Assembly: GCA_016875535.1 (NCBI GenBank)
Contig: VGPF01000009.1
Location: 1 to 55,820 of the forward strand
Reading direction: 5' to 3'
Origin: Chloroflexota bacterium
GTDB taxonomy: Bacteria; Chloroflexota; Dehalococcoidia; SHYB01
DNA: 55,820 bases
Part shown: positions 1 through 55,820 of the stretch, one piece after another
Position numbering within the stretch: position 1 is the first letter of the stretch
How the letters are laid out: each line of letters starts with the position of its first letter
The notes under the pieces: generated by a model
What the model was told of the DNA's origin: nothing
What the model saw: only the letters and a program-made list of their open reading frames with translations
Databases searched by the model: none
Program-made: the position numbers and the translations under genes

Positions 1-19
1 GATATCCTAGTGAGCCTAA

Positions 20-64
20 TTGCCAAGGAGAGGGTCGCGGGTTCAAATCCCGTCTTCCGCTCCA
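20..64 (+). tRNA. 3' half of tRNA-Gly(GCC), 5' half missing
   Basis: Bases 20-64 form a tRNA 3' half: anticodon loop TTGCCAA (20-26, anticodon GCC), variable loop, a five-pair T arm (37-41 with 49-53) around TTCAAAT, a 3' acceptor strand (54-60), a discriminator T and an encoded CCA (62-64). The 19 bases before it do not form an anticodon-stem 5' strand, since only one or two of five positions could pair, and they lack the GG of a D loop. The intact gene is therefore not here. A 45-bp block from anticodon loop to CCA is the shape left by integration of a tyrosine-recombinase element into a tRNA gene. A contig-edge or assembly artefact is the alternative. Confidence 0.55.
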
Positions 65-71
65 GAATCTC

Positions 72-99
72 AAAGGCCCCCGATCACCGGGGGCCTTTT
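72..99 (+). terminator. Rho-independent terminator after the tRNA fragment
   Basis: The arms 74-82 and 88-96 pair perfectly (AGGCCCCCG with CGGGGGCCT) around a five-base loop and are followed by a T run at 96-99, eight bases after the tRNA CCA. Confidence 0.8.
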
Positions 100-135
100 C
101 TTTCCCTTCTGCACCTCCCCCTCCCTCCGGTATGC

Positions 136-141
136 TATATT
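136..141 (+). promoter_or_regulatory. Possible -10 box of a leaderless transcript
   Basis: TATATT at 136-141 lies only seven bases before the ATG at 149, so transcription would start at or next to the start codon. No Shine-Dalgarno sequence is present there, which fits a leaderless mRNA. No clear -35 box is seen. Confidence 0.35.
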
Positions 142-148
142 CCCTCTC

Positions 149-1162
149 ATGAGTTCTCCCCTTCGCTCTGCCCAAGTCGCCGTTGAAGGCCCCGTCGAAG
201 CCATCGAGGCCTGCTTCGAGCGCGGCTGGACCGATGGCCTCCCCGTCATGCCGCCTACGCCCCAGCGCGTCGCCGAGTTCCTGGACGCCGCGGGCCTCGA
301 TCCCGCCGATGTCATCGGCTCCGTCCCCACCCGCGAAGTCGTCATCACCGCCGAAAAGGTCGCCGCCAACGCTGTCATGGCCGGCTGCCTCCCGGAATAC
401 ATGCCCGTCGTCGTCGCCGCCTGCCGCGCCATGTGCGAAGAGCCCTTCAACCTCCACGCCAACTCCGGCACCCTCTCCGGCGCCGCCCAGATCATCGTCG
501 TCAACGGCCCCATCCGCAAAGCGCTTGCCGTCAACTGCCGCGATGGCGCCTTCGGCCCCGGCTTCCGAGCCAATGCCACCATCGGCCGCGCCGTCCGCCT
601 CGTCATCCGCAACGTTGCCCGCTCCATCCCCGGCTTCCTCGACCGCGCCTCCTTCTCCCAACCCGGCCGCTTCACCTGGTGCTTCGGTGAGAACGAAGAG
701 GAGAGCCCCTGGACGCCCCTGCACGTCGAGCGCGGCCTCTCCCCGGATTCGAGCGCCGTCACCCTCTTCGCCGTTATGGACTCCGTCAAGGCCACCGGCC
801 TCCGGCCCGATTCGCCCCAGTCTTTCCTCGATCGTGCCGCCTTCCTCGTCCGCAGCGTCTGGACCTACGAGCAGACCTCCAGCTACGATGCCGTCCGCAG
901 CCTCCTCGTCGTCATCGGGTGGGAGCACATGGAGCTCTGCCGCAAGGCTGGCTGGACCAAGGCTAACATCCGCGACTATCTCTTCCCCAAGCTCCGCGCC
1001 CCTACGAGCGGCTGGGAGTTCCGCTCCCCCATCACCAGCCCGGACAACATCCTCGTCGTCGCAGCGGGCGGCCGCGCCATGATGCAGAGCTGGTTCATGG
1101 TGCCCTTCCCGAGCCACGGCCCCGTGACGCGCATCATCGAACCTCCACGGAGGAGCCCATGA
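149..1162 (+). CDS. Conserved protein paired with UGSC selenoprotein
   Basis: A 337-residue protein of unknown biochemical role. Family-like features are a GWTDGLPVMPPT segment near residue 28, a central AGCLPEYMPVVVAA segment, IVVNGPIRKAL, and an ENEEESPWTPLHVERG segment. This conserved arrangement is known to me from genes that sit beside UGSC genes. No signal peptide or membrane span is seen. The ATG at 149 is chosen because everything upstream in frame is tRNA and terminator sequence. It lacks a Shine-Dalgarno site, consistent with a leaderless start. The stop overlaps the next ATG by four bases (ATGA), so the two genes are translationally coupled. I infer that it works with the redox-active UGSC protein. 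Confidence 0.8.
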   Translation: MSSPLRSAQVAVEGPVEAIEACFERGWTDGLPVMPPTPQRVAEFLDAAGLDPADVIGSVPTREVVITAEKVAANAVMAGCLPEYMPVVVAACRAMCEEPFNLHANSGTLSGAAQIIVVNGPIRKALAVNCRDGAFGPGFRANATIGRAVRLVIRNVARSIPGFLDRASFSQPGRFTWCFGENEEESPWTPLHVERGLSPDSSAVTLFAVMDSVKATGLRPDSPQSFLDRAAFLVRSVWTYEQTSSYDAVRSLLVVIGWEHMELCRKAGWTKANIRDYLFPKLRAPTSGWEFRSPITSPDNILVVAAGGRAMMQSWFMVPFPSHGPVTRIIEPPRRSP

Positions 1163-1710
1163 CCATAGCGGCCAAGCCCTACATCATCCTCGACCCGTCA
1201 TCCGGCCCCCTCAAGGGCAAAGACCCACGGCCCATGGCCCGGCGCAAGCCCACTCTGGATGGCGCGGTACTCGGCCTCCTCGCCAACGGCAAGTCCAATA
1301 GCGGCGAGTTCCTTGAGGCCGTCTACGAAGAGCTTTCGAAGAGCTTCGAGTTGCCTGCGCCGCTTCGCTTCCGCAAGGACAGCGTCTCCGTGCCGCCCAG
1401 AAAGGCCGATTTTGAGCGCCTCACCAGGGAAGCGGGGGCCGTCGTCACCGCCATAGGCGACTGAGGCTCCTGCTCGTCGCGCAGTATGCGCGACTGCATC
1501 GAGCTCGAGTGGACCGGCGTCCCCTCCGTCGCTATCATCGCCGAACCCCTGGTCGGCTCCGCCGAGGCCATGAAGCGCGTCAGCGGCGTCCCCGATTACG
1601 ACTACGTCGTCGTCCCATTCCCCGTCGGCGGCCTCAGCCGCGAGATGCTCCAGCTGCGTGCGCGGGAGATCGCCCCCAAAATCATCCACCTCCTCACCGC
1701 CAAGCGCTAA
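1159..1710 (+). CDS. UGSC-family selenoprotein (in-frame TGA = Sec102)
   Basis: The reading frame from ATG 1159 (GGAGG five to nine bases upstream) reaches TGA at 1462-1464 and continues without a break to TAA at 1708-1710, giving 183 residues if the TGA is decoded. The codons around it spell A-I-G-D-U-G-S-C, which is the hallmark of the UGSC family, where U is selenocysteine in some members and Cys in others. Sequence after the TGA (RDCIELEWTGVPSVAIIAEP) is family-like, so both halves belong to one protein. A 7-bp stem-loop starts 11 bases after the TGA. The family is a presumed thiol/selenol redox protein with unknown substrate. Gene callers will split it at 1464. A nonsense mutation is the alternative, but the exact U-G-S-C placement argues against that. 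Confidence 0.9.
1476..1494 (+). promoter_or_regulatory. Candidate bacterial SECIS element of the UGSC gene
   Basis: GTCGCGC (1476-1482) and GCGCGAC (1488-1494) pair perfectly around the loop AGTAT, which contains a G. The apical loop begins 18 bases after the TGA, within the spacing known for SelB-binding SECIS stems. A few outer pairs (1471-1473 with 1496-1498) can extend the stem. Confidence 0.7.
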
Positions 1711-1720
1711 GGACAGTCCC

Positions 1721-2884
1721 ATGCCCTCCTACAGCGTCATCTCCTCGGATACCCACCTCGAAATCTCGCCCGATCGGTGGACCTGGCGTCTCCCCGCCGA
1801 CTACCGCGACCGCGGCCCCCGCGTCGTCCCCCTCACCGAGCGCGACCTGCCGCCGGGCATGCCCGTCTTCGGCGAGGGTTGGATCGCCGAAGGCATAGAC
1901 CGCGCCGTGCCCCTCGGCATGAACCTCGCCGCGGGCAAAAACCCGGAAAAGCGGCGCACCTACGGCTGGTATTACCGCGAGAACCACATCGGCACGGGCG
2001 ATGCCGCCCAGCGCCTGCGCGAGATGGACCAGGACGGCGTGGACGCCGAGGTTGAATATGCCGCCGTCGCAGGGCCGGGCTTCCTCGGCCGCATCAAAGA
2101 CCGCGACCTCTACCTCGCCTGCATCGAAGCCTACAACGATTTCCTGGCCAAGGACTTCTGCTCCCACAACCCCGACCGCCTCTGGGGCCTCGCCCAGGTT
2201 CCCTTGACGGGCATCGAAGATGCCGTGGATGAGCTCAAGCGCACCCGGGGGTACAAGGCCATCAAAGGCTGGCAGCTAGGCGCATGGCCCAGCGGCAAAG
2301 GCCATCCCTCTCCGGAAGACGATGCCTTCTGGTCGCTTGCCCTCTCCCTGAAAGCGCCCATCACCGCCCACGTCACCTTCAGCCAGGACGCCGCCGGCGA
2401 GCCGAAGCGCAGCGGCCAGATCCTCGAAGGCACAGGCGCCCCCCTTCACCAGGTCATGGCCGGCGGCTGTCCGCGCCCCGCCTATACCGTCTGCCAGCTC
2501 ATCGTCAGCGGCGTCTTCGACCGCTTCCCCGCCCTCCGCATCCACTTCGCCGAGACCGGCGCAGGCTGGGCTCCCTACTTCATGGAGCACGCCGACCAGA
2601 TCTACCACCAGTTCGGCCACGCCAAGGGCGTCAAGCTCAAGATGCTCCCCAGCGACTACTTCAAGAGGCACGTCCTCCTCGGCTTCCAGACCGACCACTA
2701 TGCCATGAAGAACCGCCGACTCATCGGTGTGGAGAACCTCTGCTGGGGGAACGACTTTCCTCACTCGGCAGGCGATTGGCCCGAATCCCGCCGCGTCATC
2801 GCCGAACACCTCGCGGACGCCACCGAAGACGAACGCCGCAAGATACTCTGGGAAAACGTCGCCCGCTTCTACGGCCTGGTCTAA
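1721..2884 (+). CDS. Metal-dependent amidohydrolase (Amidohydro_2 type)
   Basis: A 387-residue TIM-barrel hydrolase. The N-terminal SSDTHLEISPDRW carries the usual HxE-type metal site of this amidohydrolase class. Later signatures are the GWAPYFMEHADQ segment after HFAETG and a C-terminal GNDFPHSAGDWPESR, in which the Asp is the expected metal or catalytic residue. Such enzymes hydrolyse or decarboxylate carboxylated or cyclic substrates. The substrate cannot be read from sequence. The ATG at 1721 lies ten bases after the UGSC stop and follows GGACAG, so it completes a three-gene operon. Upstream in-frame codons overlap the UGSC gene and are not needed. Confidence 0.87.
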   Translation: MPSYSVISSDTHLEISPDRWTWRLPADYRDRGPRVVPLTERDLPPGMPVFGEGWIAEGIDRAVPLGMNLAAGKNPEKRRTYGWYYRENHIGTGDAAQRLREMDQDGVDAEVEYAAVAGPGFLGRIKDRDLYLACIEAYNDFLAKDFCSHNPDRLWGLAQVPLTGIEDAVDELKRTRGYKAIKGWQLGAWPSGKGHPSPEDDAFWSLALSLKAPITAHVTFSQDAAGEPKRSGQILEGTGAPLHQVMAGGCPRPAYTVCQLIVSGVFDRFPALRIHFAETGAGWAPYFMEHADQIYHQFGHAKGVKLKMLPSDYFKRHVLLGFQTDHYAMKNRRLIGVENLCWGNDFPHSAGDWPESRRVIAEHLADATEDERRKILWENVARFYGLV

Positions 2885-2925
2885 CGCCCTTGCCACCCTG
2901 AGACCCCGGAGTCCGCATTCGAGGT

Positions 2926-2954
2926 CGAAGGGGCTGCTCCTCAGCCCCTTCGTT
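2926..2954. terminator. Hairpin between convergent genes
   Basis: An 11-bp perfect stem (CGAAGGGGCTG, 2926-2936, with 2942-2952) and a five-base loop lie between the amidohydrolase and the convergent gene ending at 3044. The T tract is short, so termination may be weak in either direction. The remainder of 2885-3043 shows nothing else I can assign. Confidence 0.5.
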
Positions 2955-3043
2955 CAATCTCCTCAGTGGTTCACCTATCTCTCCGGAACCTTGTCAGATC
3001 TGTGTTCATCTGTGCAATCGGTGGATGCACTCCTCTCCTTCCC

Positions 3044-3733
3044 CTACCTCAGCGGCGAAAACCCCAGCGGCAGCAGCATCCTGTCCTGCCACTCCTGCCG
3101 CCACTGCCACCCCTTCCGCATCCAATCCCACTCCCCCTGCTCCGGCAGCGGCCGTCCCGGCTTCATCCAGCTGCTCGGCTCGAACAGCCCCTTGCGGCCC
3201 GACTCGTTGGAGACGTACCACAACAACTCCCGAGGCTTCATGTGGTTCAGGAAGATGCCCTCCACGCGCCACCCGGCGGCATCCCACTTCGGGATCGCCT
3301 CCACCTTCAACGCCTCCAGGTACTCGATCAGCTTCCCCGCATTCACCTGCATCGTCTCGTGGAAGAAAAGCCTGCGGCGCTTCGCTCCGCGCACCACCCC
3401 CGGCTGCGGCGCCGGCGAGACCGGCACCGGCGACATCAGCTTCCCCTCCACGTCCTCCACCAGCGTCGCAAGCTCCCTGCTCCACGCGCCGCCCTTCGGC
3501 TGCGCCTTCGGCGCGCGCAGCAGCCAGCCTTCGTCGGAAAAGGCATCCGGCGACTCCACTTTCCAGATGAGCAGCGCCTCGCGGAGCGCCAACTGCACCT
3601 GCCACGCCCCCACCAGCTTCAGCCCCGCCCGCTCCGTCGCCGCCACTCCCCGTTTTTCCATCGCTGCTACGTACGCATCCCACTTCCCCGGCGTCACCTT
3701 CACGATCTCCTGCAGATAGAGCGTGGATTCCAT
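3044..3733 (-). CDS. NIPSNAP-like dimeric alpha/beta-barrel protein
   Basis: A 229-residue soluble protein that appears to contain two related ferredoxin-like halves: residues about 4-75 (LYLQEIVKVTPGKWDAYVAA...) and about 120-190 (LFFHETMQVNAGKLIEYLEA...). Both start with the beta-strand plus 'PGK/AGK...Y' pattern of NIPSNAP-type dimeric barrels. The enzymatic role is unknown. The ATG at 3733 is favoured over the GTG one codon upstream because a GGGGAGGG site is then five to six bases away. It overlaps the upstream acetyltransferase stop by one base (TGATG), indicating translational coupling. Confidence 0.7.
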   Translation of the reverse strand: MESTLYLQEIVKVTPGKWDAYVAAMEKRGVAATERAGLKLVGAWQVQLALREALLIWKVESPDAFSDEGWLLRAPKAQPKGGAWSRELATLVEDVEGKLMSPVPVSPAPQPGVVRGAKRRRLFFHETMQVNAGKLIEYLEALKVEAIPKWDAAGWRVEGIFLNHMKPRELLWYVSNESGRKGLFEPSSWMKPGRPLPEQGEWDWMRKGWQWRQEWQDRMLLPLGFSPLR

Positions 3734-4317
3734 CACATCCCTCCCCGTTTATGCTGTGCCAGCCACTCCTCGCGCAGGATGGCATAGAGCTTTCGGTCTT
3801 GGAATTTCCCTTTGGGTTTGTCGTGTTGTCGCAAGAGCCCTTCGTATCGCATCCCGCACTTCTCCATCACTCGATACGATCCGATATTATCGGGACTGCA
3901 GCGCGCCTCCACCCGGTTGATACCGAGTCGCTGGAACGCGAAGCGCAGGACCTCTCCGAATGCCTCCGTCATGGAGCCCTGCCCCCAGGAATCACGCGCT
4001 AAAGCGTACCCGGCTTCGATGCGTGCGTCCTTTTCTGAATAATGGATAAATCCGATCGCCCCGATGAGCCGATTATCTGTCTTACGCACGATGGCCCAAG
4101 AGGCAGGTTCGCCTCTGCGATAGTGCTTCAGCGTATCGCGCAGAAAACTCTTCGCATCCTCGATTGAGCGATGCGTCGGAAACGCGACATGCTTCGTCAC
4201 CTCCGGGTCACGACCGTACGCATAGACCGCCTCCGCATCCGCCATCGTCAGCTTCCGCAGCACAAGTCGCTTCGTCCTCAGCGTCGGCAGCTCCCGGAAT
4301 AACTCACTCGCTTTCAT
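3733..4317 (-). CDS. GNAT acetyltransferase, RimJ/RimL-like
   Basis: A 194-residue protein with the full GNAT fold of the ribosomal-protein-acetylating class. It opens with LPTLRTKRLVLRKLTMADAE. It then has IGAIGFIHY, the acetyl-CoA loop around SWGQGSMTEA near residue 115, and the late N(I)GSYRVMEKCGMRYEG motif. It would transfer acetyl from acetyl-CoA to an amine, protein N-terminus or small molecule. The target is unknown. ATG 4317 follows GGGGGCAGGA at a normal distance. A longer in-frame start at 4404 would add a tail of no GNAT character. It is the first gene of a two-gene unit with the NIPSNAP-like gene. Confidence 0.88.
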   Translation of the reverse strand: MKASELFRELPTLRTKRLVLRKLTMADAEAVYAYGRDPEVTKHVAFPTHRSIEDAKSFLRDTLKHYRRGEPASWAIVRKTDNRLIGAIGFIHYSEKDARIEAGYALARDSWGQGSMTEAFGEVLRFAFQRLGINRVEARCSPDNIGSYRVMEKCGMRYEGLLRQHDKPKGKFQDRKLYAILREEWLAQHKRGGM

Positions 4318-4420
4318 ATCCTGCCCCCTAAACCTTTCCCCATCTGCGTTCTCTGCGACATCTGCGGACAATCCTCCCCTCCGTAACCATGCTCCCTGCT
4401 CCATGAACCTCTCCTCCCCC

Positions 4421-4876
4421 CTACTTCCCCATCCTCACCACCTCGCTCCACTCCGCCTCCGTCACCGGCTGCACGGAGAGCCGACCTCGCTTCAACAGCA
4501 CCATATTCGCCAGCGCCGGGTTCGCCCGTATCGCCTGGACGCTCACCGGCCGCCTGAACCGCATATCCGGCTTCAGGTCCACCACATACCAGATCGGGTT
4601 CTCCGGCGTGCTCTTCGGATCATAGTGGTCCGACTTCTTATCCATCGCCGATTTGTCCGGGTGCGCCTCACGCGCCACCGTCGCCGTCCCCACGATCTCC
4701 AGCGGGTCGGTGCTGCTGTGGTAAAACAGCACCCCATCGCCAGTCCGCATCGCGCGCAGATTGTTCCGCGCCTGGTAGTTCCGCACCCCGTCCCACTCCG
4801 CCATCTTGTCCCTCACCAGGTCGTCATATGCATACTCCCCCGGCTCCGATTTCACTAGCCAATAGCTCTTCGCCAT
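4421..4876 (-). CDS. EVE (PUA-like) domain protein
   Basis: A 151-residue single-domain protein. It starts with the diagnostic SYWLVKSEPGEY, followed by WDGVRNYQARNNLR, MRTGDGVLFYHS and WYVVDLKPDMRFRRPVS, which are the conserved blocks of EVE-domain proteins (relatives of human THYN1). The family binds modified nucleobases in DNA or RNA. Length equals the usual single-domain form. The gene stands alone, 103 bases upstream of the acetyltransferase start. Confidence 0.92.
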   Translation of the reverse strand: MAKSYWLVKSEPGEYAYDDLVRDKMAEWDGVRNYQARNNLRAMRTGDGVLFYHSSTDPLEIVGTATVAREAHPDKSAMDKKSDHYDPKSTPENPIWYVVDLKPDMRFRRPVSVQAIRANPALANMVLLKRGRLSVQPVTEAEWSEVVRMGK

Positions 4877-4918
4877 CGCACTCCTTTTCCTCTCTGTCGC
4901 CCTGAGGCGCGGTGATGT

Positions 4919-5033
4919 CCAATCACCACGACGAACGGGCCTGCGCTCTCCGGGTTGCCCCTCAGCCTATCCTCTACTCCGGTAGGGGCTGGCCTACCCA
5001 CAGGGCTCCGATATCACCGGAGAGGCCAGCCCT
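4919..5033. repeat. Intergenic hairpin repeat, copy A
   Basis: Bases 4919-4942 (24 bp, starting CCAATCACCACGACGAACGG) are identical to the inverse of 55789-55812. The similarity continues, with gaps, through GGGTTGC, CCTCT, GTAGGGGC and a CCGAT-centred hairpin. Inside copy A, GGGGCTGGCCT (4985-4995) pairs with the AGGCCAGCCC near 5022, enclosing CTCCG/CGGAG. It lies in the 372-base gene-free gap 4877-5248. The rest of that gap carries a looser GGTTGC...GCAACC hairpin near 5133-5148. Confidence 0.6.
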
Positions 5034-5248
5034 CCCTGTCGAGCGCACCCTGCGCTCTTACCCTCGCCCAGCTTCCTAGTGCACCTCGGGAAGCGTCCGG
5101 GAGAGGGCCAGGGGAGAGGTCTCTGAAATCCCCCAGGTTGCCCCGCAACCCACCCACCAAACTGGGCTGCTACTGCAACCCCTATCCCTCCCTTCGTGTG
5201 CTCGTCTTCGAGCTACGGAAGGGGCCAGAGGTTAGGTCAAATTTCCCC

Positions 5249-6115
5249 CTACCCCACAACCTCCGCCAACCGCTCCATTTGCTCCATCCCGTTATCCGTC
5301 GGCGAAAAGATCACCTCATCCGCTCCCGCGTCCGCGAATGCCTGCACCGCCTGCCGTATCGCCTGCGGCGAATCCAGGATCCCCTTCACCGCTCCCTCCG
5401 CCAGCGCCGCGCCGCCGAACGCGTAATACCCGCGCACATATGCTCGCCCGCGCTCCTTCGCTTCATCCCCCAGGGCGAAGAACGACCCCGCGACGAATCG
5501 CGGCCTCCCCGGCCGCCCCGCCTCGCGCCATGCCTGCTCCGCCGTCGCGTACAGCTTCCCCGCCGAGCGCGGCCCTGTGCTTGCGATATACCCGTCGCCC
5601 CATTTCGCGATCCGCATCGCCGCCTTATCGGAGAACCCCCCGATCAGCACCTCCGGCCCGCCCTTCCGCGTTGGCGCAGGCCCAATCACTCCCTGCCCCT
5701 CCGCGAACGGCTTCTGCGACCAGATGTGATGCAGCAGCTCCAATTGCCTATCGAACCTTGCCCCGCGGTCCTTGAGCTCCGCAGTCGCGGCGGTGAAATC
5801 ATCCTGGCGGATGCCGATGCCGAGCCCCAGCGTCAGGCGTCCTCCTGAGATTGCGTCCAGCGAAGCCGCCTCTTTTGCGAGGACCCCCGTCTGTCTCAGC
5901 GGCCCGATGAGCGCGGCCGTCACCAGCCGCACGCGCCTCGTCACCGCCCCTGCTGCCGTCAGCGCGATGAGCGGGTCGTAGTTGGCGTAGACCAGCCGGT
6001 CAATGACGCTAACCGAGGAGAACGGCCCCGCATCCGCCCTGCGCGCCCACTCCAGGATGCGCTCGCCGGACGTGCCGGGGATCGTGGATGGCAAGCCGAT
6101 GCCGACTCTGATCAT
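5249..6115 (-). CDS. LLM-class (luciferase-like) flavin oxidoreductase
   Basis: A 288-residue TIM-barrel protein starting MIRVGIGLPSTIPG. It has the family strand RVRLVTAALIGPLRQTGVLAKEA, the SGGRLTLGLGIG loop and GGPEVLIGGFSDKAAMRIAKWGDGY. These mark the bacterial-luciferase superfamily, which uses FMN or coenzyme F420. Which cofactor cannot be decided here. ATG 6115 overlaps the upstream stop by four bases (ATGA), so coupling with the Dabb gene sets the start. A longer in-frame extension to 6148 would lie inside that gene. Confidence 0.88.
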   Translation of the reverse strand: MIRVGIGLPSTIPGTSGERILEWARRADAGPFSSVSVIDRLVYANYDPLIALTAAGAVTRRVRLVTAALIGPLRQTGVLAKEAASLDAISGGRLTLGLGIGIRQDDFTAATAELKDRGARFDRQLELLHHIWSQKPFAEGQGVIGPAPTRKGGPEVLIGGFSDKAAMRIAKWGDGYIASTGPRSAGKLYATAEQAWREAGRPGRPRFVAGSFFALGDEAKERGRAYVRGYYAFGGAALAEGAVKGILDSPQAIRQAVQAFADAGADEVIFSPTDNGMEQMERLAEVVG

Positions 6116-6786
6116 TTCGCGATGAACGACTTCTCTGTCTGCACCCACGCGAACTGGATAGCCTCGACGATTTGCTTCGGCCCGCCCGCCCGGAAATACG
6201 GCGCAACGTCCTCCAGGTGATAGCGGTTCTTATCGTAGAGTGTCATCCCCGCCTGGTCGGCGAACTCCAGCTCCCACACATGCGTCCACTTATTCGGCGG
6301 CCCGTACTCGTGCAGCACATGTCCCAGGGAAAAATTACCGATGCTCGGCGCCTCTCGCGGCAGGCCCAACAGCATCTCCTCCAACTCCGCCACCTTGTCC
6401 TTCGGCGTCCCGTCCTTCACCTGGATCGCCATCACCCGCCTCAGCAGGTTCCGCATCCCCGGGCTCCGCGTCCCCGAGCGATAGGCTGAATAGTAGATCG
6501 GCTCGAACTTGTCCGCGATCCGCGTCGGCGCCGACTGGCTGAAGACCGGCACCAGCTTCTGCACATGGTACGGGTGGTCCTGGTACGCCTGCACCGCGTT
6601 CTCCCCGGTGAACTCCATATCCCACATGTGCGAGATGGGACTGTTCGCCCGCAGGTTCGCCCCGATCTGCACCCGCGCGATGGACGGCACCTTGCTTGGC
6701 AAAGCGCGCACATCGCCCAGAACGGTCTCCGCCTGCGCAGGGCTCGTCCCCTCCTTGAAATGCACATAGGACACTCGACGGATCAT
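6112..6786 (-). CDS. Tandem Dabb (stress-responsive A/B barrel) protein
   Basis: A 224-residue protein made of two Dabb domains: residues 1-100 (MIRRVSYVHFKEGTS...) and about 112-215 (LLRRVMAIQVKDGTP...). Each contains the strand, helix and late 'HMWDMEF...YQDHPYHV' or 'HVWELEF...YDKNRYHL' pattern of this ferredoxin-like barrel. The function of Dabb proteins is mostly unknown, though some are polyketide cyclases. ATG 6786 is preferred because GAGGTG lies six bases upstream and the Dabb strand begins right there. Earlier GTG/ATG codons at 6795 and 6792 overlap the ribosome site. It forms an operon with the following LLM oxidoreductase. Confidence 0.82.
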   Translation of the reverse strand: MIRRVSYVHFKEGTSPAQAETVLGDVRALPSKVPSIARVQIGANLRANSPISHMWDMEFTGENAVQAYQDHPYHVQKLVPVFSQSAPTRIADKFEPIYYSAYRSGTRSPGMRNLLRRVMAIQVKDGTPKDKVAELEEMLLGLPREAPSIGNFSLGHVLHEYGPPNKWTHVWELEFADQAGMTLYDKNRYHLEDVAPYFRAGGPKQIVEAIQFAWVQTEKSFIAK

Positions 6787-6814
6787 CGCCATCACCTCGC
6801 TTCAAAGTGGCGAA

Positions 6815-6820
6815 ACTATA
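6815..6820 (-). promoter_or_regulatory. -10 box (TATAGT) for the Dabb-LLM operon
   Basis: On the minus strand TATAGT lies about 29 bases upstream of the ATG at 6786. It shares a 141-base divergent spacer with the promoter of the aminotransferase. Confidence 0.45.
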
Positions 6821-6870
6821 GCACAGCCCCTGGCCCTCCCCCCGGATTACCCCCGGGCCCTTCCCCTCCC

Positions 6871-6899
6871 TTGACGGCACCATCGCCTCACGCCATAGT
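6871..6899 (+). promoter_or_regulatory. Sigma70-type promoter of the aminotransferase
   Basis: TTGACG (6871-6876), a 17-base spacer and CATAGT (6894-6899) lie 29 bases upstream of ATG 6928. Confidence 0.5.
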
Positions 6900-6927
6900 T
6901 ACGCCCATCCTTCGCCAGGAGCGCCCC

Positions 6928-8241
6928 ATGCCGGAAGACCCCATCGCCCAGGAGTACCGACGCCTCACCCCCAAGTCGCGCAAGGTCTGGGAGCGCACCG
7001 GCAAGTACATCGCCGGCGGCCTCTCCAGCACCGGCTCCATGGTTCCCTACCCCACCTACATCGTCCGCGCCGAGGGCCCCTACCTCTATGACGCCGATGG
7101 CCGCCGCATCACCGATTTCATGAACGGCAGCATGGGCCTGCCTCTGGGGCACAACCCGCCTGCCGTGCGCAAGGCCCTCCAGGAACAGATCAAGAACGGC
7201 ATGTTCTACACCCTCGCCTCTGTCTACGAAGAGCGGTTGGCGAAGCTCATCTGCGGGCGCATCCCCTCCGTGGAAAAGGTGCGCTTCGCCCCCACGGGTA
7301 GCGAGGCGACGATGTTCGCCCTGCGCATCGCCCGCGCCTTTACCGGGAGAGGCAAGATCGCCAAGATGGACGGCGGCTACCACGGCAACCACGATGTCGC
7401 CTGGATCGGCCTGGGGAAGAACTACCTCCGCGACCCCCAGCAGACGGCGGCGGGCCTGATGCCCGGAACGGCCGAGAGCGTCGTGCGCCTCCAGTTCAAC
7501 CACACCGAGGAGTGCGAGCGGCTCATCACCCGGCACAAGGACGAGCTTGCCGCCGTCATCGTCGAGCCTGTCCTTGGCGGCGGCGGCTGCATCACGCCCA
7601 TCCCCGGCTTTTTGGAGATGCTGCGCGAGGTCACCAAGCGCCACGGCATCATCCTTATCTTCGACGAGATGATTTCCCTCCCGCTCTCCAAGGGCGGAGC
7701 CCAGAAACACTATGGCGTCATCCCCGATATGACCACCGCCGGGAAATCGGCCGGCGGCGGCATCCCCTTCGGCTTCTTCGGCGGCCGCGAGGACCTCATG
7801 GCGCTCACGGCTCCCGGCCCCAGCGGCGAGCGGCCCATCGTCAACCACGTCGCCACCTATTCCGGCCATCCCCTGGCGATGGTTGCGGGCGCGGCGGCCC
7901 TTGAAGCCATGACGCCTGCCGTCTACAAGTACATCCACTCCCTGGGCGAGATGGTTCGCTCGGAGATGCGCGCCCTCTTTGCTAGGATGGAGCTTCCCAT
8001 CAAGGTCACGGGCGTTGGCCACATGTTCTGCTACCACTGGAGCGAGGCCGACGTGTGGGACTGGCAGACCTCAGCCGCAGCCCGCGCCGACCTCTCCGGC
8101 AAGCTCGGCATGGCCCTCTTCAACAAGGGCTACTTCGCCCGGGGGCGCGGCATCGTCACCGCCGCCACCAAGCCCGCCCACGTCAAAGGCCTGATCACGG
8201 CTATGGAAGGGGCTCTTGTGGAGACTGGCCTGGCGGGGTAG
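6928..8241 (+). CDS. Class-III aminotransferase, GSA-aminomutase-like
   Basis: A 437-residue PLP enzyme of fold type I, class III. Visible features are the substrate/PLP loop GSEATMFALRIARAFTGR, the GGYHGNHD segment, IVEPVLGGGG, LIFDEM (the Asp contacting PLP) and AGKSAGGGIPFG, in which Lys273 is the expected Schiff-base lysine. The order and spacing resemble glutamate-1-semialdehyde aminomutase. However, the genuine hemL is in the heme operon at 22-23 kb, so this is a paralogue, probably acting on another amino or keto acid. ATG 6928 follows CCAGGAG. It is monocistronic, with a 568-base gap downstream. Confidence 0.85.
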   Translation: MPEDPIAQEYRRLTPKSRKVWERTGKYIAGGLSSTGSMVPYPTYIVRAEGPYLYDADGRRITDFMNGSMGLPLGHNPPAVRKALQEQIKNGMFYTLASVYEERLAKLICGRIPSVEKVRFAPTGSEATMFALRIARAFTGRGKIAKMDGGYHGNHDVAWIGLGKNYLRDPQQTAAGLMPGTAESVVRLQFNHTEECERLITRHKDELAAVIVEPVLGGGGCITPIPGFLEMLREVTKRHGIILIFDEMISLPLSKGGAQKHYGVIPDMTTAGKSAGGGIPFGFFGGREDLMALTAPGPSGERPIVNHVATYSGHPLAMVAGAAALEAMTPAVYKYIHSLGEMVRSEMRALFARMELPIKVTGVGHMFCYHWSEADVWDWQTSAAARADLSGKLGMALFNKGYFARGRGIVTAATKPAHVKGLITAMEGALVETGLAG

Positions 8242-8404
8242 CTGCTCCTCCTTCCTACCTTTCTGCGTTCCTCTGTTCCCTCCTCATCTCTGTGCCCTCT
8301 GTGCTCTCGGTGGTAGACCCTCTTGTCCTCTCCCCACTTGACGTTAGTACTTACTATGGAAGTAGAGGAACGTATGGCGATACACCCTCAGCCTATGCCA
8401 CAGA

Positions 8405-8699
8405 GTTCTGCAGAGCGGCCCCGTTGCGGGACGCCGCGCCGAATGGTACCCGGCGCTCAGCCCCCGCATCGCACTCGCACCTGGCCTAGGCCCACGCGAC
8501 AAAGGAAGATCGTACGATCTGTCCGTCCTGGACGACTCATACGCGGGCGTGACCGGCTGACCCATGTCGCCGAGGGCACTGTGGGGAAGTCGCGAGACCG
8601 CTATCGCGATGCCCTGTCCCGGCCTTCCGGGAACGTTAGACGCCCGCACCTTTGCTGGACGCGTCCACCCATGGCACACCGTCGGGCCCTCTGCAGAAC
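8405..8699. other. 295-nt element with paired ends and inner hairpins
   Basis: GTTCTGCAGAG (8405-8415) is the perfect inverse of CTCTGCAGAAC (8689-8699). With one bulged base the pairing continues as GGCCC (8417-8421) with GGGCC. Inside are TCGCGA...TCGCGA (8590-8595/8604-8609) enclosed by GGGCA...TGCCC (8574-8578/8610-8614), a TCCCGG-CCTT-CCGGGA hairpin (8617-8632) and a 14-bp palindrome (8507-8520). No convincing protein is encoded. It could be a structured RNA, or a small non-autonomous mobile element, though no target duplication is seen. This explains most of the gene-free gap 8242-8809. Confidence 0.45.
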
Positions 8700-8809
8700 A
8701 AATTTCCCCACCAAAGACACCCTCGGAAAGGAGTCATCCAAAAGAGCCGCCACGCCGAGCGCGCATCAATACCTCCCAAGGCTTGTGTAGAATATCGCCG
8801 GAGAGAAAG

Positions 8810-9931
8810 ATGGCGGCACGGCGCGCGGCGTTCATTTATGACCACCAGGTTTCGACGCATGTGCTCCGCACGGACCACCCGATGCGGCCCACGCGCCTGA
8901 GGCTGGTCTACGAGCTGCTGGATGCCTACGGCGCCTTCCGGCGATCGGCGTTGGTTGCGCCGCGGCCGGCGATGGTGGAAGAGCTGACGTGGTTCCATGA
9001 TCGGGACTATGTGGACGCCGTCGCCTCCATCAGCCGGGGGGAATCGGAGTATGCCCCGGAGCGGTACCACTTCAGCGCCCAGGGGGATAATCCGCCCTAC
9101 GAAGGGATGTATGAGGCCTCGGCGCTCTCCACCGGAGGCTCGCTCGTGGCGGCGGAGCTTGTGGCTGAGGGCCGCGCCGATGTGGCCTTCAACGTCTCCG
9201 GCGGGCTGCACCACGCGATGAAGGGCTACGCCTCCGGCTTCTGCATCTTCAACGACCCGGTGATCGCCATCGAGTTCCTCCGGCGACGGGGCCTCCGCTG
9301 CGCCTACATTGACATAGATTGCCACCACGGCGACGGTGTCCAGGCGGCCTACTACGCCACGAACGAGGTGCTGACGATCTCGCTCCACGAATCGGGGAGG
9401 TTCCTTTTTCCGGGGACGGGCGACGTGGAGGAGATGGGCGCAGGCAAGGGGAAGGGCTACTCGGTGAATGTGCCCCTGGGGCCGTACACGGACGATGCGA
9501 CGCATACGTGGGCCTTCGAGCAGGTGGTCCCGCCGATCCTGGCATCGTTCAAGCCCGATGTGCTCGTGACGCAGCTGGGGATGGACACGCACTTCAACGA
9601 CCCGCTGACCCACGGCGGCATGACGGTGGAGGGACACGGGCAGATCGTGAAGCGCCTGGGGGAATTGACCAAGAAGTGGGTCGCGCTCGGCGGCGGAGGC
9701 TATGACCTGGAGGCGGTGGCGCGCGGCTGGGCGAACGATTACGGCATCATGGCGAACATGGAGCTTCCGGACGCTATCCCCGCGACCTTTCGGGAGAAGT
9801 ACGGCATCGCGAAGCTGAGGGACGGCGGCGCGCCCCTGGATGCAGAGACGCGGCGGCGGGCGCGGGCCTTTGCCGAGGCGACGGTGGAGAAGGTGCGCCG
9901 GCTGGTCTTCCCGGTCCACGGGATCGGCTAG
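8810..9931 (+). CDS. AcuC/histone-deacetylase-family hydrolase
   Basis: A 373-residue member of the class I/II histone-deacetylase superfamily. It starts with HPMRPTRL and has the tandem active-site histidines H134-H135 (GGLHHAMKGYASGFCIFND). It also has the zinc ligands D170 and H172 (DIDCHHGDG) and D259 (GMDTHFNDP), and a late GGGGYDL loop. All catalytic positions are present. Bacterial AcuC proteins deacetylate acetyl-lysine, for example on acetyl-CoA synthetase, so a role in acetate metabolism is plausible alongside the glyoxylate shunt later in the window. ATG 8810 follows GGAGA. Upstream in-frame codons run into the structured element and are rejected. Confidence 0.9.
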   Translation: MAARRAAFIYDHQVSTHVLRTDHPMRPTRLRLVYELLDAYGAFRRSALVAPRPAMVEELTWFHDRDYVDAVASISRGESEYAPERYHFSAQGDNPPYEGMYEASALSTGGSLVAAELVAEGRADVAFNVSGGLHHAMKGYASGFCIFNDPVIAIEFLRRRGLRCAYIDIDCHHGDGVQAAYYATNEVLTISLHESGRFLFPGTGDVEEMGAGKGKGYSVNVPLGPYTDDATHTWAFEQVVPPILASFKPDVLVTQLGMDTHFNDPLTHGGMTVEGHGQIVKRLGELTKKWVALGGGGYDLEAVARGWANDYGIMANMELPDAIPATFREKYGIAKLRDGGAPLDAETRRRARAFAEATVEKVRRLVFPVHGIG

Positions 9932-9940
9932 GCGGCGCGG

Positions 9941-10879
9941 CTATTCCACAGGGGCGATGGCGTCTATCGCCTTCAGGTCTTCGGGCGTAAGCCTCCAGGT
10001 GAGGCCTTTGGCGTTCTCCACCACCTGCTCGGGACTCGAAGCGCCGCAGATGATGGTGCTGACTGCGGGGTTGCTGGCAAGCCAGGCGATGGCAAGCTCG
10101 CCGACGGTGTGGCCGCGCTCCTTGGCGAACTTTTCCAGAGCGGCCACCTTTGCGAAGTTGGCGTCCGTGAGGGACCTGCGGAAGTTGGCGGCCTTATCCA
10201 TGCGGCTCCCGGGAGGGATGGGCGCGCCCTGCTTGTACTTGCCGGTGAGCACCCCGGATTCCAGAGGGAAGTAGGGGATGAGGCCGATGCCGAAGTGCTT
10301 GCAGGCGGGGATCAGCTCTTTTTCCACGCCGCGCTTGAGGAGGTTGTAGTAGTTCTGGGCTGAGACGAAGCGGTTGAGGCGGTTGGTTCGGGCTGTCCAT
10401 TCGGCCTCCGTCGCGAACCAGCCGGTGTAGTTGCAGCTGCCGATGTAGCGCACTTTGCCCTGGCGGATGACGTCGTCCAGGGAGCGGAGGGTTTCCTCCA
10501 GGGGCGTGACCATGTCCGGGATGTGGAGCTGGTAGAGGTCTATGTAATCGGTCTGGAGGCGCTTGAGGCTGGCCTCCACGGATTCCATGATGTGCTTGCG
10601 GGAGGCATCCGCCATGTTGCCGCCGCCGATGGGGACGGAGCCGAACTTGGTGGCGAGGATGACCTTATCGCGCTTGCCTTTGATAGCCCTGCCGATGAAT
10701 TGCTCGGAGAGGGTGTTGCTGTAGATGACGGCGGTGTCTATGAAGGTGGCGCCGATGTCTATGGACTGATCCAGGACGCGGGTGGACTGGGATTCATCGC
10801 TCCTGGAGCCGAAGTTGTTAGTGCCGAGGCCGAGGATGGGGACTCTGAGGCCTGAGGTTCCGAGTCGGCGCTGTTCCAT
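9941..10879 (-). CDS. Aldo/keto reductase
   Basis: A 312-residue NAD(P)H-dependent TIM-barrel oxidoreductase. The catalytic tetrad is complete: D48 and Y53 (FIDTAVIYSNTLSE), K78 (ILATKFG) and H119 (LYQLHIPD). The C-terminal part holds the cofactor-binding IICGASSPEQVVENA pattern. Substrate unknown. ATG 10879 has AAGGAG nine bases upstream. It converges on the AcuC gene, ten bases away stop to stop. Confidence 0.93.
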   Translation of the reverse strand: MEQRRLGTSGLRVPILGLGTNNFGSRSDESQSTRVLDQSIDIGATFIDTAVIYSNTLSEQFIGRAIKGKRDKVILATKFGSVPIGGGNMADASRKHIMESVEASLKRLQTDYIDLYQLHIPDMVTPLEETLRSLDDVIRQGKVRYIGSCNYTGWFATEAEWTARTNRLNRFVSAQNYYNLLKRGVEKELIPACKHFGIGLIPYFPLESGVLTGKYKQGAPIPPGSRMDKAANFRRSLTDANFAKVAALEKFAKERGHTVGELAIAWLASNPAVSTIICGASSPEQVVENAKGLTWRLTPEDLKAIDAIAPVE

Positions 10880-11028
10880 GAGGCGGCTCCTTTGGCGCGT
10901 GGTGAGGCGGCAGACATGATAGCAGAGGCAGGAAGGGAAGCTCTCTCCCGAGGAGAGCCTTGAAAAGGAGGACTAGGAGGGCTCCCGGAAACTCTGGGGT
11001 CCTCCATAGGGTGAGAGTGGTGCCGTGG

Positions 11029-11523
11029 TTAGGCCTTAGGGAGACGAGCGAGGGCGGAGAGCATCGTTTGACTGGAGGGGATGTCCCACTGGGTGCGGCA
11101 GCGGTAGATGAATCGGATGAGGCCTTGCCTGTCTATCAGGATGGCGGCGGGACGGGCCAGGTGGAAGGAGTCGTACGAGAGGAGGACATGGAGGCCATAG
11201 GCCTTAATAACGGCGCGGTCAGGGTCGGAGAGCCAATCGAAGGGGAGGGGATTTGCGTCGGTCCAGTGGCGCAGGGAATCGGGTTTCTGGGCGGCGATGG
11301 CGAAGACGGCCACATCCGCGGCGGCGTACCTGGGGAAGTCTTGGCGCAACTGCGCCAGCCAGCGGCGGCAGTTGGGTCAGAGGGTGCCGCGGAGGAAGAC
11401 GAGCAAGAGGGCGGAGCGCTTGAGCGTTTCCGCCAGAATCACGGTCCTGCCGGAGGCAGCGGTGAGAGAGAAATCGGGTGCGGGGTCGCCTTCGCGCAGG
11501 GTGGCGGTGCGGTCGCGGGACAA
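11029..11523 (-). CDS. Redoxin (AhpC/TSA-like) selenoprotein, UPNC active site
   Basis: Read from TTG 11523 and decoding the TGA at 11379-11377, the frame gives 164 residues of a thioredoxin-fold peroxiredoxin-like protein. It has an N-terminal EGDPAPDFSLTAASGR, LLLVFLRGTL, then U49-P-N-C52, RRWLAQLRQDFP, and later DPDRAVIKAYG and PAAILIDRQG. The TGA sits exactly where this family has the first Cys of CxxC, so selenocysteine is the simplest reading. A long stem-loop follows at once. A conventional caller would report only 11029-11349, losing the active site. The start is uncertain: TTG 11523 lies 12 bases after the upstream stop and has only a weak GGCGGGG site, suggesting coupling. Likely role: thiol/selenol peroxidase or disulfide reductase. 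Confidence 0.82.
11347..11374 (-). promoter_or_regulatory. Candidate SECIS of the redoxin selenoprotein
   Basis: On the minus strand CAACTGC (11374-11368) pairs with GCAGTTG (11353-11347). Past one bulged C, GCC pairs with GGC, leaving the apical loop GCTGGCT with its G residues. The loop starts 13 bases after the TGA, somewhat close but comparable to known bacterial SECIS stems. Confidence 0.6.
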
Positions 11524-11535
11524 AGGGCCCCGCCG

Positions 11536-11820
11536 CTAGACGGACTTGGGGGCGCGCTGGGATGTGACGAGAATGGCATGGGCCTGATCGCCGACACCTT
11601 CCGCGATGCAGTCCATGAGGGTTGCGAAGATGCCGCGAGAGAGAAGCATCAGGCCTTCTTTGTCCTGAGGATTCGTGCGCAGGAGGTCTTCGCGGCGCTG
11701 GGAGAGGGACTGGAGGCGCTCCAGGAAGTGCTGCTGGCGCTGGCTGAGGCCTGCGCGGCTCGTGGAGGCAGGCTCCAGGGCGATGAGCCGAGGCTGTTCA
11801 ATCTGTTCGGAGGGCGCCAT
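11536..11820 (-). CDS. Small helical protein of unknown function
   Basis: A 94-residue, probably all-helical soluble protein with a glutamine/arginine-rich middle (QRQQHFLERLQSLSQRREDLL) that could form a short coiled coil. I recognise no family. ATG 11820 has GAGGAGG at optimal distance, and a TATAAT-like -10 lies upstream. The stop is 12 bases before the start of the redoxin selenoprotein, so the two are very likely co-transcribed and may act together. Confidence 0.65.
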   Translation of the reverse strand: MAPSEQIEQPRLIALEPASTSRAGLSQRQQHFLERLQSLSQRREDLLRTNPQDKEGLMLLSRGIFATLMDCIAEGVGDQAHAILVTSQRAPKSV

Positions 11821-11854
11821 GGGAATCCTCCTCTATCAGCGGGCTATCACTGTC

Positions 11855-11860
11855 ATTATA
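11855..11860 (-). promoter_or_regulatory. -10 box (TATAAT) before the small gene and redoxin
   Basis: On the minus strand TATAAT occurs 35 bases before ATG 11820, inside an A/T-rich patch. No convincing -35 hexamer is seen. Confidence 0.45.
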
Positions 11861-11944
11861 TACAGCGTTCGCGAGATTTTACCACATGGATGAATCACGG
11901 TTCATGAATTGAGTTGCAGCGGCCTCTCCCGGGCGGACGGCGCT

Positions 11945-12037
11945 CTCCGGTGCGGCACAGGGAGTCGTGGAAACGATAGGGCGCATCCCTATCAACCAGG
12001 ATGCAAACACTTCCGCCTGACCTATCGGCTCAGGCGG
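11945..12037. repeat. Hairpin-rich spacer with a dispersed-repeat core
   Basis: CTCCGGTGCGGCACA (11945-11959), followed by GGGAGTC, recurs at 55684-55698. Two perfect hairpins follow: GATAGGG/CCCTATC (11975-11993) and CCGCCTGA/TCAGGCGG (12013-12037). The latter lies 43 bases beyond the dnaK stop and may act as a weak terminator. The remainder of the 259-base gap 11821-12079 shows nothing else. Confidence 0.45.
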
Positions 12038-12079
12038 ACTGGGCCGAGGAAATGTCCCGGCGAGGGAGTTCACACTACG

Positions 12080-14014
<1,935 letters not shown>

Positions 14015-14056
14015 GACGGGGCTCCTTGCTGGAGTGGGTTCCTGGGATTGACGCGT

Positions 14057-14503
14057 CTATGCGTTGACGCGAACGTGGACGGTGGTGGGCGGGCCGCGAC
14101 GAGCGGCGGTGGTGAAGGAGGGAGGCGCGGCCCTCTCCTGCTCGGCCTCTTTTTCGCCGACGACCTCGACGCCGAGGAGGGAGAGGACATCGTCAATGCC
14201 CTTGAGGGCATGCTGTTTGGCCTGGCCTTCGCCGGACTCCGCGGCAAGGCGCGCACGGAGGTTCAGCAGTTTGTTGGTGATAGCCAGAGCCAGTTCGACG
14301 CCTGCGAGGTTCAACTCCAAATCTTCCACGAGGTATTTGATAAGGCGCAGGCGGGCGATATCTTCCTCCGAGTAAAGGCGAAGCGTGCCCATGCGAGGCG
14401 GCTCGATAAATCCGGCGCGCTCATACTTGCGGAGGGTCTGCGGGTGCAGCTCCAGCAACTGGGCGGCAACACTGATGATGTAGAGGCCTTGCGCTTTTCT
14501 CAT
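14057..14503 (-). CDS. hspR: HspR-type MerR-family heat-shock repressor
   Basis: A 148-residue protein with a winged-helix MerR domain: YIISVAAQLLELHPQTLRKYERAGFIEPPR, then TLRLYSEEDIARLRLIKYL. This is the HspR arrangement, followed by a coiled coil (LVEDLELNLAGVELAL...) and a low-complexity tail. HspR represses dnaK operons and uses DnaK as co-repressor. ATG 14503 starts at the conserved region and has GGAGG upstream. A longer start at 14545 would lie across the promoter. Here hspR precedes dnaK, the reverse of the actinobacterial order. Confidence 0.88.
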   Translation of the reverse strand: MRKAQGLYIISVAAQLLELHPQTLRKYERAGFIEPPRMGTLRLYSEEDIARLRLIKYLVEDLELNLAGVELALAITNKLLNLRARLAAESGEGQAKQHALKGIDDVLSLLGVEVVGEKEAEQERAAPPSFTTAARRGPPTTVHVRVNA

Positions 14504-14544
14504 CGTGCCCTTGCCTCCGTGTGAGTCGTTTGGAGACACACCCA

Positions 14545-14573
14545 TTTATAGCACCATGTCACGGGAATGTCAA
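14545..14573 (-). promoter_or_regulatory. Near-consensus sigma70 promoter of hspR-dnaK
   Basis: On the minus strand TTGACA (14573-14568), exactly 17 bases, then TATAAA (14550-14545). It ends 42 bases before the hspR ATG. The -10 overlaps one arm of the inverted repeat at 14548-14557, so a protein bound there would block RNA polymerase. Confidence 0.75.
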
Positions 14574-14610
14574 CGGAACGGGATAGGGGGAATGCACCTT
14601 ATGGTGCTAT
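14548..14610. promoter_or_regulatory. Paired operator arms between hspR-dnaK and hsp20
   Basis: ATAGCACCAT (14548-14557) and its exact inverse ATGGTGCTAT (14601-14610) are 53 bp apart centre to centre, about five helical turns. One arm covers the hspR-dnaK -10. The other lies just before the -35 of hsp20. Neither a canonical HAIR (CTTGAGT-N7-ACTCAAG) nor a CIRCE element is present, so this may be this lineage's HspR operator. Confidence 0.5.
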
Positions 14611-14615
14611 GTCTA

Positions 14616-14644
14616 TTGACATGAGAGATATCAATTCTTCTACT
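14616..14644 (+). promoter_or_regulatory. Promoter of hsp20
   Basis: TTGACA (14616-14621), a 17-base spacer and TCTACT (14639-14644, four of six consensus bases) lie 53 bases upstream of ATG 14697. Confidence 0.5.
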
Positions 14645-14696
14645 GCGTAACGAATCATCGGCCGCAGGCCCGAAGGATATCAGAAGGAGACTAGCG

Positions 14697-15158
14697 ATGA
14701 TCTTGCAGATGCGGCATCCGTTCATGGAGTTGGAGTCCATACGACAGGCGATGGACCGGGTGTTTGAGGACCCGTTCAGGTTCTCAAGGAGTGTGGCGGC
14801 CAGCGCGCGCTCCACAGGCGTGGACATGTATGAGACGCCTGAGGAGCTTGTGGTGCGGGCGGAGTTGCCGGGCGTGAAGCCGAGCGACGCCGAGATCACG
14901 ATCGAGCGCGGGCGGCTGACGATCCGGGCGAAGCGGCAGGAAGACGAGGAGGCGGAGAGGAAGGCCGTCCGTTGGTTCTATCGCGACCTGTGGACGGTCG
15001 ATTATGCGGCGACGGTGATGCTGCCCGATTCCCTAGTGGTAGACCAGGCGAAGGCTACGTATGAGAACGGCATCCTGACGCTGAGGATCCCGAAGGCGGA
15101 AGGGGCGAAGCCGAAGCAGATTAAGATTTCGGTGAGCGGCAAGCCGGCAGGGAAATAG
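14697..15158 (+). CDS. Small heat-shock protein Hsp20
   Basis: A 153-residue alpha-crystallin-type chaperone. Residues about 44-140 carry the domain: VDMYETPEELVVRAELPGVKPSDAEI, LTIRAKRQ, and the late ATYENGILTLRIPKAEG with the G-I-L motif. The C-terminal I-K-I-S motif resembles the I-x-I oligomerisation anchor. It holds unfolding proteins for refolding by DnaK. ATG 14697 has AGAAGGAG eight bases upstream. Divergent from hspR-dnaK across a shared control region. Confidence 0.93.
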   Translation: MILQMRHPFMELESIRQAMDRVFEDPFRFSRSVAASARSTGVDMYETPEELVVRAELPGVKPSDAEITIERGRLTIRAKRQEDEEAERKAVRWFYRDLWTVDYAATVMLPDSLVVDQAKATYENGILTLRIPKAEGAKPKQIKISVSGKPAGK

Positions 15159-15335
15159 CCCGGGCCGCCGAGAGGTATTGACAAGCTGTGGAGGCTCATG
15201 TACGATTTTGAGCAAGTTTTGAAAAAGTTCAGAACATACCACTTCCAAGGAGAAGCTCCCGGAAGGCGAATCGGCATCCAAAGAAAGACTACTGGGATGG
15301 AGCCGAGTGAGAGAAGCCCAGTCGGGAGGAACGAG

Positions 15336-15518
15336 ATGTTGTACTTGAAGAGCTGCAAGAAGTGCGGGGGCGATATGTATCAAGAGAAGGATACATACGG
15401 CCATTTCCGCCAGTGCCTGCAGTGCGGACTGGTGCAGGACTTGGATGCGAAGCCTGCGCTTCCCGTGCAGAAGCCTGCCGCGAAGGCAGTCGGCGCTCCC
15501 AAAATCGCCGTTGCATAA
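15336..15518 (+). CDS. Small zinc-ribbon protein
   Basis: A 60-residue protein with two CxxC knuckles (CKKCGGDMY and CLQCGLV) 19 residues apart, the geometry of a zinc ribbon, then an Ala/Pro-rich tail. Function unknown; such ribbons often bind nucleic acid or partner proteins. ATG 15336 has GGGAGGA seven bases upstream. A longer frame from 15198 has no comparable site and no conserved character. A strong terminator follows at 15577. Confidence 0.7.
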   Translation: MLYLKSCKKCGGDMYQEKDTYGHFRQCLQCGLVQDLDAKPALPVQKPAAKAVGAPKIAVA

Positions 15519-15576
15519 GGATGTCGGTTATCGTGGCGTATCGGCGCTGAACTAGCGCGTCGCTATCGCACGGAAT

Positions 15577-15612
15577 AAAAAGAAGGCCCGCCGTACGGCG
15601 GGCCTTCTTTTT
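15577..15612. terminator. Strong bidirectional terminator
   Basis: A 17-bp perfect stem, centred on CCGTACGG, with A run on the left and T run on the right. It serves both the zinc-ribbon gene (+) and the sulfite-oxidase-like gene (-), whose stop is at 15631. Confidence 0.93.
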
Positions 15613-15630
15613 GCCTTTCAAAGGGCGCTG

Positions 15631-16197
15631 CTAATCGGAGAAGCGCTCTTCCTTCCAGGGGTCGGCGTCATTGTGATAGCCGTTGACCTCCCAGAAGCCG
15701 GGGCGGTCATCGGCCATGAACTCTAGGCCGCGGAGCCACTTGGCGCTCTTCCAGGCGTAGCGGCTGGGGACGATGAGGCGCAGGGGCCAGCCGTGATCGG
15801 GCTCCAGGTTCTTCCCATCGTGCTTGTAGGCCAGGAGGACGTTGTCTTCCATGATGGCGCTGATGGGGAGATTGGTGGTGTAGCCGCCATCGCAGTAGGC
15901 CATGACGAACTTGGCGTCAGGCTTGGGGCGCACGGCCTTCAAGATCTCCTTCATGCTGACGCCCTCCCAGAGGTTATCCAGGCGGGACCAGCGGGTGACG
16001 CAGTGGAAATCGGCGGTGACGTGGACGCTGGGGAGCTTCATGAACTGGTCGTAGGTTAGCTCAATGGGGTTTTCGACGAGGCCCACGACGCGGAAGCTCC
16101 ACTTTTTGGGATCGAAACGCGGCGTGGCACCGTAGGTAAGAACGGGGAACTTCTGAGTGACATCCTGTCCGGGCGGGACTCGTTGCCGTTCGGCCAT
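15631..16197 (-). CDS. Sulfite-oxidase-like molybdopterin oxidoreductase
   Basis: A 188-residue cytoplasmic protein of the sulfite oxidase/MsrP fold. Key blocks are WSFRVVGLVENPIELTYDQF, DFHCVTRWSRLDNLWEGV with the molybdenum-ligating Cys66, YCDGGYTTNLP, and DHGWPLRLIVPSRYAWKSAKWL. It has no twin-arginine or Sec signal, and no heme or dimerisation domain, so it is the short stand-alone form. The substrate is unknown. ATG 16197 has GAGAGGAG upstream. Monocistronic. Confidence 0.88.
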   Translation of the reverse strand: MAERQRVPPGQDVTQKFPVLTYGATPRFDPKKWSFRVVGLVENPIELTYDQFMKLPSVHVTADFHCVTRWSRLDNLWEGVSMKEILKAVRPKPDAKFVMAYCDGGYTTNLPISAIMEDNVLLAYKHDGKNLEPDHGWPLRLIVPSRYAWKSAKWLRGLEFMADDRPGFWEVNGYHNDADPWKEERFSD

Positions 16198-16278
16198 GCA
16201 AGGTCTCCTCTCATATGCTTTCGAACGGTTGGATGGAACGGCCTATGCTAAAGGTGCCGGGAACTTCTTACAAGTCGC

Positions 16279-17001
16279 TTACGATTCATCCGGCCAGGCT
16301 TCAGGATCAATGAGGGGGACGAAGCCGCAGGGGCCGAGGGTCTCCGTGGTGACGCCATCGGCCGTTCTGGTGACGACGAGGAGGTCCTGGCCGTGGCGCG
16401 GGCCGACGGGGATAACCATGCGCCCGCCGACCTTGAGCTGGGCCACCAGGGAGTCCGGGATGCGCGGCGCGGCGGCGGTGACGATGATGGCGTCGTACGG
16501 GGCTTCTTCCAGGAGGCCGAGACCCTTGCCGGCCTGGCGGATGTGCACGTTCATGATGCCAAGGGCGTCCAGGGTTTTACGGGCCGATTCGATGAGGGCG
16601 GGATGCCGCTCCAGGGTGATGACTTCCTTGGCCAAGGAGGCGAGGACGGCGGCCTGGTAACCGCTCCCGGTGCCGAGCTCGAGGACGCGGTCGCGGCCTG
16701 TGAGCTTGAGGGCGGAGGTCATCATAGCGACGATGGTGGGTTGAGAGATCGTCTGGCCGCTGCCAATGGGGAGGGCCTGATCGGCATAGGCCATGTGGCG
16801 GACGCCGATAGGCATGAAGATTTCCCTGGGGAGGCGCTCCATGGCGGCGATGACGCGCTCGTCATTGATCTCGCGGCGGAGCTTGGCGAAGAGCTGGGAG
16901 CGTTGAGGAGATTCGCGGACTTTCAGAACATCGTCCAGACGGTCGGCATTGCCGTCTCCGGCTGTTTCAGGATTCTGATAGAGGAGAAGCCACTTGCCCA
17001 T
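16279..17001 (-). CDS. pcm: Protein-L-isoaspartate O-methyltransferase
   Basis: A 240-residue SAM-dependent methyltransferase that repairs isoaspartyl residues in ageing proteins. It shows RLPREIFMPIGVRHMAYADQALPIGSGQTISQP, the SAM-binding VLELGTGSGYQAAVLA and the Pcm-specific IIVTAAAPRIPDSL, ending with GGRMVIPVG. It carries about 40 extra N-terminal residues relative to short bacterial forms. ATG 17001 follows AAGGG and lies about 12 bases from a predicted transcription start. An extension to 17091 would include the promoter. Confidence 0.92.
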   Translation of the reverse strand: MGKWLLLYQNPETAGDGNADRLDDVLKVRESPQRSQLFAKLRREINDERVIAAMERLPREIFMPIGVRHMAYADQALPIGSGQTISQPTIVAMMTSALKLTGRDRVLELGTGSGYQAAVLASLAKEVITLERHPALIESARKTLDALGIMNVHIRQAGKGLGLLEEAPYDAIIVTAAAPRIPDSLVAQLKVGGRMVIPVGPRHGQDLLVVTRTADGVTTETLGPCGFVPLIDPEAWPDES

Positions 17002-17019
17002 GATGCGCCCTTGGGGCCA

Positions 17020-17025
17020 ACTATA
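17020..17025 (-). promoter_or_regulatory. -10 box (TATAGT) of pcm
   Basis: On the minus strand TATAGT lies 18 bases upstream of ATG 17001. No clear -35 was identified. Confidence 0.4.
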
Positions 17026-17144
17026 GCATAGGCAGAGCCTTCCGGAGCGGCTTAAAGGCACAGCCGTGGCCTGCCAAAAGCAAGCAACCATACCAGATTG
17101 GATTCCTGAATCAAATGTCCGAAGTGGAGGGGTTGTAGTATGCG

Positions 17145-17173
17145 TTGACTTTCACAATCCCTCCTGGTAGCCT
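17145..17173 (+). promoter_or_regulatory. Candidate promoter of the heme operon
   Basis: TTGACT (17145-17150), 17 bases, TAGCCT (17168-17173). Transcription would begin near 17180, 43 bases before the ATG chosen for the HTH gene. Confidence 0.45.
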
Positions 17174-17222
17174 GTACCGTGGCTTCGAAAAGGCAGACAA
17201 TTCACTAGATTTCCATAGATTT

Positions 17223-17837
17223 ATGCCCCGTCTGGCAGAAGAGAAGTGGCTTTCCCTAGGTGACGCTAAGAGCATCCTTGGCGTCAATGAGACGACGCTC
17301 CGCGGCTGGGCGGACGGCGGACGGGTACGCAGCTTCAGGACGCCGGGGGGCCATCGCCGCTTTTCCAAAGAGGATATCGAACAGCTGGTGTCCGAGGGGC
17401 AGCGCGCAAGTCCCGGCAGAGGCGCTGTCTCCCAAGAAGCGACGGTGGAGCGGATCCGCAGGCGGTTCCACCGGAACAAGGGGCAGACCTACGATTGGAC
17501 GGCCCACTTTGACGAAGAGACCAAGAACCGGATGCGGGTACTCGGCCGCTTATTGGTGAACCTGGCGACGGACTATGTGAGCCAGAAGCGGAAGAAGACG
17601 GAGCTGGCGGAAGAGGCGCGCTACATCGGACTGGAGTACGGGCGGCTGCTCTCTTCGGCGAAGGTCTCGCTGAAGGATGCGCTCTCCGCCTTTGTCTATT
17701 TCCGCAATTCGCTGCACGAGGCGATGACGAAGCAGCCTGCGACGAGCCAGAACATCGGCGAGATCCTGAGCGGCATCGCTTCCCTGGAGGACGCGGTGCT
17801 GCTGGCGATCTCCGAAGCGTACGAGAGGCGAGGCTAG
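17223..17837 (+). CDS. MerR-like/excisionase-type HTH protein leading the hem operon
   Basis: A 204-residue protein with an N-terminal MerR/excisionase helix-turn-helix (EEKWLSLGDAKSILGVNETTLRGWADGGRVRSFRTPGGHRRFSKEDIEQL). The HRRF wing is typical of the family. A helical C-terminal domain follows (about 80-204: FDEETKNRMRVLGRLLVNLATDYVS...). That half is unassigned and may sense a ligand. The ATG at 17223 is chosen because the earlier in-frame TTG at 17145 overlaps the -35 box. The stop is one base from the hemA GTG, so it is co-transcribed and may regulate tetrapyrrole synthesis. Confidence 0.78.
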   Translation: MPRLAEEKWLSLGDAKSILGVNETTLRGWADGGRVRSFRTPGGHRRFSKEDIEQLVSEGQRASPGRGAVSQEATVERIRRRFHRNKGQTYDWTAHFDEETKNRMRVLGRLLVNLATDYVSQKRKKTELAEEARYIGLEYGRLLSSAKVSLKDALSAFVYFRNSLHEAMTKQPATSQNIGEILSGIASLEDAVLLAISEAYERRG

Positions 17838-17838
17838 T

Positions 17839-19107
17839 GTGAAGATCGTCGCTCTCGGCGTAAATCATCACACGGCGCCCGTGGAAGTGCGGGAGCGGCT
17901 GGCGATGGTGCGCGAGGAGCTGGCGCCCGCCCATGAGGCGCTGTGGCGCGTTGTTCCCAGCGGCGTCATCCTTTCCACGTGCAATCGGACGGAGGTCTAC
18001 GGCCTGACGGACGATGATACGGACGGCAGGGTGAGCATCGCTGGGTTCCTGGCCGACTTCCACCACGTTCCGCCTCGGGAGCTTGCGTCCTATCTCTATT
18101 CCTGGGAGGGTGCCGAGGCGGTGCGCCATCTCTTCAGCGTCGCCTCGGGCATTGACTCGATGATCCTGGGGGAGACGGAGATCCTGGGGCAGGTGCGGGA
18201 GGCGCTCGTGACGGCCTCCATGACCGGCCCGGTAAGCCTGACGCTTTCCCGGCTCTTCCATCACGCGATGCGCACGGGGCGCAGGGCGCGTGTAGAGACG
18301 GAGATCAGCCGGCATGCCCTATCGGTGAGCCATGCCGCCGTGCAGATGGCGAAGCAAGTGTTTGACGGCCTGTCCCGATGCCGCGTGCTGGTGATCAGCG
18401 CCGGCGAGGCGGGGAAGCTGACGGCGAAGAGCCTGCGCGACGCAGGAGCGAAAGAGATCGGTGTGGCGAACCGCACCAGGGAGCGGGCGGCGGCGCTGGC
18501 GGGCGAACTGGGCGGGCGCGTGGTGGACTTTGAGGCGCTGAGCGACGCGCTCATAGACTATGACATCGTGATCAGCGCGACGGCCTCCGCCAAGTTCGTG
18601 ATTCCGGCGGAGATGGTGAACCGGGCGATGGAGCAGCGGGGCGAGCGAGCCTTGTGCCTTATTGACATCGCGGTGCCGCGGGACATTGACCCGGCGAGCC
18701 GGAAGGTGCGGAACGTCTATCTGTACGACATTGACGACCTGGAGGCGGTCTCCCTTGCGAACCGGGAGCGCCGACAGCAGGAAGTGAGCAAAGTGGAGAC
18801 GATCGTGGCCGAAGAGACGGCGCGCTTCATGGCGTGGGCTGACGGTCTGGAGGCGGTGCCGGTAATCACTTCTCTCCGTGAGAAAGCTGAAGCAATCAAG
18901 GCGCGAGAGGTGGCGAAGGCGATGCGCAAGCTGGGCCATCTTGCGCAGGAAGATAGGGAACAGATCGAAGCGCTGGCGGCGGCGCTGACGCGAAAGCTCT
19001 TGGACGATCCCATCAACGTCCTTCGCGAAGACGGACAGAACAAAGAGCAGGTCGAATCGGCGAAGCAGCTGTTCCGCCTCGAGCAGACCGAGCCGCGCGC
19101 GAACTAG
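17839..19107 (+). CDS. hemA: Glutamyl-tRNA reductase
   Basis: A 422-residue enzyme of the C5 pathway that reduces glutamyl-tRNA to glutamate-1-semialdehyde with NADPH. Family marks are LGVNHHTAPVEVRER at the N-terminus, the nucleophile Cys48 in ILSTCNRTEVY and the GIDSMILGETEILGQV stretch. They also include the NADPH domain (VLVISAGEAGKLTAKSL) and the C-terminal dimerisation helices. Starts at GTG 17839. First of the canonical hem genes here. Confidence 0.98.
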   Translation: MKIVALGVNHHTAPVEVRERLAMVREELAPAHEALWRVVPSGVILSTCNRTEVYGLTDDDTDGRVSIAGFLADFHHVPPRELASYLYSWEGAEAVRHLFSVASGIDSMILGETEILGQVREALVTASMTGPVSLTLSRLFHHAMRTGRRARVETEISRHALSVSHAAVQMAKQVFDGLSRCRVLVISAGEAGKLTAKSLRDAGAKEIGVANRTRERAAALAGELGGRVVDFEALSDALIDYDIVISATASAKFVIPAEMVNRAMEQRGERALCLIDIAVPRDIDPASRKVRNVYLYDIDDLEAVSLANRERRQQEVSKVETIVAEETARFMAWADGLEAVPVITSLREKAEAIKAREVAKAMRKLGHLAQEDREQIEALAAALTRKLLDDPINVLREDGQNKEQVESAKQLFRLEQTEPRAN

Positions 19108-19120
19108 CCGCCGGTGCGCC

Positions 19121-20053
19121 ATGCCTCCACGTCAGCGCATCACCATCGGCACGCGGGGCAGTCCGCTGGCGCTGACGCAGACGAAGGGCGTCATCGCGCT
19201 GCTGCGCAAGCGCTTCCCTAAGGTTTCGTTCATCATCAAGGAGATACGCACCCAGGGCGACGTGAAGGCCGATGCGCCGCTTGAGAGCCTGCCGCGCGGG
19301 CTCTTTGCGAAGGAGCTTGAACAGGCGCTGGAGCGCGGGGAGATAGACCTGGCGGTGCACAGCTTCAAGGACCTGCCGACGCAACTTGCCCCAGGCTTTG
19401 CCATCGCGGCGATCACGAAGCGGGAGGACCCGCGGGACGTGCTGGTCTCGCCGAGCTATGCCTCGCTGCAGGCGTTGCCGAAGGGGGCGAGGCTGGGCAC
19501 GAGCAGTCCGCGCCGGGCGGCGCAGATGCGGGCCTGGCGGCCCGACCTAGCGGTGCTGCCCATCCGGGGAAACGTGGGCACGCGGATCGCGAAGGCGGGC
19601 GGGCCGGGGTTCGACGGCGTGGTGCTGGCGGCGGCAGGCGTTCACCGGCTAGGCATGCATAGGCACATCAGGGAATATATCGCTCCGAGTATCTGTATCC
19701 CGGAGCCAGGGCAGGGCGCGCTGGCCCTGGAGGTTCGCGCCGGCGATGGGGCGACGGCGAAGATCGCGGCTGCGGCGCGGGACCGGGCGGCCACGGCGGC
19801 CGTGACGGCGGAGGTGGCGGTGCTGCGCGCCTTGGGCGGCGGCTGCAAGACGCCCATCGCGGCATACGCCGAGCGCAAGGGCGCGAAGCTCTATCTGCGC
19901 GCGATGGTCTCCGATACGGCGGGGCGGCGGGTGCTGAGGGCGACGGCGAGCGGCACAGACAATCACCCCGAGCGCCTGGGCACACGCCTGGCGAACCGCC
20001 TCCTGGCGATGGGCGCGGCCGACGTGCTCGCGGGAGAGAAAGAGAAGGCATGA
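19121..20053 (+). CDS. hemC: Porphobilinogen deaminase (hydroxymethylbilane synthase)
   Basis: A 310-residue enzyme joining four porphobilinogens. It shows IGTRGSPLALTQTKGV, IDLAVHSFKDLPTQL, LGTSSPRRAAQMRAWRPDL, RGNVGTRI and the dipyrromethane-cofactor attachment site Cys242 in LGGGCKTPIAAY. Full length. It starts 13 bases after hemA and overlaps hemD by four bases (ATGA). Confidence 0.97.
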   Translation: MPPRQRITIGTRGSPLALTQTKGVIALLRKRFPKVSFIIKEIRTQGDVKADAPLESLPRGLFAKELEQALERGEIDLAVHSFKDLPTQLAPGFAIAAITKREDPRDVLVSPSYASLQALPKGARLGTSSPRRAAQMRAWRPDLAVLPIRGNVGTRIAKAGGPGFDGVVLAAAGVHRLGMHRHIREYIAPSICIPEPGQGALALEVRAGDGATAKIAAAARDRAATAAVTAEVAVLRALGGGCKTPIAAYAERKGAKLYLRAMVSDTAGRRVLRATASGTDNHPERLGTRLANRLLAMGAADVLAGEKEKA

Positions 20054-20850
20054 GCAGAGAACGAGCGGCGAAGCCTCTAAGCGGGAAGCGTGTGATGGTG
20101 ACGCGCTCCCCAGACCAATCTTCGGCCTTTGCCAATCTCCTGGCGGAGGCGGGTGCGGCGCCGGTGGTGATCCCGGCGATCATCGTGGGGCCGCCACCGG
20201 ACTGGCGGCCTATGGATGAGGCCATCGCGCGCCTTGGCAATCACGATTGGGTGGTCTTCACCAGCTCCAACGGCGTTGACTATTTCTTCAAGCGGCTTGC
20301 GCACGCCGGGAAGGATGCCGCCGCCCTGGCGGGCAACAAGGTGGCGACGGTTGGGCGCGCGACGGCGAACACGCTGAGAGGGCACTGTCGTGAGCCGGAT
20401 TTCGTGCCGTCCAAGCACACATCGGAAGTGCTGGTGAAGGAGATGGGCGAGGCGAGGCTGAAGGGCAAGCGCGTCCTGACGCCGCGCTCGGACATCGCGC
20501 CGGACGCGATCGTGAAGCAGATGCAGGCGATGGGAGCGACGGTGACCGATGTGCCCGCCTACCATACGGCCATGCCGGAGGAATCGCGGACGAAGGCCGT
20601 GCGGGCGATGACCGGAGGCGAAGTGGACATCGTGACGTTCACAAGCTCGTCCACGGTGATGAGCCTGATGACACTCCTGGGCGATAAGGCGAGGCCGCTT
20701 ATCAACGGGGTCACGGTGGCATGCATCGGCCCCGTGACGGCCAAGACGGCGGAGGAGAACGGCCTGCGGGTGGATGTGATGGCGGGCGACAATACGACGA
20801 CCGGGTTGGTGGCGGCGCTGGAGGCGTGGGCGGCGAGAAAGGGAGGATAG
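20050..20850 (+). CDS. hemD: Uroporphyrinogen-III synthase
   Basis: A 266-residue HemD-fold protein that cyclises hydroxymethylbilane. The sequence is divergent, as usual for HemD, but contains [60 protein letters not shown] and [19 protein letters not shown]. Position between hemC and hemB confirms the identity. The start overlaps the hemC stop. Confidence 0.93.
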
Positions 20851-20852
20851 GG

Positions 20853-21833
20853 ATGGCGGCGATATTTCCCGTCTTGCGGATGCGGCGGTTGCGGCGGAGC
20901 GAGCCGGTGCGGCAGCTGGTGCGCGAGACTTCGCTTTCGCCCCAGGACTTCATCTATCCGATGTTCGTGACACACGGGAAGGGCGTGCGCAAGGAGATCT
21001 CGGCGATGCCGGGCTGCTACCACCTTTCGCCGGACGAGGCGGTTCGCGAGGCTCAGGAGGTGAAGCGCCTGGGCATCCCGGCGGTGCTGCTCTTCGGCAT
21101 CCCAGCATCGAAAGACGGCGTTGGGAGCGAGGCCTATGTGGAGAGCGGCATCGTGCAGCAGGCGGTGCGGGCGATCAAGCAGGCCGTTCCAGAGATAGTC
21201 GTCGTTACGGACGTCTGCCTGTGCGAATATACCGACCACGGGCACTGTGGCATCGTAGTGGACGGGCATGTGGAGAATGACAAGAGCCTGGAGCTCATCG
21301 CGCAGGCGGCGCTTTCACACGCCAAGGCGGGGGCGGACGTCGTCGCGCCGTCAGACATGATGGACGGGCGCGTGGCGGCGATCCGAAGACTCCTGGACGC
21401 CGACGGCTTCAGCACAACGCCCATCATGTCCTACGCGGCGAAGTACGCTTCCGCGTTCTTCGGGCCATTCCGCGAAGCGGCAGGCTCGGCGCCGCAGTTC
21501 GGCGACCGGCGCGGGTACCAGATGGACCCGGCGAACGCGCGGGAGGCGCTGCGCGAGATGGAGATGGATATTGGCGAAGGGGCGGACATCATCATGGTGA
21601 AGCCGGCACTGGCCTATCTGGATATCATCGCGCGGGCACGGCAGCGGTTCGACCTGCCCATAGCGGCATACAATGTGAGCGGCGAGTATTCGATGCTGAA
21701 GGCGGCGGCGCGCAACGGCTGGCTGGACGAGCGGCGCTCCGTGATGGAGGCGCTAACGGGCATCAAGCGCGCGGGGGCGGACATCATCATCACCTACCAC
21801 GCCAAGGATGCGGCGAAGTGGCTGAGCGAGTAA
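20853..21833 (+). CDS. hemB: Delta-aminolevulinic acid dehydratase
   Basis: A 326-residue porphobilinogen synthase. It has [13 protein letters not shown], the zinc-type cysteine cluster [24 protein letters not shown], the active-site lysine stretches [17 protein letters not shown] and [12 protein letters not shown], and [11 protein letters not shown]. The cysteine cluster marks the zinc-dependent class. ATG 20853 has GGGAGG six bases upstream and lies three bases after the hemD stop. Confidence 0.97.
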
Positions 21834-21848
21834 AATTGCCAGCCGTGG

Positions 21849-22040
21849 ATGAAACATTTTGAGAGGATTTTCCGTCTTATCGCTATGGAGGAATTCCATT
21901 CGTTCTATAAGCACGAGCAGGCATGGTTCTGGTCGGCGTCGTGGCAAGAGGCCGAAGCGGAGGCAGAGGCGGATATCAAGGCCGGCCGGGTGAAGAAGTT
22001 CGCCTCTGCTGAGGCCATGCTGCGGGACCTCGATGCCTAG
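21849..22040 (+). CDS. Small protein resembling an AbrB/MazE antitoxin tail
   Basis: A 63-residue reading frame in the 199-base gap between hemB and hemL, overlapping the hemL start by eight bases. The C-terminal half (SWQEAEAEAEADIKAGRVKKFASAEAMLRDL) matches the 'W.EAE.EA..DI.AGRV..F.S.E..L' tail found after the DNA-binding domain of many AbrB/MazE-type antitoxins. No swapped-hairpin DNA-binding domain is present. It could be a domain relic or a real small protein. Neither ATG 21849 nor ATG 21885 has a good ribosome site. No toxin gene is adjacent. Confidence 0.45.
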   Translation: MKHFERIFRLIAMEEFHSFYKHEQAWFWSASWQEAEAEAEADIKAGRVKKFASAEAMLRDLDA

Positions 22041-23310
22041 CCGCTCCGAAAGGCTCTTTCAAGAGGCACAGCGGTATCTGCCCGGCGGCGTTGACAGCCC
22101 GGTTCGCGCCTTCCGCGCGGTGGGCGGCGCGCCGCGATTCATCGCGCGCGGCAGGGGGGCGTACCTTTTCGATGCCGACGGCAAGCGCTACGTTGACTAC
22201 GTCGGCTCCTGGGGGCCGCTGATCTTGGGCCACGCCCATCCGAAAGTTGTGGCGGCGCTGCAGAAGGCGGCGAGGCTGGGGACGAGCTATGGCGCGCCGA
22301 CGGAGCTGGAGACGACGCTGGCAAAGCTGGTGGTGAAAGCCTTCCCCTCGATAGAGATGCTGCGGTTCGTCAGCTCCGGCACGGAGGCGTGCATGAGCGC
22401 CATCCGGGCGGCGCGGGCCTACACGGGCCGCGACACGATTGTCAAGTTCGACGGCTGTTACCACGGCCACTCCGACGGCCTACTGGTGAAGGCAGGCTCC
22501 GGCGGCGCGACCTTCGGCGTGCCGGACAGCGCGGGGGTGCCCGCGGCCTACGCGGCGCTGACGCTGGTGGCGAAGTATAACGACGCTTCTTCCGTGGAGG
22601 CGCTGCTGCAGGCGAACAAGGGCAAAGTGGCGGCGATCATCATCGAGCCGATCGCGGCGAACATCGGCGTTGTGCCGCCGAAGCCGGGGTTCCTCAAGGC
22701 GTTGCGGGAGATGGCGGATGCCCACGGCGTGCTGCTCATCTTTGATGAGGTGATCAGCGGCTTTCGCGTCGCCTTCGGCGGCGCACAGCAGCTCTACGGC
22801 ATCAAGGCCGACCTGACGTGCCTGGGGAAGATCATCGGCGGTGGCATGCCTGTAGGCGCGTACGGCGGTCGCAGAGAGATCATGGAGAAGATCGCGCCGC
22901 TCGGCCCGGCCTATCAGGCGGGAACGCTTTCCGGCAACCCGTTGGCGATGACGGCGGGCATAGAGACGCTGAAGGCGCTTTCGGCGGCGGGTGTCTACAA
23001 GCGGCTGGAGAAGGCGTCCAATGCGTTGGAGGTGGGATTGGGGGAGGCGGCGCGGAAGAACGGGCGGGAGGTCGCCATCACGCGCATGGGCTCGCTGTTG
23101 ACGCTCTTCTTCGCCAAGGGCCCCGCCGATTCGTGGGCGGCGGTGGAAAAGGCGGACCGCCAGCAGTTCGGGGCCTTTTTCCACAGGATGCTGGAGTCCT
23201 GCATCTACCTGCCGCCTTCGCAGTTCGAGGCGTGGTTCGTCTCGCTGGCCCATAGCGAGAGCGATATCCAAAAGACAGTAAGGGCGGCGGAGAAAGCGCT
23301 GGCGGCATAG
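22033..23310 (+). CDS. hemL: Glutamate-1-semialdehyde 2,1-aminomutase
   Basis: A 425-residue PLP enzyme making 5-aminolevulinate. It starts with the HemL-typical RSERLFQEAQRYLPGGVDSPVRAF. It continues with SSGTEACMSAIRAARAYTGRD, DGCYHGHSD, IIEPIAANIGVV, LLIFDEVISGF and LGKIIGGGMPVGAYGG with Schiff-base Lys266. With hemA it completes the C5 route, and with hemC, hemD and hemB the operon reaches uroporphyrinogen III. Confidence 0.97.
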   Translation: MPSRSERLFQEAQRYLPGGVDSPVRAFRAVGGAPRFIARGRGAYLFDADGKRYVDYVGSWGPLILGHAHPKVVAALQKAARLGTSYGAPTELETTLAKLVVKAFPSIEMLRFVSSGTEACMSAIRAARAYTGRDTIVKFDGCYHGHSDGLLVKAGSGGATFGVPDSAGVPAAYAALTLVAKYNDASSVEALLQANKGKVAAIIIEPIAANIGVVPPKPGFLKALREMADAHGVLLIFDEVISGFRVAFGGAQQLYGIKADLTCLGKIIGGGMPVGAYGGRREIMEKIAPLGPAYQAGTLSGNPLAMTAGIETLKALSAAGVYKRLEKASNALEVGLGEAARKNGREVAITRMGSLLTLFFAKGPADSWAAVEKADRQQFGAFFHRMLESCIYLPPSQFEAWFVSLAHSESDIQKTVRAAEKALAA

Positions 23311-23344
23311 GTCCAGGCCTATCCACAATAGACAGCTTTCCCTT

Positions 23345-23396
23345 GTGGCGGTTTTCCTACATGTTGTATACTACCGCCACTCTTTCGGGGGTGGCG
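23345..23396 (+). promoter_or_regulatory. dnaN promoter flanked by GTGGCGG/CCGCCAC arms
   Basis: TATACT (23367-23372) with TTGTGG 18 bases upstream forms the dnaN promoter. The inverted arms GTGGCGG (23345-23351) and CCGCCAC (23374-23380) bracket the -10. A third arm GTGGCG (23391-23396) can pair with the middle one just before the ATG. This could be an operator, or a start-site hairpin limiting translation. TATCCACAA upstream resembles a DnaA box in eight of nine positions. Confidence 0.5.
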
Positions 23397-23397
23397 C

Positions 23398-24540
23398 ATG
23401 AAGCTCTCTTGTCTGCAAGAGAACCTGAGTCGTGGGCTGGCCATTGTGGGCCGCGCGGTGGCAACGCGCACAACGTTGCCGATCACGAATAACGTCTACC
23501 TGGCGACGGAGAATGGCAGGCTGAAGCTCGCCGCCACGAACCTTGAGATCGCCATTGTCCACTGGGTCGGCGCGAAGATCGAGAAGGAAGGGGCCATCAC
23601 CGTTCCCGCGCGCTTGCTCACGGACTTCGTCAATTCGCTCCCGAACGATAAGGTGGAGATGGACCTTTCCGGCAAGTCCAAGAGCCTCCAGCTGAAATGC
23701 GCCAAGTTCGAGGCGCGGTTCAGCGGCATGGACGCCGAGGACTTCCCGCCGATCCCGACGATTGACCAGGGCGTGACGATGAAGATCGAGGCGGAGCATC
23801 TGCGCACCGCCATCGGCAGGGTCGTCTTCGCGGCGGCGACGGAGGATTCGCGGCCTGTGCTGACGGGCGTCAACCTGGAGGTGGAGGGCGACATGCTGAC
23901 GCTGGCCGCCGCCGACGGCTTCCGCCTCTCCGTGGACAAGACGAAGGTGAGCACGCCGGTGAAGGAGAAGCTGTCCGTCATCGTCCCGGCGCGCGCGTTG
24001 AACGAAGTAGGGAAGCTCATCGCCGAGGCGAAGGACCCCGTGACGGTCACGGTGAACGCGGCGAAGAGCCAGATCCTCTTCTCCATGGAGAATGTGCGGC
24101 TCGTCTCGCAGCTCATCCAAGGGGCCTTCCCCAACTATTCGCAGTTGATCCCGCAGAAGCACAGCACCCGGGTCACGGTTGACCTGGAGGAGTTCCTGCG
24201 CGCGACGAAGGCGGCTTCGATCTTCGCGCGGGACGCCAGCGGCATCGTGCGGCTGCACATGACGCCGAAGGACGGGGCGGACGGCGAGGGCAAAGTGGCG
24301 GTCTCCGCCAGGGCGGAAGAGGTAGGCGACAACGTGGGCGAAATCGAGGCGCACATCGGGGGGCCGGAGGCGAAGATCGCCTTCAACGCGAAGTACCTGA
24401 CGGACGTGCTCAACGTCATCGGCAAAGGGGAGCTGCTGCTGGACGTGACGAACGCCTCAAGCCCGGGGCTCTTCCACCTCAGCGGCGCCAAGGACGCGAA
24501 TTACAAGCACGTGGTCATGCCGATGTTTGTGCAGTGGTAG
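23398..24540 (+). CDS. dnaN: DNA polymerase III sliding clamp (beta subunit)
   Basis: A 380-residue clamp of three similar domains. It starts MKLSCLQENLSRGLAIVGRAVATRTTLPITNNVYL and shows GMDAEDFPPIP in domain 1, RPVLTGVNLEVEGDMLTLAAADGFRLSV in domain 2, and ends with the partner-binding KHVVMPMFVQW-type tail. It encircles DNA and tethers the replicase. It is not next to dnaA, gyrB or recF here, and only one DnaA-box-like site is seen upstream. Confidence 0.97.
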   Translation: MKLSCLQENLSRGLAIVGRAVATRTTLPITNNVYLATENGRLKLAATNLEIAIVHWVGAKIEKEGAITVPARLLTDFVNSLPNDKVEMDLSGKSKSLQLKCAKFEARFSGMDAEDFPPIPTIDQGVTMKIEAEHLRTAIGRVVFAAATEDSRPVLTGVNLEVEGDMLTLAAADGFRLSVDKTKVSTPVKEKLSVIVPARALNEVGKLIAEAKDPVTVTVNAAKSQILFSMENVRLVSQLIQGAFPNYSQLIPQKHSTRVTVDLEEFLRATKAASIFARDASGIVRLHMTPKDGADGEGKVAVSARAEEVGDNVGEIEAHIGGPEAKIAFNAKYLTDVLNVIGKGELLLDVTNASSPGLFHLSGAKDANYKHVVMPMFVQW

Positions 24541-24610
24541 GGCTGAGCGCATAGCGCGCGCTTCAGGATTCGGTCTCCCTCATACAACCTTCGTGTCGTT
24601 GGCAAGGGAC

Positions 24611-25780
24611 CTACCGCGGCAATCCCAGACCTCGCGTCGCGATTAGATTTCGTTGGATCTCGTTCGTGCCGCCGGCGATGGATGTGCTTAGCGATAGGGC
24701 ATACATCCGCAGCAGTCTCCCTGCCAGCTTCGCATGCTTTGATTCGGTCTCAACTTGACCGTACAGGCCGAGCAGCTGCATGCCTACCCGAGCCATGGCC
24801 TGGAGCAGCTCTGCCCCAGATACCTTGGTGATTGAGGCTTGGGTGGTGGGGAGTTCTCCCTTGGCAAAGGCCTGGGCCACCCGGTAGGCCATCAGCCGAT
24901 TCATGTTCACTCGAATAACAAGATCGGCGAGGCTCTGGCGAATAAGCCTTGCCGACGCGCTCTCACGGCTGAGCGCGGAAATATCCCTGACATATGCGAC
25001 AAGCTCCTCGAGTGTCCTGCGCCCCCTGGCGGAGTAGTCGATCCGTTGCCGTTCGAATGTCAGCAGCGTCACCGATACAGCCCAACCGCGATTCTTCTCG
25101 CCGACAAGCCAGCGCTTCGGGATCCGGACGTCATCGAGAGTAACCTCATTGAAATGATGGCCGCCGATCATGTCATGGATAGGCCGCACCGTCACTCCCG
25201 GCGACTTCATATCAAGGAGCAGAAAGCTCAGCCCATTGTGGCGAGAGTTTGCCTCTCCTGTACGCGCCAAGAGGAACATCCAGTTCGATAGGTGCGCGTT
25301 GCTTATCCAGACCTTTCGCCCGGTGACGATGAAGTCATCTCCATCCTCCACCGCCCGGGTTGTGAGGGAGGCGAGGTCCGAGCCGGTTCCCGGCTCGGAG
25401 TAGCCCTGGCACCATACCATCTCCCCTCTGGAAAGCGGGGGCAGAAAGGTACGCTTCTGCTCCTCGGTGCCATGAAGGGCCAATGTCGGCCCCAAGAGCT
25501 CGACGCCGATGTCCCGGACTGAGGCTCGATGGTAGGCCAGTTCTTCGAGGTAGATCGTCTGCATGATCGGCGATTCGCCGAGCCCGCCGTATTCCTTAGC
25601 CCAACCTATCGTCAGCCAGCCCTTCTTCGCCAATTTCTTGCGTAAAACGAGGATGACCTCCATGTTTCGTTCTTCGCTGCTGAGAACCGGGCCGTCCCAA
25701 TCCGGCGGCAGCGATGCCTGCAGGAAACTCCGCATATCGTGTTGGAAGCGCTCTTCAGTTTCGGAGAAAGAGAAGTGCAT
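24611..25780 (-). CDS. Acyl-CoA dehydrogenase
   Basis: A 389-residue flavoenzyme that oxidises acyl-CoA at the alpha-beta bond. It has EPGTGSDLASLTTRAVEDGDDFIVTGRKVWISNA (FAD/substrate region), GVTVRPIHDMIGGHHFNEVTLDDVRIP, and the C-terminal IAGGTNEIQRNLIATRGLGLPR signature. Substrate class cannot be read. Monocistronic and convergent with dnaN, 70 bases apart. Directly upstream lies a relic of a second acyl-CoA dehydrogenase C-terminus. Confidence 0.93.
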   Translation of the reverse strand: MHFSFSETEERFQHDMRSFLQASLPPDWDGPVLSSEERNMEVILVLRKKLAKKGWLTIGWAKEYGGLGESPIMQTIYLEELAYHRASVRDIGVELLGPTLALHGTEEQKRTFLPPLSRGEMVWCQGYSEPGTGSDLASLTTRAVEDGDDFIVTGRKVWISNAHLSNWMFLLARTGEANSRHNGLSFLLLDMKSPGVTVRPIHDMIGGHHFNEVTLDDVRIPKRWLVGEKNRGWAVSVTLLTFERQRIDYSARGRRTLEELVAYVRDISALSRESASARLIRQSLADLVIRVNMNRLMAYRVAQAFAKGELPTTQASITKVSGAELLQAMARVGMQLLGLYGQVETESKHAKLAGRLLRMYALSLSTSIAGGTNEIQRNLIATRGLGLPR

Positions 25781-25806
25781 AGGTATCTCCCGGAGGCTAC
25801 AGGTCG

Positions 25807-25854
25807 GAGGCCAAGGCCGCGCTGAGCAATGATGTTTCGGTGAATCTCATTTGT
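25807..25854 (-). pseudogene. C-terminal relic of an acyl-CoA dehydrogenase
   Basis: On the minus strand, in a different frame from the neighbouring gene, bases 25854-25807 encode TNEIHRNIIAQRGLGL. This is the terminal signature of acyl-CoA dehydrogenases (compare TNEIQRNLIATRGLGL in the intact neighbour). The sequence before it is not dehydrogenase-like, so only the tail remains. It suggests that a tandem dehydrogenase gene was lost or recombined here. The rest of the 316-base gap holds the orphan terminator at 26019. Confidence 0.65.
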
Positions 25855-26018
25855 CCAACTCGGTTTGTGATAGATCTGCGCAGGTCTCTTACCTTCAAGG
25901 AAGGGCGCCGGCGTTCGGCATATCAAAGTCTGAAGACCCATTGCCCAATCATGCGCCGGTTTACCATACATCCCGCTATGGGTTCAATGATGGCCGAGCG
26001 CCGGAGGATGCACGCTCG

Positions 26019-26048
26019 AAGGCCCGATACATCGGGGCCTTGTTTTTT
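26019..26048 (+). terminator. Orphan plus-strand terminator
   Basis: AAGGCCCGAT and ATCGGGGCCTT pair with one bulge around AC and are followed by G and six T residues. No plus-strand gene precedes it between 24540 and 26097, so it may end an unrecognised small RNA or be left over from a lost gene. Confidence 0.6.
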
Positions 26049-26096
26049 CTCAGGCGGAATCTATGATTGTGGCGACAGCTTCGTCAGGAGCCTGTG

Positions 26097-27137
26097 ATGC
26101 AATTCGGATTGTTCACCTGGTTCAACCCGCTGCCTGGGCAATCGGAGGCTGAATCCTTCGCGTGGGGATTCCAGGAGATCGAGACGGCGGAGGCCATGGG
26201 CTGGGACACCGTCTGGCTACCGCAGCAGCGCTTCTCCGGATCGCTGATCCTCAGCGCCTCTCCCTTTGTGATGGCGACGGCGGCAGTGGCGCGGATCAAG
26301 CGGATCAAGATCGGGCTGGCGATCCACACGCTGGGGCTGAACACGGGGAAGAATGAGGACCCGCGAGTATCGCGCTATGCGGCGCTCTGGCCCTCCGACC
26401 CGCTGGAGACGGCGGAGGCCGTGGCGACGATAGACCAGGTGAGCCGCGGGCGGTTCATCTACGGGGCGGGCGGCTACACGGCGGGCGACCCGCAGCGCCA
26501 GCGCAACTTCTACGAATTCCTGGAAGTGATGCAGCTTGCCTGGAAGGATGGGCCCTTCCCGGGCTACGAAGGCGAGTTCTACCGCCATCCGCCGAACCCG
26601 GGCGTCGCGCCGAAGCCGTACAGCAGGCGCATCCCCATCTCCGTAGCGGCGGACAACCAGAAGAGCTTTCCCAAAATCGGCGAGAAAGGCTATCAACTAC
26701 TCATCGGGGCCGGAACGTCGCACAATCCGCGCGGGGAATCGGCGATGATCGAGGATGTGAAGCGATACAGGGAGTCGTGGAAGGCGGCCGGCCACCCGGG
26801 CGAGCCGCAGATCACGGTGCGCATCCCCACGCACGTGGCGGAGACGAAGGAGCGCGCGCTGCAAGATGTGGAGGAGACGATGAAGCTGGCCTGGGAGCGC
26901 GCGCTGAACAAGATGCTGCCGCAGGCGGCCCCGGGCACGCCGAGCGCGCAATCGGCGGAGCGGATGAACCTCTTCGGGACGGCTGAAGAGGCGATCGAGC
27001 GCATCCACCGGCTGAGAGAGACCATGGGCGCGACGGAGATCATGTTCGAGACGAACTACTGGGGCCGGATCCCGACCGAGCGCGTGCTGAACTCCATGCG
27101 CCTCATCACAGAGAAGGTCATCCCCAAGTTCGCGTGA
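26097..27137 (+). CDS. LLM-class (luciferase-like) flavin oxidoreductase
   Basis: A 346-residue luciferase-superfamily monooxygenase. It starts MQFGLFTWFNPLPGQSEAE. It has the AEAMGWDTVWLPQQ strand, RIKIGLAIHTLGL, ATIDQVSRGRFIYGAGGYTAGD and the IPISVAADNQKSFPKIGEKGYQLLIG barrel end. It is longer than the copy at 5249 and only distantly related. FMN or F420 is the likely cofactor. ATG 26097 has CAGGAG seven bases upstream. It overlaps the next gene by four bases (GTGA). Confidence 0.9.
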   Translation: MQFGLFTWFNPLPGQSEAESFAWGFQEIETAEAMGWDTVWLPQQRFSGSLILSASPFVMATAAVARIKRIKIGLAIHTLGLNTGKNEDPRVSRYAALWPSDPLETAEAVATIDQVSRGRFIYGAGGYTAGDPQRQRNFYEFLEVMQLAWKDGPFPGYEGEFYRHPPNPGVAPKPYSRRIPISVAADNQKSFPKIGEKGYQLLIGAGTSHNPRGESAMIEDVKRYRESWKAAGHPGEPQITVRIPTHVAETKERALQDVEETMKLAWERALNKMLPQAAPGTPSAQSAERMNLFGTAEEAIERIHRLRETMGATEIMFETNYWGRIPTERVLNSMRLITEKVIPKFA

Positions 27138-27697
27138 CCGGCCCGCCGAGAGCCATCATGAAGCACGACCCACGACTCTACATCACGGGGCACAACGCCA
27201 AGGGCGAGTCCATCTGGGCGGCGGAGCGCGCCCTTGACCTGGCCGCGCCCGCGCAGGGCGTGAAGACGGACCCGCTGTGGCAGATCTCGCGGGTGCCGGT
27301 GCCGATGGATGAAAGCGGCGCGGTGACCCCCGGCCTCTTGTGGTTCGCGAACGGGCTCAACTTTCGCTACGTGGTCTTTCCGCCGCGATCGCGGCGGGCT
27401 TCCGCATTTGAGAGGCCGCCGCGGGCGGGGCTGCACGAGACGGACACCGTGGACCTCATCGTCATGGTCTCGGGCGAATTGTACGTCGGGCTTGAGGGGA
27501 CGAAGAGAGAGGTGGCCCTGCGGTCGGGAGACGTCCTCATCCAGCGCGGGACGACGCACTACTGGCACAACAAGGGCAAACGTCCCGCCGTCTTCACCGT
27601 CGTCATCGTGGATGCCAAGCGGACGGCCAAGACGCCGCGGACGAAATCAGGCGCGCGCTCCACGAGAGTCGGCAGGCCGGCGCAGATGCGCCGGTGA
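27134..27697 (+). CDS. Cupin-domain protein
   Basis: A 187-residue protein with a single cupin barrel. Residues about 100-160 contain HETDTVDLIVMVSGELYVGLEG, then VALRSGDVLIQRGTTHYWHNKG, the two cupin motifs with candidate metal-binding histidines. The N-terminal 80 residues are unassigned and the C-terminus is a basic tail. The GTG at 27134 overlaps the oxidoreductase stop, so coupling favours it. ATG 27158 is the alternative. Probably acts on the same compound as the preceding oxidoreductase, or senses it. Confidence 0.8.
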   Translation: MTGPPRAIMKHDPRLYITGHNAKGESIWAAERALDLAAPAQGVKTDPLWQISRVPVPMDESGAVTPGLLWFANGLNFRYVVFPPRSRRASAFERPPRAGLHETDTVDLIVMVSGELYVGLEGTKREVALRSGDVLIQRGTTHYWHNKGKRPAVFTVVIVDAKRTAKTPRTKSGARSTRVGRPAQMRR

Positions 27698-27835
27698 TGC
27701 CGCGCCATCCGGCGACCGGGTGATCGTTGGGTTCATGGTCAGTCATACCCTCCGGAGCATCGCTTCTCGCCCCATGCCGTGTGACAATAGAAGGTGCGAT
27801 GTTGTTTGCCCATCTTTGCGTAAAGGTGTCCTAAC

Positions 27836-27970
27836 GTGAGCGATTCACAGAATCAGCCCGTGAACGAAAACGACGTGAGCCAGGCAGGAGGGATCCTCTT
27901 TGATGTCTCCGAGCGCCGCTTCCTCGAGGGGCCGCACACCTGGAGGAACGGGCTGGTTCAGGCTACGTGA
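27836..27970 (+). pseudogene. N-terminal segment of LOG-family gene, ended by in-frame TGA
   Basis: From GTG 27836 (AAAGGTG upstream) the frame reads 44 residues that end RRFLEGPHTWRNGLVQAT before TGA 27968-27970. It then continues in the same frame as VFFEMIRGFRTLHFVGP. In full-length LOG proteins such an N-terminal arm runs straight into the Rossmann domain, so this is one gene interrupted by a single stop. CGA to TGA would be one transition. No Cys motif surrounds it, so selenocysteine is unlikely. Confidence 0.65.
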
Positions 27971-27982
27971 GTCTTCTTCGAG

Positions 27983-28648
27983 ATGATCCGCGGCTTCCGC
28001 ACCCTGCACTTTGTGGGGCCGTGCGTCACGGTCTTCGGCTCGGCGCGATTTTCTGAAGCCAATCCGAATTATGCGCTTGGTCGCGCCGCTGGCTTTGAGC
28101 TGGCGAAGGCGGGCTTCACGGTGGTCACCGGCGGCGGCCCCGGCATCATGGAGGCGGCGAACCGAGGCGCGAGGGAGGCTGGCGGCCACAGCGTGGGCTG
28201 CGGCATCAAGCTGCCGATGGAGCAGGCGCGCAACCCCTACATAGACACGTGGGTGGAGTTTCACTATTTCTTTGTGCGCAAGGTGATGCTCGTCAAGTAT
28301 TCCTACGGCTTTGTCGTGCTGCCCGGCGGCTTCGGCACGATGGACGAGGTCTTTGAGACGGCGACGCTGATCCAGACGGGCAAGATCAGGGACTTTCCTC
28401 TGGTGCTGTTGGGCAAGGACTTCTGGACGCCCATCCTGAACTTCATGCGCGACCGCATGGTTGGCTACGGGACCATCAATGCGGAGGATATTGACCGACT
28501 GATCGTCACCGACGATCCAAAAGAGGCGGCGGTGCGGATCCGCCAGACGGCCTTCACGAAGTTCGGGGTGCGGTTCGCAAGGCCGAAGAAGCGGCGGTGG
28601 TGGCTTCTGGAGGGCAGGGCTAAGCGGCGGCCATCGCCTCAGGGCTAG
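27983..28648 (+). CDS. LOG-family Rossmann-fold protein (TIGR00730 type)
   Basis: A 221-residue segment from ATG 27983 with the whole LOG domain: VTVFGSARF, TGGGPGIMEAANRGARE, and the PGGFGTMDEVFE motif with its catalytic Arg/Glu neighbourhood. LOG enzymes are nucleotide 5'-monophosphate phosphoribohydrolases (cytokinin-activating type); many bacterial members have unknown physiological substrates. It begins 12 bases after the in-frame TGA that cuts off its N-terminal arm. A product starting here would keep the catalytic domain and may still work. It converges on the CoA-transferase operon with a four-base overlap. Confidence 0.82.
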   Translation: MIRGFRTLHFVGPCVTVFGSARFSEANPNYALGRAAGFELAKAGFTVVTGGGPGIMEAANRGAREAGGHSVGCGIKLPMEQARNPYIDTWVEFHYFFVRKVMLVKYSYGFVVLPGGFGTMDEVFETATLIQTGKIRDFPLVLLGKDFWTPILNFMRDRMVGYGTINAEDIDRLIVTDDPKEAAVRIRQTAFTKFGVRFARPKKRRWWLLEGRAKRRPSPQG

Positions 28649-29811
28649 GCGCGCCCCAGGAGATCCTTGAGCACGTAGCCATTGTGCTCCCCCAGGTATG
28701 GGAAGCGGCGGATGTCCGCCGGGGCGGTGGAGATGTGGAAGGGCGGCGCGTGGTAGGTGAACGATTCGCCGTCCGGATGCTTCCGCGAGGCGAGATAGGT
28801 GCGGTGGGCCAACTGCGGGTCGCTGTGCAGGTCCCCTGGCTTGTGCACGGCCCCGGCCTCCACGCCCGCCGCTTGCAGCTCGCGCATGGACTCATCGGGC
28901 GCGCGCGCGCCCGTCCACCCTTCGATGAGCGCCGTCGCCTCCGCCTCATTTGCCCGGCGCGCCTGCAGCGTCGCGAAGCGCGCATCGCGCGCCATCTCCC
29001 CGCGCCCTATGGCGGCGCAGAGCTTCGCCCAATCGGCATCCGAATGCACGGCGATGGCGCACCAGGCGTCATCGCCTTTGCAGCGGAAGGCACCGTGGGG
29101 CGAAGCGGCGTCCGAGCGGTTCCCCTCGCGCGTTGCGATCCTGCCGCTCACCTGGTAATCCAGGATCGCCGGCTCGACGAAGAGGAGCGGCGCCTCAAGC
29201 TGCGAGAGGTCAATGTACGCGCCCTGCCCGGTGCGCCGTCGCCGCTCGAGCGCGGCCAGGACGGCAGCGACGGCCAGCGGCGGGCCGATGTAATCGGTAT
29301 AGGCGCCGACGGGCAGACACGGCTCGCGGTCCGGCCAGCCGGAGACGTGGACAAAGCCGCCCCTGGCGGCGAGTCCCGCGCCAAGGCCGATGTGGTGCGC
29401 ATGCGGGCCCGTCTGCCCCAGGGCGCTCATGCTGATCATCACCAGGTCCGGCCTGACGGCGCGCAGGCGCTCGTAGGTGAGGCCCCAGCCCTTGAGGACG
29501 CGCGGCGAGTAATTCTCGACGATAACGTCCGATTGCGCGATGAGCGCGGTCGCCGCCTCGATGGAGCCGGGCTCGTTCATATCGAGCGTCAGGGAGAGCT
29601 TCGAGTGGTTGTATTGGGCGAAGCGCGCGCTATTACCGCCCTTCACATTGCCGCGCTTGGGCGGATGGAAGCGCAGCTGGTCGGCGCGTTTGACGCCTTC
29701 GATTTTGATGACCTCCGCGCCGTAATCGCCGAGGGTTGTTCCCGTGAGCGGGCCTGCGATGAGCGTGGAGAACTCCACCACGCGGATGCCGTGCAGTGGC
29801 GCTGCGCTCAT
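28645..29811 (-). CDS. CaiB/BaiF (class III) CoA-transferase
   Basis: A 388-residue formyl-CoA-transferase-family protein. It starts LHGIRVVEFSTLIAGPLTGTTLGDYGAEVIKIE and has the catalytic aspartate D173 in PVGAYTDYIGP and the RTGQGAYIDLSQLEA stretch. It moves CoA between carboxylic acids, and the acceptor cannot be told. Last gene of the six-gene acyl-CoA operon. Its ATG overlaps the preceding transferase stop by four bases. Confidence 0.93.
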   Translation of the reverse strand: MSAAPLHGIRVVEFSTLIAGPLTGTTLGDYGAEVIKIEGVKRADQLRFHPPKRGNVKGGNSARFAQYNHSKLSLTLDMNEPGSIEAATALIAQSDVIVENYSPRVLKGWGLTYERLRAVRPDLVMISMSALGQTGPHAHHIGLGAGLAARGGFVHVSGWPDREPCLPVGAYTDYIGPPLAVAAVLAALERRRRTGQGAYIDLSQLEAPLLFVEPAILDYQVSGRIATREGNRSDAASPHGAFRCKGDDAWCAIAVHSDADWAKLCAAIGRGEMARDARFATLQARRANEAEATALIEGWTGARAPDESMRELQAAGVEAGAVHKPGDLHSDPQLAHRTYLASRKHPDGESFTYHAPPFHISTAPADIRRFPYLGEHNGYVLKDLLGRA

Positions 29812-31049
29812 ATCGCGCCCTGCGCTTTCAGCTTCGCCACTCGGCGCGGCGCGAGGTTGAGGATGCCGCCATAGACGGCGGCGTTGTGTTCTCCCGGCCT
29901 GGGCGCAGGCCGTGTGGGAAGGGGACGCTCCTCCGGGCAGAGGATGAAGGTGCCCGGGTGCAGCACGTCGCGGCCCAGGTCCGGGTGGCGCACGTTGGTG
30001 AAGAAGCTGCGCGCCTGCAGCTGCGGGTCGGCGCAGATATCGGCCACGGTGCTGATGGCATCGGCCAGCAGGCGGCGCTTCACGGCCTCTTCACGGATCT
30101 GGGCCTTCGTCTTCGTCATGAAGAAGCGGAGAAGGTCGTCTTCATATCGGGAAAGCTGTTCTTTTGCAACCTGCTCGATTTTTGTATTTTGGATATCTAC
30201 ATGCTCCAGGCCGCCGGCCATGCCCACTTCCTTCATCCACTGGACCAAGGGCGTCATGAACGGCACCGCGTTCTTGCCGAAGCTGATAAGAAAGGCTAGG
30301 TGGCCGTCCTTGCACGGATAGATGGAGCGCCGGGAGACCGTCGTCACCATTCGGCTGCCCTCGCGCTTGAACTCGGCGCGGTCCACCTCCCAGGCCGGGA
30401 GGGCACTGCCGATGGGCAGGATGAGGGAGTCCAGGATGGAGCAATCAACGTGAGAGCCTTCGCCGGTCTGCATGCGCGCCGCGTGGGCCATCAGCGTGCC
30501 GACCGCCGCGTAGCTGCACCCGTGGGCTACGGCCTGCTCTATGGAGACGCGCACCGGCGGGCGGTCCGGGTCGCCGATGAGGTTCATGATGCCGCCCAGG
30601 GCCATGAGCGTCAGGTCGGACGCGCGGTAGTCCTTGTACGGGCCGCTCTGCCCGAACGCGGTGATGGAGGTGAGGACGATGCCGGGATTGACGGCGCGCA
30701 GCGCTTCGAAGCCGAGGCCGAGGCTGTCCATGTGCCCCGGCGCAAACGATTCGATGACGACATCGGCCTTTGCCGCGAGCTGCTTGAAGAGGGCCGTTCC
30801 CTCGGGCCGCGCGAGATCCAGGGTGATGCTCTCCTTGTTGTGGTTGTAGGAAAGCCACACCATGCTATGGGCCTTGCTCTTGACCTTGGCCACGCGCGGC
30901 CCGGAGCTGCGCCCGGGATCGCCGCCGGGCGGCTCCACCTTGATGACGCGCGCGCCCAGATCGGCCAGGATGCGCCCGGCCATGGAGCCCTTTTCATCTG
31001 TGAGGTCGAGCGCGGTGAGGTGCGAAAGGAAGCCGTATCTGCCGGGCAC
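29808..31049 (-). CDS. CaiB/BaiF CoA-transferase with Glu at the catalytic Asp
   Basis: A 413-residue class III CoA-transferase (LTALDLTDEKGSMAGRILADLGARVIKVEPPGGDPGR). The two sister proteins in the operon have a catalytic Asp (D173 and D168). Here the aligned position in PPVRVSIEQAVAHG is Glu171, by my hand alignment. Whether Glu can form the acyl anhydride intermediate is unclear, so the protein could be an inactive or heteromeric partner. It starts nine bases after the upstream transferase gene ends. Confidence 0.88.
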   Translation of the reverse strand: MPGRYGFLSHLTALDLTDEKGSMAGRILADLGARVIKVEPPGGDPGRSSGPRVAKVKSKAHSMVWLSYNHNKESITLDLARPEGTALFKQLAAKADVVIESFAPGHMDSLGLGFEALRAVNPGIVLTSITAFGQSGPYKDYRASDLTLMALGGIMNLIGDPDRPPVRVSIEQAVAHGCSYAAVGTLMAHAARMQTGEGSHVDCSILDSLILPIGSALPAWEVDRAEFKREGSRMVTTVSRRSIYPCKDGHLAFLISFGKNAVPFMTPLVQWMKEVGMAGGLEHVDIQNTKIEQVAKEQLSRYEDDLLRFFMTKTKAQIREEAVKRRLLADAISTVADICADPQLQARSFFTNVRHPDLGRDVLHPGTFILCPEERPLPTRPAPRPGEHNAAVYGGILNLAPRRVAKLKAQGAI

Positions 31050-31058
31050 GGGATGCTC

Positions 31059-32249
31059 CTAGATGACGCCCTGCTCGCGGAGCTGGGCGAGCTTGGCATC
31101 GTCAAAGCCGAGGATGGAGGCGTAGACGTCCCTATTGTGCTGGCCCAGCTCGGGCGCGGGTTTGTTGAAGTCATACTGCATGCCGGACATGTGCTGGAAG
31201 GGCGAGCCGATGACCTTCAGCTTCCCCACTCCAGGCTGGTCCACTTCTTTGATCATGCCGCGGGCCGCGATGTGCGTATCGTGCAGCAGCTGGTCCACGG
31301 ACTTCACGATCCCGGAGGCGACGCGGTTCTTGAGGAGGATCTGCATCGCCTCCTCTGCCGTCTTATCGCTCAGCCAGACGTCAATCAGCGCATCGGCGTC
31401 CTGGCGGTGCTTCCGGCGGCCCTTGCGTCCCGCCCAGTCCGGGTCGTTCGCCAGCTCGTCGCCGCCGACGAGCTTGAGCATCGTCTGCCACTGGCGGTTG
31501 GAGACGCACCCGATGTAGATGTAGTCGTCCTTCGCCTTGAAGACGCCTCGCCCGGCCATCTCGTTCTCGCCGCCCGTGCGCTCGATGACGACATTTTCCG
31601 CGAAGTACTTGGGGATGGCGAAGGAGCCGACGAGATACCAGACCGTATCGTGCATCGAAATGTCTATCCACTGGCCCTGGCCTGTCTGGCGCTGCTGCAT
31701 GATAGCGGCCAGGATGGCGATGGTGAGATAGAGCGGGCTGTGGAAATCGGCGACGGAGAAGGGGAGAGGCATTGGCGGCTTATCGGGCTCGCCGTTCATG
31801 CCGGTCAGTCCGCCCATCGCCACAACGGCGAAGTCGTAGGCCATCATGGGGCTGTAGGGCCCCGTCTGGCCGAAGCCGGAGAGGGAGGCGTAGACGGCGC
31901 GCGGGTTGACGGCCTTCACATCGTCATAGCTCAGGCCCCAGGCCTTCATCATCCCCGGCTTGAAGTTCTCAACGATGACGTCCGACTTCTTGGCGATATC
32001 CAGGGCGATCTTGCGTGCCTCGGGCTTCCGGAGGTCGAGGGTGACGCTCTTTTTGCCCCGGTTCCACTGGGTGAAGTGGTAGGGCCACTTGCCCAGCAGC
32101 GGCGGCAGCGTCCGTGAATCGTCGCCGACTCCGGGCGCCTCCACCTTGATGACCTCCGCCCCGAAATCGGCTAGGAGGAGCGTGCAGAGCGGCGCGGCGG
32201 CGACCCGGGAGAAGTCCAGGACGCGCACACCTTCGAGTATCTTTGCCAT
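31059..32249 (-). CDS. CaiB/BaiF (class III) CoA-transferase
   Basis: A 396-residue protein starting MAKILEGVRVLDFSRVAAAPLCTLLLADFGAEVIKVE. The catalytic D168 sits in LPFSVADFHSPLY, and RQTGQGQWIDISMHD follows. ATG 32249 has GAGAGGAGG at good distance, which excludes a long in-frame extension to 32807 that would overlap the dehydrogenase gene. Third CoA-transferase in the operon, with different specificity presumably. Confidence 0.93.
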   Translation of the reverse strand: MAKILEGVRVLDFSRVAAAPLCTLLLADFGAEVIKVEAPGVGDDSRTLPPLLGKWPYHFTQWNRGKKSVTLDLRKPEARKIALDIAKKSDVIVENFKPGMMKAWGLSYDDVKAVNPRAVYASLSGFGQTGPYSPMMAYDFAVVAMGGLTGMNGEPDKPPMPLPFSVADFHSPLYLTIAILAAIMQQRQTGQGQWIDISMHDTVWYLVGSFAIPKYFAENVVIERTGGENEMAGRGVFKAKDDYIYIGCVSNRQWQTMLKLVGGDELANDPDWAGRKGRRKHRQDADALIDVWLSDKTAEEAMQILLKNRVASGIVKSVDQLLHDTHIAARGMIKEVDQPGVGKLKVIGSPFQHMSGMQYDFNKPAPELGQHNRDVYASILGFDDAKLAQLREQGVI

Positions 32250-32280
32250 GGGGCCTCCTCTCTCATGACTGCGGCGGCGG

Positions 32281-33453
32281 TTACTCGCCGCGCGGCAGGC
32301 CCAGGCCGCGGGTGGCGATGACGTTGCGCTGGATCTCGGAGGCGCCGCCGGTGATGGTGGACAGGGGCGCCGCATGGTAGGCCTGGGCGAAGGCCCCTTC
32401 GCCGGGGACGTGCTTGGAGCCGGCCTCCAGCTCGCCGTAGTGCCCCAACATCTCCATGCTCGTATGGACGAGTTCCTTTTCGAATTCGGAGATGAGGACC
32501 TTGAGCGATGAGGCCTCATAGCTCGGCATGATCTTGTTGGACATCTGCCACCCCACCTTATAGCAGAGGACGCGTAGGGCGCGCAGTTTGGCGGCGTGCC
32601 GCGCCGCCTCCCGCCGGAGGGGCAGTTCGTCCCAGAGTAGCCGGCCGTTGCGCGTGTGGCTTTTTGCGTAGTCAATGATGCTGGTGAGCATCCGCGCGTG
32701 CATGCCCACATTGAAGATGCGCTCGTAGGCCAGCGCCGTGCTGGCGTAGTAGAAGCCCTTGTTCTTTTCGCCCACCAAGCGATTCTTGGGAACGCGGACG
32801 CCGTCATAGAAGACGGCGTTGGTGCGCGCGCCGCTTACCGCGTACATCGGCGTCAGCTTGATGCCGGGAGACCTCATGTCCACCATAAAGAGGGAGATGC
32901 CCTTGTGCTTGGGGGCCTTGGGGTCCGTGCGCACGGCCAGCCAGTGGTACTCCGCCCAGTGGCAGGTGGTGTTGTACATCTTCTGCCCGGTGATGATGAA
33001 GTCGTCGCCGTCCTCCACCGCCTGCATCTTGAGGGAGGCGAGGTCCGACCCGGCCTCCGGCTCCGTGTAGCCCAGGGCGAAGTCTATCTCGTACTTCGCG
33101 ATCTTGGGCAGGAAGAACCGCTTCTGCTCCTCCGTCCCGTGCTGCATCAGCGTCGGCCCCACGATGCGCCCGCCGGTGTTGAAGCCCCCGGAGGAGGTGA
33201 GGCCGGAGAGGGCCATCTCGTCCAGGAGGATGAAGCGGTACATGGGGCTGGCGTCCATGCCGCCGTATTCCTTGGGCCAGGTCAGCGTGAGCCAGCCGCG
33301 CTCGCCGAGCTTGCGCAGGATGGCGCGCATCTTGGGGACGAAGGCTTCGTCCTCCGGGTCCAGCGGCGGCGCGCCGCCGACTTCGGCGGTGAAGAAGCTG
33401 CGCGCCTCGGCGCGGAACAACTCTTCTTCCTTGGTGAAGTTGAAGTCCAGCAT
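32281..33453 (-). CDS. Acyl-CoA dehydrogenase
   Basis: A 390-residue flavoenzyme starting MLDFNFTKEEELFRAEARSFF. It has YTEPEAGSDLASLKMQAVEDGDDFIITGQK, SPGIKLTPMYAVSGARTNAVFYDGVRVP, and ends ITGGASEIQRNVIATRGLGLPRGE. Closely similar in layout to the dehydrogenase at 24611. The ATG at 33453 marks the start of the conserved N-terminal helices. Upstream in-frame codons lie in the next dehydrogenase. Pairs with the following gene; such twins can form heteromeric dehydrogenases. Confidence 0.92.
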   Translation of the reverse strand: MLDFNFTKEEELFRAEARSFFTAEVGGAPPLDPEDEAFVPKMRAILRKLGERGWLTLTWPKEYGGMDASPMYRFILLDEMALSGLTSSGGFNTGGRIVGPTLMQHGTEEQKRFFLPKIAKYEIDFALGYTEPEAGSDLASLKMQAVEDGDDFIITGQKMYNTTCHWAEYHWLAVRTDPKAPKHKGISLFMVDMRSPGIKLTPMYAVSGARTNAVFYDGVRVPKNRLVGEKNKGFYYASTALAYERIFNVGMHARMLTSIIDYAKSHTRNGRLLWDELPLRREAARHAAKLRALRVLCYKVGWQMSNKIMPSYEASSLKVLISEFEKELVHTSMEMLGHYGELEAGSKHVPGEGAFAQAYHAAPLSTITGGASEIQRNVIATRGLGLPRGE

Positions 33454-33461
33454 AGGTTTGC

Positions 33462-34592
33462 CTACCAGATGGGCGCGCCGGCGGCCACGGCGGCCGCCAC
33501 GCGATCGGCGCTGTGCGCCGTATCGCCGTAGGCGTATGCCGCGGTGCGCGCCTCGCGATAGTAGAGGTAAAGCGGATGCTCGCGGATAAGGCCGATGCCG
33601 CCGTGGACCTGGTGGGCCACAACGGTTGTGCGGAGATAGGCCTCGTTCGCCAGCTGCTTCGCCATGGCGGCCTCCATCGCGGCGGGCTTGCCCGCGCTGA
33701 TGCGCCAGGCGGCCTCCCAGGTGATGCCGCGGGCCAGCTCGATGCCCATGACGATATTCGCGCAGTGGTGCTGGACGGCTTGGAAGCTGCCGATGGGCCG
33801 TCCGAACTGCACGCGCTGCTTCACATATTCGATGGTGAAATCCAGGACGTGCTGCATGCCGCCGAGCATCTCGGCGCATTTGGCTGCCGTGGCCCGCTCC
33901 AGGATCTTTTCGATGAGAGGCCAGCCCCTATCGCGTTCGCCCAGGAGCCTATCGCGCGCCACGGCCACGTTCGTGAACGTCACTTCGTACTTCTTTTCGC
34001 CCCCCATCGTGACGAGCGGCGTGTGGCTGACTCCCTGGGCGCGCGCATCCACGATGAAGAGGGAGACGCCCGTCCCCGTGCGGGCGGCGCAGGTGAGATA
34101 GTCGGCGGAGCCGGCGTATGGGACAAAGAGCTTTGCGCCGTTGAGGACATAGCCGTCCTTCGCCGCCTTCGCCTCCAGCTTGATCGCCTCCTGTGCATAG
34201 GTCGCATCGCCTTCAAGCAGGGCGAGCGCGAAGATCGCCTCGCCGCCGGCGATGCGGGGGAGAAAGCGCTCCTGCTGGGCCTTGCTGCCGCCGAGCATGA
34301 GCGGGAGCGCGCCGCCGATGACGGTGGCGAAGAGCGGCGCGGGCAGGAGCGCGCCGCCCGTTTCTTCCAGGAGGGCGCAGAGGTCTAGGAAGTCGCCGCC
34401 GGTGCCGCCGTGGGCCTCGGGGATGATGAGCCCCTGCCACCCAAGGTCGGCCATCTCCTTCCACATCCCATTGTCAAAGCCCGATTCTGTCTTGGTGATG
34501 CGGTCTATAAAATGCTTGTCGCAGCGCGCCGTCAGGAAATCCCGCGCCGCCTTCTTGAGCATCTGCTGTTGTTCGGTGAAGCTGTAGTCCAT
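33462..34592 (-). CDS. Acyl-CoA dehydrogenase, divergent partner type
   Basis: A 376-residue acyl-CoA dehydrogenase (MDYSFTEQQQMLKKAARDFL...). It has the middle beta domain (ALLEGDATYAQEAIKLEA...), ERATAAKCAEMLGGMQHVLDFTIEYVKQRVQFGRPIGSFQAVQH and QVHGGIGLIREHPLYLYYREA. It lacks the EIQRN tail signature of its neighbour. This two-subunit arrangement, one longer classical chain and one divergent chain, resembles heteromeric dehydrogenases acting on bulky acyl groups. ATG 34592 begins the conserved region; ribosome site weak. Confidence 0.88.
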   Translation of the reverse strand: MDYSFTEQQQMLKKAARDFLTARCDKHFIDRITKTESGFDNGMWKEMADLGWQGLIIPEAHGGTGGDFLDLCALLEETGGALLPAPLFATVIGGALPLMLGGSKAQQERFLPRIAGGEAIFALALLEGDATYAQEAIKLEAKAAKDGYVLNGAKLFVPYAGSADYLTCAARTGTGVSLFIVDARAQGVSHTPLVTMGGEKKYEVTFTNVAVARDRLLGERDRGWPLIEKILERATAAKCAEMLGGMQHVLDFTIEYVKQRVQFGRPIGSFQAVQHHCANIVMGIELARGITWEAAWRISAGKPAAMEAAMAKQLANEAYLRTTVVAHQVHGGIGLIREHPLYLYYREARTAAYAYGDTAHSADRVAAAVAAGAPIW

Positions 34593-34614
34593 GGCTGTGC
34601 GCCCGCTGCGAGGC

Positions 34615-35502
34615 TTAAAAGCCAAGCTCCTTATAGCGTTCGTCGCGGGACTTTGTCGCGCCCTTCGTCCCGCCCTCTTTCCGCTCCTTGAACAGGTTCC
34701 ACTCCTCCGGCTCCAGGCGCGCCTGCACGCTCACCGGATGCTCGAAGGCGGCCAGGCGGAAGCCCTCCACAACGCCCAGGATCTCGTAGATGCGGTGCAT
34801 CGTCTCCTTGCCCATGTAGACGTAGTCCTTGTGGCAGAGGGCCAGGGCCTGGGCCCAGCGTTCCACTTCCGCCTCCAGCTTCTCCAGGGGCACGATGCTG
34901 TTGATGCCCCGCGGCCCGATCTCGGAGACGTCTATCTTCCGGCCCAGCCATAGCATCTCGTGCGCCAAGGCGGGGCCCATCCGCAGGATCTCCATGATGG
35001 CCGTGGTGGCCCCTGGACCGTGCATGCGCGCCGGGGTGTAATAGAGCTTGGTTCCCTCAGCCGCGATGATGAAATCGCACAGCATGATCCAGTCAATCGC
35101 GCCGCCGACGACATGGCCGTGGACCTGCGCGATGGTGATCTTGTGGGTGTAGAACTTTGCCAGGTTCTTCCGGAAGGCCATGTGGTCGTGGTAGAAGCGG
35201 ACGCGCTGGGGCGGGTGCTTATCGCCTGCCCACTGGGGCGCGAATGCCTCCACGCCTTCCTTCTCTCTATCGTGATAGACGTTGCCCAGGCGCTGCATAT
35301 CGTATCCTGCGGAGAAGGCCTTGCCCGCGCCGCGGATGATGATGATCTTGATATCGTCGTCGCTCTCCGCCTTTTCGAAGGCCTCCGCGAAGGCTGGGAT
35401 ATCCTTGGCCGTGAAGGCGTTGAGCTTCTCGGGACGGTTGAGTGTCAGGCGGAGGATCTGGCCGCTCTTTTCATAGAGGACGAAAGGCTGTTCGCTGGAC
35501 AT
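34615..35502 (-). CDS. Enoyl-CoA hydratase/isomerase family protein
   Basis: A 295-residue crotonase-fold protein. LRLTLNRPEKLNAFT opens the fold, GAGKAFSAGYDMQRL gives the first oxyanion-hole strand and VHGHVVGGAIDWIMLCDFIIAAEG the second. About 30 residues longer than the basic family, with a charged C-terminal tail. The reaction could be hydration, isomerisation or ring opening. First gene of the operon behind the promoter at 35563-35591, with AAGGAGC upstream of ATG 35502. Confidence 0.92.
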   Translation of the reverse strand: MSSEQPFVLYEKSGQILRLTLNRPEKLNAFTAKDIPAFAEAFEKAESDDDIKIIIIRGAGKAFSAGYDMQRLGNVYHDREKEGVEAFAPQWAGDKHPPQRVRFYHDHMAFRKNLAKFYTHKITIAQVHGHVVGGAIDWIMLCDFIIAAEGTKLYYTPARMHGPGATTAIMEILRMGPALAHEMLWLGRKIDVSEIGPRGINSIVPLEKLEAEVERWAQALALCHKDYVYMGKETMHRIYEILGVVEGFRLAAFEHPVSVQARLEPEEWNLFKERKEGGTKGATKSRDERYKELGF

Positions 35503-35562
35503 AACGTGCTCCTTGGGCGAGACGGCTCAACTGGGTCGCGATGGAAGTCGGCAGGTGGGAGA

Positions 35563-35591
35563 ACTATAGGAGATACAGAGGGTTTCGGCAA
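35563..35591 (-). promoter_or_regulatory. Promoter of the six-gene acyl-CoA operon
   Basis: On the minus strand TTGCCG (35591-35586), 17 bases, TATAGT (35568-35563). It lies 60 bases upstream of the enoyl-CoA hydratase ATG. Confidence 0.6.
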
Positions 35592-35632
35592 GGAGAGCCC
35601 ACCAGCCTGCCAGAGGCGGGAAGTCCCGCGCG

Positions 35633-35827
35633 TCAAGATTTCGGGCGGAGCTGAAGAAGGACTGCTCCTGTCACGCTGCTCACCGAAAGCCCGGAGAAGA
35701 GCCCCGCTCCCACGCCGGCCGCCACGCCGATGCCGATGATTTCCCCGGCGGCGCACAAGAGCGTCCAGCGCAGCCACAGGGCTTTGGTTGCTAGGTTCGG
35801 TCGAAGCGCCGCGCTCTTCCCGCGCAT
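35633..35827 (-). CDS. Short membrane-protein fragment or small membrane protein
   Basis: A 64-residue frame from ATG 35827, four bases after the upstream stop. After a basic N-terminus it has a hydrophobic segment (LWLRWTLLCAAGEIIGIGVAAGVGAGLF) of one long or two short membrane spans, then SVSSVTGAVLLQLRPKS. The pattern looks like the first hairpin of a larger membrane protein cut short, but I recognise no family. Coupling to the preceding gene suggests it may be translated. Confidence 0.4.
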   Translation of the reverse strand: MRGKSAALRPNLATKALWLRWTLLCAAGEIIGIGVAAGVGAGLFSGLSVSSVTGAVLLQLRPKS

Positions 35828-35830
35828 CGC

Positions 35831-36229
35831 TCATGCCCCGTCCAGTGTGATTTCGATGACGACACGGGTCCTGGCCATGTCAGCGGCGCGCTCGGCGGTG
35901 AGTTTCTTATACTGCCGTTGCAAGCAGCGGGCGATCGCTGCCGTATCGTCGCTGAAAAGCTGCGCGTTTCCAGTTACCGATCTCCCGCGCAACTGCAACC
36001 TCACCTGGTGCTTGGCGCTGACGTTCTTCCACCATGAGCGGTCATTCCGGCTCACAATCGTGACGAGGCTGCCCTGCCGGGTGTACTCCACCGGAGTCGT
36101 GTAGCGCCTGCCGCTCTTTCTCCCGGTGACGGTGATGAGCAGAACGCGGCTGCTCATCAGGAAATGCAGCGGGGACCTTAGGAGCAACTTCGCAAACGGG
36201 TTCACCGCTCTGTTCATGAGTGCCCGCAT
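35831..36229 (-). CDS. Deazaflavin (F420)-dependent nitroreductase-family protein
   Basis: A 132-residue split-barrel protein of the Ddn type: MSSRVLLITVTGRKSGRRYTTPVEYTRQGSLVTIVSR then SWWKNVSAKHQVRLQLRG. The G-R-K-S-G-x-x-x-T-T-P-V motif binds deazaflavin phosphates in this family. Substrate unknown. It suggests that the host makes F420, but no F420 biosynthesis gene is in the window. Confidence 0.87.
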   Translation of the reverse strand: MRALMNRAVNPFAKLLLRSPLHFLMSSRVLLITVTGRKSGRRYTTPVEYTRQGSLVTIVSRNDRSWWKNVSAKHQVRLQLRGRSVTGNAQLFSDDTAAIARCLQRQYKKLTAERAADMARTRVVIEITLDGA

Positions 36230-36367
36230 CTGCCGCCAACCTGCTTCCTGGGATCAAGACACAGGATCGCAGGAGGATATGCCGGATGCGTGAACTGAGG
36301 CCGTGCCCGTGTGCAGAGGCCGTGAAAGGCTGAACCCATGGACGGGCAGAGCGGGCGACGAGCCCTG

Positions 36368-37336
36368 CTACTTCCCCGGCTTCTTTTTCTCAGGAGGAGC
36401 TGACTCTTGTTCTTTCGCCGCTGCCGCCTCAGCCTTCACCAACGGGAGCTTGGTGTTGTACATCTCGCTCAGGACGCGCAGGAAGGCCATCGTCGCCGGG
36501 CTGTAGTGTTGGGCGCGGCGGATAAGGACGCACGTTGGCAGGACCACCCGGTGCGCGCCGGTCAGCGTGATGTGGACCAGGCTCTTTTGGCGCAGATCCC
36601 GCTCGATGGCTCCGAGGGGCAGGAAGGAGACGCCGAAGCCGATCTCCACCATGCGCTTCGTCGCCTCGATGCTATCCAGATTCATCTCCACCCGCGGCAC
36701 GATGCCCGCCTCCTGGCAGACCTCCTGGATGAGGACGAAGTAGGCCGAGCCAGGATCGTAGAGGATAAGCGGCTCCTTGGCGATCTCATAGATGCTGGCC
36801 TTTCCCTTCATCGCGAAGGGATGCTTGGGGTGCGCCACCAGCACGATCTCCTCTTCGTAGATCGGCATGGCCAGGATGTCAGGGTGGTGCAGCTCTCGCG
36901 CCAGGCCGACATGGGCCTCCTCGTCCACCACCATGTTGAGCACGTCCGATGAGCGCCCCACCTTGATGTGCAGCTTGATGGCCGGGAACTTGGCGCGGAA
37001 GCGGTCCAGCATCGTCGGGAGGCTGTAGGTGCCGATGGTGCGCGCCGATGCGATGGTGAGCACGCCGCCCAGGGCCTGCCGCGCCGCCACCACCGCCTCT
37101 TCGCCCTGCTTCAGCTGGTCCAGCGCGCGCTCGGCGAAGGGCAGAAAGGCCTTGCCCATCTCGGTCAGGCGCACGCCGCGCCCCATCCGGTGGAAAAGAA
37201 TGCCTCCCATCTCCTGCTCCAGGGCGTGGATGCGCGCGCCGAGGGCGGGCTGCGTGACATACAGGCCCTCAGCCGCACGGCGGAAACTGCCGCGCTTGGA
37301 TGCCTCCAAAAAGGCTTCAAGCTGCGCGATCTCCAT
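36368..37336 (-). CDS. LysR-family transcriptional regulator
   Basis: A 322-residue LysR regulator. MEIAQLEAFLEASKRGSFRRAAEGLYVTQPALGARIHALEQEMG is the winged helix-turn-helix, and residues about 90-295 form the effector-binding domain (LTIASARTIGTYSLP...). A Lys/Ala/Glu-rich tail ends it. ATG 37336 has GGACGGAGGAG upstream. Transcribed away from aceB with a LysR-type site between, so it probably controls the glyoxylate shunt in response to a small metabolite. Confidence 0.92.
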   Translation of the reverse strand: MEIAQLEAFLEASKRGSFRRAAEGLYVTQPALGARIHALEQEMGGILFHRMGRGVRLTEMGKAFLPFAERALDQLKQGEEAVVAARQALGGVLTIASARTIGTYSLPTMLDRFRAKFPAIKLHIKVGRSSDVLNMVVDEEAHVGLARELHHPDILAMPIYEEEIVLVAHPKHPFAMKGKASIYEIAKEPLILYDPGSAYFVLIQEVCQEAGIVPRVEMNLDSIEATKRMVEIGFGVSFLPLGAIERDLRQKSLVHITLTGAHRVVLPTCVLIRRAQHYSPATMAFLRVLSEMYNTKLPLVKAEAAAAKEQESAPPEKKKPGK

Positions 37337-37359
37337 CCCGCTCCTCCGTCCCACGTGTG

Positions 37360-37374
37360 ATAATTCGGACTTAT
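37360..37374. promoter_or_regulatory. LysR-type T-N11-A operator
   Basis: ATAA-N7-TTAT at 37360-37374 is an interrupted dyad that contains T37361-N11-A37373, the classical LysR-box form. It lies 24 bases upstream of the lysR ATG and 105 bases before the malate synthase start. Confidence 0.5.
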
Positions 37375-37478
37375 CGTTCGTATAGGAAAGACAAGGCTGG
37401 CATTATACCACCACGGCCCGTTACTCTGGTGCAGGGTTGTGCGGTGGTGCGGCAGATACTCGCAATGAGGTTTGACCA

Positions 37479-39053
37479 GTGGGGCCTTCGCTACAGATGC
37501 TCGGACGGCCTACGGACCGCTACGCAGGAATTCTCTCCCAGGAAGCCCTCGAGTTCGTCGCCGCGCTCTCCCTTCCCTTTGAGCCGACCCGCCGCGCCCT
37601 GATGCGAGCCCGCCGCGCCCGGCAGGCGGAGATCGATGCCGGCCGCCTGCCGTCGCTCCCCCAGGAGGATGCGGGCATCCGCGCCCAGGCCTGGCGCGTG
37701 CCGCCTGCCCCAGCCGACCTCCAGGACCGCCGCGTGGAGATCACCGGCCCCGCCTCCGATCGCAAGATGGTGCTCAACGCACTCAATTCCGGTGCCCTGG
37801 GCTACATGGCCGATTTCGAAGATGCCAACTCCCCCGGCTGGGCACAGTGCATCGAAGGCCAGATCAACCTGCGCGATGCTGTCCTCCGCACCTTGACCGT
37901 CCAACGGGCGGATGGCAGCGAGGAGCGACTGAAGGAGAAGACGGCGACGCTCCATGTGCGTCCTCGGGGCCTCCACCTGATGGAGCGCCATCTCTTAGTG
38001 GATGGTCAGCCCGTCAGCGCCGCCCTCTTCGATTTCGGGCTCTTCTTCTTCCACAACGCCCGCGTCCAGCTCGAACGGCGCACCGGCCCCTATTTTTACC
38101 TCCCTAAATTGCAGAACTGCCAGGAGGCGCGGCTGTGGAGCGATCTCTTTGACTCCGCCGAAGACGCCCTCGGCCTTCCCAGGGGCGTGACCCGCGCTAC
38201 CGTCCTCATCGAGCACATCCTTGCCGCCTTTGAGATGGATGAGATCCTGTACGAGCTTCGCGGCCATATCACTGCGCTGAACCTGGGGCGCTGGGACTAC
38301 ATCTATAGCTATATCAAGGCCTTTCGGGACGCCTCCTGGTCGCTCACGCCAGACCGTGGGCAAGTCACTATGGCCACTCCCTTCCTGCGCGCCCCGGCCG
38401 AGATGCTCGTCGCCGCTTGCCACAAGCGCGGGGCCCATGCCCTCGGCGGCATGTCCGCCTTCATCCCTCGGAAGAACGATCCGGAGGCGAACGCCGTCGC
38501 CATTGCCCAGGTGCGCGCTGATAAGGAGCGCGAGGCGAGCCAGGGTTTTGATGGCGCATGGGTCGCTCATCCCGCCCTCGTTGAGTCTGTTGCCCAGATC
38601 TTCGATCGGGCGTTCAGCGGCCCCAACCAGCTTGGCCATATCCCGGAGACACGCGCCGCCTCCAGCGATCTGCTGGAAGCGCCCAAAGGCGCGATCACGG
38701 AGGCGGGCGTTCGCGGCAATATCAGCGTCGCTCTGCAGTATCTGGAGGCCTGGGTGCAGGGCAGTGGCGCAGTCGCGATTGCGAATCTCATGGAGGACAC
38801 GGCCACTGCCGAGATCGCCCGCTCTCAGCTCTGGCATTGGGCCAAGCGCCAGGCCCGCCTCGCCGATGGCCGCCCCATGACCCACGACCTCTATTACCGC
38901 CTCCGCAGTGAGGAGACGGCGAAGCTCGTCGGCGCGCGGGCGGATAAGGGCCCGGGCGCGCTGGACAAGGCCGTGGACCTGCTCGATGAGCTCGTGACCG
39001 CCGACCACTTTGTGGAATTCCTCACCATCCCAGGCTATCGCTACCTTCAGTAA
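37479..39053 (+). CDS. aceB: Malate synthase A
   Basis: A 524-residue enzyme condensing glyoxylate and acetyl-CoA into malate. Characteristic blocks are [41 protein letters not shown], and the run from [18 protein letters not shown] to [16 protein letters not shown]. Also present are [12 protein letters not shown] and the late [19 protein letters not shown] carrying the catalytic Asp. Length matches isoform A. GTG 37479 has GAGG eight bases upstream; ATG 37497 is possible. Forms an operon with isocitrate lyase 17 bases downstream. Confidence 0.96.
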
Positions 39054-39070
39054 GTCTTAGGAGGACGAAA

Positions 39071-40369
39071 GTGCAGAACCGTGCCGCAAGGATCCAGGAG
39101 CAGATCGCCGAGCTTGAGCGCAGTTGGACCGCCGACGTTCGGTGGAAAGGCATCAAGCGCGCCTATTCCGCTGGCGAGGTCGTCTCCCTGCGGAGCAGCT
39201 TAAGGGTGGAGCAAACCATCGCGAAGGCGGGCAGCCGGCGATTGTGGGACCTCCTCCACACGGAGCCCTATATCGCCACCTTCGGCGCTCTCACCGGCGG
39301 CCAGGCCGTGCAGATGGTGAAGGGCGGCCTCAAGGCGATCTATCTCAGCGGCTGGCAGGTCGCCGCCGATGCGAACCAGGGCGGCAACACCTACCCTGAC
39401 CAGAGCCTCTACCCTGTGAACAGCGTCCCCGCCCTGGTCAAGCGCATCAACAACGCCTTCATGCGCGCCGACCAGATCGAAGGCGATGGCGATATCCACT
39501 GGTACGCCCCCATCGTCGCCGATGCGGAGGCCGGTTTCGGCGGGCCTATCCACGCCTTCGAGCTGATGCGCAACATGATCGAAGCCGGCGCCGCGGGCGT
39601 CCACTTTGAGGACCAGCTGGCCGCTGAAAAGAAGTGCGGCCACATGGGCGGCAAGGTCCTTGTCCCCACCTCCCAGTTCATCCGAACGCTGACCGCCGCG
39701 CGCCTGGCCGCCGATGTCTTGGATGTGCCCACGCTCCTTGTCGCCCGCACAGACGCCCGCGATGCCACCCTGCTCACCTCCGATGTTGACCCCTATGACC
39801 GTCCCTTTGTCACCGGAGAGCGCACGGTGGAGGGCTACCACATGGTCAAGAAGGGCATGGCCTCGCCCACGGCCCGCGCACTTGCCTACGCCCCCTACGC
39901 CGACCTCATCTGGTTCGAAACCTCCGTTCCCGAGCTGGCAGAGGCCAAGAAGTTTGCCGAGACCATTCACGCGAAGTTCCCCGGCAAGCTCCTGGCATAC
40001 AACCTCTCGCCGTCCTTCAACTGGCGCCGCCACCTTGACGCGCCCACCATCGCCAAGTTTCAGAGTGAGCTCGGCGCCATGGGCTTCAAGTTCCAGTTCA
40101 TCACCCTCGCCGGCTGGCACCTCCTCAACTACCACACCTTCGATATGGCCTGCGGCTTTGCCACGGAGGGCATGCCCGCCTACGTTCGCCTTCAGCAGGC
40201 CGAGTTCGCGCGGGAGTCCGATGGCTACACCGCCGTCCGCCACCAGCGCGAATCCGGCGCCGAATACTTTGACAAGGTCGCCATGGCGGCATCGGGCGGC
40301 CAAAGCTCCACTACGGCCCTTCACGGCTCAACGGAGGAGGAGCAGTTCGAGACGGCGAAGGCCCGCTAA
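39071..40369 (+). CDS. aceA: Isocitrate lyase
   Basis: A 432-residue enzyme splitting isocitrate into glyoxylate and succinate. It shows [45 protein letters not shown], the catalytic KKCGH loop with Cys189 ([21 protein letters not shown]), LVARTDA, and [17 protein letters not shown] 39071 has TAGGAGGA upstream. With aceB it permits growth on two-carbon units or on acyl-CoA degradation products. Confidence 0.97.
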
Positions 40370-40402
40370 CCGTCTGACGTGACCCTCCTCGGCGCAAAAA
40401 GC

Positions 40403-40436
40403 AACGGGGCCGCTCATTCGAGCGGCCCCGTTTGTT
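40403..40436. terminator. Bidirectional terminator after aceBA
   Basis: A 13-bp perfect stem (AACGGGGCCGCTC, 40403-40415, with 40420-40432) around ATTC, flanked by A-rich and T-rich bases. It separates aceA from the convergent HD-domain gene. Confidence 0.85.
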
Positions 40437-40458
40437 ATCTGAAAACTCGCAGTGCCTG

Positions 40459-41139
40459 CTAGTATTGCAGGTCTAAGTGCGGCCTGCCCCACAAGTGCTT
40501 CCGAGTGAGCGAGAGGCTGCAGGCATCTATGAAGGCGTTGACCACTTCCGGGTCGTAGAGGCGTCCGCGCTCGGTGCGCAGGGTCTCCAGCGCCTTATTG
40601 ATCGGTTGCTCCGCCCCAGGCGCCGAACTGCCGATCATGCGGTCGAAGGCATCCACCACGGCGATGATGCGCGCCGCCAGGGGGATGGACTCTCCCCGCA
40701 GCCCGGCGGGGACGCCGCTGCCGTCCCAGTATTCGTGGTGAAAGAGCACCATCGGCATGATGGGCGTCAGCCACGGGAGGCTGGAGACGATTTTGGCGGC
40801 CCGCAGGCAGTGTGCTCCGTTGTCCGTGGGGCGCGGGGGATGCCCCGCCGGGCGGGCGGGAGCGGCTTCGCCGCCGATGATGCGGCCGATGTCATGCAGA
40901 TAGCCTGCGACCTCAAGCTGGTCAAGGTCGCCGCCGCGCATGCCTATCACCTCTCCCGTCTCCCGCGCCATCTTGCCCACGCGCAGCGAATGCGCCCACA
41001 GGAGCGGGTCCGCAAGGCCGGACATGCTCTCCAACAGCGGCATGACCTCATGCAGGCGAGCCCGCAAGCTCCCCGAATGCGACGGGGACTCCTCACGGAT
41101 GTACGAAAGATTTTCGGTCGGACGGACGAGTGTGGTCAT
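40459..41139 (-). CDS. HD-GYP-like phosphohydrolase, variant GVP motif
   Basis: A 226-residue HD-superfamily protein. H50 (AHSLRVGKMA), H82-D83 (YLHDIGRI), H110, and H134-H135 (LFHHEYWDG) supply the metal-binding residues, and LAARIIAVVDAFDRM follows. The signature loop is DGSGVPAGLRGE, Gly-Val-Pro in place of Gly-Tyr-Pro. HD-GYP proteins hydrolyse cyclic-di-GMP, and the variant may be altered in that activity. No receiver domain is attached. It starts 20 bases downstream of the response regulator, so it may be an output of the adjacent signalling cassette. Confidence 0.82.
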   Translation of the reverse strand: MTTLVRPTENLSYIREESPSHSGSLRARLHEVMPLLESMSGLADPLLWAHSLRVGKMARETGEVIGMRGGDLDQLEVAGYLHDIGRIIGGEAAPARPAGHPPRPTDNGAHCLRAAKIVSSLPWLTPIMPMVLFHHEYWDGSGVPAGLRGESIPLAARIIAVVDAFDRMIGSSAPGAEQPINKALETLRTERGRLYDPEVVNAFIDACSLSLTRKHLWGRPHLDLQY

Positions 41140-41159
41140 TGCACTTCCTCCCCGGGAAG

Positions 41160-41861
41160 TTAATGAACGTCCTTCAGCAATCCGAGCTCTATGGCCTTGG
41201 CGACGGCCTGTGCCCGGCTCGGCTCCCCGAGCTTCAACAAGATATGTCCTACATGGGTGTTCACGGTCTTCACGGAAAGGTCGAAGTGCTCCGCTATGGC
41301 GCGGTCCGTGGCGCCCTGCTGGATCATCTCCAGGATCTCAAGTTCTCTGGCGGTGAGGTCTCGCAGCGGCGGGGTGGAGGTCTCTTCCTTCGGCTGATCG
41401 GCCAGGAAGTCTATGACCCGCGCACTCATAAGATCCGGCAGCGCCGCCTTGCCTTCGTGGACCGTATGGATGGCTTTTAAGAGCTCCTCGCCCGGCGCAT
41501 CCTTCAGGAGATAGCCTCGCGCGCCCGCCTTCACCATCGCCTTGACGTACTGGTCATAGTCGAATGCGGTGAGCGCCAGGCACTTGACTTCCGGGTGCTC
41601 CTTGCGCAGTGCCTTCACCAGGTCTATGCCGCTCCCGCCTTTAAGGCGGATATCAACCACGGCGACGTCCGGGCGGGTCTCCGCGATGACGGCAATCGCC
41701 TCCTGCACCGTCTCCGCCTCGCCGATGACCTGGATGGACGGGTCCTGGGTCAAGAGGTACTTGGTGCCCTCCCGGAACATCTGGTGATCGTCCACAAGGA
41801 CAACCCTAACCGTTCCGCCGGGTGCGTGCTCTCGCACATCGGATATAGACAGCGTCGCCAC
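41160..41861 (-). CDS. NarL/LuxR-type response regulator (intact)
   Basis: A 233-residue two-domain regulator. The receiver has the acidic pair D24-D25 (VVLVDDHQMFREG), phospho-acceptor D70 (VAVVDIRLKGGSG) and the Lys in YLLKDAPG. The C-terminal LuxR helix-turn-helix reads LTARELEILEMIQQGATDRAIAEHFDLSVKTVNTHVGHILLKL. GTG 41861 is chosen because an AAGGAGGGGG ribosome site lies seven bases before it. The ATG at 41885 would overlap that site. It lies 140 bases after the amber-interrupted regulator of the ComP-like kinase and could take its place. Confidence 0.93.
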   Translation of the reverse strand: MATLSISDVREHAPGGTVRVVLVDDHQMFREGTKYLLTQDPSIQVIGEAETVQEAIAVIAETRPDVAVVDIRLKGGSGIDLVKALRKEHPEVKCLALTAFDYDQYVKAMVKAGARGYLLKDAPGEELLKAIHTVHEGKAALPDLMSARVIDFLADQPKEETSTPPLRDLTARELEILEMIQQGATDRAIAEHFDLSVKTVNTHVGHILLKLGEPSRAQAVAKAIELGLLKDVH

Positions 41862-42001
41862 GTTGAATCCCCCTCCTTGCAGCATTCGCGTGAACTGTGT
41901 GCAGGCCAGGCTACCAGGGTTGGAAGTATAAAAAATCCGTAAGAAAAGCCTAGGTACGTACGTACAGGGTGAAGGGTTGGTAATCGGCAGTCCTTTGCCG
42001 A

Positions 42002-42661
42002 TTACTGCTTTTTGATATAGCCGTGCTCGATGGCGATGCGCACGGCCTCCGCCCGCGTGGTGGCTCCCAGCTTTGAAAAGATGTTCGCCACGTGGGACTC
42101 GGCGGTGCGCTGGGAGATTCCCAGGCGCTCCGCGATCTCCTGATTGCGCCGCCCCTGGTAGAGCAGCTCCAGCACTTCGATCTCCCGAATCGTCAGGTCG
42201 TCCGGGGTACGCGGGGAGTCTCGTCGCTCCCGGCTGAGGCTGTCCAAGACGGAGGCCGCGATCCGCCCCGGAAGAACCCCGTGCCCTTCGTAGACATCAT
42301 GGACCGCCTTGATGAGTTGCTCAGGCGGCGTATCTTTCAGGAGGTAGCCGCGCACGCCCGCTCTCGCCAGGGCGTCCACGTACTGCTCGAAGTCGTGGGC
42401 CGTCAGCACCAGCACCCGCGCCGTGGATCCCTTGCGCATCAGCGCCCTGGCCACATCTATCCCGCTGCCGTTCTTGAGCCGGATATCCAGAATCACCACG
42501 TCGGGGGCCAGCTCATCGGTCAGGCGCAAGGCCTCTTCCGCCGTCTCGGCCTCGCCCACCACCTAGATCCCTGGGTCTGCCTCAAGCAGCGCCTTGGTCC
42601 CAACGCGCACGAGGGCGTGGTCTTCCACCAGGAGGACGCGGATAGTGTGCCCTGTCGTCAT
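42002..42661 (-). pseudogene. ComA-like response regulator interrupted by amber codon 33
   Basis: From ATG 42661, which overlaps the kinase stop by four bases, the frame encodes a 219-residue NarL/LuxR regulator. It begins TIRVLLVEDHALVRVGTKALLEADPGI, then has TAG at 42565-42563 (codon 33), then VVGEAETAEEALRL. Phospho-acceptor D59 (VVILDIRLKNGSG), YLLKDTP and the LuxR helix-turn-helix (LTIREIEVLELLYQGRRNQEIAERLGISQRTAESHV) are intact. GAG to TAG by one substitution explains it. Restart at GTG 42562 would lack the acidic pocket and first beta-strand. Either recent decay, a sequencing error, or suppression. Confidence 0.82.
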
Positions 42662-44970
42662 ACGCTCCGTGCCGCCTCGGGGAGGGCAGAGTCCGCCTCC
42701 ACCGGGACGCTGATGGTAATCGTGGCGCCTTGGCCCGGCGCGCTCTCGATGGCAAGCGTCCCGCCCGCGTGGCGGACCCGCTCGCGCATGCCCAGGAGCC
42801 CAAGGTGGCCGTCCTTGGCCGCCCGCTCCCGTTCAGCCGCGCCGAAGCCTCTGCCGTTGTCCATGATCGAGAGGATGGCCTTACCTTGGGCGATTCTAAG
42901 GGATATCGTCGCCTGTGTCGCCCCTGAGTGCTTCACCACGTTGTTCAGGGCCTCCTGGGCGCAGCGGTAGATGGCCAACTCCGAGGCCGCGGGGAGGCGC
43001 GTCTCATCGGGAAAGCCGTCCAGGTCCATGGTGATGTGTACCGCCTCTTTTCCGGGCAGGTTCCGTGCCAGCCAGTCTATCGCATACCGCAGGCCCAGGT
43101 CGTCCAGCATCGGCGGGCGGAGGGCGTTGGTGATGGCGCGCAGCTCCGTGACGAGGGATTTGCCGACGTCAATCACCTTGTCAGAAGGCACGGCGGTTCT
43201 GGACAGGAAGATGGCCTGTTGCAACGGGCCGTCATGGAGGTCTATGGCCAGGCGCGCCCGCTCTTCTTCCTGGGCGGTCATCAGCCGCCCGTTCAAGTCG
43301 CGCAGCTCATCGCTCAGCTTGGAGCGCGCCAGCAGCATGCTGACCAGCGTGGCCATCGGCTCCATTAGCTTCACATCGTCATCCCGAAAGGCCTCCCCTC
43401 CCGATTTAGGCCCGAGAAGGAGCGCCGTGTCTTCATCCAGCACAAAGGCGAGGACCGGGTCGCTTTCCAACTGCCGGATAGCGCTGCCTCGAGAAGGCAG
43501 AAAGCCCGGACTGTCATAGGCGCGTCGCAGGCGCTGGGCGGACATGCCGCCCGAGATGATTTCGGAGGCCGATTGAGACCTGCCGGTGACGACGAGATAC
43601 CCCTCGAGTCTGGCGATCGCCTTCACTTGCTCCAACATGGAGACGACGACGTCTTTGGGCTGCCGCGCCCGCTGGGCCTCTTTGGACAACTCCACGATAG
43701 CCTCCCGGTAATCGAAGACATCCCGGTAGACGTAGGTGTCCGCCAGACGCTGCAAGATGGGGCGCAGGTAGGCGAAGGCGAGGGCGCCGAAGACAACGGC
43801 CCCGGAGGTGATGAGGAGGTCGTTGCGGCGCGATTCAAAGAGGTCCGGCTTGATGGTGATGCCGATCCCCACGAGCAGGATCATAACGACGAGCAACAGG
43901 CCGGAGAGGATGACGTACACGGCGCCGCGCTGGACCAGCCTCCGGATGCCGAGCATCTGGTATTGGAAGATGGAGTAGGCGAAGCCGGTGGGTATTGCCA
44001 GGAGACCGAGTGCGGCGATATCAGGGCGAACGATCTCATCCACGCCGCTGGCGATGGGAAGAAAGACGAGCAGGAGGAGCGGGATGAGTCCTAAAATTGT
44101 TGCAGACGAGACGATGGCCACAACAGAGCGCTCATTATGAGTGCTTGCGCGCCGATAGCCTGTTATGAGCGCGATGATTGAGAAGATGATGAGGAGGATG
44201 AAAGCTATCGAGATACAGGCCTGAAGCCAGGGATATATGTTCGGTTGTGCCGCTGCGGTAAGGATATATATTGCAGTAAGGCCGATACCCGACCAAAGGG
44301 TGATGCTCCGAACCTTTTCGACTAAGCGCGGAGTCCCAGGTGTGAGGCTGGTGTAGAAGGCGAATAGGGCCCAGGGCGAGAACCAGACCAAGGGGAATTG
44401 GAATCCTAGCGCCCAAACCGTGAGTGCTCCCTCAGATGCCGGGACCAACGCAAGGGAGCAGCCTGCGGCGAGTCCCATAAGCCAAAAACTTCGAGCCGAC
44501 TTGAGATCCGGACGTCTCCACAGCACTAAACTCCCGAACGTGACAAAAACAAGACCCAGTAAAGGGAGGGTGTACCGTGAGGCGCCCTCAACTGAACGCC
44601 CGGCCTCGGCTCTGATGGGTGCTTCACTGCCTGAGGCCCCAGGCCGGACCACGCTACGCGGCCGTTCCGTGCCTCCACCCGTTATCCGGAGGACCGGGTC
44701 GCCTACTCGGAGGCCTGCATCCCAACCTGCGCCCGCGGGCATGACCCAGGAGACGCAGTACGGAGCGGCCTCACACTCCTCCAATCGTATTTGCAGCAAA
44801 GGAGAGTCAGTGACAGAACGCTGAGCAAAGAAGAAGAGGCTCGCAAAGAGCAGAACACTGGAGAGGACTAAACCGCGGAGGAGGGGGAGGTTAGGGGAGG
44901 GTTGGCTTGAGGTTCGCGAGGATCCTTCGGCTTGTCCTCGAGAAGTGAGCGAAGCAACCGGGTCTGACAT
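42658..44970 (-). CDS. ComP-like membrane sensor histidine kinase
   Basis: A 770-residue sensor with the architecture of Bacillus ComP. It has an N-terminal membrane span (about 33-50), an extracytoplasmic PDZ-like segment (YCVSWVMPAGAGWDAGLRVGDPVLRI, about 70-96) and roughly eight further spans up to about residue 410. A cytoplasmic GAF-like region follows. The HisKA_3 dimerisation helix has phospho-acceptor H579 (AQEEERARLAIDLHDGPLQQ), and the HATPase domain has ALNNVVKHSGA, DNGRGF and GHLGLLGMRERV. It would sense an external signal, presumably the product of the two genes upstream. ATG 44970 overlaps the synthase gene by 103 bases, and no later in-frame ATG, GTG or TTG precedes the first span. 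Confidence 0.9.
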   Translation of the reverse strand: MSDPVASLTSRGQAEGSSRTSSQPSPNLPLLRGLVLSSVLLFASLFFFAQRSVTDSPLLQIRLEECEAAPYCVSWVMPAGAGWDAGLRVGDPVLRITGGGTERPRSVVRPGASGSEAPIRAEAGRSVEGASRYTLPLLGLVFVTFGSLVLWRRPDLKSARSFWLMGLAAGCSLALVPASEGALTVWALGFQFPLVWFSPWALFAFYTSLTPGTPRLVEKVRSITLWSGIGLTAIYILTAAAQPNIYPWLQACISIAFILLIIFSIIALITGYRRASTHNERSVVAIVSSATILGLIPLLLLVFLPIASGVDEIVRPDIAALGLLAIPTGFAYSIFQYQMLGIRRLVQRGAVYVILSGLLLVVMILLVGIGITIKPDLFESRRNDLLITSGAVVFGALAFAYLRPILQRLADTYVYRDVFDYREAIVELSKEAQRARQPKDVVVSMLEQVKAIARLEGYLVVTGRSQSASEIISGGMSAQRLRRAYDSPGFLPSRGSAIRQLESDPVLAFVLDEDTALLLGPKSGGEAFRDDDVKLMEPMATLVSMLLARSKLSDELRDLNGRLMTAQEEERARLAIDLHDGPLQQAIFLSRTAVPSDKVIDVGKSLVTELRAITNALRPPMLDDLGLRYAIDWLARNLPGKEAVHITMDLDGFPDETRLPAASELAIYRCAQEALNNVVKHSGATQATISLRIAQGKAILSIMDNGRGFGAAERERAAKDGHLGLLGMRERVRHAGGTLAIESAPGQGATITISVPVEADSALPEAARSV

Positions 44971-45854
44971 CCGTGCTTTTCCAATCGTTCCAGGATTGCT
45001 TCGGCCCTCATTCTATACCAGTGAGCAAGCGTGAGGGTGAACCGAATCGCCCCGGCCGTCTCGATTGCAATGCGCACCTGCATCTCGCCCGTTGGATCCA
45101 TTCCCCCGGCGTTGAACGCCGAGCGGCAGGCATCCAGTTCTGGGCTGTCACCCTTGGCGTGCAGGAAATAGGCGATCGGCACGGTTTTCTTTTTGAGGGC
45201 GATGTCGCTGGTGCCTGGTGAGAGTATCGAAGCGTCTGACGCATCGTCGAGCAGTTGGCTATACGTTCCAAAGTGCAGGCCGAATGCCGCTAGCTCTGAA
45301 GTTACTGAGGTGCTTGCCCCTGCAGCCAGCGCGATCGCTTTGCCGATGGCCCCCGCCTTTGCTTCGGTCATCTCTTTCGCCTCCTCCAGCGATGGCGTCT
45401 CATTGCCCTGGAGGTCAAGATCCGCCTGTTGCCCGGAGCAAGCGGTCACGAAACTGGAGTAGACCTGACTCCAATCTACTTGGAGACCACTCGCTGCTCT
45501 GGATGCTTCGAAGAGATGGGAGGCAAGGAACAGAAGCGCCGGGCCGATTTGCTGATCGGCGTTCGTGCTGTGCCTATCGTGGTCTGCTAATGCATCAAAG
45601 ACATGGCTGGCCGATACGATGACTTCGGTCGCTGCGGCGGCTTTGGCACCAACCTGAAGCTGCTTCCCTCCTCCAGCAAAAAACGCGCCCAACGCGATCT
45701 GCGTTGGGCGTAAGGGCGTCCTTTCGTGGAGCGGGTGCGGGAACTTTTTAAGGGTTGTCTCTATGCGCTCTCGAAAGGAGGGCGCGACTGCGCCGCTGGC
45801 CAGGGCTTCAAGGATCGAGGTTTTGACCAGCAGCGCAGTCTCATGAGCGAGCAT
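44868..45854 (-). CDS. ComQ-like polyprenyl-synthase-family protein
   Basis: A 328-residue all-helical isoprenyl-diphosphate-synthase relative. The second Asp-rich motif is classical (LLDDASD, D203-D207). The first is degenerate, HVFDALADHD (D87, D91, D93). GGGKQLQVG near residue 61 lies where the Arg/Lys diphosphate contacts are expected. This half-degenerate pattern is what ComQ shows, the enzyme that prenylates a Trp of the ComX pheromone. ATG 45854 follows the stop of the small peptide gene with no gap (TAAATG), and the 3' end overlaps the ComP-like kinase gene. A plain prenyl synthase is the alternative, but context favours ComQ. Confidence 0.8.
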   Translation of the reverse strand: MLAHETALLVKTSILEALASGAVAPSFRERIETTLKKFPHPLHERTPLRPTQIALGAFFAGGGKQLQVGAKAAAATEVIVSASHVFDALADHDRHSTNADQQIGPALLFLASHLFEASRAASGLQVDWSQVYSSFVTACSGQQADLDLQGNETPSLEEAKEMTEAKAGAIGKAIALAAGASTSVTSELAAFGLHFGTYSQLLDDASDASILSPGTSDIALKKKTVPIAYFLHAKGDSPELDACRSAFNAGGMDPTGEMQVRIAIETAGAIRFTLTLAHWYRMRAEAILERLEKHGCQTRLLRSLLEDKPKDPREPQANPPLTSPSSAV

Positions 45855-45995
45855 TTAGATCCAACCGGCCTCTTGGGCGCGCAGGACGGTCCCGCTGACT
45901 TCGGTCGGGCGTGCGGCGGCGCCGGCCAGGGCGAGCGTGGCTTCCTTCTTCCCGATCAGCATCTCGAGCGCTGCGCGAACTGCATCCTTCTGCAT
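45855..45995 (-). CDS. ComX-like pre-pheromone peptide (46 aa)
   Basis: A 46-residue peptide starting MQKDAVRAALEMLIGKK and ending LRAQEAGWI. ATG 45995 has GGGAG five bases upstream. Its stop abuts the synthase start exactly. The size, an N-terminal amphipathic helix, and a single Trp at the penultimate position are what a ComX precursor needs, since ComX is cut to a short C-terminal peptide and prenylated on Trp. Overall sequence similarity to Bacillus ComX is not expected, as ComX is hypervariable. Identity is inferred from context and the Trp. A longer frame from 46043 would overlap the upstream repeats. Confidence 0.65.
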   Translation of the reverse strand: MQKDAVRAALEMLIGKKEATLALAGAAARPTEVSGTVLRAQEAGWI

Positions 45996-46029
45996 GGTGT
46001 CTCCCGGACATGTGTATTTCCCGCTCTGC

Positions 46030-46071
46030 GGGATGGCACCCATTCAACCAGGGGGATGGCACCCACTCAAC
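46030..46071. repeat. Two 19-bp direct repeats upstream of the peptide gene
   Basis: GGGATGGCACCCATTCAAC (46030-46048) and GGGATGGCACCCACTCAAC (46053-46071) differ at one base and repeat with a 23-bp period, about two helical turns. They end 34 bases before the peptide ATG and could be tandem binding sites for the cassette's response regulator. The rest of the 240-base spacer 45996-46235 shows no assigned feature. Confidence 0.7.
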
Positions 46072-46235
46072 GGTACAAATAAACCCGCTACGTAAATGTT
46101 TCTACCTATGCCGAAGCATACCAGCCGCCAGGCTCGTGCGCACGCCCCCTCCGGGGCAAAAGTGGAGTCTTCCCTACCGCTCTGTCATAATCTGGGGTCA
46201 GTTGCGGCGGCAGGAGCCTAGAGGGAGGCGCGGCG

Positions 46236-47507
46236 ATGGCTGAAAACAGTCAAACGACCCTTTCCAAAACGGAACAGAACCTCTGGAACGCCATCGTGAG
46301 CGAGTCCATGGCCCAGCTCAAGTATTCCGCCTTCGCCCTCAAAGCGCTGGAGGAGGGCCACCCGGAGGTCGCTCAGGTCTTCCAGGAGACAGCCGGCGCG
46401 GAGAACATCCACGGCATCAACCAGCTTAAGACCGCCGGGGCCGTGAAGTCCACGGCGGAAAACCTTCGCAGTGTCACCACCGGCGAGGCCAAAGAGATCG
46501 CCTCGCTCTACCCCAGGATGATCCGGGATGCCCTGGATGAAGGGCGTATGGATGCCGCCCAGGCCTTTGCCGTGGCCATGGATCGGGAGCGCTACCACCT
46601 GGAGAGCTTCATGCGCGCCCTGGACCTGCTGGAGAAGAAGATGGGCAAACAGCCGGAGGCCGCGCCTTCCATCGCCCTGCCCCCGCGTCCCATGTCTATC
46701 CCTGAAGCCCAGGTGCAGCAGATGGCCTCGGCCGCTCCTGCGATGGAACCTAACAGGCCTGTGGCTCCTATAGAGGCAACGGCCCCCGCCTATGGCCGCG
46801 CCATGCGCGAGGTGGAGCGCGAAAAGACGCGCCTGGCCGCCGTCCGCCGCATCCGCGAGGTCGTCTTCGGCGCGCAGGATGGGCTGATGAGCACGTTAGC
46901 CCTGGTGACCGCCCTTTCCGCCTCGGTAAGCGCCAACTCCACCGTCGTCGTCGGTGGACTTGCCACCGCCCTTGCGGGCATGGTCTCCATGGCCACCGGC
47001 ACCTACCTTGGCTCCAAAGCTGAGCAAGAGGCGTTCAAGGCTGAGATTGAGAAAGAGGCCAAAGAACTGGAGGCTAACCCCGCTGAAGAGATGGCGGAGC
47101 TTGTCTTCCTCTACCACCAGCAGGGCATGTCTTACGCTCAGGCGCGCGACTTGGCGGAGCACATCGCGGCCGATAAGGAACTGTGGCTTCGCACCCTGGT
47201 GGAGAAAGAGCTCGGCATCAGCCCTGACGTCCTTGGCAACCCGGTGAAAGATGCCCTCACCATGGGCGCTGTCTTCATCCTCGCGGCCATGGTCCCCATT
47301 CTGCCCTTCTTCTGGATGGAGGGGAATGCCGCCATCGGCGTTGCGGCCGGGCTTGCGCTCACTGCGCTCTTCGGCCTGGGCACGGCCAAGGGCAGAGTGG
47401 TGAAGCGCAGGCCCTTGATGCAGGGCCTGGAAGTGCTCATCATCGGCACCGCGGCGGCCGGCGTCGGCTATCTCCTCGGCGAAGGCATCCCCAGGCTCAT
47501 CAACTAA
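46236..47507 (+). CDS. MbfA-like ferritin-domain/VIT1 iron exporter
   Basis: A 423-residue fusion. Residues 1-140 form a rubrerythrin-like four-helix ferritin domain with di-iron residues in ESMAQLKYSAFALKALEEGH, ETAGAENIHG and MDRERYHLESF. A Pro/Ala linker follows, and from about residue 200 a CCC1/VIT1 transporter: REVVFGAQDGLMSTLALVTAL, the GLATALAGMVSMATGTYLGSKAE helix and three C-terminal spans. MbfA exports ferrous iron and protects against peroxide stress. ATG 46236 has GAGGGAGG upstream. Confidence 0.92.
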   Translation: MAENSQTTLSKTEQNLWNAIVSESMAQLKYSAFALKALEEGHPEVAQVFQETAGAENIHGINQLKTAGAVKSTAENLRSVTTGEAKEIASLYPRMIRDALDEGRMDAAQAFAVAMDRERYHLESFMRALDLLEKKMGKQPEAAPSIALPPRPMSIPEAQVQQMASAAPAMEPNRPVAPIEATAPAYGRAMREVEREKTRLAAVRRIREVVFGAQDGLMSTLALVTALSASVSANSTVVVGGLATALAGMVSMATGTYLGSKAEQEAFKAEIEKEAKELEANPAEEMAELVFLYHQQGMSYAQARDLAEHIAADKELWLRTLVEKELGISPDVLGNPVKDALTMGAVFILAAMVPILPFFWMEGNAAIGVAAGLALTALFGLGTAKGRVVKRRPLMQGLEVLIIGTAAAGVGYLLGEGIPRLIN

Positions 47508-47540
47508 CGCACCCATACCTCACTCAAGAAAGGCTCTTCA

Positions 47541-48518
47541 TTGCCTACCCACATCCTCCTCACCGGCGGCGCGGGCTTCATCGGCTCCCGCGTCGCCTCC
47601 CGGCTCCTCGATGCGGGCCACCGCGTCACCGCCGTGGACGAGATGAATGACGCCTACGATGTGCGTTTGAAAGAATGGCGGCTGAAGCAGCTCCTGGGGA
47701 GACGCGGCCTCTCCTTCCATCGCATAGATATCCGTGATCGCTCGGCCCTTCGCCCCCTCTTCAAGACAAAGGTTGATGCCGTCATCAACCTCGCCGCCCG
47801 CGCCGGCGTTCGACAGTCCATCGCCAATCCCTGGGTCTACTTCGAGACCAACACCACTGGCGCGCTGAATCTCCTGGAGCTCTGCAAGGAGTTCGGCGTC
47901 GGCAAATATGTCCTCTCCTCCACCTCAAGCGTCTATGGGGGAAAGAACAAGATTCCATTCCGGGAAGATGCCAATACCAACTACCCCATCTCGCCCTACG
48001 CCGCCTCCAAGAAGGCCGCCGAGGCCCTCTGCTACACCTACCACCATCTCTTTGGGCTCGATGTCACGGTGCTGCGCTACTTCACGGTCTATGGCCCCGG
48101 CGGGCGGCCCGATATGTCGCTCTTCCGCTTCACCCAGTGGATTGCGGAGGGCCGCCCCGTCCTCGTCTACGGCGATGGCCGCCAGTCCCGCGATTTCACC
48201 TATGTGGACGATGTGGCTCGCGGCACCATAGCGGCGCTCAAGCCCGTCGGGTATGACGTCATCAACCTCGGCTCAGACCGTCCGCTCACGGTGAACAAGG
48301 CCATCAGCCTCATCGAAACACGGCTGAAGAAGAAGGCCAAGGTGAAGCGCGAGCCGATGCACCCGGCGGACATCCGCGCTACCTGGGCCGATATCGGCAA
48401 GGCGCGCCGAATCCTGAAATGGGAACCGAAGACGACCACCGAGCAGGGCATCGCTAACCTGGTGGACTGGTATCTGGAGAATCGCGCCTGGGCCAAAGAG
48501 ATCGAGACGGGCGGCTAG
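47541..48518 (+). CDS. NAD-dependent sugar-nucleotide epimerase (UDP-glucuronate type)
   Basis: A 325-residue extended short-chain dehydrogenase. It has ILLTGGAGFIGSRVASRLLDAGH (NAD site), AVDEMNDAYDVRLKEWRLKQL as in UDP-glucuronate 4-epimerases, SSTSSVYG, SPYAASKKAAE (catalytic Tyr/Lys) and RYFTVYGPGGRPDMSLF. It inverts a hydroxyl of a UDP-sugar for polysaccharide synthesis. The TTG start at 47541 has AAAGG upstream. Convergent with the next epimerase, stops overlapping by four bases. Confidence 0.9.
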   Translation: MPTHILLTGGAGFIGSRVASRLLDAGHRVTAVDEMNDAYDVRLKEWRLKQLLGRRGLSFHRIDIRDRSALRPLFKTKVDAVINLAARAGVRQSIANPWVYFETNTTGALNLLELCKEFGVGKYVLSSTSSVYGGKNKIPFREDANTNYPISPYAASKKAAEALCYTYHHLFGLDVTVLRYFTVYGPGGRPDMSLFRFTQWIAEGRPVLVYGDGRQSRDFTYVDDVARGTIAALKPVGYDVINLGSDRPLTVNKAISLIETRLKKKAKVKREPMHPADIRATWADIGKARRILKWEPKTTTEQGIANLVDWYLENRAWAKEIETGG

Positions 48519-49441
48519 GCGCGGAAGTAGTCCACCGTCCGCTTCAGGCCTTCGCTCAAGCCCACCTTCGCCGACCAGCCGAGCCCTCGCTTCGCCTTGC
48601 GCGCGTCCAGCCAGATCTTGTAGACCTCGCCTTTGCGCGCCGGGGCATGCTTCGGCGGGTTCTTGGTCCCGGTAAGGCGCACCAGTTCCTTCGCCACCTG
48701 GTTCACGCTGGCGCCCTTCCCCGTCCCGATGTTGAAGGAATCGTTCTTCTTCTGCGCCAGCGCCTTCATGTTCGCCTCGGCCACGTCCGCCACGTAGACA
48801 AAGTCGCGCTGCTGCGTGCCGTCGCCGAAGATCAGCGCATCCTCGCGCGCAAGGAGCCGTCTGGTGAAGATGGCCACCACGCCCGCCTCGCCCTCCGGGT
48901 CCTGGCGCGGACCGTAGACGTTGCTGTAGCGCAGGATGGTGTGCTTGAGGCCGTGCAGGTCGCCGTAGAGCCGCACAAAGACCTCGGCGGCGTACTTGCT
49001 CGCGCCATAGGGCGAAAGCGGCCGGATGGGATGCGATTCGCCGCAAGGCAGCCGCTCCGGTTCGCCGTAGAGCGCGCCGCCGGTGGAGCTGTAGATGAAC
49101 CGTTCGATGGCGAAGGCGCGGCACTGCTCCAACAGGTTGATGGTGCCCAGGACGTTCACATCCGTATCCATCCCCGGCTCTTTCACTGACCTGATGACGC
49201 TCGCCTGCGCCGCCAGATGAAAGACATACGACGGCTTGACCTTCGCGAAGATCTCCCGCAAGTCGGGAGATCGGATGTCCGCCTGGTAGAGCGTCGCCTT
49301 CGGGTGCAGGTTCTCCTTCCGTCCGATGACCAGGGAGTCCACGGCGGCGACCTGATAACCCTTCGCGATGAGCCGGTCCACCACATGGGAGCCGATGAAC
49401 CCGGCTCCGCCGGTGACGAGCGCTACCTTTGGTGCGGCCAT
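48515..49441 (-). CDS. NAD-dependent epimerase (UDP-glucose 4-epimerase-like)
   Basis: A 308-residue extended short-chain dehydrogenase: ALVTGGAGFIGSHVVDRLIAKGYQV, FHLAAQASV, YSSTGGALYGE, SPYGASKYAAEVF and RYSNVYGPRQDPEGEAGVVAIF. These resemble GalE-type enzymes. Sugar specificity is not certain. Faces the neighbouring epimerase, so the two are separately transcribed. Confidence 0.9.
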   Translation of the reverse strand: MAAPKVALVTGGAGFIGSHVVDRLIAKGYQVAAVDSLVIGRKENLHPKATLYQADIRSPDLREIFAKVKPSYVFHLAAQASVIRSVKEPGMDTDVNVLGTINLLEQCRAFAIERFIYSSTGGALYGEPERLPCGESHPIRPLSPYGASKYAAEVFVRLYGDLHGLKHTILRYSNVYGPRQDPEGEAGVVAIFTRRLLAREDALIFGDGTQQRDFVYVADVAEANMKALAQKKNDSFNIGTGKGASVNQVAKELVRLTGTKNPPKHAPARKGEVYKIWLDARKAKRGLGWSAKVGLSEGLKRTVDYFRA

Positions 49442-49474
49442 GCCTTTGTCCTTTGGTGAATGTCGCGGCTCATA

Positions 49475-49891
49475 CTAGCCGATTTTCCCCTTTGCAGCGC
49501 GCCTCTGCGCCAGGCGCCGCTCCGCAAGTCGCCAGACGATGAGCACCGCGACCACGCCCCCGATATCAATGAAGACATCGGTTACTGACCCTACGCGCCA
49601 AGGGGTGTAGCGCTGGTGGGCCTCGTCGCCGATGGCATAGGCGGCGGCGATCGCGAAGCTCAAGGCGTAGGCGGGATCGCGGCGCAGGAAGCCGAAGGCG
49701 ATGCGCAGCAGGAGCGCCAGCGAACCGAACTCGGCGGCGTGGGCCATCTTGCGAAAGGCCAGGGTCAGCCCCTCTTTCTTCTCTACAACGATGCCCGGCG
49801 TTGTTGATTGGGAGGAGTAATAGAAGATAACGCCCATAAGCCCGGCGGAGAGAAGAAGCGCAACGGCTTGCGGAAGGCTCGGCGTGCGCAA
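49475..49891 (-). CDS. VanZ-family membrane protein
   Basis: A 138-residue protein with about four membrane spans. It has GVIFYYSSQS, KMAHAAEFGSLALLL and DEAHQRYTPWRVGSVTDVFIDIGGVV, the conserved VanZ core. VanZ proteins confer low-level teicoplanin resistance in some bacteria, but the family's general role is unknown. The TTG at 49891, six bases after the upstream stop, gives the full first span. No ribosome site is evident, so coupling is likely. Confidence 0.87.
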   Translation of the reverse strand: MRTPSLPQAVALLLSAGLMGVIFYYSSQSTTPGIVVEKKEGLTLAFRKMAHAAEFGSLALLLRIAFGFLRRDPAYALSFAIAAAYAIGDEAHQRYTPWRVGSVTDVFIDIGGVVAVLIVWRLAERRLAQRRAAKGKIG

Positions 49892-49897
49892 GGGGGC

Positions 49898-51085
49898 CTA
49901 GGCGATCCGCGAAAGGGCCTTCGGCGCGATGCCGCCAAGCGACCGGACGACTCCCTGGAGCACCGGCCACCGCAGGAACTCCTTGATGGCGCCGCTGTGC
50001 CAATCGAACCCGAGGCTCTCCGATTGGAGGAGCTTCTCTACAAAGCCGTTGGAGGCCAGCGCTTCTATGATGAAGTCTATCTGGCGATCGCCCAGCAGCT
50101 CGTAGATGCGGCGCGCGTTGTAACCCGAATCCAGCTCTCCGCCGAGCACGCTCTTCCACTCGCGCTCATACTCAGAGAGCGCGTCTTCGGTGAGGTCGTC
50201 GCGCCGCAGGGCGTTGTGGAGCGCCTCCGCCGCAATGCGGCTGGCGAGGAAGCTGTAATAGATGCCGCCGCCCGTGGTGGGCTTCACCTGGCCCGCCGCA
50301 TCGCCGATGACGAGCACCCGGTCGCGGTAGGCCTGCTTCAGCGGTCGCAAGGGGATCGCCCATCGGCTCGGCCCGCTCACCACTTCCCCCACGATGCCCT
50401 TCTCCTGCAGATGCGCCAGCAGCTCGGCGAAATGCTCGTTATTCTGCTTCCGCGCCATCAGCCCCAGCAGCGCCCGGTTCTCCGTCGTCGGCGTCAGCCA
50501 GCCGAAGAATCCCGGGGCGAAGCGCTTGCCCAGGTGGACATGGATCTCGTCCACGCCCGTCGTCGTCACCGTGGCCTGGATGCCTCCGGCGTAGTCCTGC
50601 ACCTGCCCCAGCCCCAGCGACTTGGTGAGCCTGCTCCCGAACCCGGCGGCGATGACCACGCTCCTCGCCTTGATCTCTTGCGGCCCCGCGCCGTTCTGCA
50701 CGATGGCGCTGATGTGGTCGCGCCCCGGCTCCACGGAATGGACGGTGTGGCCCAGCAGATAGGTCGCGCCCGCCTCCTGGGCCTGTTGCGCGTAGCTCGC
50801 CACGTAGGAGACTCGGTCCACGATGTAGGCTTGCGGCTCCTCCCGCCCGATGTGGATCGCCTGGCCCCCAGGCGCGCTCACGGACGCGCTCCGCGCCGCG
50901 CGGTAGATGTGTTCCGGCGCGATGGGGAACTGGCGGATGCATTCCGCCCCCACGATGCCGGTGCACAGCTTATCGCCGATGGCGTAGCGGCGGTCCGCCA
51001 AGGTAACGCGGTAGCCGCGCTTGGCCAGCTCTAGGGCAGCATTATTGCCCGCCGGCCCAGCGCCGATGATGAGAACGTCTTCCAC
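49898..51085 (-). CDS. Geranylgeranyl-reductase-family FAD protein
   Basis: A 395-residue FAD oxidoreductase. VEDVLIIGAGPAGNNAALELAKRGYRVTLAD is the FAD fold at the very N-terminus. IGDKLCTGIVGAECI, VVIAAGFGSRL and VLVIGDAAGQVKPTTGGGIYYSFLASRIAAEAL are typical of the group that saturates isoprenoid chains of lipids, quinones or chlorophyll. The GTG at 51085 starts the FAD domain. A much longer in-frame extension to 51247 is not conserved and covers the terminator region. Paired with the VanZ gene. Confidence 0.88.
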   Translation of the reverse strand: MEDVLIIGAGPAGNNAALELAKRGYRVTLADRRYAIGDKLCTGIVGAECIRQFPIAPEHIYRAARSASVSAPGGQAIHIGREEPQAYIVDRVSYVASYAQQAQEAGATYLLGHTVHSVEPGRDHISAIVQNGAGPQEIKARSVVIAAGFGSRLTKSLGLGQVQDYAGGIQATVTTTGVDEIHVHLGKRFAPGFFGWLTPTTENRALLGLMARKQNNEHFAELLAHLQEKGIVGEVVSGPSRWAIPLRPLKQAYRDRVLVIGDAAGQVKPTTGGGIYYSFLASRIAAEALHNALRRDDLTEDALSEYEREWKSVLGGELDSGYNARRIYELLGDRQIDFIIEALASNGFVEKLLQSESLGFDWHSGAIKEFLRWPVLQGVVRSLGGIAPKALSRIA

Positions 51086-51206
51086 GTTGGTGGTAATCGC
51101 CTTACGGAAGGTTGTGAGGCAGCCCGGAACCCTTGAAGCAATCCTTCGGGAAGTATAACAAATGAGGAGTGATTCATGTACCCGCGCACGAGACGCCAGC
51201 GAAAAG

Positions 51207-51242
51207 AAAAGCCCTCCGGTTATATGACCGGAGGGCTTTTGC
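51207..51242. terminator. Bidirectional terminator
   Basis: A 14-bp perfect stem AAAAGCCCTCCGGT (51207-51220) with 51227-51240 around TATATG. On the minus strand it follows the lipoprotein stop at 51263 by 20 bases. Confidence 0.9.
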
Positions 51243-51262
51243 GCCAAGATGCTGGAGTTGCG

Positions 51263-51946
51263 TTAGCGGCCCTTCCACTTTGCCAGGTCGCGCACCCCGG
51301 CCACCTTCCACCGCAGGTTGTCATCGTTCACCAGCTGCACTTCGCTCTGGCGGTGCTCGCCCCCGGCCAGCGCCGTCTCCACGATGACGGAGGCCGTGTT
51401 GCAGCCCACCACAGGCGTGCCCATGTTCACCAGTTCGATGTTCTTCCCGAGCTCCTGGTTCGCGGCCTGGAGGAAATCGTTCGAGACGATCTGCTTCATG
51501 CCGTTGCCGTTGTTGTCCTTCACGAAGCGGAAGTACTCGCGCACGCGGCTCTGGATCACCTCGCGGCGCTGGATAACCTGGCCCGCGCTGCCCCCGATGC
51601 CGCCTAGGTTGGAGCTGTCCTGGGAGACGGCCAGTTTCCCCTTCACAAGGATCGAATGTCCCTGGTCCGAGCGGTCAACCACGCAGAGGACGGTGTAGCC
51701 CTTGGCCATGAGCTCTTGGCGGACTTGCAGGGCCACATCCAGGGCCGTCGCGCCTGCGGCAACCTTGATCTCCATCTTGCGCGGCGCGTTCAGGACGATC
51801 CTGCCCTCTGCCGTTGCCGCGCCGGTAAGGTTCAGTTGGTAGACCTCTTCTGCCGATTCCTTCTTGGCCGCCTGCGCCGTGCTGCATCCCGCGACGACCA
51901 GTGTCCCTGCAAGCGCTGCCGCCAGTGGCAACAGTATGCGACGCAT
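51263..51946 (-). CDS. Predicted lipoprotein of unknown function
   Basis: A 227-residue secreted protein. The N-terminus MRRILLPLAAALAGTLVVAGC is a lipoprotein signal ending in a lipobox (VAGC), so Cys21 should carry the lipid. The mature part has a region similar in feel to conserved lipoproteins with a DUF-type beta fold (QSRVREYFRFVKDNNGNGMKQIVSNDF). I recognise no named family. GAGGAT-type ribosome site upstream. Promoter at 52001-52029. Confidence 0.8.
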   Translation of the reverse strand: MRRILLPLAAALAGTLVVAGCSTAQAAKKESAEEVYQLNLTGAATAEGRIVLNAPRKMEIKVAAGATALDVALQVRQELMAKGYTVLCVVDRSDQGHSILVKGKLAVSQDSSNLGGIGGSAGQVIQRREVIQSRVREYFRFVKDNNGNGMKQIVSNDFLQAANQELGKNIELVNMGTPVVGCNTASVIVETALAGGEHRQSEVQLVNDDNLRWKVAGVRDLAKWKGR

Positions 51947-52000
51947 AGAAATCCTCCCGACGCTCTTATCGAGTGCCGCTTGTGAGTTGAATCGCTATTT

Positions 52001-52029
52001 AGTATAAGTCTAAAACTAAGTTTAGTCTA
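52001..52029 (-). promoter_or_regulatory. Promoter of the lipoprotein gene
   Basis: On the minus strand TAGACT (52029-52024), 17 bases, TATACT (52006-52001), 55 bases upstream of the ATG. The A/T-rich block also has CTAAA/TTTAG inverted arms. Confidence 0.55.
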
Positions 52030-52104
52030 GCCGGTTCCACAAGAGACGCCCCTGGGATGCACGGTGTAGAATCTGGCCTATTCCCTGGAGACCTGGAGTC
52101 CCAC

Positions 52105-52527
52105 ATGGCAGTAGCCACAACCCGCCTGAAGCTCGAGACCAAGGGCGGCGGCCAGATCATCGAGATCACCCAGGAAGTCCTGAGGCGTGTGGCGGACTCC
52201 AAGATACGGCACGGCATCGTGACGGTCTTCCTCACCGGCACCACTGCGGGCGTGGGCATCATGGAGCTGGAGCCTGGGACGGTGAAGGACCTCCAGGCAG
52301 CCATGGAGCGCTTGGCCCCCAGGGGCGCGACCTACCAGCACAACGCCATAAACGCCGGGGAGACCAACGGCCACTCCCACCTCCAGGCCAGCCTCTTTGG
52401 GCAATCGCTCGTGGTCCCGGTGGAGGGCGGCAAGCCCGTCCTAGGAACGTGGCAGCGCATCATCGTCATGGACTTCGATTCCCGGTCGCGCACGAGGGAG
52501 ATCGTGGTGCAGACGATGGGCGAATAG
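52105..52527 (+). CDS. YjbQ/UPF0047-family protein
   Basis: A 140-residue protein of the YjbQ family: GGGQIIEITQEV, VTVFLTGTTAGVGIMELEPGTVKDL, NGHSHLQASLFGQSLVVPVEGGKPVLGTWQRIIVMDFD. The His residues and the GTWQ segment are the conserved trimer site. Some members have weak thiamine-phosphate synthase activity. ATG 52105 has GGAG upstream and begins the conserved fold. Confidence 0.92.
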   Translation: MAVATTRLKLETKGGGQIIEITQEVLRRVADSKIRHGIVTVFLTGTTAGVGIMELEPGTVKDLQAAMERLAPRGATYQHNAINAGETNGHSHLQASLFGQSLVVPVEGGKPVLGTWQRIIVMDFDSRSRTREIVVQTMGE

Positions 52528-52603
52528 CCGCTTGTCCCATCTCCAGGGGACGACTATCATGGATTGCGGTTCCTTTCACACCCGATGTTCTTGAGGTGTC
52601 GTC

Positions 52604-53320
52604 ATGCAGCACAGGCCTCCCGCCGCTGAAGGCAAACCGTCCAGCCGCCAGGTTGTCCGCTACGCCGTCTACCGCCTTTCGCCCGAGTGGCGCAGGCTGG
52701 ATGGAGCGACGCGGGACGCCGGGAAGCGCGAGTTCGCGGCGGTCATCGGCGAGCACAACGATAGGATGATGATCCGCCCCTACAGCCTCACAGCCACTAG
52801 GGGAGACGCCGACTTCATGCTGTGGACTGTCGCCAACTCCCTGGACGATTTTCAGTCGCTCTACACGGGGCTCGCGCGGACGGGCCTGGGGAAGTACGCC
52901 ACCATCCCCTACTCCTACTTCGCCATGACGCGCCGCTCCATCTATATAGACAAGCACACCCACGAAGGCCAGGAGGGCGCGAGGCTGAAGATCCGCCCCG
53001 GCGGCGCGAAGTTCCTCTTCGTCTACCCCTTCGTGAAGTCGCGTGAGTGGTACGCCCTGCCCATGGCCGATCGCCAGCGCATGATGGACGAGCACATCGC
53101 CGTGGGCCACAAGTACCCGGGCATCCGCATCAACACCAGCTACTCTTTCGGCCTGGACGACCAGGAGTTCGTGGTGGCCTTTGAGGGAGACAACCCCAGC
53201 GAGTTCCTGGACCTGGTGATGGAGCTGCGCGACTCCCAGGCCAGCTGCTACACCATCCGCGATACGCCCAGCTTCACCGCAGCCGCCATGCCGCTGGACC
53301 AGCTGCTGGCGACTCTCTAG
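52604..53320 (+). CDS. HemQ/chlorite-dismutase-family protein
   Basis: A 238-residue protein of the dimeric-barrel heme family. Marks are FMLWTVANSLDDFQSLYTGLARTGLGKY, YPFVKSREWYALPMADRQRMMDEHIAVGHKYPG and SYSFGLDDQEFVVAFEGDNPSEFLDLVMELRD. In bacteria with the coproporphyrin route HemQ decarboxylates coproheme to heme b, which would complement the hem operon at 17-23 kb. ATG 52604 has GAGGTG upstream. The next gene starts nine bases after its stop. Confidence 0.9.
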   Translation: MQHRPPAAEGKPSSRQVVRYAVYRLSPEWRRLDGATRDAGKREFAAVIGEHNDRMMIRPYSLTATRGDADFMLWTVANSLDDFQSLYTGLARTGLGKYATIPYSYFAMTRRSIYIDKHTHEGQEGARLKIRPGGAKFLFVYPFVKSREWYALPMADRQRMMDEHIAVGHKYPGIRINTSYSFGLDDQEFVVAFEGDNPSEFLDLVMELRDSQASCYTIRDTPSFTAAAMPLDQLLATL

Positions 53321-53329
53321 GAGGCGATG

Positions 53330-53677
53330 ATGGCGAAGCACGTAACCTTTTATTGGAAGACCACCTGAACCACGTGCCGCAAGGCGAAGGCGTCGCTTTC
53401 GCAAAAGGGCGTGAAGTTCACCGAGCGCGAGCTGGCCAAGCAGCCCCTGACCCCGGATGAGATCAAGCGGCTCTCTGGCGGCAAGCCGAACGACCTGATT
53501 GATCGCAAGAAGCCCTCCTTCCGCGCCCTCGGCATCGGCGATAAGACCCTCTCCGATAAAGAGGCCATCGAACTGATGCTGAAGAACCCGAGCATCATCC
53601 GCCGCCCGATCTACGACGTGGACGGGCAGATCGTCCTCGGCGTGGACGAGGCGAAGCTGAAGAAGCTTCTTGGTTAG
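53330..53677 (+). CDS. ArsC/Spx-family selenoprotein, UTTC active site
   Basis: Decoding TGA 53366-53368, the frame from ATG 53330 gives 115 residues: MAKHVTFYWKTT, U13-T-T-C16, RKAKASLSQKGVKF, then ERELAKQPLTPDEIKRL, RALGIGDKTLSDKEAIELM and the ArsC-type IIRRPIYDVDGQIVLG. The TGA lies exactly at the catalytic first Cys of the ArsC/Spx CxxC motif. The ATG has GGAGG five bases upstream and just follows the hemQ gene. A normal caller would report only 53411-53677, without the active site. Likely a glutaredoxin-like reductase or arsenate-reductase relative. A stem-loop lies downstream at SECIS distance. Confidence 0.88.
53384..53402 (+). promoter_or_regulatory. Candidate SECIS of the ArsC-like gene
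   Basis: GCGAAG (53384-53389) pairs with TTTCGC (53397-53402), with one G-U pair, around the loop GCGTCGC. The loop starts 21 bases after the TGA. Confidence 0.5.
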
Positions 53678-53694
53678 GAAGTCAGGAACACTAA

Positions 53695-54108
53695 GTGTCC
53701 GGATCGCAGTCTCGGCAAGAGGGATGCAGCCAACCCGCGCTGCCTGATCTGCTGGAGGGCATCGCGCGCTTCAACCGTGGCGAATACCACCCCTGCCATG
53801 AGATCGTCGAAGCCCTGTGGAAGCGCACGCCCGGCCCTGTCCGCGATCTCTACCAGGGCATCATCCAGCTCGCTATCGCCCTCCACCACACGCGCAGCGG
53901 CAACTTCGCCGGCGCCACGGCGATGTACGAGAAGGCCATCGCCAAGCTCGTGCCCCTTGAGCCGGCCTGTCAGGGCGTGGATGTAGCGGGCCTGGCGGCC
54001 CAGGCGCGCGCGGCGCAATCGGCCGTCGCGGCCCTCGGCGCGGGCGGCCTTTCGCGCTTCGAGTGGAGCCGCGCGCCGAAGATCAGCCTGCGCGACACCT
54101 CGGTATAA
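53695..54108 (+). CDS. DUF309 protein
   Basis: A 137-residue helical protein with the DUF309 core: FNRGEYHPCHEIVEALWKRTPGPVRDLYQGIIQLAIALHHTRSGNFAGA. The H-E-x-x-E-x-x-W motif and YQGIIQ...A.HH suggest a metal-binding four-helix fold. Function unknown. It starts at GTG 53695, 17 bases after the selenoprotein gene, and ends seven bases before tldD, so it is in an operon. Confidence 0.87.
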   Translation: MSGSQSRQEGCSQPALPDLLEGIARFNRGEYHPCHEIVEALWKRTPGPVRDLYQGIIQLAIALHHTRSGNFAGATAMYEKAIAKLVPLEPACQGVDVAGLAAQARAAQSAVAALGAGGLSRFEWSRAPKISLRDTSV

Positions 54109-54115
54109 TGCGCCC

Positions 54116-55555
54116 ATGAAAGAGTTGCTGATGCGCGCCCTGGATACCGCCGTGAAGCGCGGCGCCTCCTATGCCGATGTCCGCTACCTGGAGACGAAGC
54201 AGGAAGTCGTCATCGTCAAGGATAACCGCATCGAGGCGGTGACCCGGAACGTGACTCGCGGCTTCGGCGTGCGCGTCATCGCCAACGGCGGTTGGGGCTT
54301 CGCCAGCAGTTCCCGGCTGGACGCCAGGGAGATGGACACGGTGGCGGCCACCGCGGTGCGCATCGCCCAGGCTTCGTCCTCCGTCCTCCGGGATCCGGTG
54401 AACATCGGCGAGCCGTACAAGATCGTCGCGACCTACCGGACACCGGTGCAGCGCGACCCCTTCGCCGTAAGCGCGGAGGCCAAGGCCGCTCTCCTCTTGG
54501 AGGCGACGCGGCAGATGACCAAGGTGAAGCACATCGTCACCGGGACGGCGAACGCGGAGGTCTTGCGGCACCACAAGATCTTCGCCAGCACCGAGGGAAG
54601 CTACATCGAGCAGACGCTCTACGAGACGGGTTGCGCCATAGAGGCGACGGCCGTTGACGGGAGCGAGGTGCAGAACCGTAGCTACCCCAACAGCATCGGC
54701 CGCCACCAGGGCTGCGAGGGCTGGGAGCTGGTGGAGCGCTACGACCTCCCCGGGAACGCGACGCGAATCGCGGAAGAGGCCTCCGCCTTGCTCAAGGCGA
54801 AGCAGTGTCCCTCCGGGGAGACGACGGTGATCCTGGACGGCTCGCAGACGGCGCTCCAGGTGCACGAGTCCTGCGGCCATCCCATCGAGCTCGACCGCGT
54901 CTTCGGCTCAGAGGCCGCCTTCGCAGGGACGAGCTTCCTCACCACGGAGAAGCTCGGCACGTTCAAGTATGGGTCGGATGCGGTGAACATGACGATAGAC
55001 GCGACTATCCCCGGAGGACTCGGCACCTTCGGTTTCGATGATGAAGGCGTTCCCGCCCAGCGCGCCGATATCGTGAAGCGCGGCCTCTTCGTCGGCTACC
55101 TCACCTCCCGGGAGACGGCGGCGAAGCTGGGCTGGCGCAGCAACGGCGCGATGCGCGCCAGCAATTGGGACCGCCTGCCCATCATCCGCATGACGAATGT
55201 GAACCTGGAGCCCGGCCCCTGGCGCCTGGACGACCTCATCGCCGATACGGACAGGGGCATCTATATGCAGACGAACCGCAGCTGGAGCATTGACGATAAG
55301 CGGCTGAACTTCCAGTTCGGGACGGAGATCGCCTGGGAGATCAAGAACGGCAAGCTGGGCGAGATGCTGAAGAACGCCACCTACACCGGGATCACGCCGC
55401 AGTTCTGGGGCTCATGCGACGCCGTTTGCGGCGGCGACGAATGGCTGGTCTGGGGCGTGCCGAACTGCGGCAAGGGCCAGCCGGAGCAGGTGGGCCACGT
55501 GGGCCACGGCGCCGCGCCCGCGCGCTTCCGCAACGTTCGCGTCGGCATGATGTAG
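54116..55555 (+). CDS. tldD: TldD-family metalloprotease
   Basis: A 479-residue protease subunit. RGASYADVRYLETKQEVVIVKDNRIE opens the fold. The zinc motif is HESCGH (H250, E251, H254). GGLGTFGFDDEGVPAQRADIVKRGLFVGYLTSRETAAKL follows. TldD pairs with PmbA/TldE to degrade or trim peptides, for example microcin and PqqA-like precursors. No tldE partner is seen before the window ends. It is last in the hemQ-arsC-DUF309-tldD run. Confidence 0.92.
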   Translation: MKELLMRALDTAVKRGASYADVRYLETKQEVVIVKDNRIEAVTRNVTRGFGVRVIANGGWGFASSSRLDAREMDTVAATAVRIAQASSSVLRDPVNIGEPYKIVATYRTPVQRDPFAVSAEAKAALLLEATRQMTKVKHIVTGTANAEVLRHHKIFASTEGSYIEQTLYETGCAIEATAVDGSEVQNRSYPNSIGRHQGCEGWELVERYDLPGNATRIAEEASALLKAKQCPSGETTVILDGSQTALQVHESCGHPIELDRVFGSEAAFAGTSFLTTEKLGTFKYGSDAVNMTIDATIPGGLGTFGFDDEGVPAQRADIVKRGLFVGYLTSRETAAKLGWRSNGAMRASNWDRLPIIRMTNVNLEPGPWRLDDLIADTDRGIYMQTNRSWSIDDKRLNFQFGTEIAWEIKNGKLGEMLKNATYTGITPQFWGSCDAVCGGDEWLVWGVPNCGKGQPEQVGHVGHGAAPARFRNVRVGMM

Positions 55556-55580
55556 GCCCCATGTCATCCTAAGGGCCTCT

Positions 55581-55812
55581 GGTGCGGCACGCGGTCCGAG
55601 AGGCTCGGACTCGTAGGAACGAGAGTGAAGACACACACGGTCCGAGCAGTCCGGACTCGTAGGAATGAGAGTGACGACACGCGCTCCGGTGCGGCACACG
55701 GAGTCCTTCAGAAAGGACCGCGTTCGTCCGATGTAATCGGACCGCCCCTACAGAGGATGGTGGGTTGCAGGAGCAACCCAGGCGGCGTAGGCCCGTTCGT
55801 CGTGGTGATTGG
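55581..55812. repeat. Terminal hairpin-repeat cluster, including copy B
   Basis: This gene-free stretch holds a 46-bp tandem pair (starting CGGTCCGAG at 55592 and 55638), each unit with a hairpin around GTCCG/CGGAC and the text GACTCGTAGGAA(C/T)GAGAGTGA. GGTGCGGCAC occurs at 55581-55590 and again at 55688-55697. TGGGTTGC-AGGA-GCAACCCA forms a hairpin near 55760-55779. Bases 55789-55812 are the exact inverse of 4919-4942. Confidence 0.75.
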
Positions 55813-55820
55813 GGATCGCC

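Follow-up and report, generated by a model that had tools for sequence, protein, structure and literature searches.

The window analysed here, a stretch of 55,820 nt from the genome of a bacterium of the phylum Chloroflexota, almost certainly carries at positions 1159-1710 a single UGSC-family selenoprotein gene, in which the UGA codon at 1462-1464 is translated as selenocysteine (Sec). UGSC is an established family, which means that this gene is not in itself new. The features discussed below are as follows.

149-1162, + strand: partner gene of UGSC ('Unknown_1'-type), 337 aa, stop TGA at 1160-1162; recognised from homologues beside or fused to UGSC
1149-1155, + strand: Shine-Dalgarno-like GGAGGAG ahead of the UGSC start (sequence)
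1159-1162, + strand: ATGA overlap, in which the ATG of UGSC shares bases with the partner stop TGA at 1160-1162 (sequence)
1159-1710, + strand: UGSC-family selenoprotein gene, 183 aa, Sec at residue 102, stop TAA at 1708-1710 (PF24696, 160 bits)
1462-1464, + strand: in-frame UGA read as Sec, the U of UGSC (homology, Sec machinery)
1476-1494, + strand: bSECIS hairpin, 8-bp stem 1476-1483/1487-1494 with loop GUA 1484-1486 (fold and family covariation)
1721-2884, + strand: Amidohydro_2 metal-dependent hydrolase after a 10-nt gap, probably on the same transcript (PF04909, 93 bits)

Translated conventionally, the open reading frame at 1159-1464 yields 101 aa up to the TGA at 1462-1464, and the same frame is open to the TAA at 1708-1710. 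With the TGA read as Sec, the protein contains the motif AIGD-U-G-S-C with U at residue 102, and the Pfam family PF24696 ('UGSC') matches across the TGA from residue 10 to 180 (E 6.1e-47; 160.4 bits against a gathering cut-off of 25). The initial annotation, which had placed the TGA exactly on the U of U-G-S-C, was thus borne out; it was also right that coding continues beyond the TGA, but the continuation is 81 residues past the U and not 82. The NCBIfam equivalog NF041046, compared with Cys in place of U, gave E 3.5e-34 and 117.9 bits, which is below its curated cut-off of 125, so that an automatic pipeline relying on NF041046 could miss this copy. In the UGSC alignment (A1), the Sec position (C/U 102) and C105 are invariant. 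Nearly every relative found has a TGA at the same codon: among these relatives, 83 distinct UGSC genes carry it, and only two Cys forms were seen. Taken together, the PF24696 match and the same-codon TGA in relatives exclude a chance origin of the read-through frame. At L049 (G000:C10) and L056, a paralogue was observed in which Cys replaces Sec and the motif is altered to C-W-G-T; it, too, adjoins a partner gene.

The host genome (2.5 Mb, 98% complete) was searched for the Sec machinery, the total absence of which, according to the initial annotation, would have refuted the selenoprotein, and all components sought were found: selA (436 bits), selB (334 bits), selD (371 bits), which itself carries an in-frame TGA, and tRNA-Sec (66 bits), also called as tRNA-SeC by ARAGORN. 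TGA also serves as an ordinary stop in this genome, as in the upstream partner gene, which ends in the TGA of the ATGA overlap. A genome-wide reassignment of UGA to another amino acid would equally allow the UGA in the UGSC gene to be read through, but the partner gene terminates at a TGA that overlaps the UGSC start, tRNA-Sec and SelB are present, and the hairpin covariation described below would be left unexplained; we therefore regard such a reassignment as extremely unlikely. On the same strand as the tRNA-Sec gene, a thioredoxin domain match (G000:C2:14845-15270; L003, L250) ends about 33 nt before it.

The stem-loop that had been noted at SECIS distance downstream of the UGA is real, although its stem comprises 8 bp rather than the 7 bp first described; the loop G, the first base of GUA, lies 20 nt after the UGA. 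Taken alone, the hairpin is unremarkable against dinucleotide shuffles (z -1.14; 27 of 200 shuffles fold equally well) because the sequence is GC-rich, and against synonymous recoding of the single gene p was 0.04. It is the family-wide covariation that makes the hairpin convincing. In 55 sequences all six core pairs covary, with 50 double-change cells compared with 19.1 +/- 2.8 after shuffling and 30 at most in slid registers. Across the 83 UGSC genes, the 42 nt after the UGA were more stable than synonymous recodings (mean z -1.11), whereas eight control sites within these genes gave mean z values between -0.37 and +0.13. At the expected distance, 75 of the 83 form a hairpin whose loop carries G as its first or second base (counted post-UGA only). 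The clearest sign of selection on the RNA is a synonymous codon choice: the Val codon at +8 was GTC in 34 sequences and GTG in 7 when the pairing base was G, and GTC in none and GTG in 63 when it was C, so that the choice fits the pairing base in 97 of 104 cases (p 7.7e-21, a value too small since the sequences are related, with an unambiguous direction). An Rfam scan around the UGSC gene gave no match to a SECIS family. If the TGA at 1462-1464 were a true stop and 1159-1710 a decaying pseudogene or the product of a sequencing error, an isolated in-frame TGA would look just the same; the TGA, however, recurs at this codon in the 83 distinct genes, with two Cys forms only, and, across unrelated phyla, in the UGSC genes that accompany the partner at 66 of 80 loci, the SECIS covaries and the Sec machinery is present, which leaves this explanation a practically negligible probability. 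The selenoprotein reading is accordingly supported by homology across the TGA, by a complete Sec machinery and by a covarying SECIS.

The partner gene at 149-1162 has no match to any Pfam or NCBIfam family. In PMC2398784, a domain named 'Unknown_1' was reported to be fused to UGSC, and the window partner probably corresponds to it. Of the 83 distinct UGSC genes in relatives, 69 are either fused to a partner homologue or have one on their own strand no more than 400 nt away. To avoid circularity, the genome collection was also searched with the partner only, and the best 80 loci were examined: 66 carry a UGSC gene with an in-frame TGA, UGSC was not detected at 13, and the 80 together span Actinomycetota, Chloroflexota, several proteobacterial groups, Binatia, Nitrospinota, Gemmatimonadota and others. 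The order of the genes varies, with the partner first in the window and UGSC first in the fused proteins (UGSC-partner). Judged by gene arrangement from both sides, these data show that UGSC and partner have evolved as one unit, either as neighbours in one order or the other or as a fusion; the conserved partner proposed at the outset is thus correct, and the case for it is stronger than could be seen then. Among the loci with a partner but no detectable UGSC in the DNA examined are L161, L163, L187 (Poribacteria), L188 and L199; the poribacterial partner loci adjoin apparent CBS-domain proteins and a 2-oxoacid oxidoreductase, and the partner at L199 adjoins an apparent glycyl-radical (pyruvate formate-lyase-like) enzyme.

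Partner proteins are highly conserved around NAVMAGC and RANATIGRA, and their alignment (A7) contains two conserved cysteines, C80 within the near-invariant NAVMAGC and the near-invariant C178. The predicted model of a natural UGSC-partner fusion scored well (pLDDT 91.8, pTM 0.91; the last two residues of the input lie at and beyond what is probably a true TGA stop), and in fold searches with this model the matches were taken up by the UGSC domain. Sequence searches of the PDB with UGSC, partner, GrdB and PrdB-like proteins returned nothing credible, and hence no GrdB or PrdB structure with which the UGSC model could be compared.

Profile comparisons suggest that the Sec-bearing half of UGSC is very probably kin, at the superfamily level, to the Sec domain of glycine reductase selenoprotein B (GrdB) and of PrdB-like proteins. 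With hhalign, UGSC matched GrdB at E 3.6e-7 with Sec aligned on Sec, and still at 3e-6 when the motif was masked, while reversed or shuffled controls reached only E 0.09 or worse for GrdB and 0.03 or worse for PrdB-like proteins. Larger alignments (137 UGSC, 13 GrdB and 47 PrdB-like sequences) gave E 2.2e-8 (95.3%) against GrdB and E 1e-8 (95.7%) against PrdB-like proteins, a link that stops short of certainty and is confined to the Sec-bearing half, roughly 70-90 residues long. These families have in common the ungapped string U-G-[ST]-x-T...E-L-E-K-x-G-[IV]-P. Like UGSC, GrdB (PF07355) has a C-terminal Sec domain with U-G-[ST]-x, the ungapped E-L-E-K-x-G-[IV]-P and then a P-x-G segment, but UGSC is without the N-terminal half of GrdB, and its partner, when compared with GrdB and GrdE, showed no relation to either. 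The idea that the partner is the N-terminal half of GrdB or the equivalent of GrdE was rejected (hhalign to GrdE, E 0.49), so that nothing here implies the pyruvoyl chemistry that glycine and proline reductases use. In these comparisons, which covered GrdB and GrdE, a pyruvoyl partner of the PrdA type was not identified either; a different gene may provide this function. A search of this genome with the PF07355 profile, which ends just before the Sec, gave no match; as a GrdE-like partner was not seen either, UGSC is not a GrdB. PrdB of D-proline reductase and the small PrdB-like UxxC selenoproteins resemble UGSC in being small Sec proteins with UxxC, but differ from it in the N-terminal part. 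According to the review PMC13188914, the reductases of which GrdB and PrdB are part act on amino acids by reductive cleavage. In the passages on UGSC read from papers that also mention glycine reductase, no link between the two is drawn. Related genomes often encode small PrdB-like selenoproteins (UPxC, USGC) that stand alone (L078-L097); PF07355 covers only the part of these proteins that precedes the UGA, so annotation would truncate them.

UGSC has been described as thioredoxin-like and of unknown function in PMC2398784 and PMC13188914, and a role as a thiol/selenol oxidoreductase, with protein disulfides or peroxides as its substrates, would agree with this published assignment and with the resemblance of UxxC to redox motifs. 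The AlphaFold2 model of UGSC (pLDDT 93), however, predicts a Rossmann-like sandwich of five alternating beta/alpha units, which does not favour a thioredoxin. In this model the Sec sits where the helix that follows strand 3 begins, and a Cys comes three residues later. Its Foldseek and VIA matches were to flavodoxin-, CheY- and cobalamin-domain-like folds, an arrangement that is common and would prove no specific kinship; no thioredoxin was among the fold matches listed, though a missing match excludes no fold. At the sequence level, hhalign of UGSC against the genome's own thioredoxin gave E 0.056 over 6 columns, compared with E 1.5e-4 over 83 columns against one GrdB sequence. Nor would a general reductase be expected to have a dedicated partner and many paralogues, and we consider the thioredoxin-like function quite improbable.

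The best overall explanation, which we rate slightly above even, is that partner and UGSC together constitute a two-component, selenolate-dependent reductive cleavage enzyme; the reductive-cleavage chemistry, taken by itself, is proposed tentatively, at a little under even chances. In such an enzyme, the partner would hold a small substrate, the Sec selenolate would attack the carbon bearing the leaving group (C-N, C-S, C-O or C-halogen), the Cys at +3 would resolve the product as an Se-S bond, and cellular thiols or thioredoxin would reduce this bond. UGSC paralogues may differ in substrate and may belong to gene clusters of various kinds, for catabolism or for transport. Alternatively, UGSC could be a redox or metal-binding accessory subunit, with the catalytic site for small molecules in the partner (NAVMAGC and the second Cys), since the partner, the larger of the two subunits, is very conserved, and since Poribacteria have it without UGSC. 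The invariance of Sec and the +3 Cys in the UGSC alignment and the alignment of the UGSC Sec with that of GrdB/PrdB argue against a merely accessory role, which we judge unlikely. In the papers found on UGSC proteins, no reaction or substrate is shown for any of them, and UGSC proteins are counted among the most abundant selenoproteins of aquatic metagenomes (PMC2398784). The probable GrdB/PrdB kinship and the nearly constant partner make the question of the UGSC reaction testable, with reductive cleavage as the candidate.

A large expansion of the family was found in a metagenome-assembled genome of the same class as the window genome, JACPQD01 (G031; Chloroflexi bacterium NC_groundwater_644, from groundwater, rated 96% complete and 7% contaminated). 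A first search listed 207 UGSC candidates, 22 of which were scored. In the 1.49 Mb then scanned (about 30%), 85 distinct UGSC genes carried UGA in the Sec position, and for 82 a partner lay no more than 500 nt away. Ten more lie on unsampled contigs, giving at least 95; the sampled contigs were partly picked for holding UGSC genes, so these numbers allow no linear extrapolation to the whole genome. The motif variants are UGSC, UGGC, UGAC and UGTC (contigs C9, C99, C97 and others; L253-L332). No Sec machinery genes were found in the sampled 30%. The largest bacterial selenoproteomes given in PMC13188914 hold 57 and 63 selenoproteins of all kinds; the count of UGSC genes in this genome alone exceeds these published maxima and needs checking. 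We hold it an evenly balanced possibility that UGSC and partner represent an unrecognised branch of GrdB/PrdB selenolate reductases, without a recognisable pyruvoyl subunit and with many substrates, and that the selenoproteins of this kind in one groundwater Chloroflexota genome number roughly 100 or more, which would make its selenoproteome the largest known in a bacterium.

The amidohydrolase downstream of UGSC had been put forward as a lead to the reaction of the family. An orthologue with 75% identity lies directly downstream of UGSC in one other genus (L113), which, together with the 10-nt gap, makes partner, UGSC and amidohydrolase a locally conserved unit; the amidohydrolase may act in the same pathway in this lineage. 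As a general partner of UGSC it was rejected: this 2.5-Mb genome contains 63 PF04909 genes, and among the 92 genes neighbouring UGSC in operons only 3 are PF04909 members, counting the one in this window. The lead thus has synteny in its favour but no generality, and overall is a weak one. SBP_bac_5 (12 of 92) and CoA_transf_3 (8 of 92) beside UGSC were likewise not clearly above background, because both families are huge in these genomes. Elsewhere in the window, positions 1-62 hold the apparent 3' half of a tRNA gene cut by the contig end, and at 28471-28553 ARAGORN calls a tRNA-Gly with anticodon ACC, possibly a miscall; this anticodon is unusual for tRNA-Gly in bacteria.

Follow-up and report, generated by a model that had tools for sequence, protein, structure and literature searches.

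A ComQXPA- and PalXQ-like gene cassette for a putative tryptophan-prenylated peptide signal in Chloroflexota

Tryptophan prenylation of peptides, together with ComP-type sensing, is known in the literature surveyed only from Firmicutes (Bacillales, some Clostridiales, Paenibacillus), and a census of ComQXPA systems in 2014 found none outside that phylum (PMC4008528). In Paenibacillus, the C-terminal Trp of PalX is prenylated by PalQ in vitro, residues after the Trp abolish PalQ activity, so that it must be the last residue, and the RiPP cluster to which PalX and PalQ were assigned also encodes a histidine kinase (PMC10853753). ComQ, unlike PalQ, accepts an internal Trp. Ord1, an enzyme of the same fold, is a free-tryptophan farnesyltransferase (PMC13290415).

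We analysed a 55,820-nt stretch of DNA from a member of the Chloroflexota (contig VGPF01000009.1; hereafter the window), which contains the following features, given in the direction of transcription.

45855–45995, minus strand: putative pheromone precursor, 46 amino acids (aa), with coding-like codon use and a position and penultimate Trp common to its relatives
44868–45854, minus strand: candidate trans-IDS-like (ComQ/PalQ-type) tryptophan prenyltransferase, 328 aa (assigned by PF00348, tree, BLASTP, hhalign and AF2)
42658–44970, minus strand: ComP-like receptor histidine kinase, 770 aa, with a first transmembrane helix, a PDZ-like loop, more transmembrane helices, a HisKA_3-type H-box and HATPase_c
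42002–42661, minus strand: NarL/LuxR response regulator RR1, overlapping the kinase gene by 4 bp, with an in-frame TAG at codon 33
41974–42005, minus strand: 10-pair stem–loop directly 3′ of the RR1 stop and before RR2 (−15.2 kcal/mol, z −4.8)
41160–41885, minus strand: NarL/LuxR response regulator RR2, intact, 241 aa
40459–41139, minus strand: HD-GYP-like protein, 226 aa, with HDIGRI...HHEYWDGSGVP (HD_5, 90.6 bits)
40403–40432, no strand assigned: 13-pair stem with a T-rich tail, likely a bidirectional terminator that closes the cassette

As in ComQXPA, four roles are combined in a single operon on one strand: a trans-IDS-like enzyme that branches on the same side of the tree as ComQ, a small peptide with a Trp near its C terminus, a receptor with a PDZ-like loop, many spans and HisKA_3/HATPase domains, and a NarL-type regulator, although the one that adjoins the kinase here has an interrupted frame. 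The peptide gene comes first (X-Q-P-A on the minus strand, as a preliminary description of this DNA had it, and as in all Chloroflexota loci seen), whereas the known order is comQ-comX-comP-comA. The window further differs in its phylum, in a peptide that lies outside PF05952, in an enzyme that keeps a second Asp-rich motif, and in having two NarL regulators, one of them broken, plus an extra HD gene. PalXQ is a parallel at least as close: PalX/PalQ/PalP of Paenibacillus alvei likewise unite a kinase, a precursor with a C-terminal Trp and a trans-IDS-like Trp prenyltransferase in one cluster, and their NHLP leader recurs in the group B precursors of Chloroflexota. The window differs from PalX/PalQ/PalP in the NarL regulators that adjoin its kinase and in its peptide, which has no detectable NHLP leader and carries an Ile after a penultimate Trp. 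We think it likely that the cassette is an auto-signalling system working like ComQXPA/PalXQ, and the Ile after the Trp counts against that reading.

The small ORF (45995–45855) first described as a peptide with a penultimate Trp is confirmed. It ends ..QEAGWI*, an SD-like GGGAG lies 5 nt 5′ of its ATG, and its frame is coding-like, with a codon log-likelihood ratio of +16.0. The remaining sense frames give −15.6 and −9.6, and upstream intergenic DNA gives −10.8 to −19.5. The peptide is not of the ComX family: a Pfam search with E values up to 10 gave no match to PF05952, which genuine ComX controls matched at 25.6–72.4 bits. A profile search for an NHLP leader in the peptide gave no match either, and comparison with the other precursors yielded no significant similarity (E 5.8 against the profile of loci L035–L038); homology to the group A precursors was not detectable. 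A search for a close relative of the peptide in its family found none; like the missing similarity to other precursors, this weighs against auto-signalling. An operator-like motif common to L035, L037 and L038 upstream of the peptides was also considered; its match in the window was no better than chance.

The ATG of the enzyme (45854) immediately follows the peptide stop. Its product matches PF00348 at 36.5 bits (cut-off 27) and shares with the ordinary isoprenyl diphosphate synthases of that family the fold (AF2 model, pLDDT 88.8), the Asp-rich motifs, and GQ..D and KKxTLP-type motifs. D87/D91 lie in the first Asp-rich motif, and Q200 and D203/D204/D207 at the second (QLLDDASD), which ComQ lacks and which in the group B enzymes is a degenerate, ComQ-like QxxND. 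Unlike ordinary synthases, the window enzyme adjoins a peptide and a receptor, falls in a separate clade and has an altered first motif, DALAD, without the second Asp, as do its four closest relatives; this loss, too, weighs against auto-signalling. It matches ComQ by BLASTP (E 1e-10), and its family does so by hhalign (E 3e-37). In a tree whose ComQ sequences were all DNA-derived, from annotated plasmid records, a branch with 100/100 support separates 25 canonical synthases, two of them from the window's own genome, from 21 peptide-linked Chloroflexota enzymes and 4 genuine ComQ. The enzyme, first described as a ComQ-like synthase, thus has its phylogenetic place beside ComQ and apart from ordinary synthases. 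On that side of the tree ComQ is one of several lineages and not the sister of the window enzyme, which groups with L035–L038 (99/97). The genome's other weak synthase (L004) has neither a peptide nor a receptor in its locus.

The adjoining kinase had been described as having ComP architecture, and that description stands: HATPase_c scores 54.3 bits in Pfam, the H-box (ERARLAIDLHD) is of HisKA_3 type, and the sensors align with ComP by hhalign across 395 columns, PDZ-like loop included (E 1.4e-18), so the membrane part does have ComP relatives. As Pfam HisKA_3 and PDZ_6 matched below cut-off only, the assignment is based on the H-box and the profile match. For the membrane spans, first put at about nine, a hydropathy count gives 7, and mostly 9–10 for relatives and true ComP; about 10 long helices are visible in an AlphaFold model (pLDDT 72). 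A Foldseek search with the sensor model returned only chance-level 7TM matches (best E 6e-3), which makes the model uninformative as to the ligand. The window kinase is the only ComP-like sensor with a strong match in its genome.

We then considered how enzyme and sensor are distributed among 393 sampled genomes of Dehalococcoidia, the class of the window. A loose-threshold, phylum-wide synthase search was swamped by ordinary synthases; we therefore used an enlarged profile, whose scores set the divergent type clearly apart and place it in 16 genomes (at least 274 bits; the next, 234). In all 16 the gene after the synthase encodes a receptor whose sensor is ComP-like, with a PDZ-like loop and 9–10 spans. 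Only 2 of the remaining 377 genomes have such a sensor without the enzyme, and in one of them a transposase interrupts the cassette (L207). Enzyme and sensor thus co-occur almost one to one; the sensors of five genomes (G084, G199, G210, G228 and G262) were absent from the query profile. One family with the cassette includes complete single-contig genomes. A small ORF with a Trp near its C terminus, usually penultimate, precedes the synthase at 20 of 20 Chloroflexota loci examined and at none of 16 loci of ordinary synthases. The Trp lies within the last five residues at 17 of these loci (background for the last five, 11.9% of 3,547 ORFs), being the very last residue at L039, and 11–12 positions from the end at the other three, although p-values for the C-terminal Trp are too optimistic because a Trp filter chose the small ORF at some loci. 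At a held-out locus (G262) the ORF ends ..ILYWL, and dN/dS is 0.15 and 0.23 in two precursor pairs.

These distributions bear on the reading that a standard isoprenyl diphosphate synthase lies by chance beside a two-component system, the small ORF being spurious. All profile libraries call the enzyme only a polyprenyl synthetase, but they name true ComQ likewise. The best PDB matches of its model are GGPP synthases; Foldseek was rejected as a discriminator here, as it cannot separate prenyltransferases from chain-elongating synthases. Given the 100/100 split of the tree, a single sensor type adjacent in every genome with the enzyme, and the contrast in Trp peptides between the two kinds of loci, we regard chance adjacency as very improbable. 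The same holds, slightly more strongly, for the idea that the signal is free tryptophan, or some other small molecule, prenylated by the enzyme, as Ord1 might suggest, with the small protein as an accessory: Ord1 is among the model's structural matches, at ranks 42 and 46 and not as the best, and this idea leaves unexplained why otherwise diverse small proteins keep a C-terminal Trp.

The group B precursors belong to the NHLP clan, with NF038399 scores of up to 45.6 bits (cut-off 40) and most others below cut-off, an assignment independent of the Trp criterion. Because NHLP leaders are typical of RiPPs, and PalX/PalQ are presented as a RiPP cluster with a kinase, the product could instead be a prenylated RiPP that serves chiefly some other purpose, such as an antimicrobial one; the receptor would then sense it to govern immunity or production and not as a population signal. 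The cassettes examined showed no recurrent gene for immunity, export or further modification; their constant partner is the receptor, and we consider such a role unlikely.

Of the regulators beside the kinase, RR1 shares the four-base overlap first reported but is not intact, with TAG at 42565–42563, whereas RR2 is whole, as described, and groups, with weak support, with those second regulators of L035–L038 that are transcribed divergently. Recoding was rejected as an account of the RR1 stop: TAG ends 19 of 40 long ORFs in the window and is thus an ordinary stop there, so that the RR1 stop is either a nonsense mutation or an error in the sequence. The stop also raises the question of whether the cassette of the window is in decay, with the peptide ORF, the enzyme and RR1 as remnants. 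The enzyme's branch (2.17) is the longest on the Trp side of the tree, which, like the interrupted RR1, counts against auto-signalling, no relative was found in the genus or family, and L207 is a clearly broken sister case; yet the frames of enzyme, kinase, RR2 and HD protein are full length with key motifs intact, codon use of the peptide ORF is normal, and a single stop codon could result from faulty assembly. Decay therefore seems to us distinctly unlikely. The HD-GYP-like protein, whose initial identification holds, is by its motifs a possible c-di-GMP phosphodiesterase output; the HD-type output proposed for this locus is not supported as stated. At three other loci the receptor sensor is fused to an HD-GYP-type domain in place of the kinase.

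Returning to auto-signalling, we infer a scheme in which the small gene would encode a precursor and the trans-IDS-like enzyme would prenylate the Trp beside the precursor's C terminus, probably with geranyl or farnesyl. After cleavage, the lipidated C-terminal fragment would leave the cell. The receptor kinase, product of the next gene, would detect it through its PDZ-loop/multi-span domain and phosphorylate the NarL-type regulators of putative target genes; because RR1 carries a stop codon here, the kinase would act through RR2 unless that stop is a sequence error. Very probably, the cassette of this Chloroflexota group makes a small peptide, lipidates its C-terminal tryptophan and senses the product by a membrane receptor. 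The prenylated-Trp pheromone system in a new phylum that the preliminary description proposed is thus largely upheld, beyond this locus, in the kinship of enzyme, sensor and Trp peptide, but not in a ComX-family peptide or an unbroken RR1. In our view the cassette represents a new form of signalling by tryptophan-prenylated peptides that resembles ComQXPA and PalXQ but belongs to neither family.

A broader reading, to which we give about equal weight for and against, is that Chloroflexota own an ancient family of Trp-prenylated peptide signalling, with one sensor, interchangeable outputs and a bridge between ComX and NHLP/PalX, of which Bacillus ComQXPA is one branch. The outputs in that reading are a NarL-coupled kinase, a HisKA kinase, a hybrid kinase–receiver and a direct HD-GYP-type c-di-GMP phosphodiesterase. 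If the proposed system is real, peptide quorum sensing would extend to Chloroflexota, a phylum for which our literature search found none; ComX would be linked to NHLP RiPP precursors, and in the HD-GYP-type receptors a lipidated peptide would control c-di-GMP breakdown directly.

All six reading frames reported in the preliminary description are present on the minus strand of the window where it had placed them. The peptide-encoding frame is as follows:

45995-45855, minus strand: peptide ORF, MQKDAVRAALEMLIGKKEATLALAGAAARPTEVSGTVLRAQEAGWI

The stop of this ORF lies immediately 5′ of the synthase ATG, its own ATG is preceded at 5 nt by GGGAG, and its codon usage matches that of the neighbouring genes (log-likelihood ratio +16.0, compared with -15.6 and -9.6 for the other sense frames and -10.8 to -19.5 for intergenic DNA). 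Within the synthase ORF, about 145 nt past its start, a 10-pair stem followed by TTTTTT (45710-45686, minus strand; fold z -4.6) resembles a terminator and could lower transcription of the synthase relative to the peptide.

Because no second copy of the cassette was found in the window's genus or family, we widened the comparison to the class. Relatives of the synthase (24-31% identity) occur in recurring Chloroflexota cassettes in which a small ORF is followed by the synthase and then a large membrane receptor. As had been anticipated, a small peptide with Trp near its C-terminus stands beside the synthase at related loci, in 20/20 cases including the window and leaving out L045, which is interrupted by a contig end. 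The small ORFs end in ..AQWT (L035), ..LPWV (L036), ..EAWF (L037), ..AQWS (L038), ..MGGW (L039), ..LSNWL (L040), ..DWWWS (L041), ..SPEWT (L042), ..QWWA (L052), ..DGWWA (L058), ..PWWAPEP (L064), ..GTWS (L073), ..LFWL (L148), ..AGWL (L149), ..AGWF (L150) and ..GGWF (L154). At L151-L153, from another Chloroflexota class, the precursor Trp lies 11-12 residues from the C-terminal end, and these are a third precursor type. Trp falls within the last five residues at 17 of the 20 loci, against 11.9% of 3547 background ORFs; the associated p of 1.6e-13 is too optimistic, because a Trp filter was used to pick some of the ORFs and the loci share ancestry. Independently of that filter, leaders identify the group B precursors as NHLP-clan peptides (NF038399; one above cut-off, several below), the small ORF of a held-out locus (G262) ends in ..ILYWL, and ordinary-synthase loci yielded no Trp-ending upstream ORF (0/16). 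Two precursor pairs are under purifying selection (dN/dS 0.15 and 0.23).

In a maximum-likelihood tree, 21 peptide-linked enzymes and 4 genuine ComQ proteins stand apart from 25 ordinary enzymes across a 100/100 branch. The ordinary synthases were properly framed and from the Chloroflexota phylum, two of them from the window genome, and the genuine comQXPA references were drawn from annotated Bacillaceae plasmid records. The window enzyme, on a long branch, joins L035-L038 (99/97). Its proposed affinity to ComQ was borne out by profile comparison of the enzyme family (E 3e-37), and the window enzyme alone matches one ComQ by BLASTP at E 1e-10. It has counterparts (D87/D91, Q200, D203/D207) of the residues named in PalQ (D89/D93, Q197, D200/D204; PMC10853753), which do not discriminate here because ordinary synthases have most of them. 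An AlphaFold model has the isoprenyl-synthase fold (pLDDT 88.8) and does not distinguish transferase from synthase. ComQ-like matches (31% to the ComQ query), scoring close to a Lysinibacillus plasmid match, were also seen in two plasmid records labelled Stenotrophomonas rhizophila (CP065518.1 and CP031730.1, about 70.7 kb), which may be mislabelled or contaminated.

The suggested relationship of the kinase N-terminus to ComP also held: the N-terminal half (TM1, PDZ-like loop and further spans) of 12 Chloroflexota receptors aligned over 395 columns with the matching part of two genuine ComP proteins, at an hhalign E of 1.4e-18. Pfam PDZ falls at the same position in ComP and many Chloroflexota receptors, and its score passes the cut-off in L039, L150 and L151. 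Among 393 class genomes, the enzyme (274 bits or more; next match 234) occurs in 16 and the sensor (E of 1e-100 or better) in 18; the two are adjacent in all 16 enzyme-bearing genomes, five of the adjacent sensors being absent from the query profile. Only one strong sensor match occurs in the window genome. Two genomes, G188 and G280, carry the sensor alone:

L207:6951-8569: G188 cassette interrupted by a transposase-like ORF, with the receptor kept and the synthase truncated to 214 aa
L208:3525-5930: ComP-like receptor of G280, an orphan with neither synthase nor Trp peptide in its vicinity

The G188 precursor is still intact (..GPMGGWF), and the G280 receptor is possibly an eavesdropper or a remnant.

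The account that best fits kinship with ComQ and PalQ is that the C-terminal Trp of the precursor would be prenylated and the peptide then released and sensed by the receptor. One residue follows the Trp in the window peptide and in most relatives, whereas PalQ does not tolerate residues past Trp and the Trp that ComQ modifies is internal (PMC10853753, PMC13290415).

Downstream of the kinase lie two NarL regulators:

42565-42563, minus strand: in-frame TAG at codon 33 of RR1, next to the kinase
41885-41160, minus strand: RR2, intact

RR1 is present and overlaps the kinase as described, but its frame is broken, TAG being a normal stop in the window. Sensor output is a HisKA_3-type kinase with NarL regulators in the window, L035-L038, L151-L153 and L058, a HisKA kinase in L040, L042, L064 and L073, a hybrid kinase with receiver in L148, L149, L150 and L154, and an HD-GYP-type domain without kinase in three loci:

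L039:6460-8868, L041:9505-11751, L045:787-3150: HD-GYP-type domain joined directly to a ComP-like sensor, with no histidine kinase domain detected

In these fusions, a prenyl-peptide might directly drive c-di-GMP breakdown. L035-L038 have a second, divergently oriented NarL regulator upstream. Since RR2 groups with these upstream regulators (weakly, 82/76) within a 97/95 group that includes RR1, the two-regulator layout may be ancestral to this group. Between RR1 and RR2, TACGTACGTACC (41965-41950, minus strand) is possibly a NarL-type site for RR2-HD; ACGTACGTACC is present upstream of the L036 peptide as well. A candidate operator, AGGGGTTTYCACGTA, is shared about 115 nt 5′ of the peptide ATG in L035, L037 and L038, with inverted second copies farther upstream, between peptide and divergent regulator, in L035 and L038; the window has no match to it above chance.

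A 2014 census placed comQXPA-like loci in Firmicutes only (PMC4008528), a later study reported a ComP-ComA pair without the full pathway in Chloroflexi (PMC8895600), and the PalXQ cluster is known from Paenibacillus (PMC10853753). Our literature search, with most subscription journals and bioRxiv preprints outside its coverage, turned up no description of cassettes of this kind from Chloroflexota. The window cassette departs from the defining features of ComQXPA in its precursor (outside PF05952), its gene order and its enzyme's second motif, which is missing in ComQ, and from those of PalXQ in the NHLP leader and terminal Trp. Because several defining features of both systems fail, we file it as a new variant that would work like ComQXPA and PalXQ and belongs to neither family.

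Follow-up and report, generated by a model that had tools for sequence, protein, structure and literature searches.

A likely Trp-prenylated peptide pheromone precursor gene in a ComXQPA/PalXQP-like operon of a Dehalococcoidia bacterium

The stretch of DNA analysed here (hereafter the window) comprises 55,820 nt of contig VGPF01000009.1 (assembly GCA_016875535.1; Chloroflexota; Dehalococcoidia; SHYB01) and carries, all on the minus strand, a series of genes in the order X-Q-P-A-A. The first is a comX/palX-like precursor gene (45855..45995), recognized by its codon usage, its position and its Trp; read from 45995 down to 45855, it gives the 46 amino acids MQKDAVRAALEMLIGKKEATLALAGAAARPTEVSGTVLRAQEAGWI, which end in AGWI and contain a single Trp, in the penultimate position. 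Direct reading places a ribosome-binding site GGGAG (46001..46005, minus strand) 5 bases 5′ of the ATG, and the TAA (45857-45855) abuts the ATG of the next gene at 45854 with no gap. These features, i.e. a ribosome site of its own, a zero-base junction with the synthase and one Trp a residue away from the C-terminus, had been described in a first-pass annotation of this DNA, and all of them hold. An alternative in-frame ATG at 46043 would give a peptide of 62 amino acids. The adjoining gene (44868..45854) encodes a predicted comQ-like Trp prenyltransferase (Q) of 328 amino acids with an isoprenoid synthase fold, assigned from its match to PF00348, its place in a tree, its motifs and its fold. 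It is followed by the gene of a comP-like receptor histidine kinase of 770 amino acids (42658..44970), which, according to domain scan and alignments, consists of a PDZ-like loop, a transmembrane sensor, a weak HisKA_3 domain and a HATPase domain; the 103-base overlap of this frame with comQ suggests that the true kinase start may lie further in. Two genes for comA-like NarL-type response regulators, identified by their domains, come next. The ATG of the first (42002..42661) overlaps the kinase stop, and an in-frame TAG interrupts it at 42563-42565; the second (41160..41885) is intact. The TAG lies 32 codons in, with a GTG directly after it, and could be genuine, allow a restart or result from an error of assembly. 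In view of it, decay of the system is conceivable, as is a faulty assembly at this place. Twenty bases past regulator 2 lies the gene of a stand-alone HD-GYP-like protein (40459..41139, minus strand), with HD and HHE...GVP found by domain scan and motif reading, which we infer to belong to the operon. On the other side, the operon adjoins a divergent gene (46236-47507) with rubrerythrin and VIT1 domains, of the iron transporter type.

The codon usage of the small ORF amounts to 0.43 bits per codon; 245 stretches of 46 codons from true genes average 0.40, and 5 out of 176 spurious ORFs reach its score. As to the Trp, it is found in the last two residues of 19 out of 248 background SD-preceded ORFs, and in the last 12 of 64 of them, so that a last-two Trp is by itself no strong signal in this background. 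When compared with a profile of seven related precursors, the window peptide ranked 8th of 405 (the candidate and 404 ORFs of the window, 394 sequences being scored in the profile search) with a non-significant E value of 1, and its best pairwise match to these precursors (one of seven tested) was equalled by 33 of 2000 shuffles; its kinship in sequence with the other precursors was therefore rejected. It is also shorter than they are (46 versus 67-76 amino acids), and it matched no Pfam family and no NCBIfam family at E≤1. The allele is absent from the three related genomes searched, one of the same genus and two of the same family, where matches reach only the level of ordinary synthases. 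The observed frame is confirmed as a gene-like ORF, and what speaks for the window precursor is its position, its Trp and its coding signal; the main weakness is that the peptide matches neither the nearest precursor group nor any family.

The nature of the enzyme was approached with a maximum-likelihood tree of 34 rows, among which were 11 ordinary synthases and two Bacillus ComQ rows. The 11 ordinary synthases are separated by a 100/100 branch from Bacillus ComQ and the Qs of Chloroflexota; three rows pre-labelled ‘IDS’ (L075, L076 and L078) fell on the Q side, and all three have a precursor ORF and a receptor. Most Q rows and Bacillus ComQ, unlike the ordinary synthases, have a FARM of the FDD(I/V)ED type (FDDIED) and QxxND replacing the second Asp-rich motif. 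With a branch length of 2.19, the window Q is a long-branched member of a five-row clade (100/98; the window, L002, L041, L044 and L048), in which the situation is the reverse of that in Bacillus ComQ: the FARM is degraded to DxxAD and the SARM, QxxDDxxD, is intact. BLASTP of the window Q against ComQ of B. spizizenii gives an E value of 6e-7, and its AlphaFold model (pLDDT 75.5) matches isoprenoid synthases (best E value 2.6e-8); the host genome holds other polyprenyl synthases. A glutamine before the SARM is said, in the accessible part of a review (PMC13290415), to be typical of Trp prenyltransferases, but it does not discriminate here, since ordinary synthases in our alignment carry it too. 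For the Bacilli, A1 was rejected and left unused, because an ordinary synthase of B. spizizenii gets a score no lower than that of comQ. From tree and BLASTP, the window Q is predicted to be a ComQ-type Trp prenyltransferase with a degenerate FARM rather than an ordinary synthase.

The window synthase was searched for in 60 relatives and in 393 genomes of the class. This brought up loci, in Dehalococcoidia/Chloroflexota MAGs according to the named records, with a short ORF, then the synthase and, directly after it, a large membrane receptor; authentic comQ loci of Bacillus, complete with comX, comP and comA, were matched in the same scan. The system is present in at least 16 of the 393 class genomes (G000, G011, G015, G022, G035, G042, G084, G180, G199, G202, G210, G218, G228, G262, G346 and G380) and in at least three Chloroflexota genomes outside the class (G465, G542 and G570, from 400-genome samples). 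These counts are lower bounds, because only part of the weaker hits was read, and because ComQ-like synthases proved not to be set off from ordinary ones by a limit near 217 bits: L078 (205 bits), L075 (213) and L076 (212) are ComQ-like, and this border was rejected. One script, run on all loci, served for the precursor count, which covers 21 distinct readable ComQ-like loci, the window included; G035, whose contig starts within the synthase, has no readable precursor. All 21 loci have, ending near the synthase start, an SD-preceded ORF of 46-76 amino acids with a Trp in its last 12 residues, as opposed to 3 out of 35 control loci with ordinary synthases, none of which has a Trp in the last two residues (0/35). 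At 17 of the 21 loci the Trp is among the last two residues (16 penultimate, one last), with tails including NWL, TWS, FWL, YWL, FWM, LWL, GWL, GWF, PWV, AWF, QWS, QWT, EWT, WWWS, GGW and GWI; in the other four (DWSAPEP, IWAAKAPAEQSY, DWMAPPQLALAE and IWVAPPEGVAAPA) it lies further in. The first-pass annotation had expected homologues of a signal gene to combine a conserved N-terminus, a variable C-terminus and an invariant Trp. A Trp occurs in 21/21 loci, and the main subgroup has just this pattern of conserved leader, variable tail and invariant Trp, but the comparison with related precursors (E = 1) gives no sign of a conserved leader in the window peptide. Poor resemblance to ComX, put down in that annotation to hypervariability, is real and has a further side. 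Homology of the leaders to ComX was rejected (10% probability in an hhalign comparison with a Bacillus ComX), and PF05952 (ComX) was absent among the Pfam matches of 12 related precursors, whereas all 12 main-subgroup leaders match the NHLP clan model NF038399 (best E value 5.6e-12, at a loose limit of E≤10) and three of the 12 match Pfam Frankia_peptide. With NHLP matches in 12/12 and a mere 10% for ComX, these leaders look more like PalX of Paenibacillus alvei. The suggestion that the position of the Trp would make a new pherotype was not upheld, and the penultimate Trp was rejected as a novelty, since several Bacilli ComX have it too (KYWT, GYWK, DVWN and YFWA).

The Q-receptor pair is conserved in families far apart, and all 21 receptors that we scanned, that of the window included, adjoin Q. 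The window kinase aligns with ComP of B. spizizenii over 757 positions (E 2e-32), and the sensor halves alone match Bacillus ComP by BLASTP (E 3e-4) and by profile comparison (99.7%, E 3e-27); a crude hydropathy scan finds 7 transmembrane segments in the window receptor versus 10 in B. spizizenii ComP. Judging from these comparisons, the membrane half of the receptor is homologous to Bacillus ComP. Behind it, domain scans distinguish four types of output: NarL-type kinases in eight receptors (window, G015, G346, G180, G202, G542, G465 and G570), HisKA being of the HisKA_3 kind, weak in most of them and not listed for G570; HisKA (EnvZ-type) kinases in four (L063, L064, L065 and G011); hybrid kinases with PAS and receiver domains in six (L066, L067, L068, G199, G210 and G084); and GAF plus HD-GYP, without a kinase domain, in three (G042, G022 and G035). 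In the last three the HD-GYP domain is intact in that it retains HD and HHE-x(5)-GYP, and their sensor halves match Bacillus ComP (99.7%, E 1e-25). The three fusions of ComP-like sensor, GAF and HD-GYP lie at L111:6460-8868, L099:3005-5251 and L101:787-3150, adjoining ComQ-like genes.

Upstream of the window precursor, a genome motif search points to a possible regulator site, two 18-base direct repeats TTGARTGGGTGCCATCCC (46030-46047 and 46053-46070, minus strand), situated 35 to 75 bases before the gene and constituting the only two matches in the genome with at most one mismatch. A different motif, AGGGTTNYCACRTANGGG, is shared by G015, G180 and G202 (L112, L114 and L115), again before the precursor; on its far side the region is flanked, in these three loci, by a divergent response-regulator gene. 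A wider regulon marked by this motif was rejected, because matches with 0-1 mismatch occur only before the precursor in these genomes, and those with two mismatches are about as frequent as for a reversed control. Tandem repeats upstream were also dropped, none being found. We regard the upstream motifs as leads for an autoregulation of the precursor, not as evidence.

The computations show the order of the genes, the coding signal of the ORF, the conservation of the Trp across loci and how Q relates to ComQ and the sensor to ComP; on this basis we think it likely that the gene encodes a Trp-prenylated peptide pheromone precursor in a ComXQPA/PalXQP-like operon; put simply, it would very probably make a fat-tagged cell-to-cell signal, of the kind known from Bacillus, in a distant phylum. 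After its synthesis, the precursor would be presented to the ComQ-like enzyme, the product of the gene directly downstream, and this enzyme would attach a prenyl chain to the penultimate Trp; some protease and exporter would release a short C-terminal peptide; once lipidated and outside, this could bind the PDZ/multi-transmembrane sensor of the ComP-like receptor, and the kinase would then pass the signal to one NarL-type regulator or to both; the promoter of the precursor gene, with its repeats, may in turn be a target of these regulators. Prenylation, export, binding and autoregulation are what we infer from sequence, and it counts against the pheromone reading that no protease, exporter or ligand was found. 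The core of the initial proposal, a prenylated pheromone precursor accompanied by its prenyltransferase and its receptor, receives good support from the related loci; the proposal as a whole, with its points on the Trp position and on ComX resemblance, is supported in part. Another possibility is that the prenylated peptide is, as in a PalX-like RiPP, an effector (e.g. an antimicrobial) that the receptor senses only for self-regulation or immunity; the 12/12 leaders matching the NHLP RiPP clan, as PalX of P. alvei does, and the cluster of PalX with a kinase and PalQ (described in the accessible text of PMC10853753) speak for it, but all 21 scanned receptors adjoin Q, the sensors match ComP and no ABC exporter or immunity gene was noticed in the ORF lists, read without systematic annotation, so that we deem it unlikely. 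A short ORF arisen by chance, followed by a lipid-biosynthesis enzyme that lies beside the kinase by accident, would fit the 19/248 background ORFs with a last-two Trp and the absence of significant similarity between the window peptide and related precursors, but is highly improbable in view of the coding-like codon usage, the 21/21 ComQ-like loci versus 3/35 controls, the grouping of Q with ComQ and the conservation of the Q-receptor pair across distant families.

Returning to the pheromone reading, its broader form, that Chloroflexota use prenylated peptide pheromones and that in the course of evolution a single ComP-type sensor has been coupled to four or more outputs, the HD-GYP one being a c-di-GMP phosphodiesterase, seems to us somewhat better than an even bet. 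If true, there would be lineages in which a lipidated peptide directly controls c-di-GMP, through a receptor without kinase. What is new, then, is the occurrence of candidate ComXQP systems in Dehalococcoidia and in three other Chloroflexota genomes, the combination of this gene order with leaders of NHLP type (main subgroup), the inversion of the Asp-rich motifs seen in the window clade, and the linkage of a single sensor type to four kinds of output, three of the receptors being kinase-less fusions to an intact HD-GYP domain. The finding would extend prenylated-peptide quorum sensing past the Firmicutes into a deep-branching, mostly uncultured phylum; three of the carriers, which belong to one genus in the class, are single-contig genomes. 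It also offers about twenty natural enzyme-substrate pairs, with the Trp at differing distances from the C-terminus; thanks to these pairs, and to receptors with varied outputs behind a constant sensor, signal specificity and sensor-output coupling become directly testable.

In the literature, our searches, which left subscription papers and preprints aside, found no report of the system in Chloroflexota and none joining HD-GYP to ComX/ComP or to peptide pheromones; the accessible parts of the PalQ paper (PMC10853753) and of the review (PMC13290415) do not mention Chloroflexota, and a 2014 census, as far as its accessible text goes, had comQXPA in Firmicutes only (PMC4008528). With ComQXPA of Bacillus subtilis and other Firmicutes, as described in that same text, the window operon shares a ComQ-like enzyme, a short Trp-bearing precursor, a ComP-like PDZ/multi-transmembrane receptor with HisKA_3/HATPase, a NarL-type regulator and the use of one strand. 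It differs by its phylum, by leaders without a ComX match, by X being upstream of Q (X-Q-P-A-A) instead of between Q and P, and by the window clade having the SARM intact and the FARM degraded, the reverse of ComQ. With PalX-PalQ-PalP of Paenibacillus alvei (PMC10853753, accessible text) there are in common a precursor of NHLP type (as found here for the main subgroup), a linked histidine kinase, a Trp prenyltransferase of isoprenoid synthase fold (here predicted) and a Trp at or near the C-terminus, the likeness being judged from the published description. PalQ needs the Trp as last residue, according to the accessible part of the review (PMC13290415), whereas it is last in only 1 of our 21 precursors and penultimate in the window. 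Among the close systems are also the non-subtilis Bacilli loci (L087-L096), which also have a penultimate Trp (KYWT, GYWK, DVWN, YFWA and SKWV); they are from Firmicutes, and in L087, L088, L092, L094 and L096 the precursor comes after Q, but in L089, with its tail SKWV, the precursor lies upstream of the ComQ-like gene, in the same X-Q-P order as in the window.

Follow-up and report, generated by a model that had tools for sequence, protein, structure and literature searches.

A conserved ArsC/Spx-fold gene with an in-frame TGA, predicted to encode a U-T-T-C selenoprotein, in a Dehalococcoidia genome

Arsenate reductase-like proteins containing selenocysteine (Sec) are listed in several earlier studies, among them the 2005 Sargasso Sea study, whose accessible text includes a UxxS arsenate reductase (PMC1088965). 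A 2006 study, as far as its available text goes, lists ArsC-like selenoproteins in, among others, Desulfotalea and Desulfuromonas (PMC1794560). The GOS survey of 2008, in the part open to us, lists arsenate reductase 2, assigned to cd03032, with a UxxC motif and 42 Sec sequences (PMC2398784), and a UxxC protein resembling arsenate reductase appears in the accessible portions of two reviews (PMC13188914, PMC9312934), in one of them as NF041106. A full-text literature search that covered few subscription journals and no supplements returned no account of such a protein from Dehalococcoidia and no Sec-containing Spx. UxxC ArsC-like selenoproteins were thus already listed in 2008, under a domain, cd03032, that we take to be ArsC_Spx, and the protein described here joins a known kind. 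With it, Dehalococcoidia gain a well-supported selenoprotein.

The window analyzed is the whole stretch of 55,820 nucleotides of contig VGPF01000009.1 (assembly GCA_016875535.1, Chloroflexota, class Dehalococcoidia), read on the forward strand; it is contig C9 of a host genome of 2.5 Mb that is 98% complete. Judged from its sequence, one gene near the end of the window encodes a selenoprotein in which an in-frame TGA is read as Sec, a reading that is well supported and conserved. The features to which the text refers are as follows.

52057–52527, plus strand: UPF0047/YjbQ gene upstream of hemQ (PF01894, TIGR00149; also in G001)
52604–53320, plus strand: hemQ-like gene (chlorite dismutase family), upstream (PF06778, 193 bits; gene order shared with G001 and G123)
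53319–53324, plus strand: AGGAGG, a ribosome-binding site that overlaps the stop codon of hemQ (read directly)
53330–53677, plus strand: predicted ArsC/Spx-fold selenoprotein gene, 115 residues, active site U13-T-T-C16 (PF03960, Spx homology, AlphaFold/Foldseek)
53366–53368, plus strand: in-frame TGA read as Sec, residue 13 (same codon in relatives; Cys in other inspected rows)
53384–53402, plus strand: SECIS-type hairpin with an 8-bp stem (53384–53391 with 53395–53402) and apical loop GTC at 53392–53394 (alignment, covariation, synonymous-null test)
53695–54108, plus strand: DUF309 gene, downstream (PF03745, 77.7 bits; gene order shared with G123)
54116–55555, plus strand: tldD-like metalloprotease gene, downstream (PF19289, 141.8 bits; gene order shared with G123)

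The gene starts at ATG 53330 and ends with TAG at 53675–53677 on the plus strand. With TGA translated as Sec, the product has 115 residues and begins MAKHVTFYWKTTUTTCRKAK; the TGA is codon 13 and replaces the first Cys of the CxxC motif, giving U-T-T-C. The AGGAGG sequence sits 5 bases 5' of the ATG. Pfam assigns the product to PF03960 (ArsC) with 62.4 bits against a cut-off of 24, and this match spans residues 8–112, so homology lies on both sides of the TGA. An earlier note on this DNA had held that the TGA encodes the first Cys of an ArsC/Spx CxxC and that the ribosome site and the family N-terminus lie 5' of it, and both statements were borne out: the codon is in frame at residue 13, AGGAGG lies at 53319–53324, and the PF03960 match begins at residue 8. 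Under translation table 11, the only open reading frame called here has 88 residues from GTG 53411, and since it leaves out the active site, the gene would be missed by standard annotation. That call is what would be expected if translation really stopped at the TGA, or if the TGA were an error of sequencing, and what follows were a pseudogene or encoded a shorter protein starting at GTG 53411. We give this reading practically no credence, because dozens of independent genomes have a TGA at this codon, flanked on either side by protein homology, the first strand of the fold precedes the TGA and the catalytic motif lies at it, and synonymous positions 3' of the TGA are constrained.

The same TGA codon occurs in a genome of the same genus (G001), in one of the same family with 70% identity (G123), and in dozens more. 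A phylum set of 400 genomes yielded 75 matches at E<=0.001 and 45 at E<=1e-8; TGA was kept in 41 of these 45, and the remaining four comprised two Cys forms (G186, G230), one TGA-free match (G302), and one split gene (G257). Residue inspection of TGA-free phylum matches covers those at E<=1e-8 except G302, and three short, weak TGA matches (G002, G015, G106) fall below that limit and outside the 41 of 45. In a class set of 294 genomes, of which 42 matched at E<=1e-12, TGA was found in 37 and Cys in four (G422, G498, G510, G633), with G257 again split. A broader contig scan reaching Bacillota and Atribacteria gave TGA in 21 of 25 loci, two of which were already in the phylum count (L052 = G123, L053 = G074); the TGA loci include Syntrophomonadaceae, Desulfotomaculaceae, Pelotomaculum, and an Atribacteria MAG, and the Cys forms were three Brevibacillus and one Peptococcaceae. 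When the alignment to Cys homologues that the earlier note had proposed was made, Cys (TGC or TGT) aligned with the TGA in 10 inspected rows (L020, L046, L057, L058, L060, L075, L099, L106, L113, L126). A tree of 62 rows, built on few columns and midpoint-rooted, requires seven changes between Sec and Cys, five of which are forced by well-supported branches. Sec, not Cys, is therefore the usual form of this ArsC/Spx branch in the genomes sampled. Separately, G257:C10:16902-17245 holds an ArsC/Spx-like gene split over two frames, a TGA half and a C-terminal half, reflecting either assembly error or decay, and two further matches (G540:C1:1183122-1183460, G593:C73:26111-26452) contain two TGA codons, or TGA plus TAG, within the matched frame, for which a second Sec, a frameshift, or decay are candidate explanations.

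A profile search of the host's own genome recovered selB (334.3 bits, cut-off 242.25), selA (541.8 bits, cut-off 267.9), and selD (370.6 bits, cut-off 125). A tRNA-Sec scored 66.1 bits against a cut-off of 47, and ARAGORN also calls tRNA-SeC. The Sec gene search that had been suggested for this locus thus found selA, selB, selD, and tRNA-Sec all present. The host selD (L050:1471-2430) has an in-frame TGA of its own, at residue 21 of the translated stretch, and two peroxiredoxin-like proteins elsewhere in the genome carry an in-frame TGA at the active site (L128, G000:C62:7959-8372; L132, G000:C7:52509-52841). A PF03960 search detected no second ArsC-family gene in the host genome.

Stop codon use bears on whether TGA might stand for another amino acid, for instance Trp or Cys, throughout the genome. 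The 44 ORFs predicted in the window with a length of 150 aa or more end in TAG (27), TAA (10), and TGA (7), and the rarity of TGA as a stop would fit such a code. TGA nevertheless still ends those seven ORFs, as it does 10 of 44 at further loci of the same genome that overlap in part, the selA and selB frames contain no internal TGA, tRNA-Sec and SelB are present, and homologues have Cys at the TGA. Reassignment is thus contradicted by TGA-terminated genes and was rejected as exceedingly improbable. Four Sec relatives of the gene themselves terminate in TGA. As an observation in its own right, TAG is the preferred stop and TGA a rare one in this window, whose genome is GC-rich and has TGA as a Sec codon.

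SelB (E<=1e-60) was found in 41 of 41 Sec carriers of the phylum set versus 311 of 400 genomes overall (Fisher p 3e-5), and in the class set in 36 of 37 Sec carriers and one of four Cys carriers. Over the union of the sets, 70 of 71 Sec carriers have SelB versus two of six Cys carriers, counts that omit G302, in which the residue of the TGA-free match was uninspected, and G257, with its two-frame split. G464, a genome that is 90% complete, has a Sec form (G464:C180:7721-8062, L124) with the standard hairpin, and no SelB was found in it; in G603, a partial SelB at a contig end scores below the family cut-off. That Cys replacement is driven by SelB loss is not claimed: the Fisher value of p 5.4e-5 ignores relatedness, and a tree-paired test, in which two of four independent pairs agree and none disagree, gives p 0.5. 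With four pairs on the tree, the association of the Cys form with SelB absence is suggestive only.

The coding sequence 3' of the TGA contains the SECIS-type hairpin. The earlier note had placed a stem-loop 21 bases after the TGA; the stem-loop itself stands, whereas the distance does not, as the stem begins 15 bases and the loop 23 bases from the TGA. Thirty-two Sec rows with about this hairpin, a selection that favours the result, were aligned without gaps; in this alignment the loop base G24 is present in 32 of 32 rows, 85.5% of cells are paired, and four of the eight stem pairs vary on both sides. Its covariation score is 0.233, whereas shuffled versions average 0.122 and no slid register scores above 0.147. 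A synonymous-codon null test was applied to all distinct rows with loci in hand, without pre-selection for the hairpin; this null leaves relatedness among the rows in place. The 48 Chloroflexota Sec rows form 5.69 of 8 pairs versus 3.90 in synonymous draws (z 11.8) and 19 other Sec rows form 6.79 versus 4.41 (z 9.6), whereas the same test gives z 0.6 for Chloroflexota Cys rows (n=6) and z 1.9 for other Cys rows (n=4). G occupies the loop position in 43 of 48 Chloroflexota Sec rows and 19 of 19 other Sec rows, and in three of six Chloroflexota and none of four other Cys rows. Given that its pairing exceeds synonymous expectation by a wide margin in Sec rows and not in Cys rows, the hairpin is read as a SECIS element.

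Single-sequence folding was rejected as proof of a SECIS, since the window hairpin alone is not significant (z -1.34; 21 of 200 shuffles fold equally well), and the family-wide synonymous test and covariation were used instead. Among synonymous versions of the window hairpin, 11% are as stable. A 51-base fold of the window gives z -3.52 against its synonymous versions, and over 29 Sec rows the same fold has no stability above synonymous versions (mean z -0.33). The SECIS folding foreseen in the earlier note accordingly yielded a hairpin that is conserved and covarying across the family and, in the window by itself, not significant. The 8-bp stem is missing at these columns in some Sec rows (family f38, G206, G094, G603, G496, G417, and others). 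The f38 rows carry a different hairpin with loop CGTGC, and G206 and G094 have neither the standard nor the f38-type hairpin.

By homology and structure prediction, the product is assigned an ArsC/Spx thioredoxin-like fold. Besides PF03960, Pfam reports Glutaredoxin (PF00462) with 38.3 bits. An AlphaFold model built on 21 rows has pLDDT 86 and pTM 0.71, and Foldseek matches it to Spx (3gfk, TM 0.84), YffB (1rw1, TM 0.87), and ArsC-like proteins. In the model, residue 13 closes the loop before helix 14–25. Sec/Cys13, Cys16, Leu23, Arg92, and Pro93 are invariant in the 21 rows.

Two rival functions follow from this fold. In the first, the protein would be a selenium-based switch of the Spx/MgsR type, in which the U-C pair senses oxidants and the oxidized form binds the RNA polymerase alpha-CTD and redirects transcription. 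Spx chains are the closest solved structures by sequence (best 3l78, E 1.4e-14) and have the best Foldseek E-values, the RPI motif is present (R92-P93-I94), and the TIGR01617 score of 72.2 lies narrowly under the cut-off of 75.05, which four Sec relatives (L029, L056, L066, L072) exceed. Nevertheless, the protein stays under the cut-offs of the Spx models, NF002459 included (65.5 against 123), and the hemQ/tldD context gives no regulatory hint. Gly52, which the accessible parts of two sources describe as required or important for Spx to bind the alpha-CTD (PMC3386922, PMC12822559), aligns with Lys52 here, nearby gaps leaving some doubt about that column. A switch of this type is therefore improbable for the window protein. 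Elsewhere on the tree, a UxxC protein from a Bacillota MAG (L072:4953-5360) groups with Spx-like proteins of Brevibacillus, retains the Spx Gly52 and RRPI, exceeds TIGR01617, and has the 8-bp hairpin; it is a candidate selenium-based Spx.

The second rival, an ArsC-type arsenate reductase that depends on selenium, draws on PF03960 ArsC family membership and on the name arsenate reductase 2 under which UxxC relatives are published, as the accessible text has it (PMC2398784). The window protein nonetheless scores 36.9 bits with TIGR00014 (arsC) against a cut-off of 106.05, no ars gene is among the four neighbours scanned, and in the Foldseek search E. coli ArsC matches less well than Spx and YffB. 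We regard this function as quite improbable, and the name arsenate reductase, under which this kind of protein is published, could well be mistaken.

Pfam matches to the neighbouring genes confirmed the run with HemQ, DUF309, and TldD that had been recognized from the sequence alone. Since AGGAGG overlaps the stop codon of the hemQ-like gene, the two genes are probably translated together. The hemQ-like gene is probably co-transcribed with the Sec gene. The hemQ-sec-DUF309-tldD order was seen only within the family, fully in G123 and partly in G001, where the contig ends in the Sec gene; tblastn (E<=1e-5) detected none of the four neighbours in the other Chloroflexota or the searched Bacillota and Atribacteria loci. 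This neighbourhood is thus specific to the bacterial family and says little about function. Pfam scans of 20 adjacent ORFs revealed no partner common across families, and an assignment of function from gene neighbours was rejected on both grounds. The recurrent neighbours were ADH_zinc_N upstream at four loci and RraA-like downstream at two in family f38, and PolyA_pol upstream at two in family f141. In f38, the gene immediately preceding the Sec gene at L081, L085, L087, and L096 encodes the zinc-binding dehydrogenase, and L081 and L096 have the RraA-like gene downstream.

Outside Chloroflexota, the UxxC gene lies directly 3' of a PrxU-type peroxiredoxin gene in 8 of 21 loci with at least 500 bases upstream, all eight in Bacillota (L056:4354-5321, L054, L063, L065, L067, L070, L071, L076). 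The gap between the two genes is 13–34 bases, and all eight peroxiredoxins have TGA at the active site, which reads FTFVUPTE in the tandem loci. Their identity as PrxU was tested on L056, which scores 364.6 bits with NF040737 against 270. At L066, a PrxU-like gene lies on the other strand, and L068 retains a C-terminal PrxU remnant. These tandems suggest a role in peroxide reduction and offer a directly testable partner for this kind of protein. PrxU adjoined the gene in no Chloroflexota locus examined, so the connection with peroxiredoxin is carried over from a different phylum.

We consider it likely that the gene encodes a selenoprotein made through SelB and the hairpin and that the product is a selenol/thiol oxidoreductase, with peroxide or disulfide defence as its likeliest role and perhaps as an electron donor to peroxiredoxins. 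The Bacillota PrxU tandems and the host's own Sec peroxiredoxin-like proteins make this function the most likely one. SelB with Sec-tRNA(Sec) would recognize the hairpin after the UGA and insert Sec at residue 13, a step to which the conservation, the covariation, and the complete Sec gene set point. As the UxxC motif and the fold suggest for the cycle, substrate, and reductant, the selenolate of Sec, located where helix 1 begins, would attack an oxidized substrate, which may be a disulfide, a sulfenic or selenenic acid, or a peroxide; Cys16 would resolve the product through an intramolecular selenenylsulfide, and thioredoxin or a small thiol would then reset the protein. A bolder and unlikely extension would make the family the donor in a peroxide-reducing couple built wholly on selenium, with Sec peroxiredoxin as its other half, and some branches, such as L072, Spx-type selenium switches, the latter part fitting the window protein poorly because its Gly52 is Lys.

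Among described systems, ArsC (TIGR00014) and the UxxS arsenate reductase selenoproteins share with the window protein the fold and the position of the catalytic Cys or Sec, but its motif is UxxC rather than UxxS and its 36.9 bits stand against 106.05. Spx/MgsR regulators (TIGR01617, NF002459) resemble it in fold, CxxC position, and RPI motif, whereas it has Sec for the first Cys and Lys for Gly52 and scores 72.2 versus 75.05 and 65.5 versus 123, respectively. PrxU (NF040737) belongs to a different protein family; it is the adjoining selenoprotein in eight Bacillota loci and a possible redox partner of the relatives, but does not adjoin the gene in the Chloroflexota loci examined. NF041106 (ArsC_rel_Se_1, ArsC family (seleno)protein), as far as its accessible description goes (PMC13188914), likewise combines an ArsC fold with UxxC and either Sec or Cys, although the window protein reaches 30.1 bits with this model and ten relatives 21.6–41.1 bits, against a cut-off of 85. 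Finally, the GOS arsenate reductase 2, known from marine metagenome reads and likened here by motif and description as given in the accessible text, is an ArsC-like protein with U-x-x-C at its active site (PMC2398784), as is the protein predicted for this Dehalococcoidia genome.
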